Under the pieces are notes generated by a model. That model was not told where the DNA came from and did no database searches. It saw nothing but the letters and a program-made list of their open reading frames with translations. Positions 1-64,000 of a stretch of DNA of 64,000 bases are shown one piece after another. Both the position numbers and the translations under genes were made by a program. The stretch's first letter is position 1. Every line of letters starts with the position of its first letter. Source of the stretch: Geodermatophilus sabuli (GTDB taxonomy: Bacteria > Actinomycetota > Actinomycetes > Mycobacteriales > Geodermatophilaceae); the NCBI RefSeq assembly GCF_010686765.1, contig NZ_JAAGWF010000022.1:62001-126000 (forward strand). Reading direction: 5' to 3'.

Positions 1-474
1 ATTCATTGTACAACATTGCGGCTCTTATTACAAGGATCTCTGAGGCGTTCCGGCATTGCCTTGGCTAATACGGTACGGGTGGCAAGGGGGGATGGCAATA
101 CCAGGAAATCAATCGACCTAGGAACTTGCCGTCTGGGATTTGTTAGGGGCTCACAGGAGCGCTGAGCCGGTCCAGCCAGCGCCCGGGGGGATCAGCCTGG
201 GAGACGCGACGTCGACTATGCGGGCCGCCGGTACGAACCTCAGCTTAATCGGAGCCGCCGGTCCTGTGTCGCCAATACGGTCCCCTGTCGCTCACCGTGC
301 CCTCTTGGGTTTTCTGCCCGGGGCCGCGTTGTGCTGTTGCTCTGGACGTCGCTGGTGTCAGCGTCGCCGAGCAGAGTTCACCTCTCCCGGGTGACCTGCA
401 GCGTGTCCCTACGGAACGGCGCCGTCCGCCTCGCTACTCTCCGGGCTCAGACGTGAGCGAGGCGGAGGCGGGAC
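1..474. other. No supported gene (left edge)
   Basis: Base composition is mixed and less GC-biased than the rest of the window. The short open frames here (for example 140-394) lack a convincing ribosome binding site, domain or codon bias. The only structure I see is a 13-nt motif at 434-446 that recurs at 875-887 (listed separately). No tRNA or integrase was recognised. Confidence 0.5.
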
Positions 475-887
475 GTGGGCAAGTCAGTACGGGTCGAGCA
501 GGGCTGCAGGGACTGTAAGAAGTGCACTAACTCGGGTGCGGCCAACCTGGGGAGGAACACCGGCCGGGCCTCCATGGGGCTGATGACCTTCGGCATGTCC
601 GAGGTCGGCATGCGGGCGTTCGCCAAGAAGTGCCGCATCTGCGATCACCAGCTCAGCCTGCATGAGGGGGCTGCAGCAAAGACGCCGCAGCCGGCCGTCT
701 CGTTCATGGATCGCCTAGCAGCAGCTGCGCCGGCTCTTGCTGCGCCTGCGCCTGCGCCGAGCGGCCCACCGCCCGGGTTCTACACGGATCCTCAGGGTCT
801 TGCGCCCATGCGGTGGTGGGACGGTTACGCCTGGACCGAGCACACCACTTCGGCTCCGCCGCAGTAGCCGCGTCCTACTCTCCGGGC
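434..887 (+). repeat. 13-nt direct repeat before two adjacent gene starts
   Basis: CTACTCTCCGGGC occurs exactly at 434-446 and again at 875-887. The first copy lies about 29 nt before the DUF2510 start at 475. The second ends directly at the GTG start of the TIR gene (888). TACTCT inside the motif could act as a -10 element, which would make the second transcript almost leaderless. Whether this is promoter duplication or chance is unknown. Confidence 0.35.
475..867 (+). CDS. DUF2510 protein with Cys-rich N-terminal half
   Basis: This 130-residue protein starts at GTG 475 behind a purine-rich GGCGGAGG stretch. The N-terminal half carries two cysteine pairs (CRDCKKC near residues 11-17 and CRIC near 54-57), which look like a split zinc ribbon. 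The C-terminal part after an Ala/Pro linker is a DUF2510 motif: a PGFYxDP start followed by a WWDGxxWTEHT-like core. DUF2510 is a short actinobacterial module often fused to membrane or signalling proteins. No membrane segment is visible. It ends 20 nt before the TIR gene, so the two are probably co-transcribed. Function is unknown, but pairing with a TIR effector suggests a sensor or accessory role (inference). Confidence 0.75.
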   Translation: MGKSVRVEQGCRDCKKCTNSGAANLGRNTGRASMGLMTFGMSEVGMRAFAKKCRICDHQLSLHEGAAAKTPQPAVSFMDRLAAAAPALAAPAPAPSGPPPGFYTDPQGLAPMRWWDGYAWTEHTTSAPPQ

Positions 888-1709
888 GTGAAGGTCTTCA
901 TCAGCTGGTCGGGGGACGAGAGCCGGCAGATCGCGGAGGCTCTCCGTGACTGGCTGCCCATGATGTTCGAGTCGATCGAGCCCTACATGTCCGCGCGAGA
1001 CAACGACGCGGGTGTCCGATGGGCGAACGTGATAGCGACCGAATTGGACGAGGGCTCGTTCGGCATCCTGTGCATGACGCCGGACAACCTCACCGCCCCG
1101 TGGGTGATGTTCGAGGCTGGCGCTCTGGGAAAGGCCGTGGATACGTCGCGAGTGGTGCCGCTGTTGTGGCGACTAAATCCGGCCGACGTCAAGGCGCCAT
1201 TGACGCAGTTTCACATGAAGCTGGTCGACCGCGATGGCGTCTTTGACCTTATGAAATCGATCAACGCGAGTCTGGACCGCCCCCGACCAGACGTAACCCT
1301 AGAGGGGACGTTCAACGCCCTGTGGCCACGTCTCGAAGGAGATCTTGGGAACGTCAAGCCCAAGTCGGCGGAATCGCAGGCAGTCCTTCAGCGGACGGAG
1401 CGAGATCTTCTCGAAGAGATTCTGGACCTAGTTCGGGCTGGACAGCAGTCCAACTCTTCCTCATGGACGTTGGCAAATCGGATGAGACACGATCGAGATA
1501 GTGCGCGTAACGCGCTGCTTTCCGAGATCCAACAGAACCTTCCGAACGGGATAGACGTACATTCCCTAGCGCGCTCGGGAATGAGTGCGCAGACTATCTT
1601 CATTGCAGCAGACGAAGAGTCCGCAAAAGAGGCTAGCGCCATTGTGGGCAGGTATCAGAAACAGGCCAAAGAACTCGACATGTTACTGGAAGTCTCGAAA
1701 TACGACTAG
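888..1709 (+). CDS. TIR-domain protein
   Basis: The protein has 273 residues from GTG 888. That start is chosen because the first residues, VFISWSGD, are exactly the usual beginning of a TIR fold. The TIR domain spans roughly residues 1-140. The segment at 70-80 (APWVMFEAGAL) has the Trp and Glu arrangement of catalytic TIRs, with E76 as candidate NAD-cleaving residue. The rest is a mainly helical region ending in a small alpha/beta-looking tail. Bacterial TIR proteins are commonly NADases or cyclic-ADPR-type signal producers in anti-phage systems; that role here is inferred. Codon use is less GC-biased than in the core genes. The upstream DUF2510 gene is the likely partner. Confidence 0.8.
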   Translation: MKVFISWSGDESRQIAEALRDWLPMMFESIEPYMSARDNDAGVRWANVIATELDEGSFGILCMTPDNLTAPWVMFEAGALGKAVDTSRVVPLLWRLNPADVKAPLTQFHMKLVDRDGVFDLMKSINASLDRPRPDVTLEGTFNALWPRLEGDLGNVKPKSAESQAVLQRTERDLLEEILDLVRAGQQSNSSSWTLANRMRHDRDSARNALLSEIQQNLPNGIDVHSLARSGMSAQTIFIAADEESAKEASAIVGRYQKQAKELDMLLEVSKYD

Positions 1710-2533
1710 TGTCTGCGCTCATACGGGCGGTGGCGCGCCTTCGTCCCTGGAAGAGGGCGGACGAGGGCGGTTCCAGTAGGCCGTAAGCAGGGCGGCAGCT
1801 GCGACGAGTAGGTCAGGCAGCCGGTTGCCGAGCAAGGCAACGAAATCACGCATAGAAGTTCTACGGAGTTGCGACTCCACACTTATGACGCGTAACTGGA
1901 TCGTTATCCACTATAGCAAGTTGAGACGGTCTGCCGTCACTGAGCGTAGGGACTTCTCCCCGGGGGCTGACTCGGTGACCTGAGTGAGATTCAGACGCGG
2001 TCTGCACGGCTGGTACAGGTAACAACCCGGGCTGGCCGCGCAGATTCGCTTCTGGATAGCTGGTGTCACGGAGACGGAAGCGGTCCGGCTTGATCAAGGC
2101 GTCGTACCGGCCGAGACCCCAGTCGTGCCGATGGGTCCAGCTGTGGTCCGCCATCCAGCCCCGGTGGTCATCCTGTCAACGAGCCGAAGCGGGTCGAACA
2201 GCTGGCGCTGCAGTAGACGCACGGTTTGGACACACGTTCCAAGCGGCCGCTGCGGGGGCAAGGACACTCGGCTCGCCCGGAGAGGTGAGCGAGTGGTGAT
2301 CTGCTGCGGTCCGCGATGGACCCTTAGCGGATGACCTTCGCGGCCAGCTGCGCTGCCGTACCACGACGGCGCGCGTGCGGCGGATGGGTTATGTGGTCAA
2401 CTTCGTGAGCTGGCCGCCCAAGAGGCCACCGAGCTGGACTGGTGGACGTTCCAGGTGACGGGTCCCGAGACCACGACCGGAGCCCATGGGCGGGTCTGGT
2501 TTGAGTGGACAGGGACGGTGGCACGTTGGTCGC
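1710..2533. other. About 820 bp without a supported gene
   Basis: Several short frames overlap here on both strands and none is convincing. From about 2334 to 2548 one plus-strand frame reads like real protein (repeated Leu-Ala-Glu helices, then a Trp-rich stretch WWTFQVTG and VWFEWTG). It has no ATG, GTG or TTG start after the preceding stop. It may be the decayed 3' end of a gene. It overlaps the start of the next gene by about 15 nt. Confidence 0.4.
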
Positions 2534-3088
2534 GTGCCGGCTCCTGAGCTAGTCCTCTCCTACATCCAGACGCTGATCTGGCCGGTCGTGGTCCTCATCG
2601 CGCTCTTCCTCTTCCGGAACTCGATCCGGGGTCTCCTCAAGCGCATCAGCCAGTTCGACGCCTTCGGCGTGACGGCGACCATGGCCGAGGAGGCGCGTGA
2701 CGTCGAGGCTGCGCTGGCCGTCGCTGCCCAACCGGAGACGGACGAGGGGCAGCGCAGAGACGTTCTCGAGTTCCTGGTTCAACAGGCGACACAGTTCGGC
2801 CGGGCACAAGAGGCGGCAGGCGGAAAGCCGGTAAGCGTGGCCGTTGACTGGTCCGGGGCCGCGCCGCGTGTCGTGACGGAGGAGCGAGACCTAATCAAGC
2901 GCCGCAGGGAGAACCTGCAGTTGCGTCGCCAGCGCATCGCCGAGGAGGCCATCCTGGCGAGGCAATCCGCAGAGATTGTTAAGGCCCAGAGGCTTAACCA
3001 GGAGTTGTCCGAGCTGGATGACGCCCTGGAACATCTCGAACAGCAGGAGCGCGATGAGCACGATCGAGGGCCACGTGAAGCCTCGTGA
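2534..3088 (+). CDS. Membrane-anchored coiled-coil protein, unknown
   Basis: The start is placed at GTG 2534, which gives 184 residues and puts the membrane segment at the very N-terminus. The segment (about residues 6-27, WPVVVLIALFLFR) is followed by a basic stop-transfer patch, an acidic Ala/Glu-rich middle, and a long highly charged heptad-like C-terminal helix rich in Arg, Glu, Gln and Leu. The pattern of one helix plus a cytoplasmic coiled coil suggests a scaffold or sensor subunit. No enzymatic motif is visible. It stands alone, with noncoding DNA on both sides, inside the lower-GC accessory region. Confidence 0.65.
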   Translation: MPAPELVLSYIQTLIWPVVVLIALFLFRNSIRGLLKRISQFDAFGVTATMAEEARDVEAALAVAAQPETDEGQRRDVLEFLVQQATQFGRAQEAAGGKPVSVAVDWSGAAPRVVTEERDLIKRRRENLQLRRQRIAEEAILARQSAEIVKAQRLNQELSELDDALEHLEQQERDEHDRGPREAS

Positions 3089-3405
3089 CCTGCCTAGTTT
3101 GTGGCCCTTCATCTCACTGACAGCCGTACGTGATCACGCGAGACGGCGCTCGATCAGGCTGACGGGATCGGGGCACTGCGGCGGCGAAGTCGACGTGAAG
3201 ATCCCAACGAGCACCGCGCCGACCGCTGCGCCATAGGACCATGAAGAAGGCTTGTTGCGGATCGGCAGCACTTATAGGCCGACCGGGACCACCGACGCCT
3301 CACGGCTTCCCTTGCGTGCGCTCGGCGTTCTGCCGGAGCTCTAGCGGTGCGCCCTCGGCGCGCCGTATGGTTCGGTGACTTGGCTCGGACGACGATGCGG
3401 ACGCT
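3089..3405. other. 317 bp without a supported gene
   Basis: I see no coding frame with a plausible start and no strong hairpin. It presumably contains the promoter of the gene starting at 3406. Confidence 0.4.
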
Positions 3406-4086
3406 ATGAACTCCCAGGGTCAGCAAGGCAAGTGGCGCGGGTTGTGGGACATCACCAACCATCAAGTGATTGGCGGTCTGGTGGTCGCAGCGGTAGTCGC
3501 AATTGTCACCTGGCTATTCCTCAGTAGCGAAACCGAAGTGGAACAGCCAATTGCTGATGGGGCTTCACCATCAACCTCGACATCGGCTGCAACCTCGACT
3601 TCAACCTCGCCGAGTCCAACCGGACCCACGGCCCCGCCGCCCACCGCGCCCCCACCTGCGCCTGCAAGGGTGACCGCCGCCGACGAAATCCGATGGGACA
3701 GCGGCGGAACGTGGTGGTGGTGGAACGAGACCGTCCAAATGAACGGCCGAGACTACACCCGTGCGCTCATGAATTGCGGCAGCCCCGACAATCCCGCCGA
3801 ATGCAGTTTCGTTTCCGCGAATTACGGGTCAATGGAGCTCGTTGTGCCTAGTCGGCGCTCTGCGCTTACCGCCATGCTTGGGCTCTCGGATGACTCGTCA
3901 CAGGACTGCGACGTGGATGTGGCAATTGTACTAAACGGCGAGCCGTGGAGCAGCTTCTCGCTCAGTCGCGGCACCTACGAAGACCTTACCGTACCTCTTG
4001 ATGGCATCCAGCAGGTTAAAATCGATACAAGGTTCGAAGGTGGTGTCGGTTGCAAAGTCGCTTTCGGTGACGCCACGTGGTCGTAG
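3406..4086 (+). CDS. Anchored protein with NPCBM/NEW2-like ectodomain
   Basis: The protein has 226 residues. A short cytoplasmic stretch (1-22) is followed by one membrane helix (about 23-40), then a Ser/Thr/Pro linker (about 52-88) like those that span actinobacterial cell wall, then a compact beta-rich domain. The domain has the NPCBM/NEW2 layout: a region about small changes of state (LTAMLGLSDDSS), a cysteine-containing DVDVAIVLNG strand, a V/I-rich strand pair, and a final FGDATW resembling the family's closing motif. Family members are putative carbohydrate-binding modules. This one has no catalytic domain attached, so the role is unclear. It lies alone in the accessory region. Confidence 0.65.
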   Translation: MNSQGQQGKWRGLWDITNHQVIGGLVVAAVVAIVTWLFLSSETEVEQPIADGASPSTSTSAATSTSTSPSPTGPTAPPPTAPPPAPARVTAADEIRWDSGGTWWWWNETVQMNGRDYTRALMNCGSPDNPAECSFVSANYGSMELVVPSRRSALTAMLGLSDDSSQDCDVDVAIVLNGEPWSSFSLSRGTYEDLTVPLDGIQQVKIDTRFEGGVGCKVAFGDATWS

Positions 4087-4451
4087 GCACCGGACGTAGC
4101 AACCGACTAGGCCACTCACCTCGGGCCCGGAGTTTGCCCGACTGCCGAGCAGTATCAAGCATCCGGTCCGTTGGGGTCAGCTAAGGCCGGCAGATGACAG
4201 ATCACCAGCACGAACATGCCGGTTTTGAGACGGGTCGCACCAGTAAGACGACCCGGGACTGCGGTAGCGCGGCGCGCCCCTGTTCTACGAGGCGACGTGC
4301 TGGCTCCCAAGAGCCCAGCAGACGTCAGGACCGAGTAACGATACTCGCGTGGACGGATGGGTTTGACAGGTCGATCGCCGACCCAGGCGGGCAAAGATCC
4401 GCTCGGCGATGTCGACACTGACAACCTATGCGACGCGCAAGAGCCCCACGA
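4087..4451. other. 365 bp without a supported gene
   Basis: The neighbouring genes converge here. Short overlapping frames (for example 4194-4421) lack start signals and protein-like composition. No clear terminator stem was found. Confidence 0.4.
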
Positions 4452-5123
4452 CTAGGACAAGGGTCCAGGCCTGCCGTACCGGTGCGGTAGTGGCGACCGA
4501 TTCGCGTCGGCCGCGCCATCGGGGAAAAATACGCCGATTTCGGCCGCCACCTGCGGCCAGCGCTGCTCGTATGAATTGGCCGTGGTCCGGGCGAACTGCC
4601 GAGCGGCCAAGCCCGCCTCGGGATGCGAACCCGGAGATTCCGCTAACAACCTGGCCACATAGGTTTGCAGTCCTTTGAGTGCCGTATATTGGGGATGCGC
4701 GGAGTATCCCCAGTTCAGCTGGCGGCCGTGTCGGATAGCAGAGCGGAGCACTCGATAGGACTGACGCAACGCCGCAAGGGCATCCACTTGCGAATCCGTG
4801 AGGATGCGCTCAGTCGTGACCTTCACGAGCAGCGCCTCAATCGTGCCCTCCGCCGCAGTGGCCCTTCCGAGAAGTACCCATGGGAGATCAGCTGGCGCCG
4901 ATGGATCCGCCCCCTCCTTCGAACAGTGAGCATTCCATGTTTTCCATATAGCATAGAACTCGCCGTAGGCGCGGTACAGGTCCGCTAGCGACGCCAGATC
5001 CAGCTCGCGCTGCTTCTTGGTTCGTTCCCACCGGTCACTCACGCGCTGCCCAACAAGCCAGCCACCGACAAGCGTGATTAGGACCGCCGCGACAGGCGTA
5101 AAGGCACGTATCCACTCGATCAT
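4452..5123 (-). CDS. Single-helix membrane protein, unknown
   Basis: The protein has 223 residues and starts at ATG 5123. Residues about 8-27 form one membrane helix (FTPVAAVLITLVGGWLVG), followed by a basic patch and a long mainly helical cytoplasmic domain with a few aromatic clusters (RAYGEFYAIWKTW). It lacks recognisable catalytic motifs. The topology matches the other accessory-region membrane proteins here, but sequence similarity to them is not evident. Codon use is moderately GC-biased. Function is not recognised. Confidence 0.6.
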   Translation of the reverse strand: MIEWIRAFTPVAAVLITLVGGWLVGQRVSDRWERTKKQRELDLASLADLYRAYGEFYAIWKTWNAHCSKEGADPSAPADLPWVLLGRATAAEGTIEALLVKVTTERILTDSQVDALAALRQSYRVLRSAIRHGRQLNWGYSAHPQYTALKGLQTYVARLLAESPGSHPEAGLAARQFARTTANSYEQRWPQVAAEIGVFFPDGAADANRSPLPHRYGRPGPLS

Positions 5124-5506
5124 TTTGATGTTGCTCCCCTAGTTCCACGCAGCGTTTGGCAGGTCGCGCGTGTCACTCGCCTACGTTCACGTCACACAGC
5201 CGGCACGCTATCTGCACGACGGCCCACCCCGCTGGCTTGTTCTGCTCCGCACATCAGCGACGCGGGAGGGTATCGGTGGTAATGGTGAACATGCTCGTTC
5301 CTGCCCCGACTCCGGCTCCGTTGACAAGGTGCTGGTTCTAGACAGGCTGTACGTGGAAGACCACCAGCTCCGAACGCTCTCATACTCTCTACCCACGGCC
5401 TTGCCCCCAGGCGAGCCAGGGGCAGCCCACCCCGTCAACCAAGACGAGGCGACGTGACAGGGCATTCGCCCCCTCGGATGTGGGTTCCTCGCCCAAGCCG
5501 ATCCGC
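5124..5506. other. 383 bp without a supported gene
   Basis: Frames on both strands are open for up to about 120 codons, but the translations are low-complexity Arg/Ser/Pro strings typical of noncoding GC-rich DNA. The region contains the promoter side of the minus-strand gene ending at 4452 and the terminator side of the peptidase gene. Confidence 0.4.
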
Positions 5507-6670
5507 TCAGCGCCAGCTTGTATCGACGCCGCTTCCGGGCCCGTACTGGTCGACTAGACGCTTCCTGGCCCGTTCCCATAATAGGCCTGTCGCCACTTGG
5601 ACACTGTCGGCGAGTGCAACGGCGGACTGCGCCTGAGCTTCATCCATATACTCTGACCAACCCCTCCGCAGCATTTCGCGACGCATTGTCGCCGGTGGAT
5701 GGGAACCGAGCTTTTGGGCGCTCTCATCACCATAACGCAATAGCGAGACGGCCCGATCCATAACGTCCATGGCACTAAAGAATAGATCGCCCCCGGAGGC
5801 GCTCAACGCGGCGTCGTACCCGTCGCTCGACATCGCTGCGACGGAGAGCACCGACCCAAAGTGGTCGGCCACAATCTCTTGCCGCCACGAGTACTCCAGT
5901 TCGTCGGCGGCGAAGTCGCCTTCGGCTGGAATGTCGGGGGTGCTCTGGGGATCGAGGTGCCCTGCGATGACATGGCCGTACTCGTGGCCAAGGACGAACA
6001 GCTCCATCGACTCTCGAAAGACGGGAGCCAGGTGCGAATGGGGCCACCCGAGAGCATATTGTGGCGCTCGACTTGGGTCTCCGAAACGCGCGTAAGCGGC
6101 TACGGCTTGGAAGAAGCGCTCAGCGACCCCAGGTTCCGATGATATCCGACGCTTGATGTTCTCGGGGTCTGACGAGAATGAAAGATAGTCACCGTCCCCT
6201 CGATCCGCGTAAGGCATGGCCGCGGCCACGGCTTTACTGAGTAGGTTGGCGAAAGTGAAGAAGCTGGACTCAAAGAGAATAGCCTTCGCGGCGGATCCTG
6301 GCACACGGACGGTCATGGCGTTCACGCGCCCGGTAGGTAGAGTGGCAATCGTAGGCCACTCGGGCGCGCTCCTTAGGATACGACCTCCCGTCTGACGAAT
6401 GCTTACTGCAAGGTCCTTCGCAATTTTATAGCTCGTTGGGTGCTCATACTTGGTAGGGCACTCTGCAATCAATTCTTCGCTGGATCGCACCCAGTCGTCT
6501 ATGAACTTCTGGCGGTCGATACCCTTGGGTACCGCACCTACGTCGTACTGTTGCTCAGCCATGCGAGGTGCAATCTGCCGCAGTAGGGCATGGTCTGGCA
6601 AGGGGCGACCTGTCCGGAGATACGTCGCTCGTTGCAAATCCTCAACAAATTTCGATACAGAAACGCTCAT
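5507..6670 (-). CDS. HExxH zinc metallopeptidase-like protein
   Basis: The protein has 387 residues. The centre carries H229-E-Y-G-H233 inside a hydrophobic helix, with E265 in the motif EIVADH 32 residues later. That matches the third-ligand arrangement of M48-like gluzincins. No membrane helix was seen, unlike classic HtpX or Ste24 M48 peptidases, so this is a soluble or peripheral variant. The N-terminal 130 residues are unassigned. Its start overlaps the stop of the upstream membrane protein by 4 nt (ATGA), so the two are translationally coupled and probably act together. The GC level is lower than in the core genes. Possible roles are effector protease or stress proteolysis (inference). 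Confidence 0.7.
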   Translation of the reverse strand: MSVSVSKFVEDLQRATYLRTGRPLPDHALLRQIAPRMAEQQYDVGAVPKGIDRQKFIDDWVRSSEELIAECPTKYEHPTSYKIAKDLAVSIRQTGGRILRSAPEWPTIATLPTGRVNAMTVRVPGSAAKAILFESSFFTFANLLSKAVAAAMPYADRGDGDYLSFSSDPENIKRRISSEPGVAERFFQAVAAYARFGDPSRAPQYALGWPHSHLAPVFRESMELFVLGHEYGHVIAGHLDPQSTPDIPAEGDFAADELEYSWRQEIVADHFGSVLSVAAMSSDGYDAALSASGGDLFFSAMDVMDRAVSLLRYGDESAQKLGSHPPATMRREMLRRGWSEYMDEAQAQSAVALADSVQVATGLLWERARKRLVDQYGPGSGVDTSWR

Positions 6671-7164
6671 GATCCCGGCAGCTGCGCGTCAGCTTGCGAC
6701 TCCAACGTCACTGAGGCAACGTCCGCAGGTATGGCGTTCTCTAGAGCGCGCTGTACCACACTGCCTTCTTGGCCGATCAACTCGCCCGCAACGCCAGTCA
6801 CCAGCTCAGATGCCTGTCCGAAAAGGCCCTTTGGCTCCTTCACCTCGACTCGCACCAAGCCGGTCGCTGTGATGATCACGATGAGGCCATACACGAGGTC
6901 GGGCGACCTGTATATCGCCTTGGGGGCACCATGACGAAGGTCGATGATTTGACCGCCACGCCGACTATCGACTAGATATGCGACCGTTGCGACAGCTGAT
7001 ACTGCGCCGATGATGCACAGACTTACGGTGGCGACGGGTTCGATGCCAACCTGGGGAATCTCCTCGACCGCAACATCATGCTCCCTTGCCACGCCTGACA
7101 GGTATGACATTTCATCTGCATCCAGGATGAGGATGCGAGATTCCGTCTCGACGTTCAAGATCAA
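6667..7164 (-). CDS. Membrane protein coupled to the HExxH peptidase
   Basis: The protein has 165 residues. Residues 1-40 look like a small alpha/beta domain with several short strands. Two hydrophobic segments follow (about 44-66, and about 92-106 IVIITATGLVRV) around a polar loop. The C-terminal third is a soluble amphipathic region. No family was recognised. The stop codon overlaps the start of the peptidase gene by 4 nt, which argues for one functional unit: a membrane-located sensor or anchor with a protease. The region 5' to it (7165-7196) would hold the promoter. Confidence 0.6.
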   Translation of the reverse strand: MILNVETESRILILDADEMSYLSGVAREHDVAVEEIPQVGIEPVATVSLCIIGAVSAVATVAYLVDSRRGGQIIDLRHGAPKAIYRSPDLVYGLIVIITATGLVRVEVKEPKGLFGQASELVTGVAGELIGQEGSVVQRALENAIPADVASVTLESQADAQLPGS

Positions 7165-7196
7165 CCCTCCGGGACGCCGGGTCTTAGGATGCTAAC

Positions 7197-7337
7197 GTGC
7201 CACGGGTCAAGATCGCAGAAGCATGGGGAGCGGCTGCGCGCGGAAAGACGCGATCAGCCTTCCGCCCGCTGGGTGCCGAGCAGTTCTACGGGGATGAGCA
7301 GGACAGCCAAAAGGCTGACGGCCCGCCGGGCCGGTGA
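7197..7337 (+). CDS. Possible 46-residue ORF near the island edge
   Basis: A GTG at 7197 opens a frame of 46 codons ending TGA 7335-7337. It is divergent from the gene at 6667-7164. The predicted peptide is basic at its N-terminal half (VPRVKIAEAW, then ARGKTRS) and polar at the end. There is no clear ribosome binding site and no known family. It could be a remnant of a gene broken when the island joined tadC. I list it because it is the only protein-like reading of this stretch. Confidence 0.2.
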   Translation: MPRVKIAEAWGAAARGKTRSAFRPLGAEQFYGDEQDSQKADGPPGR

Positions 7338-7351
7338 TCAATGTGGGGCTG

Positions 7352-8293
7352 TCATGGGGCCGTGGAGCTCACCCTTGGGCGCTGGCCAACGCAATCGTGC
7401 CCGTTCTGGACAGGTCGCACGAGGAAGACGACCGGGACCATCATCGCGATCTCCTTCCGGCCGCCGGACTCCAGCAGCCGGCGCTTGCCGGCCTCCCGCA
7501 CGTCGGCCGCCTGCGCGCGCAGCACCTCGGCCAGCGGGGTGCCGCGCTCGATGGCGACGAGCAGGCCGTCGATGAACCGCGCCAGCGGGTCCAGCGAGGT
7601 CCGGTCGGCGACCTGCTGCAGGGCGTCGGCCAGCGGCAGACCGGCTCGGGCCCGCCCCAGCGCGGCGCCCAGCTCGCGCGCCAGCTCACCACCGGAGAGC
7701 CGGGTGACCCGCGCGATGGCCGCCGTCGGGCTCTCCCCCGCGGTGACCGCCAGGGCCAGCAGCTCCGCGACCACCGGGAACTCGGCGAGCAGCAGCTCCT
7801 CGCGGCGGCGCACCTGCTGGGTGAGCCACCAGTCGCGGCCGAGCACACCGCCGACCAGACCCGCGACGCACAGCAGCGCGGCCGACAGCACGTTGAGGCC
7901 GCCGGCCACCAGCGAGCCGACCGTCGCCACGAGCGCCGCCCCGAGCAGTCCGAGGCCGCCCCAGACCACCTGCTCGATGCGGACGTCCTCGACCGTGCCG
8001 TCGCCGCCGAGTGCGTCCAGGCGCCGCCGGACCGCCGTCCGGCCGCCCAGCACCCGGTCGACCAGCCGGGCGCCGTCGCCGACCACCGGTCCGAAGACCC
8101 GCCGTGCCGCGATCAGCAGGCCCGCCTCCGTCGCGGTGCCGAGCAGCCGGGACGGCGGCGGGGTGTCGTGCACGTAGGGCGCGAGCCGGTCCACCAGGCG
8201 GACCGACCGGAACGGCGGCGCGAACGTGACCACGAGGAGCAGCCCGGCCGCTGCGGCGAGCCCCAGCAGCATCCCCGCCAGCGCCCCGCTCAC
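7352..8293 (-). pseudogene. tadC: TadC, 3' end replaced at island junction
   Basis: A type II secretion F-domain inner-membrane protein of the Tad/Flp pilus platform. From GTG 8293 it reads as a normal TadC: an N-terminal membrane helix, a middle pair of helices, and the T2SSF cytoplasmic helical domain (AEFPVVAELLALAVTAGESP onward). The last membrane helix begins with KEIAMMVPVVFLV near 7420. It then changes abruptly to RPVQNGHDCVG and stops, so about the last 15-20 residues of the family are missing. The break coincides with the change from 70-75% GC to lower-GC DNA. The gene order cpaF-tadB-tadC is intact, but the flp/tadE genes expected downstream are absent. Loss of function is likely but not certain. 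Confidence 0.8.
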
Positions 8294-8367
8294 GAGCCCT
8301 CCTCGCTGGCGCTCGTCGGCCGCGTTCGCGGCGCTGCTGTGCTCGCCGGTGAGCTCGCGAGCTCGTT
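8287..8367 (-). other. 26-codon frame bridging tadB and tadC
   Basis: Between the tadB stop and the tadC start, a GTG at about 8370 opens a short frame (VNELASSP..., 26 codons) whose TGA overlaps the GTG of tadC. It may simply keep ribosomes moving into tadC. The first bases (GTGAACGAGCTCGCGAG) are nearly the same as the start of a similar 26-codon frame before the gene at 31117. Confidence 0.25.
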
Positions 8368-9230
8368 CACTGGAGCACCCGCAGGTCCTGCGGCAGCCGG
8401 CCGATCCGCAGCATCAGCCGGTAGGCGGCCAGGCAGACCGCCGCTCCGCCGAGCAGCAGCGCCGTACCGGCGGGCGAGTCGTAGGCGTCCAGCGTGGTCG
8501 ACTGGGTCGCCAGCAGGAGCAGCACCACCCACGGCGCGGCCACCGCCAGCCGGGCGGCCTGCACCACCCAGCCCTGCCGCGTCTCCAGCTCCGCACGGGC
8601 GCGGGCGTCCTCGCGGAGGAAGGTGGACAGGGTCCTGAGCACGCGGCCCAGGTCGCTGCCACCGACCTCGCGCGCCACCCGGAGCGTCTCCACGATGCGG
8701 TCGCCGACGGGCTCGGCCAGGTCGGCCTTGAGCCGGTCCAGGCAGTCGCCGAACCGGCCGCTGGACCGGTAGTCCGCGGCGAAGCGCGCGAACGGGGGAC
8801 GCAGCACCTCCGGTCCGCGGACCGACAGGGCCGACAGCGCCTCGGGCAGGGACAGCCCGGCACGGACGGCGGAGGCGAGGTTGTCGACGACGTCCGGCCA
8901 GACCTCCCGCAGGTCCGCCCGGCGCGAGGCGGCCAGCCGGCGCACCTGCAGCGCGGGCAGGGCGGCTCCGAACGCACCGAAGACCAGGCTCACCGTGACC
9001 GTGCCGGTGGTGAGCAGGACGACGACGAGGGTGAGCAGCCCGAGGCCCACCTGCAGGGCGAGCAGCTGCGCGGCGTTGATGCCGGTCAGCCCGGCCGCGG
9101 CCAGCTGCTGCTGCCGCCGCGACGCACCCCGGGGCCGGGACCGCCCCTGCGGCGCCCGCGGACCGCTGCGCCACACCAGCAGCAGCCCGACGCCGAGGAG
9201 CAGGCCGATCAGTGCGCCGTCCAGGCTCAT
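8367..9230 (-). CDS. tadB: Tad pilus platform protein TadB
   Basis: The protein has 287 residues, starting ATG 9230 within an ATGA overlap with the cpaF stop. It has an N-terminal membrane helix (LIGLLLGVGLLLVW), a second hydrophobic pair around residues 60-100, the T2SSF helical domain (VVDNLASAVRAGLSLPEAL and REVGGSDLGRVLRTLSTFLRED), and C-terminal membrane helices (about 215-275). TadB and TadC together form the inner-membrane base on which the CpaF ATPase assembles Flp pilin. Translational coupling with cpaF supports equal production. Confidence 0.9.
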   Translation of the reverse strand: MSLDGALIGLLLGVGLLLVWRSGPRAPQGRSRPRGASRRQQQLAAAGLTGINAAQLLALQVGLGLLTLVVVLLTTGTVTVSLVFGAFGAALPALQVRRLAASRRADLREVWPDVVDNLASAVRAGLSLPEALSALSVRGPEVLRPPFARFAADYRSSGRFGDCLDRLKADLAEPVGDRIVETLRVAREVGGSDLGRVLRTLSTFLREDARARAELETRQGWVVQAARLAVAAPWVVLLLLATQSTTLDAYDSPAGTALLLGGAAVCLAAYRLMLRIGRLPQDLRVLQ

Positions 9231-10480
9231 CCGGTCCACCGGCCGGACGGGTCGTCCAGCAGCGCGGGCAGGTCGACGCCGTGGGCGGCGAACCGTTCGG
9301 GGTGCGGCGGATAGCCCGCTGCCCGGACCAGCCGGCCCTCCCGTGTGGTGAAGACGTCGGCCAGCTCCACCACGCCGTCCTCGGCCCGGCCCGGGACCGC
9401 GACGATCTCGCGCACCCGTCGCCGTCCGTCCGGATCGCTGCCGACGTGCACGACGAGGTCGACGCTGGCGGCGACCGTGGGGACGACGAACGCGTGCCCG
9501 ATGTTCTCCCCGGCCAGCAGCGGCAGCGTGCACATCTTCACGACCGCCTCGCGGGCGCTGTTCGCGTGCAGCGTGCACATCCCGGGCAGCCCGGAGTTCA
9601 ACGCGATCAGCAGGTCCAGGCACTCCTCCTGGCGCACCTCCCCGACCACGATCCGGGACGGGCGCATCCGCAGCGCCTCCTTGACCAGCCGGCGCAGCGG
9701 GATCTCGCCGGCCCCCTCGAGGTTGGGCTGGCGGGTCTGCATGGCGACGACGTCGGGCAGCGGGACGCGGAGCTCGAAGACCTCCTCGCAGGTCACCACC
9801 CGCTCCCGGGCCGGGATCGCCGCGCACAGGCAGTTCAGCAGCGTCGTCTTGCCGGCCTGGGTGCCGCCCGAGACCAGCACGTTGAGACCCGCAGCGACCG
9901 CCGCCTCCAGGAACCGCGCCGCCTGGACGGTGATCGTGCCGAGGGACACCAGCTCGTCGAGGCTGTGCGCCTGGAGCACGAACTTGCGGATGTTGACCGC
10001 CATGTGCCGGCGGGTGATGTCGGGGATGACCACGTGCAGCCGCGAGCCGTCGGGCATCGTCGCGTCCACGAACGGCGTCGACATGTCGATCCGCCGGCCC
10101 GAGGTGCGCAGCATCCGCTCGACCAGGTCCGCCAGCTGCCCCGGCGCCAGGATGGTCGTGGTCAGCTCGCTGCGGCCGCGGCGGGCGACGAACACCCGGC
10201 CGGGCTCGTTGACCCAGATCTCCTCCACCTCGGGGTCGTCGAGGTGGCGCTGCAGCGGTCCGAACCCGGCCACCCGGTCCAGGACGTCGCGGACCACCGA
10301 GTCGGGGTCGCCGATCGGCGGGAGCGCCGAGGTCATCGACCGCTCGGAGTAGTCGGCGACGACGTCCCGGACCAGCAGCCGCACCGGCGCCGGGTCGCTG
10401 AACGGGTCCAGCCCGCGGCGGCGGATCAGCTCACGCACCTCGCCGTCGACGACCTCCAGCGCACTGGTCGCAGTCGGCAC
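9227..10480 (-). CDS. cpaF: CpaF/TadA pilus assembly ATPase
   Basis: The protein has 417 residues using GTG 10480, which sits behind GGAGGT. The frame stays open upstream but reads as low-complexity Arg/Pro. It is a PilT/VirB11-type hexameric ATPase: an N-terminal domain with FGPLQRHLDDPEVEEIWVN, Walker A GGTQAGKTTLLN near residue 220, the Asp box and Walker B region (RIVVGEVRQEE), and the His box (GMCTLHANSA). It powers Flp pilus or Tad-like secretion with TadB and TadC. No CpaE/Ssd gene lies upstream in this window, which is unusual for actinobacterial tad operons. Confidence 0.92.
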   Translation of the reverse strand: MPTATSALEVVDGEVRELIRRRGLDPFSDPAPVRLLVRDVVADYSERSMTSALPPIGDPDSVVRDVLDRVAGFGPLQRHLDDPEVEEIWVNEPGRVFVARRGRSELTTTILAPGQLADLVERMLRTSGRRIDMSTPFVDATMPDGSRLHVVIPDITRRHMAVNIRKFVLQAHSLDELVSLGTITVQAARFLEAAVAAGLNVLVSGGTQAGKTTLLNCLCAAIPARERVVTCEEVFELRVPLPDVVAMQTRQPNLEGAGEIPLRRLVKEALRMRPSRIVVGEVRQEECLDLLIALNSGLPGMCTLHANSAREAVVKMCTLPLLAGENIGHAFVVPTVAASVDLVVHVGSDPDGRRRVREIVAVPGRAEDGVVELADVFTTREGRLVRAAGYPPHPERFAAHGVDLPALLDDPSGRWTG

Positions 10481-10716
10481 GGCACCTCCGTCGTCATCCA
10501 CCTGTCCGGACGACGGACTGTAAGAGAACCGGGCAGTCCGCCGCGGCTCGAGACGACGGTCTGTGGACGACGGCACGCCACGGTCACCCGGTCGGGTGAC
10601 GACGACCGCGCCGCCGCGGTCGCCCCGTGCAGTCGGCGATCGGCCCGCCGCCGGGGGTCGCGAGGGCGATGCCGCAGGATGGCGGGCGGACCACCGGGCC
10701 ACGGAGCGGAGCAGAC

Positions 10717-11133
10717 ATGGCGCACGACATCGGGCAGCAGCTGGCACGCACCGCGGCGGACGCCGCCCTGGCGCACGCCACGACCATCGGGCTGGCCGTC
10801 AGCGTCGCGGTCGTCGACGCCGCCGGCTGGGACGTGGTCGTCGTCCGCGGCGACGACACCCCGGGCTTCACCGCGGGGATCGCCCGCGTCAAGGCGGCCA
10901 CCGCCGTCGCCTTCCGTCGCCCCACCGGGGACCTCGCCGCCATCAAGGAGTCGCGGCCGGAGGTGATCGACGCCGTCGCCGACCAGCTGTCCTTCCGGCC
11001 GACGACGCTGCGCGGCGGGCTGCCGCTGCTGCGCGACGGCGCCGTCGTGGGGGCCATCGGGGTCAGCGGCGGGACCGGCGAGCAGGACATCGAGTGCGCC
11101 GAGGCGGCGCTGGCGGCCCTCGACCTCCCGTAG
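10717..11133 (+). CDS. GlcG/HbpS-type protein
   Basis: The protein has 138 residues from ATG 10717, behind GGAGCGGAG. It matches the GlcG/HbpS (DUF336) fold: the start ARTAADAALAHATTIGLAVSVAVVDAAGWDVVVVRGD, a central TPGFTAGIARVKAATAVAFRRPT, and the closing GGLPLLRDGAVVGAIGVSGGTGEQDIECAEAAL. Family members include the Streptomyces haem-degrading HbpS and proteins near glycolate and diol metabolism genes. The neighbouring exporter gene gives no pathway hint. It may bind haem or a small metabolite (inference). The initiator distance supports this start over the upstream in-frame ATGs. Confidence 0.85.
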   Translation: MAHDIGQQLARTAADAALAHATTIGLAVSVAVVDAAGWDVVVVRGDDTPGFTAGIARVKAATAVAFRRPTGDLAAIKESRPEVIDAVADQLSFRPTTLRGGLPLLRDGAVVGAIGVSGGTGEQDIECAEAALAALDLP

Positions 11134-11192
11134 CCCGGCACCCGGCGCGCGGATGATCGGCCGCACCCACCAGCCACGACGACGGGAGGCCG

Positions 11193-12442
11193 ATGGCCGA
11201 GCCGCGGACCCCGCGCAGCATCTACCTGGTCCTGGGCTCGCTGATCGCGCTCGGGCCGCTGGCGAGCGAGCTCTACATTCCGGCCCTCCCCGACATGGCG
11301 GCGGTGCTGGCGACCTCGCCGTCGCTGGCCCAGGCGACCGTGGCGACGTGCCTGGTCGGCCTGGCGCTCGGGCAGCTGGTCGCCGGGCCGCTCAGCGACC
11401 GGCTGGGCCGGCGTCGCCCGCTGCTGGCCGGCGTCGCGCTGTTCGCGCTCGCTTCCGGCCTGTGCGCCCTGTCGACGTCGATCTGGGTGCTGCTGGCGCT
11501 CCGGTTCGTGCAGGGCCTGGCCGGCGGGGCGGCCGTCGTCATCGCCCGGGCGGTGGTCCGCGACCTCTACGAGGGACGGCGGGCGGCGCGGGTGTTCTCC
11601 CGCCTGATGCTGGTCTTCGGCCTGGCGCCCATCGTCGCTCCCCTGGCCGGCGCCCAGATCCTGCGGTTCACCGACTGGCGCGGCCCGTTCGTGGCGCTGG
11701 TCGTGATCGGCGGGCTGATCCTCGTGGGCGCGCGGGCCGCCCTGCCCGAGACGCTGCCACCCGCGGCCCGGCACACCGACGGGTCGGGAGCGCAGCTGCG
11801 CCAGCTGGGCCGGCTGCTCGCCGACCGCCCGTTCCTCGGGCACGTGGCGATCAGCGGGCTGCACGGCGCCACCCTGTTCAGCTACGTCACGATGAGCGCC
11901 TTCGTGCTGCAGGAGGAGCACGGCCTCAGCGTGCAGGCCTTCTCCGCCGTGCTGGCCGTCAACGCCGTCGGGCTGGTGCTCGGCGCCCAGCTCAACGGGT
12001 TCCTGGTCATGCGGCTGGGTCCCGGGCGGCTGCTGATCGCCGCGGTGGCGGGAATCGTGCTCGCCTCCACCGCGGTCGTGGCCGGCGCCCTCACCGGCTC
12101 CCTGGTCGCGCTCCTGGTGCCGCTGTTCCTCGCCACTCGTGCATGGGCGGCATCGGGGCCAACAACATGGCGCTGGCCCTGGCGCCGCACGCGTCGGCGG
12201 CCGGCTCCGCGTCCGCGCTGCTCGGGATGACCTCCTTCGGGGTGGGCGCGCTGGTGCCCCCGATCGCCTCGCTGTTCGGGGCGACCGGCACGGTCATGGG
12301 GACGACGATGCTGGCGATGAGCGCGCTGTCGCTGGTCCTGCTGCTGACCGTCGTCCGGCCGTGGCGCCGGCCGGAGCCGCTGGTGGGCGTGCCGGCCGGG
12401 CGGCCGGCCCTGGCGCAGCCGGGGGCCGAGGCACCACGCTGA
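11193..12442 (+). pseudogene. Bcr/CflA-family MFS exporter with frameshift
   Basis: A 12-helix multidrug exporter of the Bcr/CflA type. From ATG 11193 helices 1-10 read normally: SELYIPALPDM in helix 1 and the loop motif GPLSDRLGRRRP after helix 2. At about 12135 the frame breaks within LFLAT. The family continuation (SCMGGIGANNMALALAPHASAAGSAS) resumes in the next frame and runs to 12442. One C appears to be missing from the GCCACTCGTGC stretch. In the unshifted frame the protein ends at 12230 with an Arg-rich tail. It is either a recent pseudogene or a sequencing error in a C-run. The total restored length (about 416 residues) fits the family. Confidence 0.8.
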
Positions 12443-12493
12443 CGTCCCCCACCGGGAGCAGCGCCGAGGAGGAGCACCCATGAGGACGCAGAC

Positions 12494-12844
12494 GTGATCG
12501 TCCGCACCTGGACGGGGGTGGTCGGCACCGAGCGCGTGCCGGAGTACCTCGCCTACGTGCGGGCCACGGGTGTCGAGGAGTACGTCCGCACCCCCGGCTG
12601 CCGGCAGGCCCTGCTGGTGACCCGCGCCCTGGACGGCGGCCGGTCGGAGGTGGTGGCGCTCAGCGTGTGGGACGACGAGGGCAGCCTGCGCGCCTTCACC
12701 GGTCCGGACGTCGACGCGATGGTGCTCTACCCCGAGGACCGCGACTTCCTGCTCGCCGAGCCGACCCTGACCCACCACCTCGTGGACGTCGCCCTCGAGG
12801 GCCCCGGTCCGCGCACCGACCCCGTCCGGGAGGACACCACGTGA
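12494..12844 (+). CDS. ABM-like ferredoxin-fold protein
   Basis: The protein has 116 residues from GTG 12494. The sequence resembles the antibiotic-biosynthesis monooxygenase (ABM) dimeric alpha/beta barrel: VRTWTGVV, then YLAYVRATGVEEYVRTPGCRQALLVTRAL, then VVALSVWDDEGSLRAFTG. These proteins are cofactor-free oxygenases or simple stress-fold proteins; the substrate is unknown. A strong GAGGAGG sits before ATG 12480, but that frame ends after five codons. The GTG at 12494 therefore lies 14 nt beyond it, out of frame. The stop overlaps the next gene's GTG (GTGA), so the two are co-translated. Confidence 0.75.
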   Translation: MIVRTWTGVVGTERVPEYLAYVRATGVEEYVRTPGCRQALLVTRALDGGRSEVVALSVWDDEGSLRAFTGPDVDAMVLYPEDRDFLLAEPTLTHHLVDVALEGPGPRTDPVREDTT

Positions 12845-13212
12845 CCGCTCCGCGCGAGATCGCCGAGGCCTTCTCCGGGCACCGCTTCCGCGACGCCTAC
12901 CCGGCGCTGGCCGACGACGTCCGCTGGATCTCCGTCGGGGAGGGCGAGATCAGCGGCCGGCAGGCGGTGGTGGACGCGTGCGAGGCCACGCTCGCCGAGC
13001 TGTCGACGGCGACGACGGACTTCCTCCGGTTCGTCGTCATCGCCGACGGGGACGCGGTCGCGGTCGACGCCGTCGGCCGCTACGTGGCCGCCGACGGGAG
13101 CACCAGCGTGGTCTCCTCGTGCGACCTCTACGCGTTCCGGGACGGTGCGATCGCCACCATCACGTCCTACGCCGTCGAACTGGACCCGGCGACGGCGTCG
13201 TCGCCGACCTGA
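12841..13212 (+). CDS. SnoaL/NTF2-like small protein
   Basis: The protein has 123 residues and starts at GTG 12841 inside the previous gene's stop. The pattern matches the NTF2/SnoaL fold: an N-terminal helix (EIAEAFSGHRFRDAYPALADDVRWISVG), then GRQAVVDACEATLAEL, then curved strands with a FRDGAIATITSYAVEL end. The fold houses ketosteroid isomerases, polyketide cyclases and many unknowns. I see no clear catalytic Asp/His set. Coupling to the ABM-like protein suggests a two-gene unit acting on one small hydrophobic compound (inference). Confidence 0.8.
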   Translation: MTAPREIAEAFSGHRFRDAYPALADDVRWISVGEGEISGRQAVVDACEATLAELSTATTDFLRFVVIADGDAVAVDAVGRYVAADGSTSVVSSCDLYAFRDGAIATITSYAVELDPATASSPT

Positions 13213-13254
13213 CCGCGTCCCGGGCGGGGCGACCGCCCCGGCGGGACGGGCGGC

Positions 13255-13917
13255 TCAGGTGACCGGCACCGCGACCACCACGACGTTGTCGGCGTAGTTG
13301 CCGGTGCGCTCGTCGAAGGCCCCGCCGCAGGTGACCAACGCCAGCTGCGGGGGTCCGTCGGCGCGGAACAACTCGGCCGGCAGCGCCGACTTGGCGAACG
13401 ACGTCCGGGCGGTCACCGCGTAGCGGTGGGTGTCCCCCGTCGCGTCGGTGACCTCGACCAGGTCCCCCTCGCCGAGGTCGAGCAGACCCTCCAGCGGACC
13501 GGCGCCGTAGCGGGCGGAGTCGACGTGGCCGGCGATCACCGCGGTGCCCGCCGCGTCGCCGGGGACCGCGCCCGCCGCGTACCAGCCGAGCACCGTCGGG
13601 CGCTCGGGCAGCTGCAGCGCGCCGGACGCCAGCACCCCGACCGGCACCAGCGGTACCGGCTCCGGCGCGGCCGGCAGCGACACCGTCACCGGCGCCGCGG
13701 CGACCGGCGGCGGAGGCGGCGGGAGCTCCGGTGGCGGCGGCGGGACGGCGTCGGGCGTCTCGCTCGGCAGCTCGGGTGCCGCGGCCGCGGCCGCCACCGG
13801 CGGTCCGATGTCGGGCGCGTCGGCCCGGGGCGGCACGCGGGTGAGCGCGAGCCCCGAGCCGACGAGCACCGTGCCCGCGACCACCAGCACCAGGTGCCGG
13901 AGCCGCGGCCTGTTCAC
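13255..13917 (-). CDS. Class F sortase
   Basis: The protein has 220 residues: an N-terminal membrane helix (about 9-25), a Pro/Ala-rich stalk (30-95), and a sortase domain. Catalytic residues are visible as H131 (AGHVDSA), C197 (LVTCGG) and R204. The short domain and TCGG signature fit class F, a type widespread in actinobacteria, which join LPxTG-like proteins to cell wall. The start overlaps the stop of the upstream DUF4142 gene by 4 nt (ATGA). This suggests that the DUF4142 protein is its substrate or partner, although that protein has no standard LPxTG. Confidence 0.88.
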   Translation of the reverse strand: MNRPRLRHLVLVVAGTVLVGSGLALTRVPPRADAPDIGPPVAAAAAAPELPSETPDAVPPPPPELPPPPPPVAAAPVTVSLPAAPEPVPLVPVGVLASGALQLPERPTVLGWYAAGAVPGDAAGTAVIAGHVDSARYGAGPLEGLLDLGEGDLVEVTDATGDTHRYAVTARTSFAKSALPAELFRADGPPQLALVTCGGAFDERTGNYADNVVVVAVPVT

Positions 13918-14576
13918 GCGCTGGTCGCGCGCCGGCGGACGAGGCCCGCCGTCCCGGCCACCAGCGCGACCGCGCCGAGCCCGGTCAGGGCCCAGCCCGT
14001 CGTCCCGAGGCCGCCGTCGGCCACCTGGCCGCCGGTCCCGCCGGGCACCGACGTCGGGACGCCGTACTTCCGCGCGGTGTCCCGCAACTGCGTCAGGTGC
14101 TGCTCGACGACCGGGGTCGCCGCGCGGGCCAGGTCGAGGACCGTCCCGTCGGAGCCGTTCTGCAGCTCGCGCTGCGTCGCGGCCAGCGTCGTGGAGTGCG
14201 AGCCGATCTGCTGGGCGATCCAGGCGGTGTCGAACGCCTGGCCGCTGTTGCGCTGCACGGCCGCCAGCTGCCGCTGCTGCTCGGCCGAGGGCTCGCCGGG
14301 CAGCTGGACGCCGAGCTGCTGCGCGGCCTGGGTGAGCTGGGTGTCGAGCTGGGTGTGCATCTGCACGAACATGGCGCCGAGCTCGCGCACCTCGGGGGTG
14401 GTGGCGGCCTGCTGCGCGGCGTTGCCGGCCGCGATCTCGGCGAGATTGCTCTGGTGGGCGGCCTGCATCCAGGTGACGTCCTGGTCCGACGGTGCGGCCA
14501 GGGCCGGCGCGGCGGTCAGGACGAGCGCGCCGAGCGCCGCCACGGGGAGGAGGACGAGACGGGACAACCTACGCAT
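13914..14576 (-). CDS. DUF4142 secreted protein with C-terminal anchor
   Basis: The protein has 220 residues. A Sec signal peptide (about 1-27, ending ALA-AP) is followed by a four-helix DUF4142 domain (about 30-170; DVTWMQAAHQSNLAEIAAGNAAQQAAT...). Then comes a Gly/Thr/Pro linker (TSVPGGTGGQ), a membrane helix (about 197-213) and an RRRAT tail. This C-terminal arrangement looks like a sortase sorting signal, but the LPxTG motif is replaced by VPGGTG or absent. DUF4142 proteins are ferritin-like helical bundles of unknown role. It is co-translated with the class F sortase. Confidence 0.8.
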   Translation of the reverse strand: MRRLSRLVLLPVAALGALVLTAAPALAAPSDQDVTWMQAAHQSNLAEIAAGNAAQQAATTPEVRELGAMFVQMHTQLDTQLTQAAQQLGVQLPGEPSAEQQRQLAAVQRNSGQAFDTAWIAQQIGSHSTTLAATQRELQNGSDGTVLDLARAATPVVEQHLTQLRDTARKYGVPTSVPGGTGGQVADGGLGTTGWALTGLGAVALVAGTAGLVRRRATSA

Positions 14577-14707
14577 GCGGGGGACCTCGATGGGCTGGGG
14601 CGGGTCACGGCCGAGGCGTGATCGCCTGCCGCCGTCGGGACTCCGGCCGGATACCCGCCCTCCCGTGAGTCACGCCATGAAATGTCACGCAATCATCTGG
14701 ACCGTGA

Positions 14708-15670
14708 TCAGATCAGGTCGGCACCGGCCCGCCGCCCCGCGCGCCGCCACTCCCCCGGCGGGACGCCGTGCGCCGCGCGGAACCGGCGGATCAGGTAGCC
14801 CGCATCGCCGTAGCCGACCCGGTCGGCCACGGCCTGCACGGTCAGGTCGGTCTCGTCCAGCAGCCGACGGGCCTCGGCCAGGCGCCGCTCGGTGATCCAC
14901 TGCTGCACGGTCCGTCCGGTGCGGCGGCCCACCACCGTCGTCAGGTGACCGGCGGTCAGCCCGACGGCGGCCGCCACGTCGCGCAGTGAGAGCGGCTCGG
15001 CGTAGCGCTGCTCGATGACGTCGAAGACGGCGGCCAGCAACGGCTCGTCCCGCAGCCGGAGGTGCCCCGGGACGTCGGCGGCCAGCCGGGCTAGCTCCAC
15101 CAGCAGCAGGGTCAGCTGGGCCAGCGCGGCGACCGCGGAGCCCTCGCGCCGCTCGAGCAGCTCGCGGTCCAGGTCGGTGAAGCGGCGCACCCAGGACGGC
15201 CGGTCGGCCTCGGGCACCGACAGCCGCTGCGCTCCCCCGGCACGTCCGCCGACGAACGGGAACAGCAGCGGGTGCGCCCGCCAGGAGCCGAGCGTGCCGG
15301 GGTGGGCGCGCTCGACGGCGTCCGGCGGGAACCAGGCCGACCACACCACCGCGTCCGGCGGCGGATCGGACCACTCCGCGTCGACCACCTCACCGGGGGC
15401 GACGACGAAGACGTCCCCGGCCGTGAAGTCCCAGGAGCGGCCGTCCAGCCGGATGGAGCCGGTGCCGCGCTCGACGTAGCCGAGCACGAGGAAGTCGTGC
15501 GCGTGTGGCCGGCCCGCCCGGCCGGTGACCGGCCCGGAACCGCCGTCGAAGCGGGAGACGGCGACCGGCGCTGCGCCCGCGGGCCGCGCGTACCCGTACA
15601 CCGGGACGCCGTGCACCTGGCGTGACAGCACGACCGGGAGGGCCTGCCCCCCACCGGAACTTCGTCCCAT
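14708..15670 (-). CDS. AraC-family transcription regulator
   Basis: The protein has 320 residues from ATG 15670. The N-terminal cupin-like sensor (about 1-160) contains HDFLVLGYVERGTGSIRLDG and FTAGDVFVVAPGEV. The C-terminal AraC DNA-binding region holds two helix-turn-helix motifs (SLRDVAAAVGLTAGHLTTVVGRRTG and TVQAVADRVGYGDAGYLIRRFRAAHGVPPGEWR). The inducer is unknown. It is transcribed away from the methyltransferase at 15770, with about 100 bp between them, so it may control that gene and itself. Confidence 0.9.
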   Translation of the reverse strand: MGRSSGGGQALPVVLSRQVHGVPVYGYARPAGAAPVAVSRFDGGSGPVTGRAGRPHAHDFLVLGYVERGTGSIRLDGRSWDFTAGDVFVVAPGEVVDAEWSDPPPDAVVWSAWFPPDAVERAHPGTLGSWRAHPLLFPFVGGRAGGAQRLSVPEADRPSWVRRFTDLDRELLERREGSAVAALAQLTLLLVELARLAADVPGHLRLRDEPLLAAVFDVIEQRYAEPLSLRDVAAAVGLTAGHLTTVVGRRTGRTVQQWITERRLAEARRLLDETDLTVQAVADRVGYGDAGYLIRRFRAAHGVPPGEWRRAGRRAGADLI

Positions 15671-15769
15671 CGCACCCGAGGACCGGTCCTTGTCGCCGCG
15701 CTGCACGCGGCCGAGAGTAGACGTCGGGACCGGAAGATGGTCCAGCCAGGCGAACGGAAGGCGGACGAC

Positions 15770-16462
15770 ATGGGCGGCTCGATCGACACCCGGACGACGG
15801 TGACCGGGCAGGAGCGCGAGTTCCTCCCCGGGATGGCCCGGGAGTGGCTGCTCCCGCTCTACGACCCGATGAGCCGGCTGTTCGGCGCGCAGGCGCTGCA
15901 CCGCCGGCTCCTGTACGCCGCCGACCTCCGACCCGGCCAGGCGGTGCTGGAGATCGGCTGCGGGACCGGCAACCTCCTGCTGGCGGCCAAGGCGGCTCAG
16001 CCGGCCGCCACGGTCGTCGGGCTGGACCCGGACCTCGCCGCGCTGGCGCACGCCCGCCGCAAGGCCCGCCGCCGCGGACTGCCCGTCCAGCTGGACCGCG
16101 GCTACGCCGACGCGCTGCCCTATCCGGACGGGAGCCTGGACGTCGTGCTGTCGTCGTTCATGCTGCACCACCTGCCCGCCGAGCAGCGCGAGCCGGCGAT
16201 GCTCGAGGTACTGCGTGTCCTGCGTCCCGGGGGCACGCTGCACCTGCTCGACATGCCCGGCCCCGACCCGGCCGACGCCCACGCCCACGCCCACACCCAC
16301 GAGCACCGCGGCCGCCGGGGGCACCGGCACCAGATGGAGCGGCACCTCGCCCCCGACATCCCCGGCCTGCTCCGCCGGGTGGGCTTCGGGGACGTCACCG
16401 AGACCGGCTCCAGCATCCACCGCCGGATCGGCCGGGCGACGTCCTACCGCGCGGCGCGGTGA
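15770..16462 (+). CDS. SAM-dependent methyltransferase with His-rich loop
   Basis: The protein has 230 residues using ATG 15770, which has a GGAAGG about 8 nt upstream; an in-frame ATG at 15737 is less well placed. The class I Rossmann fold is clear: motif I VLEIGCGTGNLL, the acidic loop VVGLDPD, motif II region SLDVVLSSFMLHHL, and RVLRPGGTLHLLDMPG. Between the last strands lies an insertion very rich in His (ADAHAHAHTHEHRG, then GHRHQ), absent from typical relatives. This suggests metal binding or sensing (inference). Divergent from the AraC regulator. Confidence 0.85.
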   Translation: MGGSIDTRTTVTGQEREFLPGMAREWLLPLYDPMSRLFGAQALHRRLLYAADLRPGQAVLEIGCGTGNLLLAAKAAQPAATVVGLDPDLAALAHARRKARRRGLPVQLDRGYADALPYPDGSLDVVLSSFMLHHLPAEQREPAMLEVLRVLRPGGTLHLLDMPGPDPADAHAHAHTHEHRGRRGHRHQMERHLAPDIPGLLRRVGFGDVTETGSSIHRRIGRATSYRAAR

Positions 16463-16487
16463 GCCCCGCGGCGTCGCCCACCCCCGC

Positions 16488-16934
16488 TCACGGACGGGCG
16501 TCGACGCCGGCCGCGAGCAGCGCGGCCAGCCGGTCCAGGTCGGCCTCCTGGAGCCGCCGGTAGGACGGCGCCAGCAGGCGGGTGAGCGGCCGCAGGATGC
16601 CGGTCAGCTCGACGTCGAGCACCGTGGTGACGCGGGCGCCCTCCGGGGCGTCGGACACCTCGCGACTGCCGGCGACCCGCACCGTCGCGCTGCCCCCGGC
16701 GTAGGAGGCGGCGGTCGCGGACGCCTGCTCGATCCGGGTCGGCGTCACGAACGTCGAGCCGGCGAAGCGGAGGTGCTCGACGATGCGCTGACCGACCCGG
16801 GCGCGGCCGGCGGGCTCGACGTCCATGCGGCGGACCTGGGTGCGCCACTCCGGATCGCGGGACCAGTCGAGCAGCACGGCCGCAGCCGCCTCCACCGACA
16901 CGGGGACGAGCCTGCTGCTGGAGAGAACGGCCAT
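16488..16934 (-). CDS. SRPBCC / polyketide cyclase-like protein
   Basis: The protein has 148 residues from ATG 16934. The fold is the START-like SRPBCC: SSRLVPVSVEAAAAVLLDWSRDPEWRTQVRRMDVEPAG at the start, then ARVTTVLDVELTGILRPLTRLLAPSYRRLQEADLDRLAALL at the end. The family binds hydrophobic ligands; no catalytic residues can be assigned. It is divergent from a MarR regulator, and a perfect 21-bp palindrome lies between the two starts (16998-17018). It is therefore probably the regulated target. Confidence 0.85.
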   Translation of the reverse strand: MAVLSSSRLVPVSVEAAAAVLLDWSRDPEWRTQVRRMDVEPAGRARVGQRIVEHLRFAGSTFVTPTRIEQASATAASYAGGSATVRVAGSREVSDAPEGARVTTVLDVELTGILRPLTRLLAPSYRRLQEADLDRLAALLAAGVDARP

Positions 16935-16997
16935 TCCAGACCTCCGAGTGCTCGGGTGCCGGGCTCCACCGCCCGGCGGGGACGGCACAGACCTTAC

Positions 16998-17018
16998 GAC
17001 GTCGAACATTTCGACGTC
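16998..17018. promoter_or_regulatory. Perfect palindrome between marR and SRPBCC genes
   Basis: Nine-base arms GACGTCGAA and TTCGACGTC flank a 3-nt spacer (CAT). It sits 22 nt before the MarR start codon and 64 nt before the SRPBCC start. MarR dimers typically bind such near-perfect palindromes with a short centre, so this is a strong candidate operator for autoregulation and control of the divergent gene. Confidence 0.75.
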
Positions 17019-17040
17019 AATGGGTCCGACCTCGAACTGT

Positions 17041-17550
17041 ATGCTGCCGCTCATGCCGGACGCCGTGGACCGCCTCATCGCCCAGTGGCAGCGCGAGCGC
17101 CCCGACCTCGACCTCGCCGCGATGGCCACGATCGGCCGGCTGGGCCGGCTGGCCGCGCACGTCGGCCCCGCGGTGGAGGCGGTCCTGGCCCGCCACGGCC
17201 TGAGCACCGGGGAGTTCGACGTCCTGGCGGCCCTGCGGCGGGCCGGCGCGCCGCACCGGCAGACGCCGACCGAGCTGGCCGGGTCGCTGATGCTGTCGCC
17301 GGCGGCGATGACCAACCGGCTCGACCGGCTCGAGTCCGCCGGCCTGGTCACCCGCGACCCCAACCCCGCCAGCCGACGGAGCCTGCTGGTCTCGCTCACC
17401 GACGAGGGGCTGCGGGTGGTCGACGCCGCGGTCACCGAGCACGTGGCCAACGAGGAGGCGCTGCTCGCGGCGCTGTCCCCGACCCAGCGCGCCCAGTTGG
17501 ACGCGATCCTGCGGCGCCTGCTCGCCTCGTTCGAGCCGCCGGCCGGCTGA
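17041..17550 (+). CDS. MarR-family regulator
   Basis: The protein has 169 residues if ATG 17041 is used; ATG 17053 is an equally good alternative, and neither has a clear ribosome binding site. The winged helix-turn-helix is visible: GEFDVLAALRRAGAPHRQTPTELAGSLMLSPAAMTNRLDRLESAGLVTRDPNPASRRSLLVSLTDEG. That is the wHTH plus the DxR-type wing (DPNPASRR). Dimerisation helices lie at both ends. The ligand is unknown. The operator palindrome 22 nt upstream implies self-repression. Confidence 0.92.
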   Translation: MLPLMPDAVDRLIAQWQRERPDLDLAAMATIGRLGRLAAHVGPAVEAVLARHGLSTGEFDVLAALRRAGAPHRQTPTELAGSLMLSPAAMTNRLDRLESAGLVTRDPNPASRRSLLVSLTDEGLRVVDAAVTEHVANEEALLAALSPTQRAQLDAILRRLLASFEPPAG

Positions 17551-17565
17551 GCCGGCGCGGGCCGG

Positions 17566-18381
17566 TCAGCCGCCCGCCAGGTCCACGACCGCGTCGACCA
17601 GTGCCGCACCGTCGAGCAGCACCGGGTCGTTGTGGTCGGCTCCGGGCACCTCGACCAGGCGGTGCAGGCCGGCGGCGGCCGCCGCGACGGCGCGACTCTG
17701 CCGGGGCGGCACGATGGTGTCCGCGTCCCCCAGCACGACGGTCGTCGGCACCTCCACGGTCGCCACCCGCTCAGCCACCCGGTAGCGGTCCCGCAGCAGC
17801 GCGCGCACCGGCAGGAACGGGTAGTGCTCGCTGCCCACGGCGGCGAGGTCGACGAACGGGGACCGGAGGACCAGGCCCGCCGGCGGGTACTCGGTCGCCA
17901 GCTCGGTGACGACGGCGGCACCGAGACTCTCCCCGAGGTACAGCAGCCGGTCGGGGGCGACGGCCTCGCGCTCGGTCAGGTGCGCGCGGGCCGCCCGGAC
18001 GTCGCGGGCCAGCCCCTCCTCGCTCGGACTGCCGGGGTTCCCCCCGTACCCCCGGTAGTCGAACAGCAGCACGGCCAGACCGCGCGCGGCGAGCGCCCGG
18101 GCCAGCGGCGCCCGCGCGGCGCGGTGCCCACCGTTGCCGTTGGCCACCAGCACCGCCGGCGCCGCCGCGTCGGCGCCAGGCACGAACCAGGCGCCCAGCG
18201 CCAGGCCGTCGGAGGTCTGGAGGACGACGTCCCGCGCACCGGGGAGCACGTCGGCCGCCGCCGGGACCGGTCCGTCGGCGGGCAGGTAGACCAGCCGCCG
18301 CTGGAAGGCCCAGAGCAGTCCGGTCACGAGCGCCAGCAGGACCACGACCACGGTGAGGCCGACCAGCGCCGACCGCAGCAT
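17566..18381 (-). CDS. Membrane-anchored alpha/beta hydrolase
   Basis: The protein has 271 residues. An N-terminal membrane helix (about 4-27) anchors a BAAT/DLH-like hydrolase. Its motifs are the oxyanion region LVANGNGGHR, the nucleophile elbow GESLG, the acid in VLGDADTIVP, and the base in GADHND. Family proteins (abhydrolase 12/17-like) are serine esterases or lipases at the membrane. The substrate is unknown. It ends 15 nt from the convergent MarR gene and begins 25 nt from the TPP-enzyme gene. Confidence 0.9.
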   Translation of the reverse strand: MLRSALVGLTVVVVLLALVTGLLWAFQRRLVYLPADGPVPAAADVLPGARDVVLQTSDGLALGAWFVPGADAAAPAVLVANGNGGHRAARAPLARALAARGLAVLLFDYRGYGGNPGSPSEEGLARDVRAARAHLTEREAVAPDRLLYLGESLGAAVVTELATEYPPAGLVLRSPFVDLAAVGSEHYPFLPVRALLRDRYRVAERVATVEVPTTVVLGDADTIVPPRQSRAVAAAAAGLHRLVEVPGADHNDPVLLDGAALVDAVVDLAGG

Positions 18382-18406
18382 GCGCCGATGATGCCGGTCC
18401 GGCCCG

Positions 18407-19957
18407 TCAGCGACGACCGGGCAGCACGGCGTCGATCAGGTGCGGACCCGGCTCGGCCAGTGCCGCCCGCAGCTGGTCGGCGAGCTCCTCGGCCGTCGTG
18501 GCGCGCGTCGCGGGGACGCCCATGCCGGTGGCCAGCGCGACGAAGTCCAGTCCCGGTCCCCCCAGGTCGAGCAGCCGGCCCGCGCGCTCACCGTCGCTGC
18601 GCGCCCCGACGTTGCGCAGCTCGTGCTCGAGGATGGCGTAGGACCCGTTGTCGCAGAGGACCGTCGTGACGTCCAGACCCTCACGGGCCTGGGTCCACAG
18701 CGCCTGGATCGTGTACATCGCGCTGCCGTCGGCCTGCACGGCGAGCACCGGCCGGTCGGGGCAGGCCACCGCCGCACCGACCGCCATCGGCTGCCCGCCG
18801 CCGATCGCGCCGCCGGTCAGGGCCAGCCAGTCGTGCCGCGGCGCGCCCGAGGTCAGCTCGGCCAGGCCGACGCCCGAGGTCAGCGCCTCGTCGACCACGA
18901 TCGCCCGCTCCGGCAGCAGCGCCCCGATCACCGCCGCCATCGACCGCGGGGTCAGCTCCCCGCTCGGCAGCTCCGGTCGAGCGGCCTCCAGCAGCGCCGG
19001 CTCGGCGTCCGGGGCGGCCAGATCGGCCAGCGCCCGCACCGCCGCGACGCCGTCCTCGCCGGGGGCGGAGAGGACGTGCACCGTGCACCCCTCGGGCACC
19101 GGCGTCCCCGGCGTCTCCGGGTAGCCGAAGAAGTGCACCGGCGCGGTCGCCCCCGCCAGCACCAGGTGCACCGTGCCGGCGAGGGAGGCCAGCGCCAGGG
19201 GCGGCGGATAGGGCAGCTTGTCCAGGTCCGGCAGGCCGGCGCCGCGCACCATCCGGGCGGGGAAGGTCTCCGCCATCAGCCGAGCGCCGGTCCCCGCCGC
19301 GACCTGCCCGGCGGCGAGCAGGCCCTCCTCGGAGGCCACGACGTCCCCACCCAGGAACAGCACGGCCGGCTCCCCCGACGCCAGCGCCCCCGCCACCGCG
19401 GCCACCACGGACGACGCCACCTGCGGCGCCGGGCGCACGGGCAGTGGGTCGGCCGGTGCGGCCCCGTCCGCCCAGGAGACGTCGGCCGGCAGGAGCAGCG
19501 TGGCGATCGCGCCGCGGGCGGCGGCCGCCACCGCCTCCGCCGCGTCCGCGGCCACGTCGGCCGGGGACAGCGACCGCCGCAGCCAGCCCGACACGGTGCC
19601 CGCGATCGCGTCGACGTCGGACTCCAGCGGCGCGTCCAGCCGCTTGTGCGACCGCGCGTGGTCACCCACGACGTTCACCACCGGAGCACCGCCGCGCCGG
19701 GCGTTGTGCAGGTTGGCCAGGCCGTTGCCCAGCCCCGGGCCGAGGTGCAGCAGGGTCGCCGCGGGGCGGCCGGCCATCCGGGCGTAGCCGTCGGCGGCAC
19801 CGGTCGCCACGCCCTCGAACAAGGTCAGCACGCCGCGCATCGCCGGGACGTCGTCCAGTGCCGCGACGAAGTGCATCTCGGACGTGCCGGGGTTGGCGAA
19901 GCAGACGTCGACGCCGGCCCCGACCAGGGTGCGGATGAGCGCCTGCGCCCCGTTCAC
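18407..19957 (-). CDS. Acetolactate-synthase-like thiamine diphosphate enzyme
   Basis: The protein has 516 residues from ATG 19957. All three domains of the family are present: the N-terminal PYR domain with catalytic E48 (TLFEGVATGAADGYARMAGRP), a central domain (VLFLGGDVVASEEG), and the C-terminal PP domain with the cofactor motif (VQADGSAMYTIQALW ... LCDNGSYAIL). The PP motif has an AD-G-S start rather than the standard GDG. The role could be acetolactate synthase-like, benzoylformate-decarboxylase-like, or another 2-oxoacid decarboxylase; residues that decide this are not clear to me. The neighbouring EthD and MDR genes on the same strand do not fix a pathway. Confidence 0.82.
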   Translation of the reverse strand: MNGAQALIRTLVGAGVDVCFANPGTSEMHFVAALDDVPAMRGVLTLFEGVATGAADGYARMAGRPAATLLHLGPGLGNGLANLHNARRGGAPVVNVVGDHARSHKRLDAPLESDVDAIAGTVSGWLRRSLSPADVAADAAEAVAAAARGAIATLLLPADVSWADGAAPADPLPVRPAPQVASSVVAAVAGALASGEPAVLFLGGDVVASEEGLLAAGQVAAGTGARLMAETFPARMVRGAGLPDLDKLPYPPPLALASLAGTVHLVLAGATAPVHFFGYPETPGTPVPEGCTVHVLSAPGEDGVAAVRALADLAAPDAEPALLEAARPELPSGELTPRSMAAVIGALLPERAIVVDEALTSGVGLAELTSGAPRHDWLALTGGAIGGGQPMAVGAAVACPDRPVLAVQADGSAMYTIQALWTQAREGLDVTTVLCDNGSYAILEHELRNVGARSDGERAGRLLDLGGPGLDFVALATGMGVPATRATTAEELADQLRAALAEPGPHLIDAVLPGRR

Positions 19958-19988
19958 CCGCCGGGTCCGGGCCGGCGCCGGCGGCCGG

Positions 19989-20321
19989 TCACGGGAAGTA
20001 GGGCATGCCGGCGTTCACTTCGCGGACGTCGAAGTGGGCGAAGGTCGCCCCGCCGGTGGCGAAGTTGGCGACGTCGGCCGAGGCCGCCTGCCCCTCCGGC
20101 GACCCCAGGCCCTTGCCCATGGCCTCCTCCGACTCGAAGTCGAGCTCGACGACGAGGTAGGGAGCCTGCTGCGCGGGGTCCAGGGACCGGGCGTGCCCGA
20201 CGGTGAACTTCACGACGCCGGGGATCTCCATCGCCAGCGGGGCGTGGGTGTCGCGGTAGTACTCGTCGAACGTCCCCGGGTCGTCGGGCTGTCCGTAGCT
20301 GACCACGAGCCTGTGCACCAT
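19989..20321 (-). CDS. EthD-family protein
   Basis: The protein has 110 residues from ATG 20321. It has the EthD ferredoxin-like pattern: VVSYGQPDDPGTFDEYYRDTHAPLAMEIPGVVKFTVG, then PYLVVELDFESEEAMGKGLGSPEGQAASADVANFATGG. EthD proteins are small dimeric barrels first found in ether degradation and usually of unknown catalytic function. It lies between the TPP enzyme (31 nt downstream on the same strand) and a terminator-like hairpin upstream. Confidence 0.88.
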   Translation of the reverse strand: MVHRLVVSYGQPDDPGTFDEYYRDTHAPLAMEIPGVVKFTVGHARSLDPAQQAPYLVVELDFESEEAMGKGLGSPEGQAASADVANFATGGATFAHFDVREVNAGMPYFP

Positions 20322-20357
20322 CGCGGCACCTCCACATCGGACCCGGGCCCCGCTGCC

Positions 20358-20398
20358 CGGGAGTGGCCCTCACCCTGGCAGGTGCAGGGCCACTCCCG
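20358..20398 (-). terminator. Hairpin downstream of the MDR oxidoreductase
   Basis: Arms CGGGAGTGGCCCT (20358-20370) and AGGGCCACTCCCG (20386-20398) pair perfectly over 13 bp around a 15-nt loop. It lies just past the stop of the minus-strand gene ending at 20404. There is no long U-tract, as is common for GC-rich actinobacterial terminators. Confidence 0.65.
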
Positions 20399-20403
20399 CG
20401 ACC

Positions 20404-21342
20404 TCAGAAGGTGATGACCAGGCGCCCGCGGATGCCGCCGCCCTCGAGCAGCCGGTGCGCCTCGGCGCCCTGCTCGGCGGGGAAGGTGCGGGCCACCCGC
20501 AGGGTGAGCACGCCCTGTTCGGCGAGCGCCCGGAGGCCGTCCAGCTTCTCCTGCTCCTCGGCGTAGGACCGGATCAGCACGGGGTGCACCCGCAGCCCGC
20601 GCTCGCCGTTGCCCTCGTACCCGCGGACGGTCGTCACCGTCCCGCCGTCGGCCACCGCCGGCAGCACCAGCTCGTTCTGCACGGAGCCGTCGGCGAGCCC
20701 GTCGACGCCCTGCGGGAACCGCTCCCGGATCCGCTCCGCGACGTCGTCCCCGCGCCGGACGACGACGTCGGCGCCGAGCTCGCGGACCAGCTGCTCGTCG
20801 GCCTCCGAGGCGTCGGCGACCACGGTCAGCCCCTCGTGCTTGGCCAGCTGGATCACGTACCCGCCGAACGCCCCGGCCGCACCGGTCACCGCGAGCACCT
20901 GGCCCGGCTGCAGGGCCATCAGGTCCAGCGCCAGGCGCGCGGTCAGCCCGTTCATGGGCAGGGTCGAGGCCTCGGCGTCACCGGCGTTCTCCGGCGACCG
21001 GGCCACCGACCGGGCCGGGACGACGAGGTCCTCGCGGTACCCGCCGTGCGCGCCCGAGGGGAGCACCACCGCCATCACCCGGTCGCCCACCCGCAGGTCG
21101 GTCTGCACGTCCGGGCCGATCTCGGCGAGCGTGCCGGCGGCATCCATCCCGGGGACGTACGGGAACTGCTTGACCGGGTCCCGCTGCGCATAGGTGCCGT
21201 TGCGGGCGTAGGTGTCGGTGGGGTTCACCGTCGCCGCCGTCACCCTCAGCCGCACCTGGCCGGGCCCCAGCGGCTCCGGCGGCACGTCCACGACGTGCAG
21301 GGCCTCCGGCCCACCGAACTCGGTCACTCCCACAGCTCTCAT
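20404..21342 (-). CDS. Zinc-independent MDR NADPH:quinone oxidoreductase-like
   Basis: The protein has 312 residues. It is a medium-chain dehydrogenase without zinc ligands: the N-terminal GroES-like domain (VTEFGGPEALHVVDVPPEPLGPGQVRLRV), the YVPGMDAAGTLAEIG segment, and a Rossmann domain with VTGAAGAFGGYVIQLAKHEG, an AxxGxxG-type dinucleotide site. It resembles quinone oxidoreductases (QOR) and zeta-crystallin-like proteins, which reduce quinones or enones with NADPH. The start at ATG 21342 is well placed. The terminator at 20358 marks its end. Confidence 0.88.
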   Translation of the reverse strand: MRAVGVTEFGGPEALHVVDVPPEPLGPGQVRLRVTAATVNPTDTYARNGTYAQRDPVKQFPYVPGMDAAGTLAEIGPDVQTDLRVGDRVMAVVLPSGAHGGYREDLVVPARSVARSPENAGDAEASTLPMNGLTARLALDLMALQPGQVLAVTGAAGAFGGYVIQLAKHEGLTVVADASEADEQLVRELGADVVVRRGDDVAERIRERFPQGVDGLADGSVQNELVLPAVADGGTVTTVRGYEGNGERGLRVHPVLIRSYAEEQEKLDGLRALAEQGVLTLRVARTFPAEQGAEAHRLLEGGGIRGRLVITF

Positions 21343-21427
21343 GTCGGGGCCAATGCCCCGTCCACGGAGCCGATTCCCCCGGCTTCCGCACCGCAGAACG
21401 CTTCCCGCCGGCGTCCGTCCGAGCCGG

Positions 21428-21489
21428 TGACGTCATCGCGATGGCTCCAGACCTTGCGCATGACGTCATAAGACGTCACAGTGACGTCA
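21428..21489. promoter_or_regulatory. TGACGTCA operator array upstream of RHH gene
   Basis: TGACGTCA, itself palindromic, occurs at 21428-21435, 21461-21468 and 21482-21489. A near copy (AGACGTCA) lies at 21471-21478. The three right-hand copies are spaced by about 10-11 bp, so they face the same side of the helix. The last one touches the start codon of the RHH gene. Tandem boxes with one-turn spacing are typical of ribbon-helix-helix repressors, which suggests autoregulation. Confidence 0.75.
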
Positions 21490-22016
21490 TGGACCTCACG
21501 CCCTACGTCGACCAGCTCCGCCGGGAGCTGGCGCTCGCCGCCGAGTTGGGTGGCGAGGAGGCCCGCGTGCTGGCCGAACGGCTGACCGCACCGCTCGAGT
21601 CCTCTCTCCGCCTCGCACTGCTCAGTGCGCTGTCCACCGCCGCGGAGGAGATCAGCAGCCAGCTGGCACCCGGCACCGTCGACGTCCGGCTGCGCGGCGG
21701 GGACATCGGCTTCGTCGTCACCGCCGCCGTCGCGCCCGCCGAGGACGCCGACCACCGGCCGGAGGCCGACGCGCCCGCCCCGCCCGCGGCCGCCGGCACC
21801 GGCGCCGACGACGGAGCCACGGCACGGATCACCCTCCGGCTCCCCGAGCAGCTCAAGACCCGGATCGAGGACGCGGCCGGCCGGGAGGGGTCCTCGGTCA
21901 ACACCTGGCTGGTGCGCGCGGTGACGCGGGCCCTGGGGTCCGGGCCCACCACCGCCCCCACCGAACGACGACGCGGCCGGTGGTCGGGCCAGCAGTACTC
22001 CGGCTGGGTCCGCTGA
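21489..22016 (+). CDS. Ribbon-helix-helix regulator
   Basis: The protein has 175 residues from ATG 21489. An N-terminal helical region (about 1-70, DLTPYVDQLRRELALAAELGGEEARVLAERL) may be a HicB-type or oligomerisation part. An Ala/Pro/Asp linker leads to a ribbon-helix-helix (ARITLRLPEQLKTRIEDAAGREGSSVNTWLVRAVTRAL, about 117-155) and an Arg-rich tail. Its start overlaps the final TGACGTCA box. It is the first gene of a tight cluster: DUF4097 protein, ABC ATPase, permease. It is probably the operon's repressor (inference). Confidence 0.85.
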   Translation: MDLTPYVDQLRRELALAAELGGEEARVLAERLTAPLESSLRLALLSALSTAAEEISSQLAPGTVDVRLRGGDIGFVVTAAVAPAEDADHRPEADAPAPPAAAGTGADDGATARITLRLPEQLKTRIEDAAGREGSSVNTWLVRAVTRALGSGPTTAPTERRRGRWSGQQYSGWVR

Positions 22017-22066
22017 CCCGTCCCGCACCGCTCCCCGGCCGCCCCACACCCCGGAGGTCTGCTGCC

Positions 22067-22858
22067 ATGCCGACGTTCGACACCCCCGCCCCCGTGCACG
22101 CCCGCGTCGACGTCTCGGGCGGCTCCCTCCGCGTCCGGGCCGCCGACCGCTCCGACACCGTCGTCGAGGTCCACCCGAGTGATCCGCACAGCTCCGCCGA
22201 CGTCCAGGCCGCCCAGCAGACGCGGGTGGAGTACGCAGCGGGGAGGCTGCTGATCAGCTCACCCCGGCGGCCACGGCTGCACTTCTTCGGCGGCATGCCC
22301 TCGGTGGAGATCGACGTCTGCCTCCCGGCGGACTCGGTCGTGGAGGTCAGCTCCCTGGCCGGGGACGTCGACTGCGAGGGCCGGCTCGGCGACGTCCGGG
22401 TGGACGCGCGGTACGGCGACATCCGGATCGACCGGGCCGCCGGCGTGCACGCCCGCACCGCGGCCGGCGACGTCACGGTGGCCGCCGTCGACGGGGACGC
22501 CGACGCCGGCACCGCGTACGGCGGGATCCGCGTGCACGAGGCCCGGGGCGACCTCCGGCTCGACTCGTCGTGCGGAGACATCACCGTCGACCGCGCCCTC
22601 GGCTCGGTCGGTGCCACCACCCGCTACGGCGAGGTCCGGATCGGCCAGGCCGTCCGGGGCTCGCTGGTCCTCGAGACCGCCTACGGCGACGTCGAGGCCG
22701 GCGTCCGGGAGGGGACCGCCGCCTGGCTGGACGTGGCGGCCGGGTCCGGCAACGTCCGCAACCTGCTGACGCCCACCGGCGGACCCGAGGACGCCGAGGA
22801 GACCGTCGAGATCCGCGCCCGGACGGCCTACGGCGACATCGTCATCCGCCGCGCCTGA
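22067..22858 (+). CDS. DUF4097 (toast-rack) beta-repeat protein
   Basis: The protein has 263 residues from ATG 22067, behind GGAGG. It is composed of short repeated strands with Asp/Gly turns (RYGDIRIDRAAG, AYGGIRVHEARGDLRL, SSCGDITVDRALG, RYGEVRIGQAV, AYGDVEAGV, AYGDIVIRRA), typical of the DUF4097 beta-helix-like domain. Such proteins often sit in operons with ABC exporters or anti-sigma factors, and no enzymatic role is known. There is no signal peptide, so it should be cytoplasmic. It ends 26 nt before the ABC ATPase gene. Confidence 0.88.
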   Translation: MPTFDTPAPVHARVDVSGGSLRVRAADRSDTVVEVHPSDPHSSADVQAAQQTRVEYAAGRLLISSPRRPRLHFFGGMPSVEIDVCLPADSVVEVSSLAGDVDCEGRLGDVRVDARYGDIRIDRAAGVHARTAAGDVTVAAVDGDADAGTAYGGIRVHEARGDLRLDSSCGDITVDRALGSVGATTRYGEVRIGQAVRGSLVLETAYGDVEAGVREGTAAWLDVAAGSGNVRNLLTPTGGPEDAEETVEIRARTAYGDIVIRRA

Positions 22859-22884
22859 CCGACACCCACGAGGAGACCCACCAC

Positions 22885-23838
22885 ATGACCACCACCGGCA
22901 CCCCGGCCATCTCGGTCACCGGCCTGCGCAAGTCCTTCGGCCCGAAGCTCGTCCTCGACGGCCTCGACCTCACCGTCCCGGAGGGGACCGTCTTCGCCCT
23001 GCTCGGCCCCAACGGCGCCGGCAAGACGACCACCGTCGACATCCTGTCCACCCTCACCCCGGCCGACGGCGGCGAGGTGCGCATCGCCGGCCACGACCTG
23101 CACCGCGAACCGGACGCCGTGCGTGCCTCGATCGCGCTGACCGGCCAGTTCTCCGCCGTCGACGACCTCCTGACCGGCGCGGAGAACCTGCGGCTCATGG
23201 CCGACCTGCTGCACGTCGGCCGCCGCGAGGGGCAGCGCCGGGCCGCCGACCTGCTGGAGCGGTTCGACCTCGTCGACGCCGCCGGCCGGGTGCCGAGCAC
23301 CTACTCCGGCGGCATGCGCCGGCGGCTGGACCTCGCGATGGGGCTGATGGGCGACCCCCGGGTGGTCTTCCTCGACGAGCCGACCACGGGTCTGGACCCG
23401 CGCAGCCGCCGGGCCATGTGGGACGTCGTCCGCGGGCTCGTGGCCGACGGCGTCACGATCCTGCTCACCACCCAGTACCTCGAGGAGGCCGACCAGCTGG
23501 CCGACCGGATCGGTGTCCTGGACGCCGGACGGCTGGTCGCCGAGGGCACCGCGGACGAGCTCAAGCGGATGGTGCCCGGCGGCCACGTCCGGCTCGAGTT
23601 CAGCGGGCCGGAGCCGCTCGAGCGGGCGGCCCACGCCCTCGGCGTGCCGCCCGCCGGCGACGGGGTGCTCGCCCTCGAGGTGACCGGCGACGGCAGCGTC
23701 GCCGCCCTGAAGTCCCTGCTCGCCCGCCTCGACGACGCCGGGATCGACGTCGCCGGGCTCACCGTGCACACCCCCGACCTGGACGACGTCTTCCTGGCCC
23801 TGACCGGCCACCCGACCCCTGCCGAGGTGACCGCATGA
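22885..23838 (+). CDS. Drug-type ABC transporter ATPase (DrrA-like)
   Basis: The protein has 317 residues. Motifs are: Walker A LLGPNGAGKTTTVD (about 36-49), Q-loop LTGQFSAVD, signature YSGGMRRRLDLA, Walker B VVFLDEPTTGLDPRS, and a switch with TTQYLEEADQLADRI. The C-terminal regulatory domain is like that of DrrA. The SGGM signature and TLTPADGGEVRIAGHDL segment place it with antibiotic and lipid exporters. It is co-translated with the permease (ATGA overlap at 23835). The cargo cannot be told from sequence. Confidence 0.93.
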   Translation: MTTTGTPAISVTGLRKSFGPKLVLDGLDLTVPEGTVFALLGPNGAGKTTTVDILSTLTPADGGEVRIAGHDLHREPDAVRASIALTGQFSAVDDLLTGAENLRLMADLLHVGRREGQRRAADLLERFDLVDAAGRVPSTYSGGMRRRLDLAMGLMGDPRVVFLDEPTTGLDPRSRRAMWDVVRGLVADGVTILLTTQYLEEADQLADRIGVLDAGRLVAEGTADELKRMVPGGHVRLEFSGPEPLERAAHALGVPPAGDGVLALEVTGDGSVAALKSLLARLDDAGIDVAGLTVHTPDLDDVFLALTGHPTPAEVTA

Positions 23839-24626
23839 GCACGCTGGCACTGACCGTGCACGACTCCGCGACGATGCTGCGTCGCAACCTCAAGCGCGCC
23901 GTCCGCTACCCCGGGCTGACCGTGATCGTCGCGGCGATGCCGATCGTCTTCCTGCTGCTGTTCGTCTTCGTCTTCGGCGGGACGCTCGGCGCCGGGCTGG
24001 GACTGCCGTCCGGCGGCCGGGCGGAGTACCTCGCCTACGTCGTCCCCGGCATCCTGGTCCTCGCCATCACCGGCGGGGCGCAGGGGACGGCGATCGGCAT
24101 CGCCATGGACATGACCGAGGGCATCATCGCCCGGTTCCGCACCATGTCGATCGCCCGCGCGTCGGTGCTCACCGGGCACGTCGTGAGCGCGGTGATCCAG
24201 ACGATGGCCGGCCTGGCGATGGTCGTCGCCGTCGCGCTGCTGATCGGCTTCCGGCCGGAGGCGAACGCGCTGGAGTGGCTCGGGGTGATCGGCGTCCTGG
24301 CGATGACCAGCTTCGCGCTGTCCTGGCTGTCGATCGCGATGGGCCTGCAGACGAAGACCGTCGAGGCGGCCAGCAACCTGCCGATGCCGCTCATGCTCCT
24401 GCCCTTCTTCGGCAGCGGCTTCGTGCCGGTGGAGTCCATGCCGGCCGGGCTGCGCTGGTTCGCGGAGAACCAGCCGTTCACCCCGATCATCGAGACGACG
24501 CGTGGGCTGCTCACCGGGACGGCGATCGGCTCCAGCGGGCTGGTCGCGACGGCGTGGTGTGCCGCCATCGCCCTGGTCGGCTACCTCTGGGCGCGCACCA
24601 ACTACGAGCGCCGCCCGGCTCGCTGA
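23835..24626 (+). CDS. ABC-2 type permease (DrrB-like)
   Basis: The protein has 263 residues, ATG 23835 overlapping the ATPase stop. It has six hydrophobic segments: about 27-49, 70-90, 115-137, 148-168, 177-197 and 235-255. The ABC-2 signature region is GSGFVPVESMPAGLRWFAENQPFTPIIETTRGLL, typical of DrrB/NodJ-like exporters. With the preceding ATPase it would form a dimeric efflux pump. A 10-bp hairpin follows 7 nt after the stop. Confidence 0.93.
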   Translation: MSTLALTVHDSATMLRRNLKRAVRYPGLTVIVAAMPIVFLLLFVFVFGGTLGAGLGLPSGGRAEYLAYVVPGILVLAITGGAQGTAIGIAMDMTEGIIARFRTMSIARASVLTGHVVSAVIQTMAGLAMVVAVALLIGFRPEANALEWLGVIGVLAMTSFALSWLSIAMGLQTKTVEAASNLPMPLMLLPFFGSGFVPVESMPAGLRWFAENQPFTPIIETTRGLLTGTAIGSSGLVATAWCAAIALVGYLWARTNYERRPAR

Positions 24627-24632
24627 GTGCGA

Positions 24633-24690
24633 GGGACTCTCGGCGGCGAGAGTCCCCCTTGCGCCGGGACCCTCGGTGCCGGGAGTCCCG
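24633..24690 (+). terminator. Two hairpins after the ABC exporter operon
   Basis: The first hairpin has perfect 10-bp arms GGGACTCTCG (24633-24642) and CGAGAGTCCC (24647-24656) around GCGG, followed by CCTT. The second is imperfect (GGGACCCTC and GGGAGTCCC, about 24667-24690). They lie directly behind the permease stop. The CGAGAGTCC core recurs in the hairpin at 25563-25607. Confidence 0.7.
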
Positions 24691-24774
24691 GCGTGTCGGC
24701 CGTGTCGCGGGAATGTCGTCCCCCCGCCCGGCGCTGAACGGAGCAATCCGCCGCACGACCGCGAGAGGTGCCGC

Positions 24775-25488
24775 ATGCCCGCACTCCTGCAGGACCGCCC
24801 GGCCGCCCTCCCCGCCGACGACGAGACCCGCCCGCGTCCGTCGCGCCGCATGCGTCGTGTCCGCCGCCGTCTGGTCGCCGCCGGGATCGGGCTGGCCGTG
24901 CTCGTGCCGGTCGGCGCGAAGGTGGCCGACTGGCTGCCCGACAACCCGTTCGGGCAGGACACCGTCGACCGCAGCACCACCCCGCTGCTGGTGGCCCTCG
25001 AGGACCTGCAGGAGTACCACGCCGCGACCGGCACCTTCCAGGTCGTGGTCGACCGTGAGGTCGACACCCGCTACGTGCCCTCGGTGATCAGCGGCGAGCG
25101 GGTCAGCTTCCTCGCCACCGGGACCACGGACGCCTACGTCGACTTCGCGGGCCTGGAGACGGGCGCGGTCGCCCTGTCCGAGGACGGCACCTCGGCGACC
25201 ATCGAGCTGCCGGCCCCCCGCCTGGACGAGGTGCGGATCGACCCCACCGAGAGCCGCGTCCTCGACCGCGACCGCGGGCTGTTCGAGCGGGTCGGCGACG
25301 CCTTCGGCGACAACCCGGTCGACGACACCGAGCTCTACGCGCTGGCCGAGGACCGGCTGGCCGCGGCCGCTGCGAGCAGCGACCTGCGCGAGCGCGCCGA
25401 GGAGAACACCCGCACCATGCTCACCGGCCTGGCCCGGTCCCTGGGCGTCGACCGGGTGGAGATCCGTTTCGACCAGCCCGCCGAGTAG
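24775..25488 (+). CDS. DUF4230 protein
   Basis: The protein has 237 residues from ATG 24775, behind GAGAGGTG. A short Arg-rich cytoplasmic part is followed by one membrane helix (about 37-55) and an extracytoplasmic DUF4230 domain: TPLLVALEDLQEYHAATGTFQVVVDREVDTRYVP, then ISGERVSFLATGTTDAYVDFAGLE. DUF4230 proteins occur in many actinobacteria and firmicutes and have no assigned function. It is a single gene bounded on both sides by hairpins. Confidence 0.88.
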   Translation: MPALLQDRPAALPADDETRPRPSRRMRRVRRRLVAAGIGLAVLVPVGAKVADWLPDNPFGQDTVDRSTTPLLVALEDLQEYHAATGTFQVVVDREVDTRYVPSVISGERVSFLATGTTDAYVDFAGLETGAVALSEDGTSATIELPAPRLDEVRIDPTESRVLDRDRGLFERVGDAFGDNPVDDTELYALAEDRLAAAAASSDLRERAEENTRTMLTGLARSLGVDRVEIRFDQPAE

Positions 25489-25562
25489 GCCCCGCGCAGG
25501 GGGCCCGCCGCGAGCGGTGCGGGCAGGGGGCCCGGTCGTCAGCGCTGGCGGCAACCCCACCG

Positions 25563-25607
25563 CCGACCCCCCGCGGACTTCCGGCGCCGAGAGTCCGCGG
25601 GGGTCGG
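25563..25607. terminator. Bidirectional terminator between convergent genes
   Basis: The arms CCGACCCCCCGCGGACT (25563-25579) and AGTCCGCGGGGGTCGG (25592-25607) pair with one bulged C around a 12-nt loop. It separates the DUF4230 gene from the convergent acyl-CoA dehydrogenase gene and can serve both. Confidence 0.75.
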
Positions 25608-25617
25608 CTGACCCGCC

Positions 25618-26817
25618 TCAGCGCTTGAGCGCGTACTCCTTGAGCAGCCCCCGGCTGATGATCGTCTTCTGGATCTCGCTGGTGCCCTCACCGATGAGCA
25701 GGAACGGGGCCTCGCGCATGAGCCGCTCGATCTCATACTCCTTGGAGTAGCCGTACCCGCCGTGGATGCGGAACGACTGGGTGGTCACCTCGGCGCAGTA
25801 CTCGCTGGCCAGCAGCTTGGCCATACCGGCCTCGACGTCGTTGCGCTCACCGCGGTCCTTGAGCCGGGCCGCGTTGACCATCATCAGGTGAGCGGCCTCG
25901 ACCTTGGTCGCCATCTCGGCGAGCTGGAACGCGATGGCCTGGTGCTGGGCGATCGGCTTGCCGAAGGTCTCCCGCTGCTGGGCGTAGGCCACCGCCAGCT
26001 CGAAGGCCCGGATCGAGATGCCGCAGGCGCGGGCGGCGACGTTCACCCGGCCCACCTCGACGCCGTCCATCATCTGCGCGAAGCCGCGGCCGGGGACCCC
26101 GCCGAGGACGTCGTCGGCTGAGGCCCGGTAGCCGTCGAACACCAGCTCGGTGGTGTCGACGCCCTTGTAGCCCATCTTGTCGATCTTGCCGGGGATGGTG
26201 AGCCCGGGGAGGACCTCCCCGAAGCCGGCCGGCTTCTCCACCAGGAACGTGGTCAGGTTCTGGTGGGCCTTCTCCGCACCCTCGTCGGTGCGCACCAGCG
26301 CCGCCACCAGGGTCGAGCTCCCGCCGTTGGTCAGCCACATCTTCTGGCCGTCGATGACGTAGCCGCCGTCGGCCCGCTCGACGGCCTTGGTGCGGATGCC
26401 GGCGACGTCGGAGCCCAACCCCGGCTCGGACATCGAGAAGGCACCGCGCACCTCGCCGGTGGCCATGCGGGGCAGGTAGTACTCCTTCTGCTCCTGCGTG
26501 CCGTGCTGGCGCAGCATGTAGGCGACGATGAAGTGCGTGTTGATGACGCCGGAGACGCTCATCCAGCCGCGGGCGATCTCCTCGACGACGAGCGCGTAGG
26601 TCAGCAGCGACTCGCCGAGACCGCCGAACTCCTCGGGGATCATCAGCCCGAAGATGCCGAGCTCCTTGAGCCCGTCGACGATCTCCTGCGGGTAGACGTC
26701 GCCGTGCTCGAGCTCCTGGGCGTGCGGGATGATCTCCTTGTCGACGAAGCTCCTGACCGTCGACAGGATCTCCTGCTGGATGTCGGTCAGGTCGGCGGTC
26801 TGCGCCAGGCGGGTCAT
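25618..26817 (-). CDS. Acyl-CoA dehydrogenase
   Basis: The protein has 399 residues. It has the full ACAD fold: the N-terminal helical domain (IQQEILSTVRSFVDKEIIPHAQELEHGDVYP), the beta domain with FAD-binding signature (FSMSEPGLGSDVAGIRTKAV, then MWLTNGG), and the C-terminal domain with RETFGKPIAQHQAIAFQLAEMA and IHGGYGYSKEYEIERLMREAP. The catalytic base is expected at the E of LIGEGTSEIQK. It oxidises an acyl-CoA to 2-enoyl-CoA with electron-transfer flavoprotein; chain length is uncertain. A CitE-like lyase gene lies 1.3 kb away on the same strand, which may point to short-chain or dicarboxyl-CoA metabolism (inference). Confidence 0.95.
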   Translation of the reverse strand: MTRLAQTADLTDIQQEILSTVRSFVDKEIIPHAQELEHGDVYPQEIVDGLKELGIFGLMIPEEFGGLGESLLTYALVVEEIARGWMSVSGVINTHFIVAYMLRQHGTQEQKEYYLPRMATGEVRGAFSMSEPGLGSDVAGIRTKAVERADGGYVIDGQKMWLTNGGSSTLVAALVRTDEGAEKAHQNLTTFLVEKPAGFGEVLPGLTIPGKIDKMGYKGVDTTELVFDGYRASADDVLGGVPGRGFAQMMDGVEVGRVNVAARACGISIRAFELAVAYAQQRETFGKPIAQHQAIAFQLAEMATKVEAAHLMMVNAARLKDRGERNDVEAGMAKLLASEYCAEVTTQSFRIHGGYGYSKEYEIERLMREAPFLLIGEGTSEIQKTIISRGLLKEYALKR

Positions 26818-26918
26818 CGCGTCGCTCCTCCGGGGGCTCCGGTGTCCGGTTACCGGTGAGTATGGGCCCCGCCGCCGGGCTACCCGGTCCCCCGCCGGGG
26901 CGGGCTACCGTCGCGCCG

Positions 26919-27599
26919 GTGAGGTCCCGCCTGGCCGCCGCCGTCGCCGCCGCCGTCCTGCTGCTGGCCGGCTGCGGCAGCGACCCCGGGGACGGCGGGA
27001 CCGCCACCCCCACCGGTGACCCCTCCCCCGCCCAGGCCGAGCAGTCGGCCGCGGCCGCCGCGGACCCGGCGGCGGCCGACACTCCCGCGGCGGCGGCCCT
27101 CGCGGTCGCGCTGCGGGCCGCGGACGTGCCGGCGGGCTGGTCGGTGCAGGCCAACCCGGTGCCCGACGGCGACCTCTCCGACGACCCGAGCCTCGACGGC
27201 ATCTGCGGGGTCGCCTTCGCCTCCGACCAGCGCCGGACGGCGAAGTTCCCGGTCGTCGGACTGGACCCGGCCGGCGACGCGCTGCTCGCGTCGGAGGCGA
27301 TCGCCTACGACTCGGCCGAGGCCGGCGCGCTCGCCCTGACCGAGCTCCGCGACGCCTTCGAGTCCTGCCCGGCCGAGGACCGCACCATCGTCGACCCGCC
27401 CGTCGTCGAGGGACTGGCCGGCACCGTCGTCGCGGTGCGCGTCCAACTCGCAGACGGGGCCGTGCAGGACGTGATCGCCCAGGGGCGTGGCGCGGTGGTC
27501 AGCGTGCTGATCGCGGAGGATGCTGCGGCGGGCGCGACGGCCGCCCAGGGCATCGCCACCCGTCTGGTCGCGCTGCCCGGGCCGGCGATCGGCCTCTGA
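26919..27599 (+). CDS. Lipoprotein, unknown
   Basis: The protein has 226 residues. GTG 26919 gives a short signal with a lipobox (LLLAGC, cysteine near residue 20). An Ala/Pro/Thr-rich spacer is followed by a soluble domain of about 150 residues with two conserved-looking cysteines (GICGVAF and FESCPAEDR). The layout resembles PknH-type extracellular sensor domains and other actinobacterial lipoproteins, but I cannot assign it. It is followed 20 nt later by the DUF4190 gene on the same strand. Confidence 0.75.
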   Translation: MRSRLAAAVAAAVLLLAGCGSDPGDGGTATPTGDPSPAQAEQSAAAAADPAAADTPAAAALAVALRAADVPAGWSVQANPVPDGDLSDDPSLDGICGVAFASDQRRTAKFPVVGLDPAGDALLASEAIAYDSAEAGALALTELRDAFESCPAEDRTIVDPPVVEGLAGTVVAVRVQLADGAVQDVIAQGRGAVVSVLIAEDAAAGATAAQGIATRLVALPGPAIGL

Positions 27600-27619
27600 C
27601 CCCGCCCGAGAGGACCCAG

Positions 27620-28057
27620 ATGACCAGCGACGACGGCCTGTACCGGGGCGACGCCGCCAGCCCACCGCCGCCGCAGTACGCACCGGTCGGCCCCGCGCCC
27701 GGCTACGCGCCACCTGCGGGCTGGGGCCCGCCACCTGGCTGGGGCCCGCCCCCCGGCTACGGCCCGCCCCCCGGCTACGGCCCGCCACCGGGCTCTCCGC
27801 TGCCCGGGTACGGCTACCAGCGGCCGACCAACACCCTGGCCATCCTCGCCCTGGTGATGGCGTTCGTCTTTGCCCCGGCCGGGCTGGTCCTCGGGATCGT
27901 CGCGCGGCGGCAGATCCGGGAGACCGGTGAGGAGGGCGACGGCCTGGCGCTGACCGGGATCATCGTCGGCGGCATCGTGTGCGGATTCGTCGTCCTCGCC
28001 ATCGTGGGCTGGTTCGTCGCCGTGGCGTCGCTGGCCGGCGCCTCGTTCGGCCCCTGA
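27620..28057 (+). CDS. DUF4190 membrane protein with Gly-Pro-Tyr tail
   Basis: The protein has 145 residues from ATG 27620. The N-terminal 70 residues are a Pro/Gly/Tyr repeat (units like GPPPGYGPPPGW). The C-terminal DUF4190 domain has two membrane helices (NTLAILALVMAFVFAPAGLVLGIVARRQIRETGEEGDGLALTGIIVGGIV). Such proteins are common in actinobacteria, often near lipoproteins, and have no known function. The helices are separated by a short charged loop. The following hairpin (28061-28086) ends the unit. Confidence 0.85.
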   Translation: MTSDDGLYRGDAASPPPPQYAPVGPAPGYAPPAGWGPPPGWGPPPGYGPPPGYGPPPGSPLPGYGYQRPTNTLAILALVMAFVFAPAGLVLGIVARRQIRETGEEGDGLALTGIIVGGIVCGFVVLAIVGWFVAVASLAGASFGP

Positions 28058-28060
28058 ACG

Positions 28061-28086
28061 GGACCCCCTGCACGGGAAGGGGGTCC
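28061..28086. terminator. Hairpin between convergent genes
   Basis: Arms GGACCCCCT (28061-28069) and AGGGGGTCC (28078-28086) pair perfectly around an 8-nt loop. It sits 4 nt after one stop and 3 nt before the stop of the convergent CitE-like gene, so it can terminate both. Confidence 0.75.
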
Positions 28087-28088
28087 TC

Positions 28089-29039
28089 CTACTCGGGCGG
28101 GGTGAACGAGGACGTCCGGGACATCCCGGCGGCTCGGCCCTTGCCCGCGATGACCAGGGCCATCTTGCGGCTGGCCTCGTCGATCATCTCGTCGCCGAGC
28201 ATCGCCGACCCCTTGGCGCCGCCGGCTTCCGACGTGGCCCACTCGTAGGCGTCGAGGATCAGCTCGGCGTGGTCGTAGTCGGCCTGGGACGGTGCGTAGA
28301 TCTCGTTGGCCGCGTCGATCTGGCCCGGGTGCAGCACCCACTTGCCGTCGAACCCGAGCATCGCCGAGCGCCGGGCCACCTCCTCGAACGCCGGCACGTC
28401 ACGGACCTGGAGGAACGGGCCGTCGATGGCCTGCACGCCACAGGCCCGGGCGGCCATGAGGATCTGCATGAGGATGTAGTGGTACGGGTCGCCCGGGTAG
28501 TCCGGGTGCAGCGCCCCGACCACCAGGGACTTCATGTTGATGCTGGCCATGAAGTCGGCCGGGCCGTAGATGATCGTCTCGATGCGGGGGCTGGCGGCGG
28601 CGATCTGGTTGACGTTGATCAGCCCCCGCGCCGTCTCGATCTGCGCCTCGATGCCGATCCGGCCCACCTCCAGGCCGTTGGCCTTCTCGACCTGGGTGAG
28701 CAGCAGGTCCAGCGCCTGCACCTGGCCGGCGTCGACGACCTTCGGCAGCATCAGGCAGTCGAGTTCCGCGCCGGCGCCGCCGACGACCTCGATCACGTCG
28801 GTGAAGGTCCACTCCGTCGTCCAGTCGTTCACCCGGACCGTGCGGATCTTCTCGCCCCAGCCGCCCTCGTTCAGCGCCGCGACGATGTTCTTGCGCGCAC
28901 CGGGTTTGGCCAGCGGCGCGCAGGCGTCCTCGAGATCGAGGAACACCTGGTCGGCCGGCAGCCCCTTGGCCTTCTCCAGGAACCGGGGGTTGCTGCCCGG
29001 GACGGCGAGGTTCGAACGGCGGGATCGGAGCTCGGCCAC
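28089..29039 (-). CDS. CitE-like HpcH/HpaI-family lyase
   Basis: The protein has 316 residues from GTG 29039. It follows the citrate-lyase beta / malyl-CoA lyase pattern: RSNLAVPGSNPRFLEKAKGLPADQVFLDLEDACAPLAKPGAR, then IRTVRVNDWTTEWTFTDVIEVVG, LDCLMLPKVVDAGQV, IGIEAQIETARGLINVNQIAAAS, YGPADFMASI, and FDGKWVLHPGQIDAANEIYAP. The Glu/Asp of LDLEDA and the Glu of IEAQIETA are the expected Mg-binding residues. It probably splits or joins a 3-hydroxyacyl-CoA such as malyl- or citramalyl-CoA; the exact substrate is not shown. Confidence 0.88.
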   Translation of the reverse strand: MAELRSRRSNLAVPGSNPRFLEKAKGLPADQVFLDLEDACAPLAKPGARKNIVAALNEGGWGEKIRTVRVNDWTTEWTFTDVIEVVGGAGAELDCLMLPKVVDAGQVQALDLLLTQVEKANGLEVGRIGIEAQIETARGLINVNQIAAASPRIETIIYGPADFMASINMKSLVVGALHPDYPGDPYHYILMQILMAARACGVQAIDGPFLQVRDVPAFEEVARRSAMLGFDGKWVLHPGQIDAANEIYAPSQADYDHAELILDAYEWATSEAGGAKGSAMLGDEMIDEASRKMALVIAGKGRAAGMSRTSSFTPPE

Positions 29040-29092
29040 GCCCGGAGCGTAGCCACGACGGCCATCGTGGCCACGATGGCCGGGATCGGACC

Positions 29093-29986
29093 TCAGGTCG
29101 CGGGCTCGACCAGGGTGGACGGGCGGCTGGCCCGCACCACCAGCGCGACGCCGGCCACCACCAGGGCCACCCCGGGCAGGGCCAGCAGGGGCGGCACCTG
29201 CTGGAGGAAGACCAGCGCGAACAGCAGCGCGCCGGGGACCTCCAGCAGCACCACCAGGCTCACCACGGTCGGGCCGACCGAGGACAGCACCAGGTTGAGC
29301 AAGGTGTGCCCCAGCAGCTGGGCGCAGACGGTGATCGCCGCGATCAGCAGCCAGTCGCGGCCGCTGAACCCGCCCAGCGGGGCGTCCACGACGGCGGCCG
29401 AGACGGCGATCGCCACCGCGCAGACCGAGTAGCACACCACCGCGTAGGCCGACGTGGACAGCCGCTGCCGGGCCCGCGCGCCGGCCAGCACGTACCCACC
29501 GGCACAGATCGCGCCCAGCAGCGCCAGACCGTCACCGGCCAGGGCCTCGAGGCTGACCCGGACGTCGACGCCGGCGATGAGGCCGACGCCGAGCACCGCG
29601 AGCACCAGGCCCCACCAGATCGCCGCGGGCAGCCGCACCCCGCTGAGGCGGGCGGCCAGCGCGGTCCAGACGGGGGTGGTCGTCACCAGGGCCGTCGAGG
29701 CGGCGACGGTCGTCATCGACAGGCTGGGCAGCCAGGCGGCGAAGTGCGCGGCGAGGAAGAGCCCGGCGAGGACCGAGCTGCGCAGGTCGCGCAGCCGCAG
29801 CCCGGCCAGCGTCGAGCGCTCCCGGAGGAGCAGGACCGGCAGCAGGACGGCGGCGCCGCCGACGTTGCGCCAGAAGGCCAGCGCCAGCATCGGTGCGGTG
29901 ACCAGGGTGGTCAGCGGCGCCGAGAGCGAGATGCCGACGACCGCCAGCGCCATGATGGCGACGTCCCGCCCCCCGGGCCGGTGCAC
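29093..29986 (-). CDS. EamA-family (DMT) transporter
   Basis: The protein has 297 residues with GTG 29986, which keeps the first helix intact (AIMALAVVGISLSAPLTTL). There are ten hydrophobic segments in two EamA repeats. Family motifs include FWRNVGGAAVLLPVLLLRER, AHFAAWLPSLSMTTVAASTALVTTTPVWTALAARL in repeat 1, and LGHTLLNLVLSSVGPTVVSLVVLLEVPGALLFALVFLQQVPPLLALPGVALVVAG in repeat 2. Members export metabolites or amino acids; the cargo is unknown. It is a single gene between the CitE-like and PhzF genes. Confidence 0.9.
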   Translation of the reverse strand: MHRPGGRDVAIMALAVVGISLSAPLTTLVTAPMLALAFWRNVGGAAVLLPVLLLRERSTLAGLRLRDLRSSVLAGLFLAAHFAAWLPSLSMTTVAASTALVTTTPVWTALAARLSGVRLPAAIWWGLVLAVLGVGLIAGVDVRVSLEALAGDGLALLGAICAGGYVLAGARARQRLSTSAYAVVCYSVCAVAIAVSAAVVDAPLGGFSGRDWLLIAAITVCAQLLGHTLLNLVLSSVGPTVVSLVVLLEVPGALLFALVFLQQVPPLLALPGVALVVAGVALVVRASRPSTLVEPAT

Positions 29987-30096
29987 CGCCCACGCCCCCG
30001 CCCCGGCCCCTTCCAGAGGCTCACGCCGAGCGGAGCGTGCAGGAGGAGCCACTCCTCCCCGCCCCTCGCACCCTCGGGCCCGGCCCCGGGAGTGGG

Positions 30097-30119
30097 CCTG
30101 AGAGGGGTCCTCTCTCAGG
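30097..30119 (-). terminator. Hairpin at the end of the PhzF gene
   Basis: Arms CCTGAGAG (30097-30104) and CTCTCAGG (30112-30119) surround a 7-nt loop. The right arm overlaps the stop codon of the minus-strand PhzF gene. The position fits a terminator, although the stem is short. Confidence 0.5.
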
Positions 30120-31017
30120 AGGGCACCCGGATGCGGCCGCGGGCGATGGGCACGACGGCACCGTGCGTGGTCGCCCCGACCGCGCGGCCACCCGAGGCGG
30201 TGACCGTGCACGAGAGCACCGACGGCCGACCCAGCCGCTCGCCCTGGCGGACCACGTAGGACGACGTCCCGTCGCCGGCGACCAGCCCGGCGGCCGCCAG
30301 CCACACGCCGGTGCCCAGGGCGGCCGAGCCGGTGGCCGGGTCCTCGCCCCACTGCAGGTCGGCGGCGAACACCCGGGCGTAGGCGGTCGCGCCGTCCCAC
30401 GACAGGACCGAGACCCCCTCCCCCACGCCCAGCTCGCCCAGCAGCGCGGGGTCCGGCCGGGCCGCGTCGACCACCTCGGGCCGGACGGCGAGGAAGGTGA
30501 ACGGCAGCCCGCAACCGGCCACGTGCGCCGGGACGCCGACCGCGTCGGCGGCCGACAGGCCCATCGCGCGCGCCAGCACCGCGGGGTCGGGACCGTCCTC
30601 GAGGGTCGGCGTCCCGCCCGACAGCGTCGCTCCCTCGTCGTCCACCACCAGGTCGAGGACGCCGACCCCGCACTCCTGCCGCAGCCGGCCCGCGGGCAGC
30701 CGGCCGGTGCGGACCAGCGTGTGCGCGGCGCCGACGCTCGGGTGACCGGCGAAGGGCAGCTCGGCGTAGGGCGTGAAGATCCGCACCCGGTAGTCGGCCG
30801 CCGGACCGCCGGCCGGGCCGGGGTGACCGTCACGCCCTGCCCGTGGCGCGCACAGGAACGAGGTCTCCGACAGGTGGAACTCGTCGGCCAGCGCCTGGCA
30901 CTGCTCGGTGCTCAGGTCGTCGGCGTCGAAGACCACCGCCAGCGGGTTGCCCGCGAAGGCACGCGGGGCGAAGACGTCGACGACCTCGTAGTCGAGCTCT
31001 GCTCCGGGGGACGACAC
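30115..31017 (-). CDS. PhzF-family isomerase
   Basis: The protein has 300 residues from GTG 31017. It follows the PhzF/diaminopimelate-epimerase-like fold: VVDVFAPRAFAGNPLAVVFDADDLS, CQALADEFHLSETSFL, YRVRIFTPYAELPFAGHPSVGAAHTL, and QWGEDPATGSAALGTGVWLA. The conserved catalytic Glu is in HLSETSF, and the PATGSA motif is clear. Family members isomerise small hydroxy-acids, and many have unknown substrates. Here the gene stands alone. It is divergent from the MgtE-N/CBS gene. Confidence 0.88.
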   Translation of the reverse strand: MSSPGAELDYEVVDVFAPRAFAGNPLAVVFDADDLSTEQCQALADEFHLSETSFLCAPRAGRDGHPGPAGGPAADYRVRIFTPYAELPFAGHPSVGAAHTLVRTGRLPAGRLRQECGVGVLDLVVDDEGATLSGGTPTLEDGPDPAVLARAMGLSAADAVGVPAHVAGCGLPFTFLAVRPEVVDAARPDPALLGELGVGEGVSVLSWDGATAYARVFAADLQWGEDPATGSAALGTGVWLAAAGLVAGDGTSSYVVRQGERLGRPSVLSCTVTASGGRAVGATTHGAVVPIARGRIRVPS

Positions 31018-31042
31018 ATCGGCGACGGTAGCCTCAGGACCC

Positions 31043-31120
31043 GTGACCGAGCTCGCGAGGTCACGCAGGGAGACAGCACCCCGGTCACGGGGCCGACGAG
31101 CTCGCGAGGAGGACCCGTGA
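31043..31120 (+). other. 26-codon leader frame before MgtE-N/CBS gene
   Basis: GTG 31043 opens a frame of 26 codons ending TGA 31118-31120, overlapping the GTG start of the next gene. The peptide begins VTELARSRRE and is very Arg-rich. It could be a translational coupling leader, as known for other Mg-related genes, or a chance frame. It contains two copies of GAGCTCGCGAG near 31047 and 31098. Confidence 0.3.
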
Positions 31121-32355
31121 CCACGGTGACCAGGGCGTACGTCTCGCGGCTCGCCGGGCTGACCGTCTTCGACCCCAACGGTGACCGCGTCGGCAAGGTC
31201 CGCGACGTGGTCGTGGCGCTGCGGGTGGGGTCGGCCGCGCCGCGGGTCCTGGGCCTGGTCGTCGAGGTGGTCGCCCGCCGCCGGATCTTCGTGCCGATGG
31301 GCCGGATCACCGCACTGGACCCCGGTGCGGTGGTCCTCGGGTCCGGCACGCTGAACCTGAAACGGTTCGAGCAGCGGGCCGGCGAGACGCTGGTCCTCGG
31401 CGAGCTGCTGGACCGGTCGGTGCAGATCGCCGAGTCCGGCCGCCCGGCGCACGTGGTGGACGCCGGCATGGAGCAGCTCCGCACCGGCGACTGGGTGCTG
31501 TCCCGGCTGGCGGTGCAGGAGCCCGGCCGGATCGGCCGCCGGGGCCAGCTGCACCAGCTGGCGTGGGACGAGGTGCAGGGCCTGGCGCTGCCGCAGACCG
31601 GGCAGGGCGCCGAGACGCTGATCGCCACCTACCGGGAGCTCAACGCGGCCGACATGGCGCACGCGTTGCAGGAGCTGCCGATCAAACGCCGCCACGAGGT
31701 GGCCGAGGCGATGGACGACGAGCGCCTGGCCGACGTGCTCGGCGAGCTCCCCGAGGCCGACCAGATCGTCATCCTGGGCACGCTGACCGAGCACCGGGCC
31801 GCCGACGTGCTGGAGGTGATGGACCCCGACGACGCCGCCGACCTGCTCGCCGAGCTGTCCAACGTCGACCGCAACCGGCTGCTCGAGCTCATGGAGCCCG
31901 ACGAGGCCGAGCCGGTGCGCCAGCTGCTGCAGTACTCCGAGGACACCGCCGGCGGGATCATGACCAGCGAGCCGGTCATCCTCACCCCCGACGCGACGAT
32001 CGCCGAGGCCCTGGCCCGGGTGCGTGACCCGGAGCTGACGCCGGCGCTGGCCAGCCAGGTGTACGTCTGCCGGCCGCCGTCGGCGACGCCCACCGGCCGC
32101 TACCTGGGGCTGGCGCACATCCAGCGGCTGCTCCGCGAGCCGCCGTCCACCCTGGTCAGCGGGTCGCTGGACGACATGGAGCCGCTGCGGCCGGAGGCGC
32201 CGCTGGCCGAGGTGACCCGCTACTTCGCGACCTACAACCTGGTGGCCGCGCCGGTCGTCGACGCCCAGGGCCGGCTCGTGGGAGCGGTCAGCGTCGACGA
32301 CGTCCTCGACCACCTGCTGCCCGACGACTGGCGCGAGCGGGCCCGTCGTGGTTGA
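31117..32355 (+). CDS. MgtE N-domain / CBS protein without channel domain
   Basis: The protein has 412 residues from GTG 31117, behind GCGAGGAGGA. It begins with a PRC-barrel-like part (YVSRLAGLTVFDPNGDRVGKVRDVVV). Then comes the MgtE intracellular N domain with helical repeats (RYREL-type, HALQELPIKRRHEVAEAMDDERLADVLGELPEADQI...LEVMDPDDAADLLAEL) and a CBS pair (TAGGIMTSEPVILTPDATIAEALARVRD ... LVAAPVVDAQGRLVGAVSVDDVLDHLL). The transmembrane magnesium channel is absent, so it is not MgtE itself. It is probably a Mg-sensing or adapter protein coupled to the next DUF1003 protein. Confidence 0.9.
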   Translation: MTTVTRAYVSRLAGLTVFDPNGDRVGKVRDVVVALRVGSAAPRVLGLVVEVVARRRIFVPMGRITALDPGAVVLGSGTLNLKRFEQRAGETLVLGELLDRSVQIAESGRPAHVVDAGMEQLRTGDWVLSRLAVQEPGRIGRRGQLHQLAWDEVQGLALPQTGQGAETLIATYRELNAADMAHALQELPIKRRHEVAEAMDDERLADVLGELPEADQIVILGTLTEHRAADVLEVMDPDDAADLLAELSNVDRNRLLELMEPDEAEPVRQLLQYSEDTAGGIMTSEPVILTPDATIAEALARVRDPELTPALASQVYVCRPPSATPTGRYLGLAHIQRLLREPPSTLVSGSLDDMEPLRPEAPLAEVTRYFATYNLVAAPVVDAQGRLVGAVSVDDVLDHLLPDDWRERARRG

Positions 32356-32863
32356 GGGCCGCCGTCTCGACGTCCCGCGCGGGGCACGCGGCTTCGGCAG
32401 CGTCCTGCGGCTGGACCCCGACGCGATCGGCCGCTTCGCCGAGGGCATCGCCCGGTTCCTCGGCACCGGCCGGTTCCTCGCCGTCCAGACGATCATCGTC
32501 ATCGTCTGGATCGCCCTGAACGTCTTCGCGGTGCAGCTGCGCTGGGACCCCTATCCGTTCATCCTGCTCAACCTGGCCTTCTCCACGCAGGCGGCCTACG
32601 CCGCGCCACTGATCCTCCTGGCGCAGAACCGGCAGGCCGACCGCGACCGCGTGCAGTCCGAGGAGGACCGTGCCCGCGCGGCCTCCACCCGCGCCGACAC
32701 CGAGTACCTGGCCCGCGAGCTGGCCGCACTGCGGGTCGCGATCGGCGAGCTGGCCACCCGGGACTTCATCCGCGGCGAGCTCAGCCGTCTGTCCGACGAC
32801 GGCGGCGAGGACGGCGAGCGGCGGGAGAAGAAGTCGAAGAAGAAGCGCGACCCCGTCAGCTGA
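32348..32863 (+). CDS. DUF1003 membrane protein
   Basis: The protein has 171 residues from GTG 32348, overlapping the previous gene by 8 nt. Two membrane helices (about 42-60 and 68-90; TIIVIVWIALNVFAV and PYPFILLNLAFSTQAAYAAPLILLAQNRQ) are typical of DUF1003. A charged C-terminal coiled coil follows, ending in a Lys-rich tail. DUF1003 proteins are common beside MgtE-N/CBS genes in actinobacteria, and the two probably form one complex. Function is unknown. Confidence 0.88.
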   Translation: MVEGRRLDVPRGARGFGSVLRLDPDAIGRFAEGIARFLGTGRFLAVQTIIVIVWIALNVFAVQLRWDPYPFILLNLAFSTQAAYAAPLILLAQNRQADRDRVQSEEDRARAASTRADTEYLARELAALRVAIGELATRDFIRGELSRLSDDGGEDGERREKKSKKKRDPVS

Positions 32864-33467
32864 GGACCGCGCGCAGCACGTCCAGCCCGGAGCCGGCCAG
32901 CCAGGTGGCCGGGGCGAGGCAGACGAGCGCCCACAGCCGCGTCCGGCCGTGCCGAGGGAGCACCACGACCACGACCGCGGCGACCAGCACGTCGGCGACC
33001 GCCTGCACGGGGTGGGCACCCGGGCCTGGGAGCACCGCGCCGCCGGCCAGCACGATCCCCGCCGCGCCGGCCAGCAGGCCCCCGGGGAGCGGGCCGGCCC
33101 GCCGGGTCGCCCACTGGGCCGCCGCACCCACCGCCGGGACCGCGGTGACCGACAGCAGCAGCCAGGCGCCGAGCAGCCGGTTCCAGCCGAACCCGAGGAC
33201 GAGGGCGGCCCACGCGTAGTAGGCGACGCTCATCGCGGCGAAGAACACGGCAGCGCGGACCGCGGCCGCGCGCGGGGTGGCTGCCGCGCGCCCGATCACC
33301 GCCACCGCGAGGACCCAGCTGGCCGGGTAGGAGCCCAGGTCGGCGGCCCAGGCCAGGCTCGACTCGTCGGCCGCCTTGGCAACGCTCCCGGCGAGCAACC
33401 CCAGGACGGCGAGCAGCGGCAGCACCGTCGCCGTCCGCCGCCCCGCCGGCGCCGAGGTGACCGTCAT
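32856..33467 (-). CDS. Multi-helix membrane protein (DUF6518-like)
   Basis: The protein has 203 residues with six to seven predicted helices and almost no soluble part. Segments include LPLLAVLGLLAGSVAKA, AAVFFAAMSVAYYAWAALVLGFG, LLGAWLLLSVTAVP and LLAGAAGIVLAGGAV. It resembles small DUF6518-type proteins of actinobacteria; I am not certain of the family. The stop is convergent with DUF1003 (8-nt overlap), and the start overlaps the acetyltransferase stop by 4 nt. Confidence 0.75.
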   Translation of the reverse strand: MTVTSAPAGRRTATVLPLLAVLGLLAGSVAKAADESSLAWAADLGSYPASWVLAVAVIGRAAATPRAAAVRAAVFFAAMSVAYYAWAALVLGFGWNRLLGAWLLLSVTAVPAVGAAAQWATRRAGPLPGGLLAGAAGIVLAGGAVLPGPGAHPVQAVADVLVAAVVVVVLPRHGRTRLWALVCLAPATWLAGSGLDVLRAVLS

Positions 33468-33970
33468 CCGGAGCCCTCGAGCGGTTTGCCCAGGTGTACC
33501 AGCTGCACGGAGTCGCCGAGCCAGGACCGGCGCTCCTCGACGTAGCCCAGGCGCCGGTACAGCGCCAGGTTCTCCTCGCTGTCGGCCCCGGTGAACAGCG
33601 TCGCCCGCCGGGCCACCGGTGCGGCCGCGGACTCGAGCGCGGTCAGCAGCGCGGTGCCGATGCCGCGCCCCTGGCAGTCCGGTGCCACGGTCAGCCGGCC
33701 GATCGCGACGACCCCGTCGGACACCCTGCCACGCACCGAGCCGACGATGCGGGCACCGCGGACGGCGACCAGCGCCAGCACCTGCCCCAGCTCCGCCGTC
33801 AGGTCGTCGAGGTCCTGGACCAGCGGCGGCAGGTCGAGGTCGCGGTACCGGCGCGCCTCGGGGACGTAGGCGGCCCGCTGCAGGGTGAGGACCTCGCCGG
33901 CGTCCTCCGGCGTGGCACGGCGCAGCACGACCCCGGCGGGCAGGGGGTGGACGGCCGGGTCGTCGGTCAC
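33464..33970 (-). CDS. GNAT N-acetyltransferase
   Basis: The protein has 168 residues from GTG 33970, behind GGAGT. The acetyl-CoA binding core is clear: RLTVAPDCQGRGIGTALLTALE, then the end motif YRRLGYVEERRSW. N-terminal motifs VLRRATPEDAGEVLTLQRAAYV also fit. The acceptor substrate is unknown. It is co-translated with the membrane protein downstream (ATGA). Confidence 0.92.
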   Translation of the reverse strand: MTDDPAVHPLPAGVVLRRATPEDAGEVLTLQRAAYVPEARRYRDLDLPPLVQDLDDLTAELGQVLALVAVRGARIVGSVRGRVSDGVVAIGRLTVAPDCQGRGIGTALLTALESAAAPVARRATLFTGADSEENLALYRRLGYVEERRSWLGDSVQLVHLGKPLEGSG

Positions 33971-34014
33971 GGGACTCCTCTCCGGGCGCTGGGACGGCCC
34001 GGGCACCGTATGCC

Positions 34015-34332
34015 TCAGCCGGCGAGCACGTGCACCAGCGCGCCGGTCGCCCCGGCCAGCACGAGGACGACGATGAACGGCGCCCGCATCGCCAGGGCCA
34101 GGGCCGCCACGGCCAGCCCGGCCAGCCGCCCGTCGAGGACGAGCCGGTCGTCGGTCGTCGCCGCCTGCACGGCCACCAGCGCGGCCAGCAGCGCGGCCGG
34201 CACGAAGTCGACGACGCGGGTCACCCACGGCCGCTGCACCCAGGCCGACGGCACCGACAGGCCCGCCAGCTTGAGCAGGTAGCAGCCCAGCGAGGCGACG
34301 AGCACCACCGTCCACAGCGTGCCGCCGCTCAC
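34015..34332 (-). CDS. azlD: AzlD-type small branched-chain amino-acid exporter subunit
   Basis: The protein has 105 residues from GTG 34332, overlapping the azlC stop. Three hydrophobic helices are typical of AzlD (TVVLVASLGCYLLKLAGLSVP, VVDFVPAALLAALVAVQ, MRAPFIVVLVLAGATGALV). With AzlC it forms an exporter related to BrnFE. It is 44 nt beyond the GNAT gene start on the same strand. Confidence 0.9.
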   Translation of the reverse strand: MSGGTLWTVVLVASLGCYLLKLAGLSVPSAWVQRPWVTRVVDFVPAALLAALVAVQAATTDDRLVLDGRLAGLAVAALALAMRAPFIVVLVLAGATGALVHVLAG

Positions 34333-35021
34333 GAGGTCACCGCCGCCGGCCGCGGCCGGCCGGCCAGTGCGACCGCGACGGCAGCCGCGACCACCTGGAC
34401 GCCGGGCGGCACGACCGGGGTGAGCAGGAGCGCGACCGCCGCGCCGGCCAGCGCCACCCGCCGCTGGACGGCGGCCTCGGGGTACCCGCGCTGCAGCCGC
34501 GGCCACAGCAGCGCCAGGAAGGCGGCCGGCACGACGGCGTCCAGCGCCGCCCGCGCGGTCTCGCCGAGCGCGGCCGCGCCCAGCGCCCCGGCCACCGTCG
34601 TCGCGTTCCAGGTGAGGTACAGCGTGGCACCGCCGACGACGAAGGCCAGCCGCGCCTGCCGGCGGTCGGGGGCGGCCACCGCCAGCGCCGTCGTCTCGTC
34701 GATCACCCAGTGAGCGGCACCCAGCCGCCGCCACCACCCCCGCGGCTCCAGCAGCGGGAGCAGGCGCACGCCGTAGAGGGTGTTGCGGGTGCCGAGCAGC
34801 AGCGCGCTGCCGATGGCGGCCGGCCCGCCGCCCCCGGCGCCGAGCACCCCGACCAGCGCGAACTGCGAGGCGCCGGTGAACATCAGCGCGGAGAGGACGA
34901 CGGCCTGCCACACGGCGAGCCCGGCGGCGTCGGCAGCGGCACCGAACGCGGCACCGTAGAGCCCGACGGCCAGCCCCAGCCCCATCGCGTCGCGCAGGGT
35001 GGCGGAACGGGCGTCGGACAC
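34329..35021 (-). CDS. azlC: AzlC-type branched-chain amino-acid exporter subunit
   Basis: The protein has 230 residues from GTG 35021. It has the AzlC pattern: AMGLGLAVGLYGAAFGAAADAAGL, VLSALMFTGASQFALVGVLG, LLGTRNTLYGVRLLPLL and HWVIDETTALAVA, with about six helices. Partner of AzlD (GTGA overlap). The usual role is export of branched-chain amino acids or analogues such as azaleucine; here this is inferred from family. The gap to mrp (35022-35196) contains divergent promoters. Confidence 0.92.
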   Translation of the reverse strand: MSDARSATLRDAMGLGLAVGLYGAAFGAAADAAGLAVWQAVVLSALMFTGASQFALVGVLGAGGGGPAAIGSALLLGTRNTLYGVRLLPLLEPRGWWRRLGAAHWVIDETTALAVAAPDRRQARLAFVVGGATLYLTWNATTVAGALGAAALGETARAALDAVVPAAFLALLWPRLQRGYPEAAVQRRVALAGAAVALLLTPVVPPGVQVVAAAVAVALAGRPRPAAVTS

Positions 35022-35196
35022 GGCGACGAGGCTAGTGACCACCGCCGACCGTCCCGGTGAGTACCGGATCACCCCTGCTCGCCCCGGGTCCCCGCCGGCT
35101 CCGCAGTACAGTGGGGAGAGGACCCGTGTGCGCAGGTCGCCGCCGCCTCGCGGCTGACCGGACCGGGTGCTCCCGCCGAAGGAGACAGACGCAACC

Positions 35197-36348
35197 ATGT
35201 CCGCCCCGCTGACCGGCACGCCGGCGCTCGACGCCGTCACGGCCGCTCTGGCCACCGTGCAGGACCCGGAGATCAACCGCCCGCTGACCGAGCTGGGCAT
35301 GGTCAAGGACGTGCAGATCGATGCCGACGGCACCGTCCGCGTCGCGGTCTACCTCACCGTCTCCGGCTGCCCGATGCGCGAGACCATCACCAACCGGGTC
35401 ACCCAGGCGGTCTCCGCCGTCGCCGGGGTCCGCGCCGTCCAGGTCGAGCTCGACGTGATGGACGACGAGCAGCGCGCCGAGCTGCGCCGCACCGTGCGCG
35501 GCACCGACGCCCCCGACCCGGTCATCCCGTTCGCCCAGCCGGGCTCGCTGACCCGCGTGTACGCCGTCGCCTCGGGCAAGGGCGGTGTCGGCAAGTCCAG
35601 CGTCACCGTCAACCTGGCCGCGTCGCTGTCCAAGCGCGGCCTGTCGGTGGGGGTCGTGGACGCCGACATCTACGGCCACTCCGTGCCGCGGATGCTCGGG
35701 GTCGACGACAAGCCGACCCAGGTCGACAACATGATCATGCCGCCGCAGGCGTACGGCGTGAAGGTCATCTCGATCGGCATGTTCACGCCCGGCAACACCC
35801 CCGTCGTCTGGCGCGGGCCGATGCTGCACCGGGCGCTGCAGCAGTTCCTCGCCGACGTGTGGTGGGGCGACCTCGACGTCCTGCTGCTGGACCTGCCGCC
35901 GGGCACCGGCGACGTCGCGATCTCGATCGCCCAGCTGCTGCCGAACGCCGAGATCCTGGTGGTCACCACGCCGCAGCTCGCCGCCGCCGAGGTGGCCGAG
36001 CGGGCCGGGGCCATCGCCACCCAGACCCACCAGCAGGTGGTCGGGGTCATCGAGAACATGTCGTGGATGGACCTCCCCGACGGCTCGCGCGTCGAGGTCT
36101 TCGGCTCCGGTGGTGGCGAGGCCGTCTCCGACGCACTGACCCGCACCCTGGGTGCCCGCGTCCCGCTGCTCGGTCAGATCCCGCTGGACACCCGGGTGCG
36201 CGAGGCCGGCGACGCGGGCGCCCCGGTGGTGCTGGCCGAGCCGGAGTCCCCCGCGGCGAAGGCCCTGACCGCGATCGCCGACGGGCTGGCCAGCCGGCAG
36301 CGCGGCCTGGCCGGCATGTCGCTGGGGCTCAGCCCGGTCCGCCGCTGA
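35197..36348 (+). CDS. mrp: Mrp/ApbC iron-sulphur carrier ATPase
   Basis: The protein has 383 residues from ATG 35197, behind AAGGAGA. The N-terminal MIP18/DUF59 domain (VQDPEINRPLTELGMVKDVQIDADGTVRVAVYLTVSGCPM) is followed by the P-loop ATPase of Mrp type: ASGKGGVGKSSVTVNLAASL (about 126-145), then VGVVDADIYGHSVPRMLG and LDVLLLDLPPGTGDVAISI. Mrp binds and transfers Fe-S clusters. In many actinobacteria it lies in the same block as tatB, htrA, rseA and sigE, as here. Confidence 0.95.
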   Translation: MSAPLTGTPALDAVTAALATVQDPEINRPLTELGMVKDVQIDADGTVRVAVYLTVSGCPMRETITNRVTQAVSAVAGVRAVQVELDVMDDEQRAELRRTVRGTDAPDPVIPFAQPGSLTRVYAVASGKGGVGKSSVTVNLAASLSKRGLSVGVVDADIYGHSVPRMLGVDDKPTQVDNMIMPPQAYGVKVISIGMFTPGNTPVVWRGPMLHRALQQFLADVWWGDLDVLLLDLPPGTGDVAISIAQLLPNAEILVVTTPQLAAAEVAERAGAIATQTHQQVVGVIENMSWMDLPDGSRVEVFGSGGGEAVSDALTRTLGARVPLLGQIPLDTRVREAGDAGAPVVLAEPESPAAKALTAIADGLASRQRGLAGMSLGLSPVRR

Positions 36349-36352
36349 GAGA

Positions 36353-36404
36353 GGACCCCGTCCTCCCCGCCCTTCGCGAGCTCAGGGCGGGACGGGACGG
36401 GGCC
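36353..36404. terminator. GC-rich hairpin between mrp and nitroreductase genes
   Basis: Imperfect arms (CCCCGTCC...CCCGCCCT at 36356-36373, AGGGCGGG...GGACGGGG at 36384-36402) surround a loop containing CGCGAGCTC. It sits between convergent genes, so it may terminate both. Confidence 0.6.
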
Positions 36405-36451
36405 ACCCCCACCGCTCGCGCGCTGGGGCCCTCGAGGTGGCCGCGGCGTCG

Positions 36452-37060
36452 TCATCCCGTGCGCGGCTCGGCGTGCGGCCGTCCCTTGAGCTCGTGGAAC
36501 CCCTCGGTGGCCGTCACCAGGAGGGTGCCGTCCCACAGCCGGCCGGCCGCCTCCCCGCGCGGGACGCGGGACACCACCGGGCCGAACCACGCCGTCCGGC
36601 GGGCATCCGGCCCCTCCACCGCCACGATCGGGGTGCCCACGTGCGGGCCGACCAGCCGCACGCCGGCCGCGTGCGACGCCCGCACCACGTCGTCGGACCC
36701 GGCCGAGCCCATCACCGCGGCCAGGTCGGCGGGCAGACCGAGGCGCGCCAGGAGCCCGGGGACGTCCGGCCACTCACCCCGCTCGTGCACCGCCTCGCCG
36801 TAGGAACGGTAGAGCGCCGCCAGGGAGTCCTGGCCGTACCGCTCCCCGACGACGGCGAACAACCGCACCGGCTGCCAGAGCCACCCCTCGGGATCCCCCT
36901 CGGGGTCGTCGTCGCGCCCCTCGTTGAGCACCGCCAGGCTCATCACGTGCCAGCGCGCCCGCACCGGCCGCACCTGCTCGACCTCACGGAGCCAGCAGGC
37001 GGTCAGCCAGGTGTAGGGGCAGCTCGGGTCGAACCAGCAGTCGACGACCACCCCGTCCAC
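36452..37060 (-). CDS. Mycothiol-dependent nitroreductase (Rv2466c-like)
   Basis: The protein has 202 residues. It is a DsbA-fold protein close to M. tuberculosis Rv2466c by eye: the active-site loop WFDPSCPYTW (family form CPWxW/C), HVMSLAVLNEGRDD, HAAGVRLVGPHVGTPIVAVEG, and GPVVSRVPRGEAAGRLWDGTLLVTATEGFHELKGRPHAEP. Only one cysteine is seen in the loop (CPYT), so it may work as a monothiol with mycothiol. Such enzymes reduce nitro compounds and protect against oxidants. It lies between mrp and tatB, an unusual position. Confidence 0.85.
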   Translation of the reverse strand: MDGVVVDCWFDPSCPYTWLTACWLREVEQVRPVRARWHVMSLAVLNEGRDDDPEGDPEGWLWQPVRLFAVVGERYGQDSLAALYRSYGEAVHERGEWPDVPGLLARLGLPADLAAVMGSAGSDDVVRASHAAGVRLVGPHVGTPIVAVEGPDARRTAWFGPVVSRVPRGEAAGRLWDGTLLVTATEGFHELKGRPHAEPRTG

Positions 37061-37194
37061 GTCTAGGGAGCCTGCCAGCCGGGCGGGGCTGTGGACCGGT
37101 CGCAGGGCCGGGGAGTTCCCGGCCCGGACGCGCGCAGGGGCTCAGCGCGGACCGGGACGGCACGTGGCCGCGGGGTCGTCCGGAGGACGACGGA

Positions 37195-37575
37195 TCACGT
37201 CGCGTCGGGGTCGAACGGGGGCGGGGTCCCGGCGTCGCGGGAGCGGACCGCCGTGGCCCCCGAGGACGCCTTGGTGAGGCCGACCGAGCCGTTGGTGCCG
37301 CCGCGGCGGACCGGGGGGGCGTCGTCGTCGGCCAGCAACTGGTTCCGGATGAACGTCTTCGGGTGGTACTGGCGGAGGTCGAGGTCGCGCAGGTGGGCGA
37401 GGTCCTCGCCCAGCGACTCGTCCATCTGGGCCCGCATGCCGGTGATCGCCGAGCGGGCCTTCTTCAGGCCGGCGGCCGCGTCCTTGGCCAGGTCGGGCAG
37501 ACGCTCGGGACCGAAGATGAACAGCGCGGCGAGCGCGAGGACGATGATCTCGCCCCAGCCGATCGAGTCGAACAC
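37195..37575 (-). CDS. tatB: Twin-arginine translocase subunit TatB
   Basis: The protein has 126 residues from GTG 37575. The N-terminal helix with GWGEIIVLALAALFIFGPERLPDLAK (FGP hinge) and the long amphipathic helix (DAAAGLKKARSAITGMRAQMDESLG) define the TatA/B type. The length and the EDLAHLRDLDLRQYHPKTFIRNQL part point to TatB. It lies downstream of htrA, as in Mycobacterium. It would help export folded proteins such as the multicopper oxidase at 51381. Confidence 0.93.
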   Translation of the reverse strand: MFDSIGWGEIIVLALAALFIFGPERLPDLAKDAAAGLKKARSAITGMRAQMDESLGEDLAHLRDLDLRQYHPKTFIRNQLLADDDAPPVRRGGTNGSVGLTKASSGATAVRSRDAGTPPPFDPDAT

Positions 37576-37667
37576 GCTCCGCTCCCCTCTCCCCACGGAT
37601 CCCCTGCGCCCGCGGACCCCAGCCTAGGTGCGTTCCCGCCCGGAGTCAGTGCCCACATGGGGGGGCC

Positions 37668-39107
37668 TCAGGCCTCGTCCAGGACCGCCTCGACGGTCTG
37701 CGACGAGCCGTTGCGGACCAGCTCGACGCTGATCGTCTCGCCGGGCTCGTGCGCGTCGACCGCGACCACCAGTTCCTCGGAGCTGCCGACGGCGTCCCCG
37801 TCGACGGCGATGATGACGTCCTGCTCGCGGATGCCGGCCTCGGCCGCGGCGCTGCCGGGCTCGACGTTGACCACCAGCGCGCCGTCCCGGGCGCTGTCGG
37901 TGACCGAGCGGGCGTTGACGCCCAGGGCGGCGTGCACGGCGCGCCCGGTGCTGATCAGCTGCTCGGCGATGTCCCGGACGGTGTCGATCGGGATGGCGAA
38001 GCCCAGGCCCACGCTGCCGCCGCCCAGCGACGCGATCGCGGTGTTGATGCCGATGACCTCGCCGGCGCCGTTGACCAGCGCGCCGCCGGAGTTGCCCGGG
38101 TTGATGGGGGCGTCGGTCTGCACGGCGCTGATGACCGCGTTGGTGTCACTGCCCTCGCCGGAGAGGCGGACCGGCCGGTCCAGGGCGCTGACGATGCCGC
38201 TGGTGACCGTGCTGGCCAGGCCGAGCGGGGAGCCGATGGCCACCACCGGGTCCCCGACGACGACGTCGCCGGAGTCGCCGAGCGCGGCCGTCAGCAGGGC
38301 GGGCTTCTCGACCTTGAGGACGGCGACGTCGCTGGCCGGGTCGCGCCCGACGATCCGGGCGGCCGACCCGCTGCCGTCGAAGAACACCGCGCGGATCTCG
38401 GCGCCCTCCACCCCGTCGGCCCCGGAGATCACGTGGTTGTTGGTGACGATGTAGCCGTTCGCGCCGTCGATGACGACCCCCGAGCCGGTGGCGCCGGCCT
38501 CGCCGAGGCGCACCTCCACCGAGACGACCGCGGGGGTCACCCGCTCGGCGATGTCGGAGACCGAGCCCGGTTCGCGGGCCACGCCCTCCTCCGACTCGTT
38601 GAGCTGCGTGCCCGGCGCCAGCAACGGCGACTCGTCCGCCGTGCGGGTGAGCAGGTAGCCCGCCGCACCGCCCAGGGCGCCGATCAGCAGGACGGCGAGG
38701 ACCACCAGGACCGAGAGCCGGATCGACAGGTCGCGCAGCCGCAGCCGCTTGCGGCCCTTCGGGTCCACCACGATCGGCCCGGACTGCTCGTCCTCCTCGA
38801 ACACCGCCGGGCCGGTGAGCCCCGCCGGGGCGTGCGGGTCCCGCCAGGGGTCGGCGCGCGCGTCGGCCTTCCACCACGGACCGGTGGCGGTGCGCCGGCG
38901 CCCGGGGCGACCGCCCGGAGGCTCCTGGAGCCCGCGCGCGGCGGCCACCGGCGGCGCGAACGCACGCAGGACGGCCTCGGGCGGGGGCGGCGGGACGGGC
39001 GGCGGCGGTGGCGTCGGGCGATCGCCGGCGAAGCTGCCGTCGACCCTGGCGGGGCGGCCGAAGGCGGCCTGCTGGGCGGGGCTCGTCGCGGGCGGTGAGA
39101 CCAGCAC
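37668..39107 (-). CDS. htrA: HtrA-like membrane serine protease with PDZ
   Basis: The protein has 479 residues from GTG 39107. A Pro-rich cytoplasmic part is followed by one membrane helix (about 131-153), then a trypsin-like domain with H225 (TNNHVI), D260 (SDVAVLKV) and S340 (GNSGG). The PDZ domain is at about 390-475 (GALVVNVEPGSAAAEAGIREQDVIIAVDGDAV). It is a DegP/HtrA-type quality-control protease. The reading frame stays open upstream with protein-like sequence to CTG 39264-39266, which overlaps the rseA stop as CTGA. So the true start may be CTG 39266, adding 53 residues. It is probably controlled by SigE. Confidence 0.93.
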   Translation of the reverse strand: MLVSPPATSPAQQAAFGRPARVDGSFAGDRPTPPPPPVPPPPPEAVLRAFAPPVAAARGLQEPPGGRPGRRRTATGPWWKADARADPWRDPHAPAGLTGPAVFEEDEQSGPIVVDPKGRKRLRLRDLSIRLSVLVVLAVLLIGALGGAAGYLLTRTADESPLLAPGTQLNESEEGVAREPGSVSDIAERVTPAVVSVEVRLGEAGATGSGVVIDGANGYIVTNNHVISGADGVEGAEIRAVFFDGSGSAARIVGRDPASDVAVLKVEKPALLTAALGDSGDVVVGDPVVAIGSPLGLASTVTSGIVSALDRPVRLSGEGSDTNAVISAVQTDAPINPGNSGGALVNGAGEVIGINTAIASLGGGSVGLGFAIPIDTVRDIAEQLISTGRAVHAALGVNARSVTDSARDGALVVNVEPGSAAAEAGIREQDVIIAVDGDAVGSSEELVVAVDAHEPGETISVELVRNGSSQTVEAVLDEA

Positions 39108-39262
39108 GGGTCTCGGGGCGTCGTGCGGCGGGTCGAAGCCGCCGACGCCGTCCCGTGGGCGCGAGAAGACCTCGTCGGGGACGTCGGCCGACGGCGCCGG
39201 GACCGCGCTCTGCGGGTCCTCGGGCAGCGGGTCCTCCCCCGTCGGGGTTCCGGTCGGGCGGT

Positions 39263-39847
39263 TCAGGGCGTCCCGCCCGTGCCGGTGTTCCGGGAGGTGT
39301 CCACGGTGACGGCCCGGACCACCGGCGGCACGATCTCGGTGCGCTCACCCGGGGAGGGACCGGCCACCGACGCGGGCGGCGTCCGGTCGCGGTCGATGCC
39401 GTCGGCGGGCAGGTTCAGGGCGAGCGCCGTGACGCCGAGACCGAGCCCGGCGAGCGCGCCCGCGACGCCGCGGCGCAGCCAGCGGGCCTGGCCCGGGTGG
39501 CCCGGCGCGACCGGAGCCGGGTCCAGCGGGACCGACCACGACCCGGAGGCACCGCTGACGGTCAGCTGTCCCCGGCCCACGCTGAGGGCGCCCGGGCCGC
39601 CCCCGATGCCGGGGACGTCGGTGGTGAAGGGGATGGCGCGCAGCCGGGAGAGCAGGTCGCCGGGCACGGTCACGTCGGCACAGGTGTGCAGCGCCTCCTT
39701 GGCCTCCCGCTGGGCCTGCACCGCCATGCGGCACTGCGCGCAGCCGGTGAGGTGCCGGGCGGCGCGGGCAGCGGGACCGCCGGCCAGCTCGCCGTCCACC
39801 AGGGCGGCGATGGCCTCCTGCGCCAGGTGGCTCTCCGGGATGCTCAC
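39263..39847 (-). CDS. rseA: Anti-sigma factor RseA-like (zinc type)
   Basis: The protein has 194 residues from GTG 39847, overlapping the sigE stop (GTGA). The ZAS zinc motif HLTGCAQC (H-x3-C-x2-C) is at about 35-42. One membrane helix ([17 protein letters not shown], about 130-150) separates the cytoplasmic sigma-binding part from a short outer tail. It would bind SigE until membrane or redox stress releases it. In Mycobacterium the counterpart is RseA between sigE and htrA. The start is favoured by the overlap. Confidence 0.92.
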
Positions 39848-40521
39848 CCCAGCCCTCCGTCGGCGGCCACCGGACGGCGCGGGGCCAGGTGCGCCAGGGC
39901 CTCGCGCAGCTGCACCCGGCCGCGGTGGATGCGGCTGCGGACCGTGCCGAGCTTGATGCCGAGGGTCGCCGCGATCTCCTCGTAGGTGAGGCCCTCGATG
40001 TCGCAGAGGACGACGGCGACCCGGAACTCCGGGGAGAGCGCGTCGAGGGCCGCCTGCACCTGCGGGTCGAGGTGGGTGTCGGAGTAGACCTGCTCCGGGC
40101 TCGGCGCGGTGCCCGGCAGTCGCTCGGTGTCCTCGGGCAGCGCGTCGAACCGGATCCGCTGGCGCCGGCGGACCATGTCGAGGAAGAGGTTGGTCGTGAT
40201 GCGGTGCAGCCAGCCCTCGAAGGTGCCGGGCGAGAAGTCGGCGAGGGAGCGGAACACCCGGACGAACGTCTCCTGGGTCAGGTCCTCGGCGTCCTGCGGG
40301 TTGCCCGACAGCCGGTAGGCCAGGCGGTAGACCCGGGCGGAGTGGTCGCGGACGACCTGCTCCCACGTCGGCGCCACCCAGGGCTCGACGCCGGCGCCGG
40401 TGGCAGCGGCGTCGTGGCCGGGGAGAGGGGCGTCGGGCACGCCTCCAGGATCGCAGACGGAGGCAGTGGCGGCCCCTCCGACGTCGGCGGGTCGGGGGGT
40501 CGCGGCTCGCTTGGGGCGCAC
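39844..40521 (-). CDS. sigE: ECF sigma factor SigE-like
   Basis: The protein has 225 residues if GTG 40521 is used; GTG 40440 is an alternative. Regions 2 and 4 are typical ECF: region 2 ([70 protein letters not shown]) and region 4 ([51 protein letters not shown]). It drives envelope-stress genes, probably its own operon with rseA and htrA. A divergent methyltransferase gene lies 108 nt away, as next to sigE in Mycobacterium. Confidence 0.94.
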
Positions 40522-40628
40522 GTCGGGGACAACGGGCCGGAGTCGATGTCGTGTTCCCGTTCACAGGGAGCTCACAGCTGGCCGGTCGCACGGGCGGGAC
40601 CCCGACCGGCCACTACCCTCGCCCGGTG

Positions 40629-41279
40629 ATGAGCGCCGAGGCACCGGGGCCGGGGAGGGACGTCGCCGCGTACGCCGACCGCTTCGCGACCGAGACGCCG
40701 GCCCTCCTGGCCGCCCGGGCACGCGCATCGCGGCTGTCCGGACCGCCCCCGGTGGGGCCCGCCGTCGGAGCCACCCTCGCGGTGCTGGCGGCCGGTGGCG
40801 CAGCCCGGTCGGTGGTCTCGATCGGCAGTGGTGGCGGGGTGGTCGGGCTGTGGCTGCTGCAGGGGATGCGTCCCGACGGCGTCCTCACCGCCCTGGACGG
40901 CGACCCCGAGCAGCTGCGCGCCGCACGGACGGCGTTCGCCGAGGCCGGCTTCGCGCCCGGGCGGACCCGGATGATCTTCGGCACGCCCGGGGAGGTGCTG
41001 CCCCGGCTGTCCCCCGGCGCCTACGACATGGTGGTCTGCGCGGGAGCCCCGACCGAGTACGCGGCGCACCTCGGCGCGCTGGTCGAGCTGGTGCGGGTGG
41101 GCGGCACGCTGACCCTGCACGGCCTGCTCGACGGCGGCCGGATCGCCGACCGCTCGGCCCGCGACGAGCAGACGGTCACCTGGCGGGAACTCGCTCGCCG
41201 GGTGCGGGAGCACGAGGACCTCACCGCCGCCGTCCTGCCGATCGGGGCTGGCCTGCTGGTGGCGACCCGGCGCCGCTGA
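40629..41279 (+). CDS. O-methyltransferase (Rv1220c-like)
   Basis: The protein has 216 residues from ATG 40629 (a GTG lies 3 nt before). It is a class I SAM enzyme of the catechol O-methyltransferase-like family: the N-terminal helix (AAYADRFATETPALLAARARASRL), motif I SVVSIGSGGGVVGLWLLQGM with acidic loop LTALDGDPE, then YDMVVCAGAPTEYAAHLGALVELVRVGGTLTLHGLL. Its position divergent from sigE matches the Rv1220c/sigE pair. The substrate is unknown. Confidence 0.88.
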   Translation: MSAEAPGPGRDVAAYADRFATETPALLAARARASRLSGPPPVGPAVGATLAVLAAGGAARSVVSIGSGGGVVGLWLLQGMRPDGVLTALDGDPEQLRAARTAFAEAGFAPGRTRMIFGTPGEVLPRLSPGAYDMVVCAGAPTEYAAHLGALVELVRVGGTLTLHGLLDGGRIADRSARDEQTVTWRELARRVREHEDLTAAVLPIGAGLLVATRRR

Positions 41280-41302
41280 CGGACGCGCGGGGAGGCCGGC
41301 GC

Positions 41303-41803
41303 TCAGCCGAACGGGTACGCCGCGACCGCCTGCCACGGGCCGCCGAGGTAGCGCCACAGGCCCAGGCCGCGCGCCGGCACGGCGCCGGGGACGAACCCCT
41401 CGGCCAGCCGGTCCCGCAGCCCGCGGGCGACCGCCGGGTCGACCTTGTTCTGCACCGTGACGTGCGGCGCGTGCCGCTGGCGGTCCTGCGGGGTGAGCCA
41501 CGGGTGCCACGCGGCCGCGAGCCCGGCGCGCAGGGCGGCGAGCTCGGCCGACTCCAGGGTGTAGGCGACGCCCCGGCCGAGCAGCCGCAGCCCGGTGACG
41601 GCGACCTCGAACGGCGGACGTGCGGCCGCGGCCTCGAGGTCGGCGGCCACGGCGTCCACCCGGTCGCCCGGCAGCGCGTGGAAGAGCGTGACGTGCGCGC
41701 CGACGTGGTTGCGCTCGGGAGGGAAGTGCGCGGCGCGCAACCGGTCGAACCGCGCCTGCGCCTCGTCCCCCAGCAGCAGCGTCACGATCAAGGGCTCGGA
41801 CAC
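41303..41803 (-). CDS. 2'-5' RNA ligase-like 2H phosphoesterase
   Basis: The protein has 166 residues from GTG 41803. Both HxT motifs of the 2H family are visible (HVTLFHALPG and HVTVQNK), about 75 residues apart. The fold is completed by SEPLIVTLLLGDEAQARFDRLRAAHFPPERNHVGA at the start. Members are RNA 2',3'-cyclic phosphodiesterases or ligases; here the role is unproven. It is convergent with the methyltransferase and lies downstream of glgC on the same strand. Confidence 0.9.
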   Translation of the reverse strand: MSEPLIVTLLLGDEAQARFDRLRAAHFPPERNHVGAHVTLFHALPGDRVDAVAADLEAAAARPPFEVAVTGLRLLGRGVAYTLESAELAALRAGLAAAWHPWLTPQDRQRHAPHVTVQNKVDPAVARGLRDRLAEGFVPGAVPARGLGLWRYLGGPWQAVAAYPFG

Positions 41804-41865
41804 GCGGGCGTCCTCCGGTGGCGTGACGGGCGGCCGGCCACTCTGCAGGGAGCCCGCCCCGAGCC

Positions 41866-43231
41866 TGCGAGCGGTGGGGGGCAGCGGGGTCCTACACGTA
41901 GGCCCGGGCGCCCTTGCCCAGGACGGTGACCCCACCGGCGCTGACGTGGTAGCGATCGGCGTCGCCGATCACGTCGACACCGATCCGGGCCCACGGCGGG
42001 ACGACGACGTTCTTGTCGAGGATGGCCTTGCGGACGTAGGCGCCCTCGCCGACGTAGACGCCGTCCATGAGCACGCTGTCCTCGACGCGAGCCCCCCGCT
42101 CGACGCGGACGCCCGGCGCGATCACGGAGTTGTGCACCGAGCCCCCGCCGATGATCGCGCCGGCGCTGACCATCGACTCCTCCGCCCGCCCGCCCAGCAC
42201 GAACTTCGCGGGGGGCAGCTGCGGAGGGAAGGTCAGGATCGGCCAGCGGTCGTTGTAGAGGTTGAAGATGGGCGTGACCGAGACCAGGTCCATGTGCGCG
42301 TCGAAGTAGGAGTCGATCGTCCCGACGTCCCGCCAGTAGCCGTGGTCACGCTCGGTGGCGCCGGGGACGATGTTGGTCGAGAAGTCGTAGACCCACGCCT
42401 GCCCCGCGTCGGCGAGCATCGGCATGATCGAGCCGCCCATGTCGTGCACCGAGTTCTCGTCCTCCGCGTCGGCGCGCAGCGCCTCGAGCAGCGCGTCGGT
42501 GCTGAAGACGTAGTTGCCCATCGAGGCGAAGCTCTCCTCGGGCGAGTCCGGCAGCCCCGGGGGCTCGGCCGGCTTCTCCAGGAACCCGCGGACCCTGCCG
42601 TCGGCGTCGGCGTCGATGACGCCGAACTCGGTGGCCTCCGCCCGCGGGACCCGCAGGCCCGCGATGGTCACCCCCGCCCCGGTCTGCAGGTGCTGGTCGA
42701 TCATCTGCGCCGGGTCCATCCGGTACACGTGGTCGGCACCGAAGACCATGACGATGTCGGGCCGGGCGTCGTAGATGAGGTTGAGGCTCTGGAAGATCGC
42801 GTCGGCGCTGCCGGTGTACCAGCGCGGCCCGAGCCGCTGCTGCGCCGGCACCGGGGTGATGAAGTTGCCCAGCATCTGCGACAGCCGCCAGGTCGTCGTG
42901 ATGTGCCGGTCGAGGCTGTGGCTCTTGTACTGGGTGAGGACGGCGATCTGCCGGATCTCGGCGTTCACCAGGTTGGAGAGCACGAAGTCGATGAGCCGGT
43001 AGTTGCCTCCGAAGGGCACCGCCGGCTTTGCCCGGTCCTGGGTGAGGGGGGCCAGCCGCTTCCCCTCACCGCCCGCCAGGACGATGCCGAGTACCCGAGG
43101 ACCGCCACGCATGTGACGCAACGTAGCCGCTGGTGGGAGCGGGCGCCGCATGCCGGTGCGCGCGGCTCCCTCCAGGGCACCGCCACGAGCCTGCGAGGGA
43201 GCGAGGACCTCCCTGCCCCCCACCGCTCGCA
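41866..43231. repeat. 19-nt inverted repeats flanking glgC
   Basis: The 19-nt word TGCGAGCGGTGGGGGGCAG is at 41866-41884 on the plus strand, and its exact reverse complement is at 43213-43231. These lie just outside the two ends of glgC. Shorter versions (GCGAGCGGTG core) occur near 25513 and, inverted, near 36411. The element may be a dispersed intergenic repeat family. The glgC gene itself shows no insertion-sequence features. Confidence 0.6.
41892..43112 (-). CDS. glgC: Glucose-1-phosphate adenylyltransferase
   Basis: The protein has 406 residues from ATG 43112. It has the nucleotidyltransferase signature [41 protein letters not shown], the catalytic [11 protein letters not shown], the Glc-1-P segment FLEKPAEPP, and a C-terminal left-handed beta-helix (hexapeptide) region [41 protein letters not shown]. 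It makes ADP-glucose for glycogen or maltosyl-phosphate synthesis with the divergent glgA. Inverted repeats flank it. Confidence 0.96.
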
Positions 43232-43291
43232 CGCTCGCGGCGGGCCCCTGCAGGAAGGCCTTGGCGGAAGCACTCTCCTAGGGTGAGCCGC

Positions 43292-44464
43292 ATGCGCATC
43301 GGCATGGTGACCCGGGAGTGGCCGCCGGACGTCTACGGCGGCGCCGGGGTGCACGTGGAGCACCTCGTCGCGGCGCTCCGGGCGCTGCCGGCCGGGCCGG
43401 AGATCGACGTCCACTGCTTCGGCGACCCGCGCTCCGACGCGACCGGGCACGCCGTCCCCGCCGGGCTCGCCGGCGCCAACGGCGCCCTGCAGGCCATGGG
43501 GGTCGACGTCGAGATCGCCGGTGCCCTCGGCGATGCCGACCTGGTGCACAGCCACACCTGGTACGCCAACGCCGCCGGTCTGCTCGCCTCCCTGGTGCAC
43601 GGTGCGCCGCACGTGGTGACCGCCCACTCCCTCGAGCCGCGGCGCCCGTGGAAGGCCGACCAGCTGGGCGGCGGCTACCGGCTGTCGTCCTGGGTGGAAC
43701 GGACGGCCTACCTCGCCGCCGACGCCGTGGTCGCCGTGAGCCGGGGGATGCGGGCCGACGTGCTGGACGCCTATCCCGACCTGGACCCCGCCCGGGTGCA
43801 CGTCGTCGGCAACGGTGTCGACGCCGAGGCCTACCGCCCGGTGGACGCCCCGGACGTCGTCCGCAGCCTCGGCGTGGACCTCGACCGCCCGTACGCGCTG
43901 TTCGTCGGCCGGATCACCCGGCAGAAGGGTGTCGGGCACCTGCTGGCAGCGGCCGAGCAGCTGCCGCCCGAGGTCGGGCTGGTGCTCTGCGCCGGCGCGC
44001 CCGACACCCCGGCCGAGCGGCAGCAGGTCGCCGACGCGGTCGCGGCCCTGCAGGCACGGCGCGGCGGGGTGGTGTGGATCGAGGCCATGCTGCCCCGCGA
44101 GCAGCTCGTGCCGCTGATCACCGCGGCCACCGTGTTCGTGGTGCCGTCGGTCTACGAGCCGCTGGGCATCGTCAACCTGGAGGCCGCCGCCTGCGGCACC
44201 GCCGTCGTCGCCAGCGCCGTCGGAGGGATCCCGGAGGTGGTCGCCGACGGGCGGACCGGGCTGCTCGTCCCGTACGACCCCGCCGACCCGGCCGCCTTCG
44301 AGCGCGGCCTCGCGGAGCGGATCACCGAGCTGGCCCTGGACCCCGATCGCGCGGCGGTCATGGGCGCGGCCGGCCGCGAGCGGGTGCTGTCGGAGTTCGG
44401 CTGGCCGGCCATCGCCCAGCAGACCGTCGGCGTCTACTCCGCCGTCCTCGACGGCCGCGGCTGA
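43292..44464 (+). CDS. glgA: Glycogen synthase / maltose-1-phosphate synthase (GlgA/GlgM)
   Basis: The protein has 390 residues from ATG 43292. It is a GT4-type enzyme: VTREWPPDVYGGAGVHVEHLVAALR at the start (donor-binding region), VHSHTWYANAAGLLASLVHGAPHVVTAHSLEPRRPWK, VGRITRQKGVGHLL, and VPSVYEPLGIVNLEAAACGTAVVASAVGGIPEVV. Actinobacterial members use ADP-glucose to extend glucans or to make maltose-1-phosphate. It is divergent from glgC, with 180 bp between them. Confidence 0.93.
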   Translation: MRIGMVTREWPPDVYGGAGVHVEHLVAALRALPAGPEIDVHCFGDPRSDATGHAVPAGLAGANGALQAMGVDVEIAGALGDADLVHSHTWYANAAGLLASLVHGAPHVVTAHSLEPRRPWKADQLGGGYRLSSWVERTAYLAADAVVAVSRGMRADVLDAYPDLDPARVHVVGNGVDAEAYRPVDAPDVVRSLGVDLDRPYALFVGRITRQKGVGHLLAAAEQLPPEVGLVLCAGAPDTPAERQQVADAVAALQARRGGVVWIEAMLPREQLVPLITAATVFVVPSVYEPLGIVNLEAAACGTAVVASAVGGIPEVVADGRTGLLVPYDPADPAAFERGLAERITELALDPDRAAVMGAAGRERVLSEFGWPAIAQQTVGVYSAVLDGRG

Positions 44465-44509
44465 CCCCTCCGCCCCCTGGTACCGTCCGTCCGCCGGCCA
44501 CGCGCCGGT

Positions 44510-44603
44510 GACGCACGCGCAGCGAAGTCCGGTGGAAACCCGGCGCTGTCCCGCAACTGTGAGGGTCCCCTGCGGACCTGAGCCAGATCGCCTGCCGTGC
44601 GTC
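44510..44603 (+). promoter_or_regulatory. Cobalamin riboswitch
   Basis: The B12-box pattern is clear: GAAGTCCGGTGGAAACCCGG at 44524-44543, then CGCTGTCCCGCAACTGT, and the closing GAGCCAGATCGCCTGCC near 44579-44596. The outer P1 stem is GACGCACG (44510-44517) with CGTGCGTC (44596-44603). It stands about 85 nt before btuF, so it controls the corrinoid transporter operon, lowering expression when adenosylcobalamin is plentiful. Confidence 0.93.
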
Positions 44604-44609
44604 ATGTCA

Positions 44610-44630
44610 CGACCCTCGCGGCAAGGGTCG
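44610..44630 (+). terminator. Expression-platform hairpin after the riboswitch
   Basis: CGACCCT (44610-44616) and AGGGTCG (44624-44630) form a 7-bp stem directly behind the P1 stem. It may be the hairpin that stops transcription in the ligand-bound state, or a sequestering element for the downstream ribosome site. No U-tract is present. Confidence 0.5.
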
Positions 44631-44688
44631 CGCATCGGGCGTCGGGCGCCCCGTGGGCGGCGTGCGCCGCCTCTCCAGGAGGCCCCCG

Positions 44689-45642
44689 TTGCCCAGCCCC
44701 TCCCCCCGGACCGTGCGGCGTCGCTCGCTGCTCACCGCCCCGCTCGCCCTCGTCCTGGCGCTGTCGGCCTGTGGTGGGGACGGCGGGTCCACCGGGGACG
44801 GCGGCGGCAGCGCCGCCCCGGCCGCGGCGGACTTCCCGGTCACCGTCACCGGCGACGCCGGCGACGTGACGCTGGAGGCGCGGCCGGAGACCATCGTCTC
44901 CATGTCCGCGTCGGCGACCGAGATGCTCTTCGCGATGGGGGCCGGCGACCAGGTCGAGGCGGTCGACAGCACGTCGGACTTCCCTGCCGAGGCCCCGACG
45001 ACCGACCTGTCGTCCTTCACCCCGAACGCCGAGGCGATCGCCGGCTACTCCCCCGACCTCGTCGTCCTCAGCGACGACCTCAACGGGATCGTGGACGCCC
45101 TCGACGCGCTCGCGGTGCCGACCCTGCTGCTGGGCGCGGCGGACACCCTCGAGGACAGCTACGCGCAGATGGAGACCCTCGGCGAGGCCACGGGGCACGC
45201 CGAGGAGGCGGCCGACGTGGTCGCCGAGGTCCAGGACCGGATCGACGCCGCCGTGGAGTCCGTGCCCGCCGAGGCCCGGGGGCTGCGGGTCTACCACGAG
45301 CTGGACCCGAGCTTCTACTCCGCGACCAGCGACACGTTCATCGGCGGCGTCTACACGCTGTTCGGGCTGGAGAACATCGCCGACGGGGCCGCCGACACCG
45401 CCGGGGGCTACCCGCAGCTCTCGGCCGAGTACGTCGTCGGGCAGGCGCCGGACCTGGTGGTCCTGGCCGACACCCTGTGCTGTGGTGAGAGCGCCGCGAC
45501 GTTCGCCCAGCGGCCGGCGTTCGACACCGTGCCGGCGGTGCGCGAGGGCCGGGTGGTCGAGGCCGACGACTCCGTCGCCTCCCGGTGGGGCCCGCGGGTG
45601 GCCGACTTCGCCGAGTCGGTCGCCGCGACCCTGCGGGGCTGA
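44689..45642 (+). CDS. btuF: Corrinoid ABC transporter substrate-binding lipoprotein
   Basis: The protein has 317 residues. TTG 44689 is chosen because AGGAGG lies 6 nt before it. Signal peptide and lipobox (SLLTAPLALVLALSACGG, cysteine near residue 28) are followed by a type III periplasmic-binding fold: ETIVSMSASATEMLFAMGAGDQVEAVDSTSDFPAEAPTTDLSSFTPNAEAIAGYSPDLVVLSDD, then RVYHELDPSFYSATSDTFIGGVYTLFGLENIADGA. It binds cobalamin (inferred from the riboswitch) and feeds BtuCD. Confidence 0.92.
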   Translation: MPSPSPRTVRRRSLLTAPLALVLALSACGGDGGSTGDGGGSAAPAAADFPVTVTGDAGDVTLEARPETIVSMSASATEMLFAMGAGDQVEAVDSTSDFPAEAPTTDLSSFTPNAEAIAGYSPDLVVLSDDLNGIVDALDALAVPTLLLGAADTLEDSYAQMETLGEATGHAEEAADVVAEVQDRIDAAVESVPAEARGLRVYHELDPSFYSATSDTFIGGVYTLFGLENIADGAADTAGGYPQLSAEYVVGQAPDLVVLADTLCCGESAATFAQRPAFDTVPAVREGRVVEADDSVASRWGPRVADFAESVAATLRG

Positions 45643-45653
45643 GCAGGCGCACG

Positions 45654-46742
45654 GTGACGGCCACCACCGGCGGCACCCGGGCAGCGCCCCCGGCCGGGAC
45701 CCGGCGGGTACGCCGCCGGACGACCCTCGTCCCGTGGGGCGCCGGCGCGGCGCTGGTGCTGGCGATGCTCGGCGGCATCTGGGTGGGCGCCCTCCCCCTG
45801 CCGCCGGGCGCCGTCGTGGCCACCCTGGCCGACCGCGCCCTGGGGCCGCTCGGGGTGGAGGTGCCGGGCGGGCTGGAGGGCACCGGCGCGGCAGTGCTGC
45901 TGCAGCTGCGGCTGCCGCGGGTGGTGCTGGCCGCCCTCGTCGGGGCGGGCCTGGCGATCGCGGGCGCGGCCTACCAGGGGGTCTTCCGCAACCCGCTGGC
46001 CGACCCCTACCTGCTGGGCGCCGCCGCCGGGGCCGGGCTGGGCGCCACCCTCGTCATCGCCTACGCGCCGGGGACGTCGCTGGGGCCGGTCGGCGTGGTC
46101 CCGCTCGCCGCGTTCGCCGGCGCGCTCGTCGGCGTCGGCTCGGCGCTGGCCCTCGGCACCGCGGCCGGCGGATCGCACAGCGCCACGCTGCTGCTCGCCG
46201 GTGTCGCGGTCGCCTCCTTCCTCGCCGCCGCGCAGACGCTGGTGCAGCAGCAGAACACCGACGACCTGCGCGAGGTGTACGGCTGGCTGCTCGGGCAGCT
46301 GGGCCGCGCGCAGTGGAGCGACGTGGTGCTGGTGCTGCCCTACCTCGGCACCGCCTGCGTCGTCCTCCTGCTCTGCGGACGTGCGCTGGACGTCCTGGCG
46401 GTCGGCGACGACGAGGCCCGGTCCCTGGGCGTCCACCCCGGCCGGCTGCGGCTGCTGGTCATCGTCGCCGCCTCGCTGGCCACGGCGTCGGCCGTGGCGG
46501 TCAGCGGGCTGATCGGCTTCGTCGGGCTGGTCGTGCCGCACATCGCCCGGCGGCTGGTCGGCGGCTCGCACGCCCGGGTGCTGCCGGTCGCCCTGCTCAC
46601 CGGTGGCGCGTTCCTCGTGCTGGCCGACCTCGTCGCCCGGGTGGTGCTGGCCCCGGCCGAGCTGCCGATCGGCGTGGTGACCGCCTTCGTCGGCGCCCCG
46701 TTCTTCGCCGGGCTGCTGTGGACGGGGGCGCGGCGGCGGTGA
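45654..46742 (+). CDS. btuC: Corrinoid ABC transporter permease
   Basis: The protein has 362 residues from GTG 45654, a FecCD/BtuC-type permease with about ten helices. Family motifs are RLPRVVLAALVGAGLAIAGAAYQGVFRNPLADPYLLGAAAGAGLGA, LLAGVAVASFLAAAQTL, YGWLLGQLGRAQWSDV, RSLGVHPGRLRLLVIVAASLATASAVAVSGLIGFVGLVVPHIARRLVGGSH and LPIGVVTAFVGAPFF. It lies 11 nt behind btuF and overlaps btuD. Confidence 0.95.
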   Translation: MTATTGGTRAAPPAGTRRVRRRTTLVPWGAGAALVLAMLGGIWVGALPLPPGAVVATLADRALGPLGVEVPGGLEGTGAAVLLQLRLPRVVLAALVGAGLAIAGAAYQGVFRNPLADPYLLGAAAGAGLGATLVIAYAPGTSLGPVGVVPLAAFAGALVGVGSALALGTAAGGSHSATLLLAGVAVASFLAAAQTLVQQQNTDDLREVYGWLLGQLGRAQWSDVVLVLPYLGTACVVLLLCGRALDVLAVGDDEARSLGVHPGRLRLLVIVAASLATASAVAVSGLIGFVGLVVPHIARRLVGGSHARVLPVALLTGGAFLVLADLVARVVLAPAELPIGVVTAFVGAPFFAGLLWTGARRR

Positions 46743-47542
46743 CCGGGCCGGGCGGTGCGCGGGTGGAGGTGGTCGGGCTGACCGCGGCGTACGGCCGCAC
46801 CCGCGTCCTCGACAACGTCCGGCTGGACGTGGCCCCGGGCGGGTGGACGGCGGTCATCGGGCCGAACGGGTCGGGCAAGTCCACCCTGCTGCGCTCGGTG
46901 CTCGGCTTCCACCCGCACGCGGGGCAGGTCCGGGTCGACGGTGTCCCGACCACCGGGATGCCCCGCCGGGAGCGCGCCCGGACGCTCGCCTACGCCCCCC
47001 AGCGCCCGGTGGTGCCCGAGGGGGTCACCACCGGGGACTACGTGACCCTCGGCCGGACACCCCACCGGGCGCTGCTCGCCGCTCCCCGGACGGTGGACCG
47101 GCAGGTGGTGGCCGACGTCATGGCACGGCTCGAGCTCACCGAGCTGGCCGGGCGCTTCGTCGCCACCCTGTCCGGAGGTGAGCAGCAGCGCGCCGTCCTG
47201 GCCCGGGCGCTGGCCCAGCAGCCCCGGGTGCTGCTCCTCGACGAGCCCACCGCGGCCCTCGACCTCGGGCACGCCCAGCAGGTCCTCGACCTCGTCGACC
47301 GGCTGCGCCGGCAGGACGGGCTGACCGTGCTCAGCACGCTGCACGACCTGAGCCTGGCCGGGCAGTACGCCGACCGGCTGGCTCTCCTCTCGCAGGGCCA
47401 GGTGGTGGCCGAGGGCCGGCCGGCCGACGTCCTCACCGCCGAGGCGCTGCAGAGCCACTACGGCGCCCGCGCCGAGGTGGTCCCCGGGCCGCACGGCCCC
47501 GCCGTCCTGCCCCTCCGCGGCCCCGAACGCCACCGGGCCTGA
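46739..47542 (+). CDS. btuD: Corrinoid ABC transporter ATPase
   Basis: The protein has 267 residues from GTG 46739 within the btuC stop. Walker A is VIGPNGSGKSTLLRSVL, Q-loop YAPQRPVVPE, signature LSGGEQQRAVLARALAQQPRVLLLDEPTAALD (includes Walker B), H-loop STLHDLSLAGQYADRL. It is typical of the FecE/BtuD type. The following hairpin ends the operon. Confidence 0.95.
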   Translation: MTGPGGARVEVVGLTAAYGRTRVLDNVRLDVAPGGWTAVIGPNGSGKSTLLRSVLGFHPHAGQVRVDGVPTTGMPRRERARTLAYAPQRPVVPEGVTTGDYVTLGRTPHRALLAAPRTVDRQVVADVMARLELTELAGRFVATLSGGEQQRAVLARALAQQPRVLLLDEPTAALDLGHAQQVLDLVDRLRRQDGLTVLSTLHDLSLAGQYADRLALLSQGQVVAEGRPADVLTAEALQSHYGARAEVVPGPHGPAVLPLRGPERHRA

Positions 47543-47543
47543 T

Positions 47544-47562
47544 CGACCGGGCCTCCCGGTCG
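47544..47562 (+). terminator. Hairpin after btuD
   Basis: CGACCGGG (47544-47551) and CCCGGTCG (47555-47562) form an 8-bp perfect stem with a CCT loop, starting 2 nt behind the btuD stop codon. No U-tract follows. Confidence 0.6.
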
Positions 47563-47622
47563 GTGCGGCCGGCCGAGCACGGTCACCCGGTGCCCGCCCA
47601 CGGAGTGGCGCATCATCGGCAC

Positions 47623-48357
47623 GTGACCATCGCCGAGCGCTTCACCGCCGCGCTGGGCTACGACTCCGACCACGCCGCCGGGCCGGAACTCCTGCCGGTA
47701 CGGCTCTCCCGGGCCTGCGCCCAGACCCTGCGCGTCGACGGCGCCGGCCTGAGCGTGCTGGACCGCACCGGCCGGCGCATCCCCCTGGGGGCGAGCTCGG
47801 CCGAGGCGTCCACCGCCGAACGCCTGCAGTTCACCGCCGGCAGCGGCCCCTGCGAGACGGCACAGGAGAAGCGGGAGCCGGTGTTCGCGGTGTTCGAGGA
47901 CCTCGACCGCCGCTGGCCGACCTTCGCCGGGCTGCTGGCCGAGCAGACGCCCTACCGTGCGGTGGTCGCGCTGCCCCTGGGTGAGACCCTCGCCGGCCGG
48001 GGCGCGCTGGACCTGTTCTTCGTGGACGAGTCGACGGTGACCGACCTCGACGTCTTCGAGGCCGTCGCCGTCGGTGACCTGGTCACCTCCGCGCTGTCGG
48101 AGGCGGCCGTGTGGTCGCCGTGGTCGGAGCACGGCGGTCCGGCGTGGCTGCACGGGCCGGCGGCGCAGCGGCGTGCGGCGGTGTGGGAGGCGATCGGCCG
48201 GTTGACGATGGCGCTCGAGGACGACGCGCCCGCGGCTCTGGACCTGCTCCGGGCCGCGGCCTGGTCGGCCGACCGGTCGGTCGACGACCTGGCCGAGGAC
48301 GTGGTGGCCGGCCGGCTGGACCCGGCCACGCTCCGCGCGGGACGTGACGACTCGTAG
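47623..48357 (+). CDS. GAF-domain protein with ANTAR-like C-terminus
   Basis: The protein has 244 residues from GTG 47623. The GAF part (about 15-165) has CAQTLRVDGAGLSVLDRTGRRIPLGASSAEASTAERLQFTAGSGPCETAQEKREPVFAVFEDLDRRWPTFAGLLAEQTPYRAVVALPL. The last 55 residues (RRAAVWEAIGRLTMALEDDAPAALDLLRAAAWSADRSVDDLAEDVVAGRL) match the ANTAR helical pattern, an RNA-binding antitermination module. It may bind small ligands and control transcripts (inference). Its place before the receiver genes suggests a signalling cluster. Confidence 0.8.
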   Translation: MTIAERFTAALGYDSDHAAGPELLPVRLSRACAQTLRVDGAGLSVLDRTGRRIPLGASSAEASTAERLQFTAGSGPCETAQEKREPVFAVFEDLDRRWPTFAGLLAEQTPYRAVVALPLGETLAGRGALDLFFVDESTVTDLDVFEAVAVGDLVTSALSEAAVWSPWSEHGGPAWLHGPAAQRRAAVWEAIGRLTMALEDDAPAALDLLRAAAWSADRSVDDLAEDVVAGRLDPATLRAGRDDS

Positions 48358-48446
48358 CGCTGTGACCCCCGCAGTCCTCACGCTGCGTCACCGGACGGTC
48401 GCGCACACCCCCGCGATTGGGGGTCGGCCACCCCCGCCGTTCGGCT

Positions 48447-48485
48447 GTGTCGCAGCCTGTCTGCGGGTGCCCCCGGTTGCGACAC
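48447..48485. promoter_or_regulatory. Inverted repeat upstream of orphan receiver
   Basis: GTGTCGCA (48447-48454) and TGCGACAC (48478-48485) are exact inverted copies separated by 23 nt, about 100 nt before the receiver start. It could bind a dimeric regulator. No promoter elements could be fixed with confidence. Confidence 0.35.
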
Positions 48486-48588
48486 TGTGGGCCGCGGACC
48501 AGCCTCCCGGCGCATGATGCCCCAGCGCCGGTGGGTACGGTCTCCGCTCGGTTCCGTCCGACCGGGGTGACAGAGAAGGAGGTGACGC

Positions 48589-48999
48589 GTGATCAAGGTG
48601 CTGCTGGCCGACGACCATGCGTTCGTCCGGGACTCCCTGGTCGAGCTCTTCACCGCCAGCGGGGACGTCACCGTCGTCGCCCAGTGCGAGGACGGCGAGC
48701 AGGTGCTCGACGCCGCCCGCCGGACCCAGCCCGACGTCGTGCTCCTCGACCTGTCCATGCCGCGGGTGACCGGGCTGCAGGCCGCCCGGCAACTGCTCTC
48801 CGACGATCCGGACACCCGGATCGTCGTGCTGACCGGTTCCCTGACCCCTGCGCTGGTCAGGGAGGCCCAGGAGATCGGGGTCGTCGGATACCTGCTCAAG
48901 GGCGACGACCCGGGCGCGCTGCCCGACCACGTCCGCACGGTGGCCGCCGGGGGAACCGCCTGGAGCGACGCGGCCGCCACCGCCTCGGCGAGCGGGTGA
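48589..48999 (+). CDS. Single-domain response regulator
   Basis: The protein has 136 residues from GTG 48589, behind AAGGAGG. It is a complete receiver domain: KVLLADDHAFVRDSLVELF, phospho-acceptor in VVLLDLSMPRVTGL, switch VVLTGSL, and conserved Lys in GYLLKGDDPGALPDHV. It has no DNA-binding domain and ends with a Ser/Ala/Gly tail. It resembles the receivers of NarL-type regulators such as the gene at 49183, so it may be a phosphate sink or a truncated relative. The histidine kinase partner is unknown. Confidence 0.88.
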   Translation: MIKVLLADDHAFVRDSLVELFTASGDVTVVAQCEDGEQVLDAARRTQPDVVLLDLSMPRVTGLQAARQLLSDDPDTRIVVLTGSLTPALVREAQEIGVVGYLLKGDDPGALPDHVRTVAAGGTAWSDAAATASASG

Positions 49000-49182
49000 G
49001 ACACACTCCAGGGTGACGAGCGTGAACAGCGGAACTTCATCGTTCCGTACACGCAGAGTATCGACACACTCAGGGCCTCCCCGATCGTGGGGGGACCTTG
49101 GTCACGAAAAGTCACATGACCCCTGGTCAGAAGGCCCTCGCGTCAGGTCATATGGGTGCGCTCCAGTCGGGTGGCGTGGAGC

Positions 49183-49879
<697 letters not shown>

Positions 49880-49890
<11 letters not shown>

Positions 49891-51244
49891 GCCGCCCAGC
49901 TCCGACCCGCCCGGCACGACCGGCTTCCTGACGCAGGGTCGCAGAGGCGCCTCCCGGCCTGCCCGGCCCCGCCGGGAGTTGCTGGCCTTCTGCGCCACGG
50001 CCCTGCTCGTGCTGCTGGTGGTGTCGGCGGGGACCATCTGGCTCAGCGAGCGGATCGCCCGCGCCAACGCCCTCGCGGAGGCGGAGCGGGCGGCCGAGCG
50101 ACTGGCGACCCTGCTGGTCGCTCCCCTCCTCCCGGGCGCCCTGGCCGGCGTGCCGGGGCAGGCGGAGGAGCTCGACCGCGACGTCCAGAACCGGATGAGC
50201 GACGGTTCGGTCACCAAGATGGTCGTGTGGCGGGAGACCGGCGAGATCGTCTACTCCAGCGACCCCGAGCTGATCGGCCGGGACGACATCGCGCCGTCGG
50301 CGGAGATGCTCGCCGCCATCAGCGGCGACACCGTCTCCAACGTCGACGAGGCGCCGGAGACGAGCGGGACCGCCAGCGGTCCCCAACTCGAGGTCTACGC
50401 CCCGCTGGACGTCGCCGGTGAGCGGTTCGCCTTCGAGGCCTACTTCGCCTACGAGGGCATCGACCGGCAGGCGGCCCTGCTGCGGGGGGAGATCATCCCC
50501 ATGGCCATCGGGGCGCTGGTCCTCCTCCAGGTGGTGCAGATCCCCATCGCCACGTCACTGGCCCGACGCGTCAGCCGGCAGGAGGCCGAACGCACGGCGC
50601 TCATGCAGCGGACGATGGAGGCCTCCGACCGCGAGCGGCGCACCATCGCCGCCGACGTCCACGACGGCCCGGTCCAGGACCTGGCGGGCGTGAGCTACGC
50701 GCTGTCCGCGCTGCGCAGCAGCCTGCCGCCGGAACGGCACGCCACCGTCGACCGACTCGTCGGGGCGGTCCGGCACGCCGTCCAGTCGCTGCGCCGGCTC
50801 ATGGTCGACATCTACCCGCCCGACCTCAGCGGTCCGGGCCTGGGCGCGGCGATCGGCGACATGGCCGAGCCCCTCCGTGCCGAGGGCGTCGAACTGATCA
50901 TGGACGCCGGTCCGCTGCCGGAGATGACGCCGGACGCCGCCGCGGTCCTGTACCGCACCGCCAAGGAGGCCCTGGCCAACGTCGCCAAGCACGCCCAGGC
51001 CAAGCACGTCTGGCTCACCCTCGAGGAGACGACAGCCGCGGGGATGCCGGCCGTGCGGCTCGAGGTCGCGGACGACGGGGTGGGTTTCCCCGCGACCGGC
51101 ACCGACCGCCGGAGCGAGGGACACCTGGGCATGTCGCTGCTGCGCGACCGCGTGGTGGACATGGGGGGCACGCTCAGGTTGAGCACGCGCGAGGGCGGTG
51201 GCGCCGTCCTCACCGCGGTGGTGCCTCTGAGTCACGACCAGTGA
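49880..51244 (+). CDS. NarL-family sensor histidine kinase
   Basis: The protein has 454 residues. The first membrane helix (about 34-53) leads to an extracytoplasmic sensing domain of about 150 residues (with VVWRETGEIVYSSDPELIGRDD, a dCACHE-like hint). A second helix follows (about 205-225), then the HisKA_3-type dimerisation domain with ERRTIAADVHDGPVQDLAGVSYALS (phospho-His) and the HATPase_c domain (ALANVAKHAQAKHVWLTLEE, VADDGVGF, GHLGMSLLRDRVVDMGGTLRL). The start overlaps the regulator gene, so both are made together. Confidence 0.93.
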
Positions 51245-51380
51245 CGTAAACGAGTCGCTGACCTGCACGGACCCCCCATTTGCGGGAGGGGGTGATCCCC
51301 CTGTGACGGCTGTGGCCGAGGGGGTCGAGAACGGGAGAGTTCCACTACCGCGAGCCGGCGGCAGATGAAGGAGCTTCCCG

Positions 51381-53396
51381 ATGGACACGCCCAGCTTGAA
51401 CCGACGTGACGCCCTCAAGGTGGGCCTGGCAGGCACCGCCGCGATGGCGCTGCCCCTCCAGGCTGTGCTGAAGGCGAAGGCGGCGTCGGAACTCCCCGAC
51501 AGCAAGATGCCCAAGCCGTTCACCCAGGCCTTCAAGGCGCCGCCGGTGCTCCAGCCCGTGGCCCGGGACGACATCGCCGACGACGTCTTCGGCTACGTGC
51601 CGGACGACTACGTCCCCACCGCCGAGAACAGCCACTTCCCCGGCCAGCCGATCCGGGGCAGCCAGTACGTGGGCACGGACTACTACCACCTCACCGAGAC
51701 CAACGTGCAGGTCCAGATCGTCCCGGGCGTGTGGACGAAGATGTGGTGCTACGCCGGCGGCAAGGGCGACAGCCTGGCCCGCTCGATCCCGGGGCCGACC
51801 ATCCGGTCCTACCTGCAGAAGGACCCCGCGACGGGCAAGAAGATGCCCCGCCGCACGGTGATGCAGGTGGTCAACGGCCTGCCGAAGAAGCACCCGACCA
51901 TGGACTACGTGCCGTGGACCTCGCTGCACCTGCACGGGTCCCCGTCCAAGCCGCAGTTCGACGGCTACGCCGGCGACCTGACCAACCCGGGTGAGTGGAA
52001 GAACTACGAGTACCCGAACAGCTGCACGCCGCGGACGCTCTGGTACCACGACCACGGCGTGCACCACACCGCCCAGAACGTCTACATGGGTCTGGCCGCC
52101 CAGTACCACGTCGTGGACCGGGAGCTCGAGCAGGCGCTGGAGATCCCGCAGTACGACCCGTCCCTGCCCTCCTACGCGCCCGGACAGTACGAGGTGCCGC
52201 TGATCCTCGGGGACGTCATCCTCACCGCCGACGGTCAGCTGCTGTTCGACGACTCAGGCGAGGACGGTCTGTACGGCGACATCATCCTGGTGAACGGCGT
52301 GCCGTGGCCGAACATGAAGGTCGAGCCCCGCAAGTACCGGTTCCGCATGCTGAACGGCTGCCTCGCCCGCGGGTTCCAGCTCCGGCTGAGCAACGGCGCG
52401 CCGTTCAAGGTGATCGCGACCGACGGCGGTTTCATGCAGTTCGCCCAGGAGGTCACCACCTTCCGGATCGGCATGGCCGAGCGCTACGAGTTCATCATCG
52501 ACTTCGCCGCCTTCAAGGGGCAGAAGGTCCAGCTGCTCAACGACGGCGTGGCCAACGCGGTCGACTACGACCACACCGGCAAGGTCATGCAGTTCGAGGT
52601 CGGCACCAAGGTGACCAGCACCAAGAACAACAAGGCCCCCACGGTCCTGGGCGCTCCGCACCCGGTGATGACCCTCAAGGCGGCCGAGCGCTCCGCGGTG
52701 CGCAAGATGAAGCTGCACCGCAGCAACGGCATGTGGAAGATCGACGACCAGACGTGGGACGACGTGGTGCGGTCGGGTTACACCCGGCTGTTCGCCAACC
52801 CGGCGCGGGACGCCGTCGAGATCTGGGAGGTCGAGAACAACGGCGGCGGATGGTTCCACCCGCTGCACATCCACCTCATCGACTTCAAGGTGCTCGGTCG
52901 GGGCGAGGCGGGGCAGACGCCACCGCTGCCCGAGGAGAAGGGCCCGAAGGACGTCGTCTACATCGCCGAGGGCGAGACCGTGCGGCTGCTCATGAAGTTC
53001 GAGCACGAGGACGGGCGGTACATGATCCACTGCCACAACCTGTCACACGAGGACCACGACATGATGCTCCAGTACCAGGTGGGGCACCACGACATCGACT
53101 GCGACGCGATCAACTCGTGCCCGCCGAAGGCGCTCCCGGCCCCCGACCTGGTGGCGAAGACCGCGGCCGTGGCAGAGCCCGCCCCGCCGGCGACCGCTCC
53201 GGAGGCTGACTCCACCGGCGGCAGCACGACGACCGGGTCCACCCCGACGACGCCCGACAGCACCACCACCGACAGCACCACCACCGGCAGCACGACGACC
53301 GGGTCCACCCCGACGACGCCCGACAGCGCCACCACCGGCAGCACGACCACCGGGACCACGGCGACCGAGCCGGCTCCGACGGGCAGCGGGCAGTGA
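51381..53396 (+). CDS. Tat-exported multicopper oxidase (CotA/bilirubin oxidase-like)
   Basis: The protein has 671 residues from ATG 51381, behind GAAGGAGC. The N-terminus has a twin-arginine signal (NRRDALKVGLAGTAAMALPL, R8-R9). Three cupredoxin domains follow. Copper ligands: HLHGSP and WYHDHGVHHT for the trinuclear centre, WFHPLHIHLIDF, and MIHCHNLSHEDHDMM, whose HCH and terminal Met suit the type 1 copper. A Ser/Thr/Pro repeat tail (about 600-671) is unusual. It resembles CotA laccases, phenoxazinone synthases and bilirubin oxidases. It oxidises phenols, dyes or metals outside the cell (inference). Co-translated with the next gene (GTGA). Confidence 0.95.
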   Translation: MDTPSLNRRDALKVGLAGTAAMALPLQAVLKAKAASELPDSKMPKPFTQAFKAPPVLQPVARDDIADDVFGYVPDDYVPTAENSHFPGQPIRGSQYVGTDYYHLTETNVQVQIVPGVWTKMWCYAGGKGDSLARSIPGPTIRSYLQKDPATGKKMPRRTVMQVVNGLPKKHPTMDYVPWTSLHLHGSPSKPQFDGYAGDLTNPGEWKNYEYPNSCTPRTLWYHDHGVHHTAQNVYMGLAAQYHVVDRELEQALEIPQYDPSLPSYAPGQYEVPLILGDVILTADGQLLFDDSGEDGLYGDIILVNGVPWPNMKVEPRKYRFRMLNGCLARGFQLRLSNGAPFKVIATDGGFMQFAQEVTTFRIGMAERYEFIIDFAAFKGQKVQLLNDGVANAVDYDHTGKVMQFEVGTKVTSTKNNKAPTVLGAPHPVMTLKAAERSAVRKMKLHRSNGMWKIDDQTWDDVVRSGYTRLFANPARDAVEIWEVENNGGGWFHPLHIHLIDFKVLGRGEAGQTPPLPEEKGPKDVVYIAEGETVRLLMKFEHEDGRYMIHCHNLSHEDHDMMLQYQVGHHDIDCDAINSCPPKALPAPDLVAKTAAVAEPAPPATAPEADSTGGSTTTGSTPTTPDSTTTDSTTTGSTTTGSTPTTPDSATTGSTTTGTTATEPAPTGSGQ

Positions 53397-54052
53397 GCGC
53401 CGCCCTGGCGGCGCGGGAGGCGCCCGTCGTGACCGGGCAGGCCCCCGGCCGTCAGTTGACCTGGTGGCTCCGGATCACCGCCCTGGGGGCGGGCGCGGCG
53501 GGAGCCCTGCACGTGGCTGCCGCGGTCGACCACCTCGGCGGGGGTGAGCTCGCCGTCGGGTTCTTCCTGCTCACCGCGCTCGCCCAGGTCGGCTTCGCCG
53601 GCTGGCTGCTGGTGACGAGCTTCACCGCGGCCGCACCGGACCGCCGCCTGGTGGCCCTGGCCCTGCTCGGCACGGTCGGCCTGCTCGGGCTCTACGTGGT
53701 GGCGCACGCGACGTCCCTGCTCGACGCCTTCTCGGTCGCCGACCACGCCGCCACCGGCCACGCGCACGAGAACACCGAGCGCATGCTCCAGTTCGACCCG
53801 GTCACCGGGGTGGACTTCTTCGAGGGCATGCCGACCGCGACGGACGGCCCGGTCGCCATGGCCGGCGACCCGGTCGCGGCCCGGCCGCACGGCCCGCAGG
53901 CGCTGGGCACCGTGACGGTCGCCGTCGAGCTGCTCACCGTGCTCGGACTGGCTGCGCTGCTCCCGGCGTCCTGGCGCCGGGTCGCGGTCAACGCACTGTT
54001 CGGCCTCGGAGCCCTGGCCTGGGGCCTCTGGTTCACCGGCGTCCTCGGGTGA
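53393..54052 (+). CDS. Membrane protein coupled to the multicopper oxidase
   Basis: The protein has 219 residues with GTG 53393 overlapping the oxidase stop. It has four to five helices (about 25-45, 52-72, 80-101, 170-190, 195-215). A non-membrane part near 115-165 contains HATGHAHENTERMLQFDPVTGVDFFEGMPTA, with three His residues that could bind copper (inference). The family is unknown. Its place between the multicopper oxidase and signal peptidase I suggests a role in copper delivery or anchoring. Confidence 0.75.
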   Translation: MSAALAAREAPVVTGQAPGRQLTWWLRITALGAGAAGALHVAAAVDHLGGGELAVGFFLLTALAQVGFAGWLLVTSFTAAAPDRRLVALALLGTVGLLGLYVVAHATSLLDAFSVADHAATGHAHENTERMLQFDPVTGVDFFEGMPTATDGPVAMAGDPVAARPHGPQALGTVTVAVELLTVLGLAALLPASWRRVAVNALFGLGALAWGLWFTGVLG

Positions 54053-54732
54053 CCAGCACCCCCCGATCCGCCGCCGCGGTCACTGGTGACCCCCGCACCA
54101 GTGACCGCGGCGGTATCCCGGGTGAGCAGCGTTCCTCCTCGGAGGACGCCCCCCGGACGGCCGCCGCGGCCGCTGGTGACCCCCGCACCAGCGGCCGCGG
54201 CGGCACACTCTGGCGCCGGCTGGTCGACCTCGGCCCGTGGCTGGCCGTCGGACTGGTGCTGCTGTTCATCGCGTCCATGTCCGGCCTGCTCCCGTGGCAG
54301 GTCATGCGAGTGGACGCCAACAGCATGACCCCGACCGTCGAGGCGGGGGACCTCCTCGTCCTGGAGCGCGGGTCCGGACCGGTGGAGCGCGGCGACGTCG
54401 TCGCCGTCGTGGACCCCCGCGACCCCGAGGGGATGCTCGTCAAGCGGGCCGTCGCCGTCGGTGGGGACGAGGTGGCCATCGAGGACGGCGTCCTGCTGGT
54501 CAACGGCGCCGAGGTCTGCGAGCCGGCCATCGACAGGTCGCGCCTCGACGGGGTGTTCCACGGCCCGGTGAGCGTGCCCGAGGGCTCGCTGTTCCTGCTC
54601 AGCGACAACCGGGACCGCTCGATCGACTCCCGCGCCTTCGGCCCGGTGCCCACCAGCTCGATGGTGGGCACGGTGATGGTGCGGTTGTGGCCCGCCCCGG
54701 GGGGCCTGCCCGACCCGTCCGAGGGCTGCTGA
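54049..54732 (+). CDS. lepB: Signal peptidase I
   Basis: The protein has 227 residues from GTG 54049, overlapping the previous stop (GTGA). The N-terminal 55 residues are low-complexity with a repeated unit (TGDPRTSDRGG, AGDPRTSGRGG). That unit is encoded by two large hairpins. One membrane helix (about 63-82) precedes the catalytic domain: S92 (ANSMTPT), K132 (LVKRAVAVGGD), and the box SDNRDRSIDSRAFGPV. It removes signal peptides of Sec and Tat exports. A role in the same operon as the Tat-exported oxidase is sensible. Confidence 0.9.
   Translation: MTSTPRSAAAVTGDPRTSDRGGIPGEQRSSSEDAPRTAAAAAGDPRTSGRGGTLWRRLVDLGPWLAVGLVLLFIASMSGLLPWQVMRVDANSMTPTVEAGDLLVLERGSGPVERGDVVAVVDPRDPEGMLVKRAVAVGGDEVAIEDGVLLVNGAEVCEPAIDRSRLDGVFHGPVSVPEGSLFLLSDNRDRSIDSRAFGPVPTSSMVGTVMVRLWPAPGGLPDPSEGC
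54071..54204. repeat. Two long perfect hairpins in the 5' part of lepB
   Basis: Hairpin 1: arms 54071-54087 and 54097-54113, 17 bp, perfect. Hairpin 2: arms 54160-54177 and 54187-54204, 18 bp, perfect. Both have the same 9-nt loop GACCCCCGC and almost the same arms. They are separated by 46 nt. Both lie inside the coding frame and add a repeated peptide. This looks like duplication or mobility of a short palindromic element. Confidence 0.85.
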
Positions 54733-54765
54733 CCCGCGCCCGCGCACCGCACCCCCTCGACACCG

Positions 54766-54804
54766 CGATCCGGTGGCCGTCAGCACAGGACGGCCACCGG
54801 ATCG
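54766..54804. terminator. 16-bp perfect hairpin after lepB
   Basis: CGATCCGGTGGCCGTC (54766-54781) pairs exactly with GACGGCCACCGGATCG (54789-54804) around a 7-nt loop. It lies 34 nt behind the lepB stop. The strength and place fit a terminator, though the U-tract is lacking. Confidence 0.7.
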
Positions 54805-54933
54805 TCTGCGTGGCGGTGACCGCACACCCCCGGTGTGGTGACCACGAGCGTCGTCGACGGCGCGGCGGGCTGATCCCGGGCGAGGAGGCTCCGGGACGGT
54901 GAGGGTGAGGGCGACGACGGTGACAGGCGACGA

Positions 54934-54981
54934 CCCTGATGCCCTGATGCCCTGATGCGCTGATGCCCTGATGACCTGGTG
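54934..54981. repeat. 8-bp tandem repeat (CCCTGATG units)
   Basis: Six units follow in a row from 54934: CCCTGATG three times, CGCTGATG, CCCTGATG, and ACCTGGTG. The period of 8 is not a multiple of 3, so it does not encode a repeat peptide. It may be a slipped-strand microsatellite in intergenic DNA. Confidence 0.8.
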
Positions 54982-55206
54982 CCCGCAGGTCCGGTGCCTC
55001 ACCTGGAGGCCGTCTGACCGTCCACGGCCGCGCCGGGTCCGTGAGCCGGGTCGTCGACCTCGGCCGGCCCGTCGCCGACGTCGTGATCGAGCGGGACGTC
55101 TCCCGAGCCACCGGCAGCGAGGAGGCTCGCTCGCCACGGCGTCGGGCCGGGAGGCACTGGGGGAGGTGCCGGCCGGGCGGGTCAGCCGCGGACCGGACCC
55201 TCGGCG

Positions 55207-56742
55207 TCAGCCGCGGACCGGGCCGTCCGCGGTCGAGCCGGTCGACGGGAACGCCGGGTCGTCGGCGGAGCGGGACAGCTCGTGCCACAGCTTGTTGGTG
55301 TCGTTGAGCTGCCGCTCCACACCGGTGAGGGCCACGTGCACGGGGATGCCGGGCCGGCCACCGACCTTGACGAGGAAGCGGCCGCGGCCGGGCGGCTCGG
55401 CCTCGGTGCCGGTGCCCGGGTTCCAGGCCGGTGGGTCCTGCCAGCCGACGAGGAGGTCCTGCTCGGCGCGGGTCATCGGCACGGCGGAGGTCAGCATCGG
55501 CATCTCGGCCGCAGGCAGCCCACCGCAGATGACCATCCCGGAGCGCTCCACGAAGCCGCGGGCCTTCATCCGGTCCTCCTCGGTGGGCAGCGCCAAGAGG
55601 TCGCTCATCGTGTGGCTGACCATCGCCATGCCCACGCCACGCTGCCGGTTGAGCCGGGTGAGCGCGTCGACCCGGTCGACCATGCCCCGGCCGGCCCGCA
55701 GTGCCCGCCACAGCTCGTCGAGCACGACGAAGTGGTGCCGGCGGGGCTCGAGGCCCGCATCGGCCAGGGCGTGCGCCACGCTGATGGCACCGAAGCCGGC
55801 CGACCAGCACGCCAGGAGCACGGCGGCCTGCAGGTCGGACTGGGCGTCGTCGATGCTCGACACGTCGAACACCACCGGGCGGTCGCGCAGCATGGGGGTC
55901 GTGGTCGGTTCGGCGAAGATGCGGCCGAGGCGGCCGCCGCCGGTCAGCCCGATGAGGGTCGCCTCGAGGTCCTCGGTGACCTCGTCGTAGCGGCTCCGAT
56001 CACCGCGGTCGAGGGCCGCGGCGCGGACGTCCTCGGGGGCGGCCCGGAGCACCTCGAGCAGGTGGTGCAGGGTCGGCGCGCCCCGTCGCGCGGCGTCGTG
56101 CGTGTCGTCGAGGACCTTCAGCGCCCGGTCGAGGACGGTCTCCTCGCGGTCGGTGGGCGGGGCGCCGCGCATCACGGTCACCAGCGCCGAGACGATGGCG
56201 TGCCGGCGTCCGTGCGCGTCGGCCAGCACCTGGGCCCGCGCGTCGCCGGTCAGCCGGGCGGCGGCCGCCGTGGCCTCGCCGGGGTCGAGCACGTTGAGGT
56301 GTCCGCGACCGCGGCCCAGCCGGATCACCTGGCCGCCGATGGACTCCACCAGGTCGACGTAGTCTGGCTTCAGGTCGCCGAGCACCATCGGCAGGACGCC
56401 GTAGCCGGCCAGGCCCAGGGCCATCCGGCGGACCACGGTGGACTTGCCCAGACCGGGCTTGCCGAGCACGAACGCCGACGGGTTGCTGATCAGGTTGGCC
56501 CGCTGGAACCAGCTGATCGGGTCGCAGCACAGGGTGGCGCCCGACAGCAGGTTGCGGCCGAGCGGGACGCCGGTCATCGGCGTCCCCGCCCCGGCGGCGA
56601 AGGGCCACAGGCCGCACGCCTGCACGGTGGTGGCCCGCCACTCGTCGGGGGCCTGCACGTAGGTCGAGGCGCCCCGGCCCCACCCGGACCAGCCCCGCGG
56701 CCCGGGACCGGGGGCCGGCTGACCTGGCCGTTGCCGCTTCAC
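55207..56742 (-). CDS. VirB4/TraC-type conjugation ATPase
   Basis: The protein has 511 residues from GTG 56742 within the stop of the previous gene. Walker A is VLGKPGLGKSTVVRRM (about 93-108). The Walker B region is HHFVVLDELWRAL (about 330), and further family segments are DLKPDYVDLVESIGGQVIRLGRGRGHLNVLDPG and RLNRQRGVGMAMVSHTMSDLLALPTEEDRMKARGFVERSGMVICGGLP. It is a P-loop motor of T4SS type that lies in the cytoplasm at the membrane. The SCO6880-like partner gene precedes it. Confidence 0.85.
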   Translation of the reverse strand: MKRQRPGQPAPGPGPRGWSGWGRGASTYVQAPDEWRATTVQACGLWPFAAGAGTPMTGVPLGRNLLSGATLCCDPISWFQRANLISNPSAFVLGKPGLGKSTVVRRMALGLAGYGVLPMVLGDLKPDYVDLVESIGGQVIRLGRGRGHLNVLDPGEATAAAARLTGDARAQVLADAHGRRHAIVSALVTVMRGAPPTDREETVLDRALKVLDDTHDAARRGAPTLHHLLEVLRAAPEDVRAAALDRGDRSRYDEVTEDLEATLIGLTGGGRLGRIFAEPTTTPMLRDRPVVFDVSSIDDAQSDLQAAVLLACWSAGFGAISVAHALADAGLEPRRHHFVVLDELWRALRAGRGMVDRVDALTRLNRQRGVGMAMVSHTMSDLLALPTEEDRMKARGFVERSGMVICGGLPAAEMPMLTSAVPMTRAEQDLLVGWQDPPAWNPGTGTEAEPPGRGRFLVKVGGRPGIPVHVALTGVERQLNDTNKLWHELSRSADDPAFPSTGSTADGPVRG

Positions 56743-58259
56743 AGCGCCTCCCGGAACTCGCCGGGCACGCTCAGGTGGGCGGAGGGGACGATCCCCAGCG
56801 GGAGGGCGGCGGCGAACGCGGAGTCCTGGGAGCCGTAGACCGGGCGCAGCTGGGTGCGGGCGGTCGCGGCCAGGTTGTCCACGGCGGCGCGGGCGACCTC
56901 GAGTGCGGCGCGCGGGTCGTCGAGCAGGTCGGCGTCGGCGACGGTCGCCGTCACGAGCATCCCGAAGTCGACCAGGCCGGCGCCGCGGGCCTCCTCCTCG
57001 GCGGTCAGCGCGGCGGCCCGCTGCTCGAGCAGCACCCGCGCCGTCGGCCGGGACGAGGAGGACGCGCGGAAGTCGGCGGTGCGCCGGTCCTGCTCGACGA
57101 CGCGGGCGGCCCGACCGGCGTCCAGCGGCCGGTAGAGCAGGGTGACCCGCTTGCGGTCGATGTCCGGGTGCGGCGCGACGAGGTCGGCGAGCACCGAGGA
57201 GAACACCTCGCCGCGGGGAGCCGCCGTCATCGACCAGGTGACCGACAGCGCCCCGTCGTGGCGGTACCAGCCCCAGCCCGCCTCCGCGGCGGTCGGGCCG
57301 ACGTCGGACCAGCGCAGCTCGGGGCTCACGCCCGCAGCGTGCACCTCGTCGACGACCCGCGCCGCCGACGGGTCGTAGGCCACGCGGATGACCTCGCACA
57401 GCTCCTGGGCCGTCGCTGGCCGGACGACGCCGGCGCCGGTGGCACTGAGGCCCGCGGTCAGACCCGGCAGCCGGGTGGCGACGTCGCGGGCGACGTCCTC
57501 GGTCTCCTTCTTCCGGCCACCGGCGCGGCCGGCGGTGGTGAAGGTGAGCGAGACGAAGGCGGTGACGGTGGCCGAACCGGCCGGGTAGGTGTCGACCACC
57601 TCGCGCAGCATCGCCAGCGCCACCGAGGGGGCCCGCGGGTCGAGGTGGGTGTCGACCTCGCGGCGCAGCCGCGTGCCGGAGTCCGGCGCGGTCTCGATCG
57701 TGACCGAGGCGGCGACCAGGCCGGGCTCGTTGCCCAGGGCGCCCAGCCAGGCTCCCCAGTGCGCGACCCAGGTGTCCACCTGCTCCTCGTCGACGAGGGA
57801 GGCCCCGTCGGGCTCGGTCACCAGGACGACGGTGGCGTGCCGGGTGGCCGGCACGGTGACCATCGCGAAGGGCCGGCCGTGCGAGTCCTCCCACTCCGAG
57901 AGCTGGGACGCCGCGGCGAGCCCCGGGAGCTGGAAGGTGCCCTCCGGCGTCCGGCCCAGCGGGCCCGAGCGGTAGAGGTGGGTGCCGCTGCGCCGGGCCC
58001 GGGCCCATCCCACGCGGCTGGACAGCCGCTGCACGCCCGACCGGTGGTGGCGGTCGCGCACGACCAGCAGCGCCAGCAGCAGGCTCAGGACGACGGCCGT
58101 GACCAGCCCCCAGAGCAGCCCGGCGAGGGTCAGGGTGGCGATCACCCCGATCAACCCGAGCAGCAGCAGACCGGTGCCGAGCGTGCCGAGGCTGCCCAGG
58201 CCGGCGCTGGCCGGACGCCGCCAGTTGCCGTAGGTGCGGGGGGTGGGCGCGGAGGTCAC
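56739..58259 (-). CDS. SCO6880-like type IV secretion protein
   Basis: The protein has 506 residues from GTG 58259. Two membrane helices lie near the N-terminus (about 20-62). A long soluble part follows, with LYRSGPLGRTPEGTFQLPGLAAASQLSEWEDSHGRPFAMVTVPATRHATVVLVTEPDG and a helical end. It fits the SCO6880 family, seen next to VirB4-type ATPases in actinobacterial integrative elements. It is joined to both neighbours by GTGA overlaps. Confidence 0.8.
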   Translation of the reverse strand: MTSAPTPRTYGNWRRPASAGLGSLGTLGTGLLLLGLIGVIATLTLAGLLWGLVTAVVLSLLLALLVVRDRHHRSGVQRLSSRVGWARARRSGTHLYRSGPLGRTPEGTFQLPGLAAASQLSEWEDSHGRPFAMVTVPATRHATVVLVTEPDGASLVDEEQVDTWVAHWGAWLGALGNEPGLVAASVTIETAPDSGTRLRREVDTHLDPRAPSVALAMLREVVDTYPAGSATVTAFVSLTFTTAGRAGGRKKETEDVARDVATRLPGLTAGLSATGAGVVRPATAQELCEVIRVAYDPSAARVVDEVHAAGVSPELRWSDVGPTAAEAGWGWYRHDGALSVTWSMTAAPRGEVFSSVLADLVAPHPDIDRKRVTLLYRPLDAGRAARVVEQDRRTADFRASSSSRPTARVLLEQRAAALTAEEEARGAGLVDFGMLVTATVADADLLDDPRAALEVARAAVDNLAATARTQLRPVYGSQDSAFAAALPLGIVPSAHLSVPGEFREAL

Positions 58260-60223
58260 GGGACGAGGTCCTCTCCGTCGGGACGCGAGGCGGGCAGCGC
58301 GGGGGTCTCGGTCGCCTGGCGGCCGGCCCGCCGGCTGTGCCGCCCGTGGGCGGGGACCGGCACCCGGTCGGCGCCCGGGAGCCCGTCCAGGGCCGGGACG
58401 CCGGTGGTCAGGCGGGTGGCTCCGACGCGGGCGCCGTCCCAGGTGAGCGCGGCGGGCGTCGGGCGGGGAGCGGCGCCACGGGCCGAGGGCACCCGCATGC
58501 TCGAGGAGCTCCCGGCGCTGCCGGCCGCGAGGGTCACCGGGGCGACCGCCCGGGCGCCGCTCGGCAGGCCGCTGACGGCCGCCCGGACCCGGCTGGTGGA
58601 GCTGACCGTGCGCACCATCGGCTGCAGCACCTTCAGCAGCACCGGCAGCGCCGCGATGGCCAGCACGAGGAAGGTGGTGCCGGTGAGCGCGGCGACCAGC
58701 GGGGAGTCCTCGGGCAGCGGGGTGAGGAAGGCGGCGGCGTAGACCAGGGCCGCGGCCGGCTGGTACAGCGCGAACGCCGCCGTCCAGGTGAGGGTGCGGA
58801 CGAAGACCGCCCGACCGGTGTCGGTGTTGGTCGCCGAGGCGGTCAGCGGGAGCACGCCGGCCAGGACGACCAGGACCACGCCGCGCGCCACGAGGAGCAC
58901 CACCTGGACGACGGCGGCCAGCAGGGTGGCGGTACCGAGGAGCACGGTGAGCACCACCGACATGTCGTCGCTCTGCTGCACGGCGAGGAGGTCGGTCAGC
59001 CCGGTCTCGACGTCGCCGGTGGCCTGTTCCAGGATCCACACGGAGAAGGCGTCCGACGCGCTCACCAGCAGGATGACCCCGGTCAGCCCCGCGCCCGAGA
59101 CCAGCACCAGGGTGCCCAGTCCGCGCATCAGGTCGGCCAGCGGCTGGGTCCGGCGCTGCCAGACCATGCGCCCGCCCGCGATCAGGACGGCGAGCACGGC
59201 GACCACTCCGCTGTACCAGGCGAGCGAGCCGGTAAGCAGCCCGACCGCCGCGGACGGGTCGGCGACGCCATCGGCGCCGACGGTCCCCAGCCCGGGGGAC
59301 GGCGGGTCCGCCCACAGTCGTGCCACCGCGGCCAGCGCGTCGCCGGCCGCCTCGACGATCTCGCGCGCCAAGTCGCCCAAGGGGTCGCCTCCTCCACTCT
59401 CGTCCAGCACGCCCACGCCCGCGGCCGGGATGGCCGGGTCGAGGAACGCCTCACCGAGGTCGGCGGCGCTGGGGTCGGAACTGCTGATGTCTGCGCTGCT
59501 CGAGAAGGAGCCGCGGGTGATGAGTTCGGTGAGACCGGCGGAGCTGTCCGGGACGATCCGGCCGGTGTCCGGCGTGAGGACGTCGAGCAGGCCGGCGGCG
59601 GTGTCGCCCGCGTCGGCGCCGGCCCCCGGGGGCTCCGGCGGGAGGGCGTCGAGCGGGATCCGGTCGACCTCGACCGCCGTCTGCTCCGGCGTCGGAGGGC
59701 CCTCGGGGACCGGCGGCGGCGCCACGTCGGAGGTGGGCGCCGGCACCGGCTCGTCGACGGGCGGCGGCGCCGCCTCGGACGTGGGCGGGGGCACCGGCTC
59801 CTGGGTGGGCCCGGGCGTCGGCTCCGGCGTCGGGTCCGGGGTCGGCGTCGGCGTCGGGTCCGGGGTCGGCGTCGGCGTCGGGTCCGGGGTGGGCGTCGGG
59901 TCCGGGGTCGGCGTCGGGTCTGGGGTCGGCGTCGGCTCCGGCGTCGGGTCCGGGGTCGGCGTCGGCGTCGGGTCCGGGGTAGGCGTCGGGTCCGGGGTAG
60001 GCGTCGGGTCCGGGGTCGGCGTCGGCGTCGGGTCCGGGGTGGGCGTCGGGTCCGGGGTGGGCGTCGGGTCCGGCGTCGGCGTCGGGTCCGGGGTCGGCGT
60101 CGGCGTCGGGTCCGGCGCGGTCGTCGCCTGCGGCGCGATCGTCACCTCCGGCGCAGCAGTCGTGACCGGTGCCTCGAGGGGAGCGGCCGTGTCCGTGCCC
60201 ACGGGCGGGATCGGGGAGCTCAT
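58256..60223 (-). CDS. VirB6/TrbL-like membrane protein with Pro-Thr repeat
   Basis: The protein has 655 residues from ATG 60223. About residues 36-145 are an extended Pro-Asp-Pro-Thr repeat. Ser/Gly/Asp-rich linker regions follow. The second half has six to eight membrane helices (LAWYSGVVAVLAVLIAGGRMVW, LGTLVLVSGAGLTGVILLVSASDAFSVWILEQA, VVLTVLLGTATLLAAVVQVVLLVARGVVLVVLAGVLPL, YQPAAALVYAAAFLTPL, LVLAIAALPVLLKVLQPMVRTV), as in TrbL/VirB6 channel proteins. The tail is basic. Its repeat would extend outside the cell, perhaps through the wall (inference). Confidence 0.8.
   Translation of the reverse strand: MSSPIPPVGTDTAAPLEAPVTTAAPEVTIAPQATTAPDPTPTPTPDPTPTPDPTPTPDPTPTPDPTPTPTPDPTPTPDPTPTPDPTPTPTPDPTPEPTPTPDPTPTPDPTPTPDPTPTPTPDPTPTPTPDPTPEPTPGPTQEPVPPPTSEAAPPPVDEPVPAPTSDVAPPPVPEGPPTPEQTAVEVDRIPLDALPPEPPGAGADAGDTAAGLLDVLTPDTGRIVPDSSAGLTELITRGSFSSSADISSSDPSAADLGEAFLDPAIPAAGVGVLDESGGGDPLGDLAREIVEAAGDALAAVARLWADPPSPGLGTVGADGVADPSAAVGLLTGSLAWYSGVVAVLAVLIAGGRMVWQRRTQPLADLMRGLGTLVLVSGAGLTGVILLVSASDAFSVWILEQATGDVETGLTDLLAVQQSDDMSVVLTVLLGTATLLAAVVQVVLLVARGVVLVVLAGVLPLTASATNTDTGRAVFVRTLTWTAAFALYQPAAALVYAAAFLTPLPEDSPLVAALTGTTFLVLAIAALPVLLKVLQPMVRTVSSTSRVRAAVSGLPSGARAVAPVTLAAGSAGSSSSMRVPSARGAAPRPTPAALTWDGARVGATRLTTGVPALDGLPGADRVPVPAHGRHSRRAGRQATETPALPASRPDGEDLVP
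59806..60117 (-). repeat. Coding tandem repeat for Pro-Asp-Pro-Thr
   Basis: DNA of the repeat type GGCGTCGGGTCCGGGGT and variants fills the N-terminal coding part of the VirB6-like gene. Units of 12 and 18 bp mix, so the peptide alternates PDPTPTP and PDPTP. The repeats stay in frame. Such regions change length by slippage and vary between strains. Confidence 0.85.
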
Positions 60224-60275
60224 CTCGACCCCCTCGCGTCCGCGACGTCCATGACCGCTCCTCGACCTTCCTCGG

Positions 60276-60545
60276 TCAGACCAGCGCCGCGATCAGGCCG
60301 GAGGCCGATCCGACGAGGACGGCGCCGCCCAGGACGTAGGCCAGGCTCACCGCGTGCTCGGCGCCCTCGCCGCGGCGGTGCGCGAGGGCCATGCGGGCGC
60401 CGACCAGCAGCACACCGACGACGCAGATCGCCAGGACCGTCCAGGCCACCCACGAGACCATCGTGACGATGCCCTCGGACCCGGGCGGGGCGATGCCCTG
60501 GCCGGGGTCCACCACGGCCAGGGCGGGTGAGGCGAGCACGCTCAT
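60276..60545 (-). CDS. VirB2/TrbC-like small membrane protein
   Basis: The protein has 89 residues from ATG 60545. A hydrophobic start (LASPALAVVDPG) may be a cleaved signal. Two membrane helices follow (about 28-50 and 66-86; VSWVAWTVLAICVVGVLLVGARMALAH and AVSLAYVLGGAVLVGSASGLIAALV). A positively charged loop separates them. The size and pattern suit a VirB2/pilin-like subunit of a T4SS; the family is not certain. It is 52 nt upstream of the VirB6-like gene on the same strand. Confidence 0.7.
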   Translation of the reverse strand: MSVLASPALAVVDPGQGIAPPGSEGIVTMVSWVAWTVLAICVVGVLLVGARMALAHRRGEGAEHAVSLAYVLGGAVLVGSASGLIAALV

Positions 60546-60763
60546 CGGTTTCCGTCCTCGGGGATGTGGCCCGGCATGGGCCTCTCGATTCCGCGGCGGG
60601 GCACCGGCGCCCCCGCCGTCCTTGTCCCATCAAAGGTGCGGCCAGGCCGGTACCAGCGGCAATGCCCGACATTGGGGGTCCCCTCCGGGTCACCCGACCG
60701 GCTGTACTCCTTGCAGCACCGGTGTGGCGGGGGTCCCGCCGGGCTCGACAGGAGGCCACGGGC

Positions 60764-61339
60764 ATGACCAGCTCGCGACCACGCCTCGCCGCAGCCGCCG
60801 TCCTGGCCGCCGGCCTGCTCCTCGGGGGCTGCGGCGGCGCTCCCGAGCGGCCCGCGCCGCGGCCCGAACCGACCGCCGCCGCGTCCACCGCGCCGGGCGA
60901 CGACCACGCCGAACTGCCGGCCGCACCGCCCTCCCCCGTCGACGACGCGAACTCCCAGCAGGCCGCCCTCGACGCCGCCACCGCCGCGGTGACCGCCTTC
61001 GCGCGTCCCGGCCTGGACCCCGCGCAGTGGTGGTCGGAGTTCGCGCCACTGCTCAGCTCCGCCGCCGTGGTCGCCTACGAGGGCACCGACCCGGAGCAGG
61101 TCCCCGCCTCGGCGGTCACCGGTCGGCCCCGGCCGACACCGGGCGTCAGCGCCTTCCTGGCGACGGTGCTGGTGCCGACCGACGCCGGGGAGTACGCCGT
61201 CCTGCTGGCCCGGGAGGGCGCTGGCGCACCGTGGCTGGTGGAGCGGATCACGCCGGTCGAGCAGGCCGGCGCACCGGAGTCCGGGGCCCTGACCCCGCCC
61301 ACGGACGCCGGTGTGCCCGTCGCGGGGAGCGAGCCGTGA
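60764..61339 (+). CDS. Lipoprotein next to M23 hydrolase
   Basis: The protein has 191 residues from ATG 60764, behind AGGAGG. Signal and lipobox (LAAGLLLGGCGG, cysteine near residue 23) are clear. A Pro/Ala spacer is followed by a small domain of about 120 residues (AALDAATAAVTAFARPGLDPAQWWSEFAPLLSSAAVVAYEGTDPEQVPAS). That domain has the WW and YEG features of NTF2-like partners found in actinobacterial conjugation clusters (TcpC/VirB8-like hint, uncertain). Coupled to the next gene (GTGA). Confidence 0.75.
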   Translation: MTSSRPRLAAAAVLAAGLLLGGCGGAPERPAPRPEPTAAASTAPGDDHAELPAAPPSPVDDANSQQAALDAATAAVTAFARPGLDPAQWWSEFAPLLSSAAVVAYEGTDPEQVPASAVTGRPRPTPGVSAFLATVLVPTDAGEYAVLLAREGAGAPWLVERITPVEQAGAPESGALTPPTDAGVPVAGSEP

Positions 61340-62367
61340 GGAAGTCCGCGGTGGCCGCCGCGATCGCGCCGGTCCTCATCGCCGGTGGCCTCGTCACCGC
61401 CGCGCTGGTGACCCACGAGGACCCGCAGGCCGGAGCCTGCGAGCCGACGGGGGCGGCGGTGAGCGTCAGCGGCGTGCCCGCCGGGCCCGTCGCCGGCTGG
61501 TCCGGAGAGCAACTGGTCAACGCCGCGCTGATCATGGAGGCGGGCGAGGCGCTCGGCATCGACGCCCGCGGGCAGGTCATCGGGGTCATGACGGCCATGG
61601 GCGAGTCCTCCCTGACCGTCGTCGACCACGGTGACGCCGTGGGCCCGGACAGCCGCGGACTGTTCCAGCAGCGGGCCAACGGCGCGTGGGGCAGCTACGA
61701 GGACCGGATGGACCCGACCATCTCCGCGACCAACTTCTACGAGGCCCTGCTCGAGGTCGACGGCTGGGAGACCCTCCCACCGACGATCGCCGCGCACCGC
61801 ACCCAGCGCAACGCCGACCCGTACCACTACGTCCGCTGGTGGGACGACGCCGTGGAGGTCGCCGCCGCGCTGACCGGCGCCCAGGTCACCGGCGTCGCCG
61901 CGGGCACCGGCCACCTGCCCTGCACCGGCGCGGCTCCGGTCCTGCGCGCCGTCACCGGGGACTGGACGACGCCCACCGAGGGCCCGCTCACCAGTGGCTT
62001 CGGCAACCGCAACAGCCCGACGGGCGGGGGCGTCCGCCTGCACGCCGGGCTGGACCTGGCGCCGGGCTGCGACGCGCCGATCGTCGCAGCGTCGGCCGGG
62101 GTGGTCGTCCGTGCCGGGGCGTCCTCGGGGTACGGCAACCTGGTCGTCGTCGACCACGGTGGCGGGGTGCTCACCCGGTACGCGCACATGGAGGACGAGG
62201 ACCTGCTCGCGGTGGTCGGTCAGCAGGTCGTCGCCGGCCAGCAGATCGCCCGTGTGGGCACCAAGGGCGACTCGACCGGCTGCCACCTGCACTTCGAGGT
62301 GTACCTCGACGGCGCCCCGACCGACCCCCTGACCTTCCTCGCCGAACACGGCACCGACCTGCGCTGA
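61336..62367 (+). CDS. Cell-wall hydrolase: lysozyme-like plus M23 peptidase
   Basis: The protein has 343 residues from GTG 61336. After an N-terminal hydrophobic anchor (AAAIAPVLIAGGLVTAALV) there is a lysozyme-like region (ALGIDARGQVIGVMTAMGESSLTVVDHGDAVGPDSRGLFQQRANGAWGSYEDRM). E89 or nearby is the likely catalytic Glu. The M23 zinc peptidase follows: HAGLDLAPGCDAP, YAHM, HLHFEVYLDG. It would open peptidoglycan for the T4SS channel (VirB1 role). It is in one transcript with the lipoprotein, divergent from the VirB2-like gene. Confidence 0.88.
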   Translation: MRKSAVAAAIAPVLIAGGLVTAALVTHEDPQAGACEPTGAAVSVSGVPAGPVAGWSGEQLVNAALIMEAGEALGIDARGQVIGVMTAMGESSLTVVDHGDAVGPDSRGLFQQRANGAWGSYEDRMDPTISATNFYEALLEVDGWETLPPTIAAHRTQRNADPYHYVRWWDDAVEVAAALTGAQVTGVAAGTGHLPCTGAAPVLRAVTGDWTTPTEGPLTSGFGNRNSPTGGGVRLHAGLDLAPGCDAPIVAASAGVVVRAGASSGYGNLVVVDHGGGVLTRYAHMEDEDLLAVVGQQVVAGQQIARVGTKGDSTGCHLHFEVYLDGAPTDPLTFLAEHGTDLR

Positions 62368-62428
62368 CTGTGCTCCGGAGCGCACCGGGCCACGGAACAG
62401 CGGTCCTCCGTGCAGCGCTGCACAGGGT

Positions 62429-63526
62429 GTGGGAGCCGCTGCCTCGCCGTCACCCGTCCACACCGACCTGTCCCGCCTGCTCCAGGTCCGGGAGATCTAC
62501 GCCGAGCCCGCCGCCCTCGAGTCGGCCCGCGGCCGCGACGTCCTCGCCCGCTTCCCCACCGCGCAGGTGGTCGAGGTGCCCTCGCACTGGAAGATCCCCG
62601 AGCTGCACGGCAACGAGGGGAACGTCGAACGCTGGGTGCGCGTGAAGACCGAGACCCTCGTGCTCGGCGTCAAGAAGTCGCTGACCGCCCGGGAGAACAG
62701 CCGCTCGTCGAACTGGATCGCGCCGTCGACGGCCAACGGCTGCGCGATGGCCTGCGCCTACTGCTACGTGCCCCGGCGCAAGGGCTACGCCAACCCGATC
62801 ACCGTGTTCACCAACATCGAGCAGATCACCGGCTACCTGCGCCGCCACGTGGCCCGGCAGGGCGTCAAGGCAGAACCCGACCAGTGCGACCCGGTCAGCT
62901 GGGTCTACGACATCGGCGAGAACAGCGACTGCTCGGTCGACGCCCTGGTGAGCGACAACGTCGCCGACCTGGTGGCGACGTTCCGCGAGCTGCCGACGGC
63001 CAAGGCGTCCTTCGCCACGAAGTACGTCAACCGCCAGCTGCTCGACCTCGATCCGCAGGGCCGCACCCGCGTCCGGTTCTCGCTCATGCCGGACGCCGAC
63101 GCCCGCGTGGTCGACGTCCGCACCAGCCGCGTCCCGGATCGGATCGCGGCCGTGGACGACTTCGTCGAGGCCGGCTACGAGGTGCACCTCAACTTCTCGC
63201 CGGTCATCCTCCGCGAGGGCTGGGAGGCCGACTGGGCCGCGCTGCTGCGGCAGCTGGACGACGAGCTGTCCCCCGCCGCCAAGGCGCAGGCCGCCGCCGA
63301 GGTGATCATGCTGACGCACAACCGCGACCTGCACGAGGTCAACCTCGGCTGGCACCCGAAGGCCGAGGAGCTGCTCTGGCGGCCGGACCTGCAGCAGCCC
63401 AAGCGCAGCCAGAACGGGCAGTGGAACGTGCGCTATCGCAACGACGTCAAGCGGGCCGGCGTCACGCGGCTGCAGGAGCTCATCGCGGCGCACGCGCCCT
63501 GGCTGCGCGTCCGGTACGCCTTCTGA
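62429..63526 (+). CDS. Spore photoproduct lyase-family radical SAM enzyme
   Basis: The protein has 365 residues from GTG 62429. The radical SAM motif CAMACAYCYVP (CxxxCxxC form) lies near 110. Surrounding sequence (SSNWIAPSTANGCAMACAYCYVPRRKGYANPITVFTNIEQITGYL, then VYDIGENSDCSVDALVSDNVADLVATF, KASFATKYVN, RVRFSLMP, NFSPVI, MLTHNRDLHEVNLGWHPKAEELLWRPD) matches SPL-like proteins. In spore formers they repair the UV product 5-thyminyl-5,6-dihydrothymine. Here the member may serve UV tolerance (inference). Confidence 0.9.
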   Translation: MGAAASPSPVHTDLSRLLQVREIYAEPAALESARGRDVLARFPTAQVVEVPSHWKIPELHGNEGNVERWVRVKTETLVLGVKKSLTARENSRSSNWIAPSTANGCAMACAYCYVPRRKGYANPITVFTNIEQITGYLRRHVARQGVKAEPDQCDPVSWVYDIGENSDCSVDALVSDNVADLVATFRELPTAKASFATKYVNRQLLDLDPQGRTRVRFSLMPDADARVVDVRTSRVPDRIAAVDDFVEAGYEVHLNFSPVILREGWEADWAALLRQLDDELSPAAKAQAAAEVIMLTHNRDLHEVNLGWHPKAEELLWRPDLQQPKRSQNGQWNVRYRNDVKRAGVTRLQELIAAHAPWLRVRYAF

Positions 63527-63630
63527 GTCGCACCGCCACGTGTGGGCTCCTCGACGACGCGTGCTCATGGCCGGCGTGGTGTGCGATCCTGCACTGCGGC
63601 GACGTCGATCAGCGGGGGGAGCGACACCGC

Positions 63631-64000
63631 ATGCTGAACCCCGCGCTGCCCGCTCGCGCCCTGCTCGAGGCCCTGCCCGACACGGTCGTCGTGGCCGACG
63701 CCGAAGGGCGGATCGCCTACATCAACCCGGCGGTCCACGGGCTCCTGGGCCACGCCCCCGCCGATCTGCTGGGCCAGTCGCTGACCGTGCTCATGCCCGA
63801 GCGCTTCCGCGGTGCCCACGGGGACGGCTTCGCCCGGTTCCGGATCACCGGACGGGGGGAGCTGGTGGGGTCCACGACCCAGGTCCCCGCCCTGCACCGG
63901 AGCGGCCGCGAGATCACGATCGACCTCACCCTCGCCCGTCTCGACCCTGCCCCGGGCGGGGACGATGACGCAGCCGTGGTGGTGGCCGTGCTCCGCGACG
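63631..64000 (+). CDS. PAS-domain protein, cut by window end
   Basis: The reading frame from ATG 63631 runs to the last base without a stop. Its 123 visible residues are a PAS domain: ARALLEALPDTVVVADAEGRIAYINPAVHGLLGHAPADLLGQSLTVLMPERFRGAHGDGFARF, then REITIDLTLARLD. The N-terminal PAS is typical of sensor kinases, diguanylate cyclases or PP2C phosphatases. The output domain lies outside this window. GGGGGGAG is placed about 8 nt before the start. Confidence 0.85.
   Translation, partial: MLNPALPARALLEALPDTVVVADAEGRIAYINPAVHGLLGHAPADLLGQSLTVLMPERFRGAHGDGFARFRITGRGELVGSTTQVPALHRSGREITIDLTLARLDPAPGGDDDAAVVVAVLRD

Follow-up and report, generated by a model that had tools for sequence, protein, structure and literature searches.

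In the genome of Geodermatophilus sabuli (GCF_010686765.1), the tadC gene of a Tad pilus operon runs into foreign DNA, which raises the questions of what was inserted there and what the insertion means for the pilus. The window analysed here is a stretch of 64,000 nucleotides (contig NZ_JAAGWF010000022.1, positions 62,001 to 126,000; G000:C5:62001-126000) of a 4.79-Mb draft genome in 122 contigs. A first-pass annotation, made from the letters of the window, had placed the border of a foreign region inside tadC at about 7418-7420, with the operon interrupted, and our analysis arrives at the same border. Our explanation, which we regard as probable in its entirety, is that an element carrying a large serine recombinase (LSR) sits in tadC and most likely stops both Tad pili and transformation. 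That such an element was inserted is itself almost certain. Judged from sequence, the border has many counterparts in the family Geodermatophilaceae, where LSRs have often inserted into DNA-uptake genes.

The features of the window that bear on this explanation are as follows:
1-7420, no strand: right 7.4 kb of the 12,187-bp element, the left 4.8 kb with the integrase lying outside the window
475-867, plus strand: cargo, DUF2510 protein
888-1709, plus strand: cargo, TIR-domain protein matching the PADLOC model TIR-TM; candidate anti-phage defence
2486-3088, plus strand: cargo, open frame without a family match
3406-4086, plus strand: cargo, open frame without a family match
4452-5123, minus strand: cargo, open frame without a family match
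5507-6670, minus strand: cargo, HEYGH-motif protein with a weak PADLOC peptidase_U41 match (E 0.00085)
6667-7164, minus strand: cargo, open frame without a family match
7352-7416, minus strand: foreign 3' end of tadC, being element DNA and including a new stop codon
7417-7420, minus strand: right junction of the element, GTGC; the crossover dinucleotide is taken as GT, 7419-7420
7418-8293, minus strand: tadC codons 1-292, cut inside the last membrane helix
8367-9230, minus strand: tadB (T2SSF), open frame of 287 aa
9227-10480, minus strand: tadA (T2SSE ATPase), open in the window

Elsewhere in the window, a cobalamin (AdoCbl) riboswitch (Rfam RF01482) was observed at 44500-44635. A tRNA-targeted island was considered and rejected, there being no tRNA within the window.

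Interruption of tadC and displacement of the operon

The tad operon is read from the minus strand in the order tadA-tadB-tadC, and its tadC frame (7352-8293) encodes 313 aa, with the Pfam T2SSF domain at residues 177-292 (profile positions 3-115 of 125). TadC tracks its intact relatives as far as V292, whose codon ends at 7418, and continues with 21 foreign residues, RPVQNGHDCVGQRPRVSSTAP. A normal last helix, like LPVTVLFALFPGLISIVSLAR, was kept in 27 of the 30 tadC loci compared, the exceptions being the window's own, G009 and G005; the divergence after VVFLV described in the first-pass annotation was thereby confirmed, and no relative had the same tadC end without an island. The best 19-residue hydropathy of the TadC end falls from 2.66 to 0.86. 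The reported drop in composition at the cut also stands, since G+C is 0.58-0.66 across the seven 1-kb steps of positions 1-7000 and 0.77 at 8001-9000.

The flp and tadE genes had been described as missing, which is correct for the window's side of the cut, but they are displaced rather than lost. A search of the genome with the DNA downstream of an intact relative's tadC recovered the missing part of the operon, namely the tadC tail, flp and a pair of tadE genes, to the left of the window at C5:55947-57234, 12 kb left of the cut. This displaced half is 86% identical to the relative's DNA, a further 59-bp match falls at the cut itself, and the tadC tail, flp and both tadE genes form open frames, so that tad genes are open at both ends of the element. 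From core to core the insert measures 12,187 bp (C5:57233-69420), and its left junction core is located at C5:57230-57233, outside the window. Loss of flp and tadE was rejected, as they are still present on this contig, 12,187 bp further left. Neither a sigma-70 promoter nor a terminator was recognised by consensus at the left junction.

In a draft genome of 122 contigs, a false join of contigs at 7420 might produce such a border. We consider this extremely improbable, because both halves of the operon lie on one contig and the same type of junction recurs beside an LSR in other genomes and in another family.

Integrase and attachment sites of the element

The innermost gene at the left end of the element encodes an LSR (P0003) of 494 aa, which starts 31 bp from the left core and unites the Resolvase (PF00239), Recombinase (PF07508) and zinc ribbon (PF13408) domains in one protein. 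By domain set and size, P0003 fits the LSR class, and recombination activity is predicted. It is followed by a smaller serine recombinase (P0004). The two junctions have GTGC as their sole common string; a repeat of the junction bases, which the first-pass annotation proposed to look for at the left end, is limited to these four bases, and a long direct repeat at the element ends was rejected. A short core without a long repeat is the expectation for a large serine recombinase.

The attP obtained by joining the inner halves of the two junctions pairs at 11 of 18 positions about GT, a score reached at 0.26% of centres in the background used, namely the right 9.4 kb of element DNA. Symmetry of attB in tadC was not above background (8 of 18, reached by 17.6% of centres in intact tadC). 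In G062 (Blastococcus atacamensis P6), the junctions have GT as their common core, and 14 of 18 attP positions pair. Short-core junctions, an adjacent LSR gene and an inverted-repeat attP, the features by which LSR elements are placed, were thus all found. Taken together, the displaced tail, the LSR at the left end, the sharing of GTGC alone and the attP inverted repeat mark the border as the attachment site of an LSR element rather than an assembly join. Nor is the cut a chance event, since the family set has 11 further places where an LSR adjoins an interrupted tadC (10 in the census described below and G085).

The scan of the genome collection for LSR relatives works from exact peptide patterns. 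Three named relatives all sit at the same tadC codons as the window's LSR; they come from B. atacamensis (72% identity), a Blastococcus MAG (identity of 81% across 238 aa) and, in another order, Nocardioides cremeus SOB44 (70%). The tadC tail and flp follow about 6.5 kb further on in N. cremeus, and the contig of the Blastococcus MAG ends inside the LSR, so the tail side alone is visible there. Within the order, 6 of 397 genomes match the window's LSR at E 1e-60, namely its own, G062 and four at 45-54% identity. Two of these four, in G023 and G087, lie in tadA; for those of G265 and G347 (53-54% identical), no tad match was found in the 20 kb examined around each. A scan of viral contigs with the window's LSR yielded no unintegrated form of its element, and the LSR matches in the phage collection (280 and 294 records) were all below 60% identity, so there is no near phage.

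Cargo of the element and its relatives

By Pfam, conjugation and virion families were absent from the 12 element frames scanned, comprising seven in the window and five to its left (the two recombinases and frames of 316, 287 and 100 aa, smaller frames falling outside the scan). Cargo varies among the relatives: the window's element carries TIR-TM, that of G062 carries Hachiman HamA and HamB, and that of N. cremeus carries a methylase-Mrr protein. We therefore read the window's element and its LSR relatives as small elements that probably bear defence genes. This cargo would suit an explanation in which broken Tad pili shield the carrier from pilus-dependent phages. Such phage exclusion seems to us improbable as the main cause, because comEC and comM, which are also struck by LSRs in this family (see below), are not pilus genes and would be left unexplained.

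A second kind of LSR in tadC

A second LSR kind (P0005 and its relatives) cuts tadC 18 bases upstream of the window's cut, after KEI(A/Q)MM, in G005, G009, G021, G068, G083, G085, G105 and G116. In five of the eight (G009, G083, G085, G105 and G116), a single contig holds both tadC halves. A tape-measure gene is present in G083, G105 and G116, and a terminase in G083 and G105; on gene content, the elements of G083, G105 and G116 are phage-like, with sizes of 14-18 kb. Orientation varies: in G009 and G105 it is the tail end of the element that holds the LSR, in the other six the tadC end. Related LSR elements thus occupy tadC in opposite orientations in G009 and G105 on one side and G083, G085 and G116 on the other; the core of attP in G009 is the reverse of that in the others, as would be expected if the core dinucleotide set the orientation.

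Symmetry of attP is weak in the second kind (8-9 of 18). The attP deduced from the two junctions of G116 was found intact in the viral contig L210 of IMG/VR, at 44 of 50 bases identical. The right half of this comparison is helped by the neighbouring LSR gene and the left half is not; in the attP half separated from the G116 LSR by 16.6 kb, L210 is identical at 21 of 24 bases. No tad match was detected in 15,325 of the 16,289 bases of L210. A G116-type attP is carried by G021:C483 as well (44 of 50), again with no tad match in the stretch examined. The prediction made from the G116 junctions thus held, and an unintegrated attP was seen for the second kind.

State of the interrupted gene

No relaxed selection was detected in the 5' part of tadC: omega was 0.148 in eight interrupted genes vs 0.126 in 24 intact ones (p 0.59), in a test of 46 tadC rows that gave no value for 14 (seven genes each present twice), left out L072 (interrupted) and L080, and included several 'intact' controls with a broken tadA. 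The lack of decay in the cut gene fits a recent or a reversible insertion, and the insertion may be so recent or so short-lived that it is of no importance.

In the comK prophage of Listeria and the sigK skin elements, a split gene is restored by precise, regulated excision. By analogy, the element in the window could excise conditionally, restore tadC and place the Tad pili under phase regulation. The tad genes open on both sides, the similar omega values and the unintegrated attP of the sister kind are consistent with such a switch. No excised form of the window's own element was found, however, and a young insertion accounts equally well for the lack of decay; we judge a reversible switch to be rather unlikely, and prefer an LSR insertion that most likely stops the pilus as long as the element is integrated.

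LSR insertion sites in Geodermatophilaceae

The census covered 112 genomes of the family and 85 places matching PF07508 at E 1e-6 or better. Each LSR was examined with about 4 kb per side where the contig permitted, and broken tad genes were sought within 3 kb; the LSR of G085:C83, which lies at tadC, fell outside the PF07508 threshold and was excluded from the 85. A broken tadA or tadC was found beside 28 of the 85 LSRs (11 tadC and 17 tadA, one of the latter a 27-codon relic in G112), and all 28 broken ends lie 491-744 bp from the Recombinase domain. Because tadA and tadC together account for roughly 2.2 kb in a genome of some 4.7 Mb, chance does not explain these 28. The tadA breaks fall near residues 88, 155, 215, 238 and 289 and belong to different LSR clades.

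Two further targets serve DNA uptake in other bacteria. An LSR adjoins a comEC gene broken after LTAVSGxN in G001, G114 and G132 (3 of 85); the ComEC Competence domain is present in 107 of the 112 genomes. The comM gene is broken beside an LSR in 5 of 85 places, after GSGFDL in G020, G061, G068 and G085 and near the 3' end in G071. The Pfam domain ChlI was scored in G020, all four N-terminal pieces resemble the G071 frame at 82-96% across 84-86 aa, and both halves of comM were found in G068 and G071. In total, 36 of the 85 LSRs, from several lineages, are in tadA, tadC, comEC or comM. Three candidates were set aside: G001:C31:14844 lies upstream of comEC and not at a break, G071 was rejected as a dprA case when its frames placed the LSR in the 3' end of comM, and G131:C135 was not counted for tadA as its adjoining TadA-like frame is 41% identical. 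The LSR of G131:C135 (L144:3475-3984) belongs to the tadA-215 clade, and the frame beside it is perhaps part of a second pilus locus.

The LSR tree has 86 rows (the 85 and G085:C83, with the relic of G024 labelled apart). On it, the tad label requires 16 changes where shuffling gave 25 on average; related LSRs therefore have targets in common, with convergence of several lineages. Members of one clade do not count as independent events, and clade counts are rough, as some rows are misframed (e.g. G023) and long branches meet. Clades are impure: 6 of 8 members of the tadA-215 clade are at tadA 215 and 4 of 4 members of the tadA-238 clade at tadA 238, and the second-kind clade comprises eight rows at tadC and the unintegrated G021:C483.

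Several odd tad loci were observed in addition. In G006 (C13:131-152 kb), G008 (C12:149-176 kb) and G134 (C17:49-69 kb), tadA is interrupted near residue 155 by inserts measuring about 18-27 kb (L195-L200), in which five LSR queries gave no relative and a simple motif gave no tyrosine integrase; in G004, this point is occupied by an LSR. Additional, partial copies of the tadC 3' region occur at G025:C6:3358, G114:C91:24134, G004:C17:235953, G010:C7:46675 and G003:C25:176151, either away from the main operon or among its remains, and some contain stops; they may be attachment-site DNA that was captured, or remnants of earlier insertions. A second stretch of tadC tail, flp and tadE lies upstream of tadA in G087 (L119:14102-14682), as if the operon had been duplicated. 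A possible third tadC cut near residue 296-303 was seen in G028 (C5:4197-5105 and 37851), where an LSR abuts the tadC tail with its 3' end, and in G107 (C11:3006-3914 and 6627), with no LSR in the 20 kb examined. Finally, a 25-codon piece of tadA (codons 213-237) lies off the operon and about 4 kb from an LSR in G024 (C1:1554918-1554992; L188:419-493).

The remaining 49 LSRs lie elsewhere or beside targets without an assigned identity, five of them beside a frame with an HExKH motif. Flank clustering gave a largest group of 16 (15 at tadA), tadC groups of 6 and 5, and a largest other group of 6. This last one (G031, G033, G080, G082, G106 and G117), which is the largest flank group without a competence gene, lies beside an HNH frame with NLCCLCRxHHRLKT that we take to be 13E12-like. 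These observations lend some weight to the view that LSRs settle in tadA, tadC, comEC and comM as conserved and dispensable genes, likely targets in any event, and gain nothing from the loss of transformation. Most LSR clusters are indeed reported to be site-specific for one to three gene clusters, e.g. prolyl isomerase or magnesium chelatase (Durrant et al. 2022, PMC10083194). Against this view stand the concentration of 36 of 85 LSRs in four genes of one process, the five or so separate points at which different LSR clades strike tadA, and the enrichment of DNA competence genes among LSR targets that Durrant et al. report (PMC10083194). We therefore regard settlement without benefit as possible, though somewhat doubtful.

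Probable consequences for the pilus and possible ones for DNA uptake

We propose that the LSR recombined the attP of the element with an attB located in the conserved VVFLV-LPV codons of tadC. Integration would thereby have cut off the last TadC helix and moved the tadC tail, flp and the two tadE genes to the far end of the element, so that Tad pilus assembly most likely stops while the element is integrated. The Tad machine is probably broken in this state, and the earlier prediction that Tad pili are lost or rewired is likely to be right for as long as integration lasts. Excision would restore tadC.

Where the Tad pilus is the DNA-uptake pilus, as it is in Micrococcus luteus, natural transformation would stop as well. 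In that species, deletion of any tad ORF of both clusters but one abolished transformability, polar effects not being excluded (PMC4322843). Natural transformation could remove an element by recombination, and the targeting of competence genes has been argued to avoid such removal (Croucher et al. 2016, PMC4774983). In this family, many LSR elements lie in genes that function in DNA uptake in other bacteria, which suggests that the elements shut down a process by which they could be removed. Pilus loss alone would leave comEC and comM uncovered, so all four targets are most economically explained by a loss of DNA uptake. To our knowledge, transformation has not been studied in Geodermatophilaceae.

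A broader reading is that diverse LSR elements form a guild whose members have converged on the machinery of DNA uptake, striking tadA at about five points, tadC at two or three, and also comEC and comM. The host would be left deaf to free DNA and the element safe from curing by transformation, and the Tad pilus would be the transformation pilus of the family. We hold this convergence to be an evenly balanced proposition, and by analogy with other competence-gene elements we see about equal grounds for and against selection on the elements for blocking transformation.

If the explanation is correct, then (i) the contest between mobile elements and transformation, known for comYC, comK, comFA and comM, would extend to actinobacterial Tad pilus genes; and (ii) Tad pili would be the DNA-uptake pili of Geodermatophilaceae, with the elements themselves as the evidence. 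The loci also supply natural sets of LSR, attB and attP with attB in conserved coding sequence. In the open-licence literature, which leaves most subscription journals and supplements outside its scope, we found no report of tad genes as LSR targets.

Comparison with known systems

The element resembles the comK prophage and the sigK skin elements in that it splits a gene which precise excision would restore. With the Tad/Flp competence pilus of M. luteus (Angelov et al. 2015, PMC4322843) the locus shares the gene order tadA-tadB-tadC-flp-tadE and its actinobacterial setting; M. luteus differs in having two tad loci, in belonging to another family and in that a role in transformation is known there, whereas here it is proposed by analogy.

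The elements in comYC, comK, comFA and comM discussed by Croucher et al. (PMC4774983) likewise break a transformation gene by integration, with convergence of different integrases and with comM as a target common to both sets. Their main text is without tadA, tadC, Flp, Actinobacteria or Micrococcus, whereas the present set consists of LSRs in Tad genes and comEC. The closest likeness in mechanism is to the LSR elements with attB in a coding gene described by Durrant et al. (PMC10083194), which have the same LSR domain set and one conserved coding site, and among which distant LSRs converge on one gene and competence genes are enriched as targets. The words 'pilus' and 'secretion system' occur 0 times in the main text of that work, whereas in Geodermatophilaceae tadA and tadC take 28 of the 85 LSRs.
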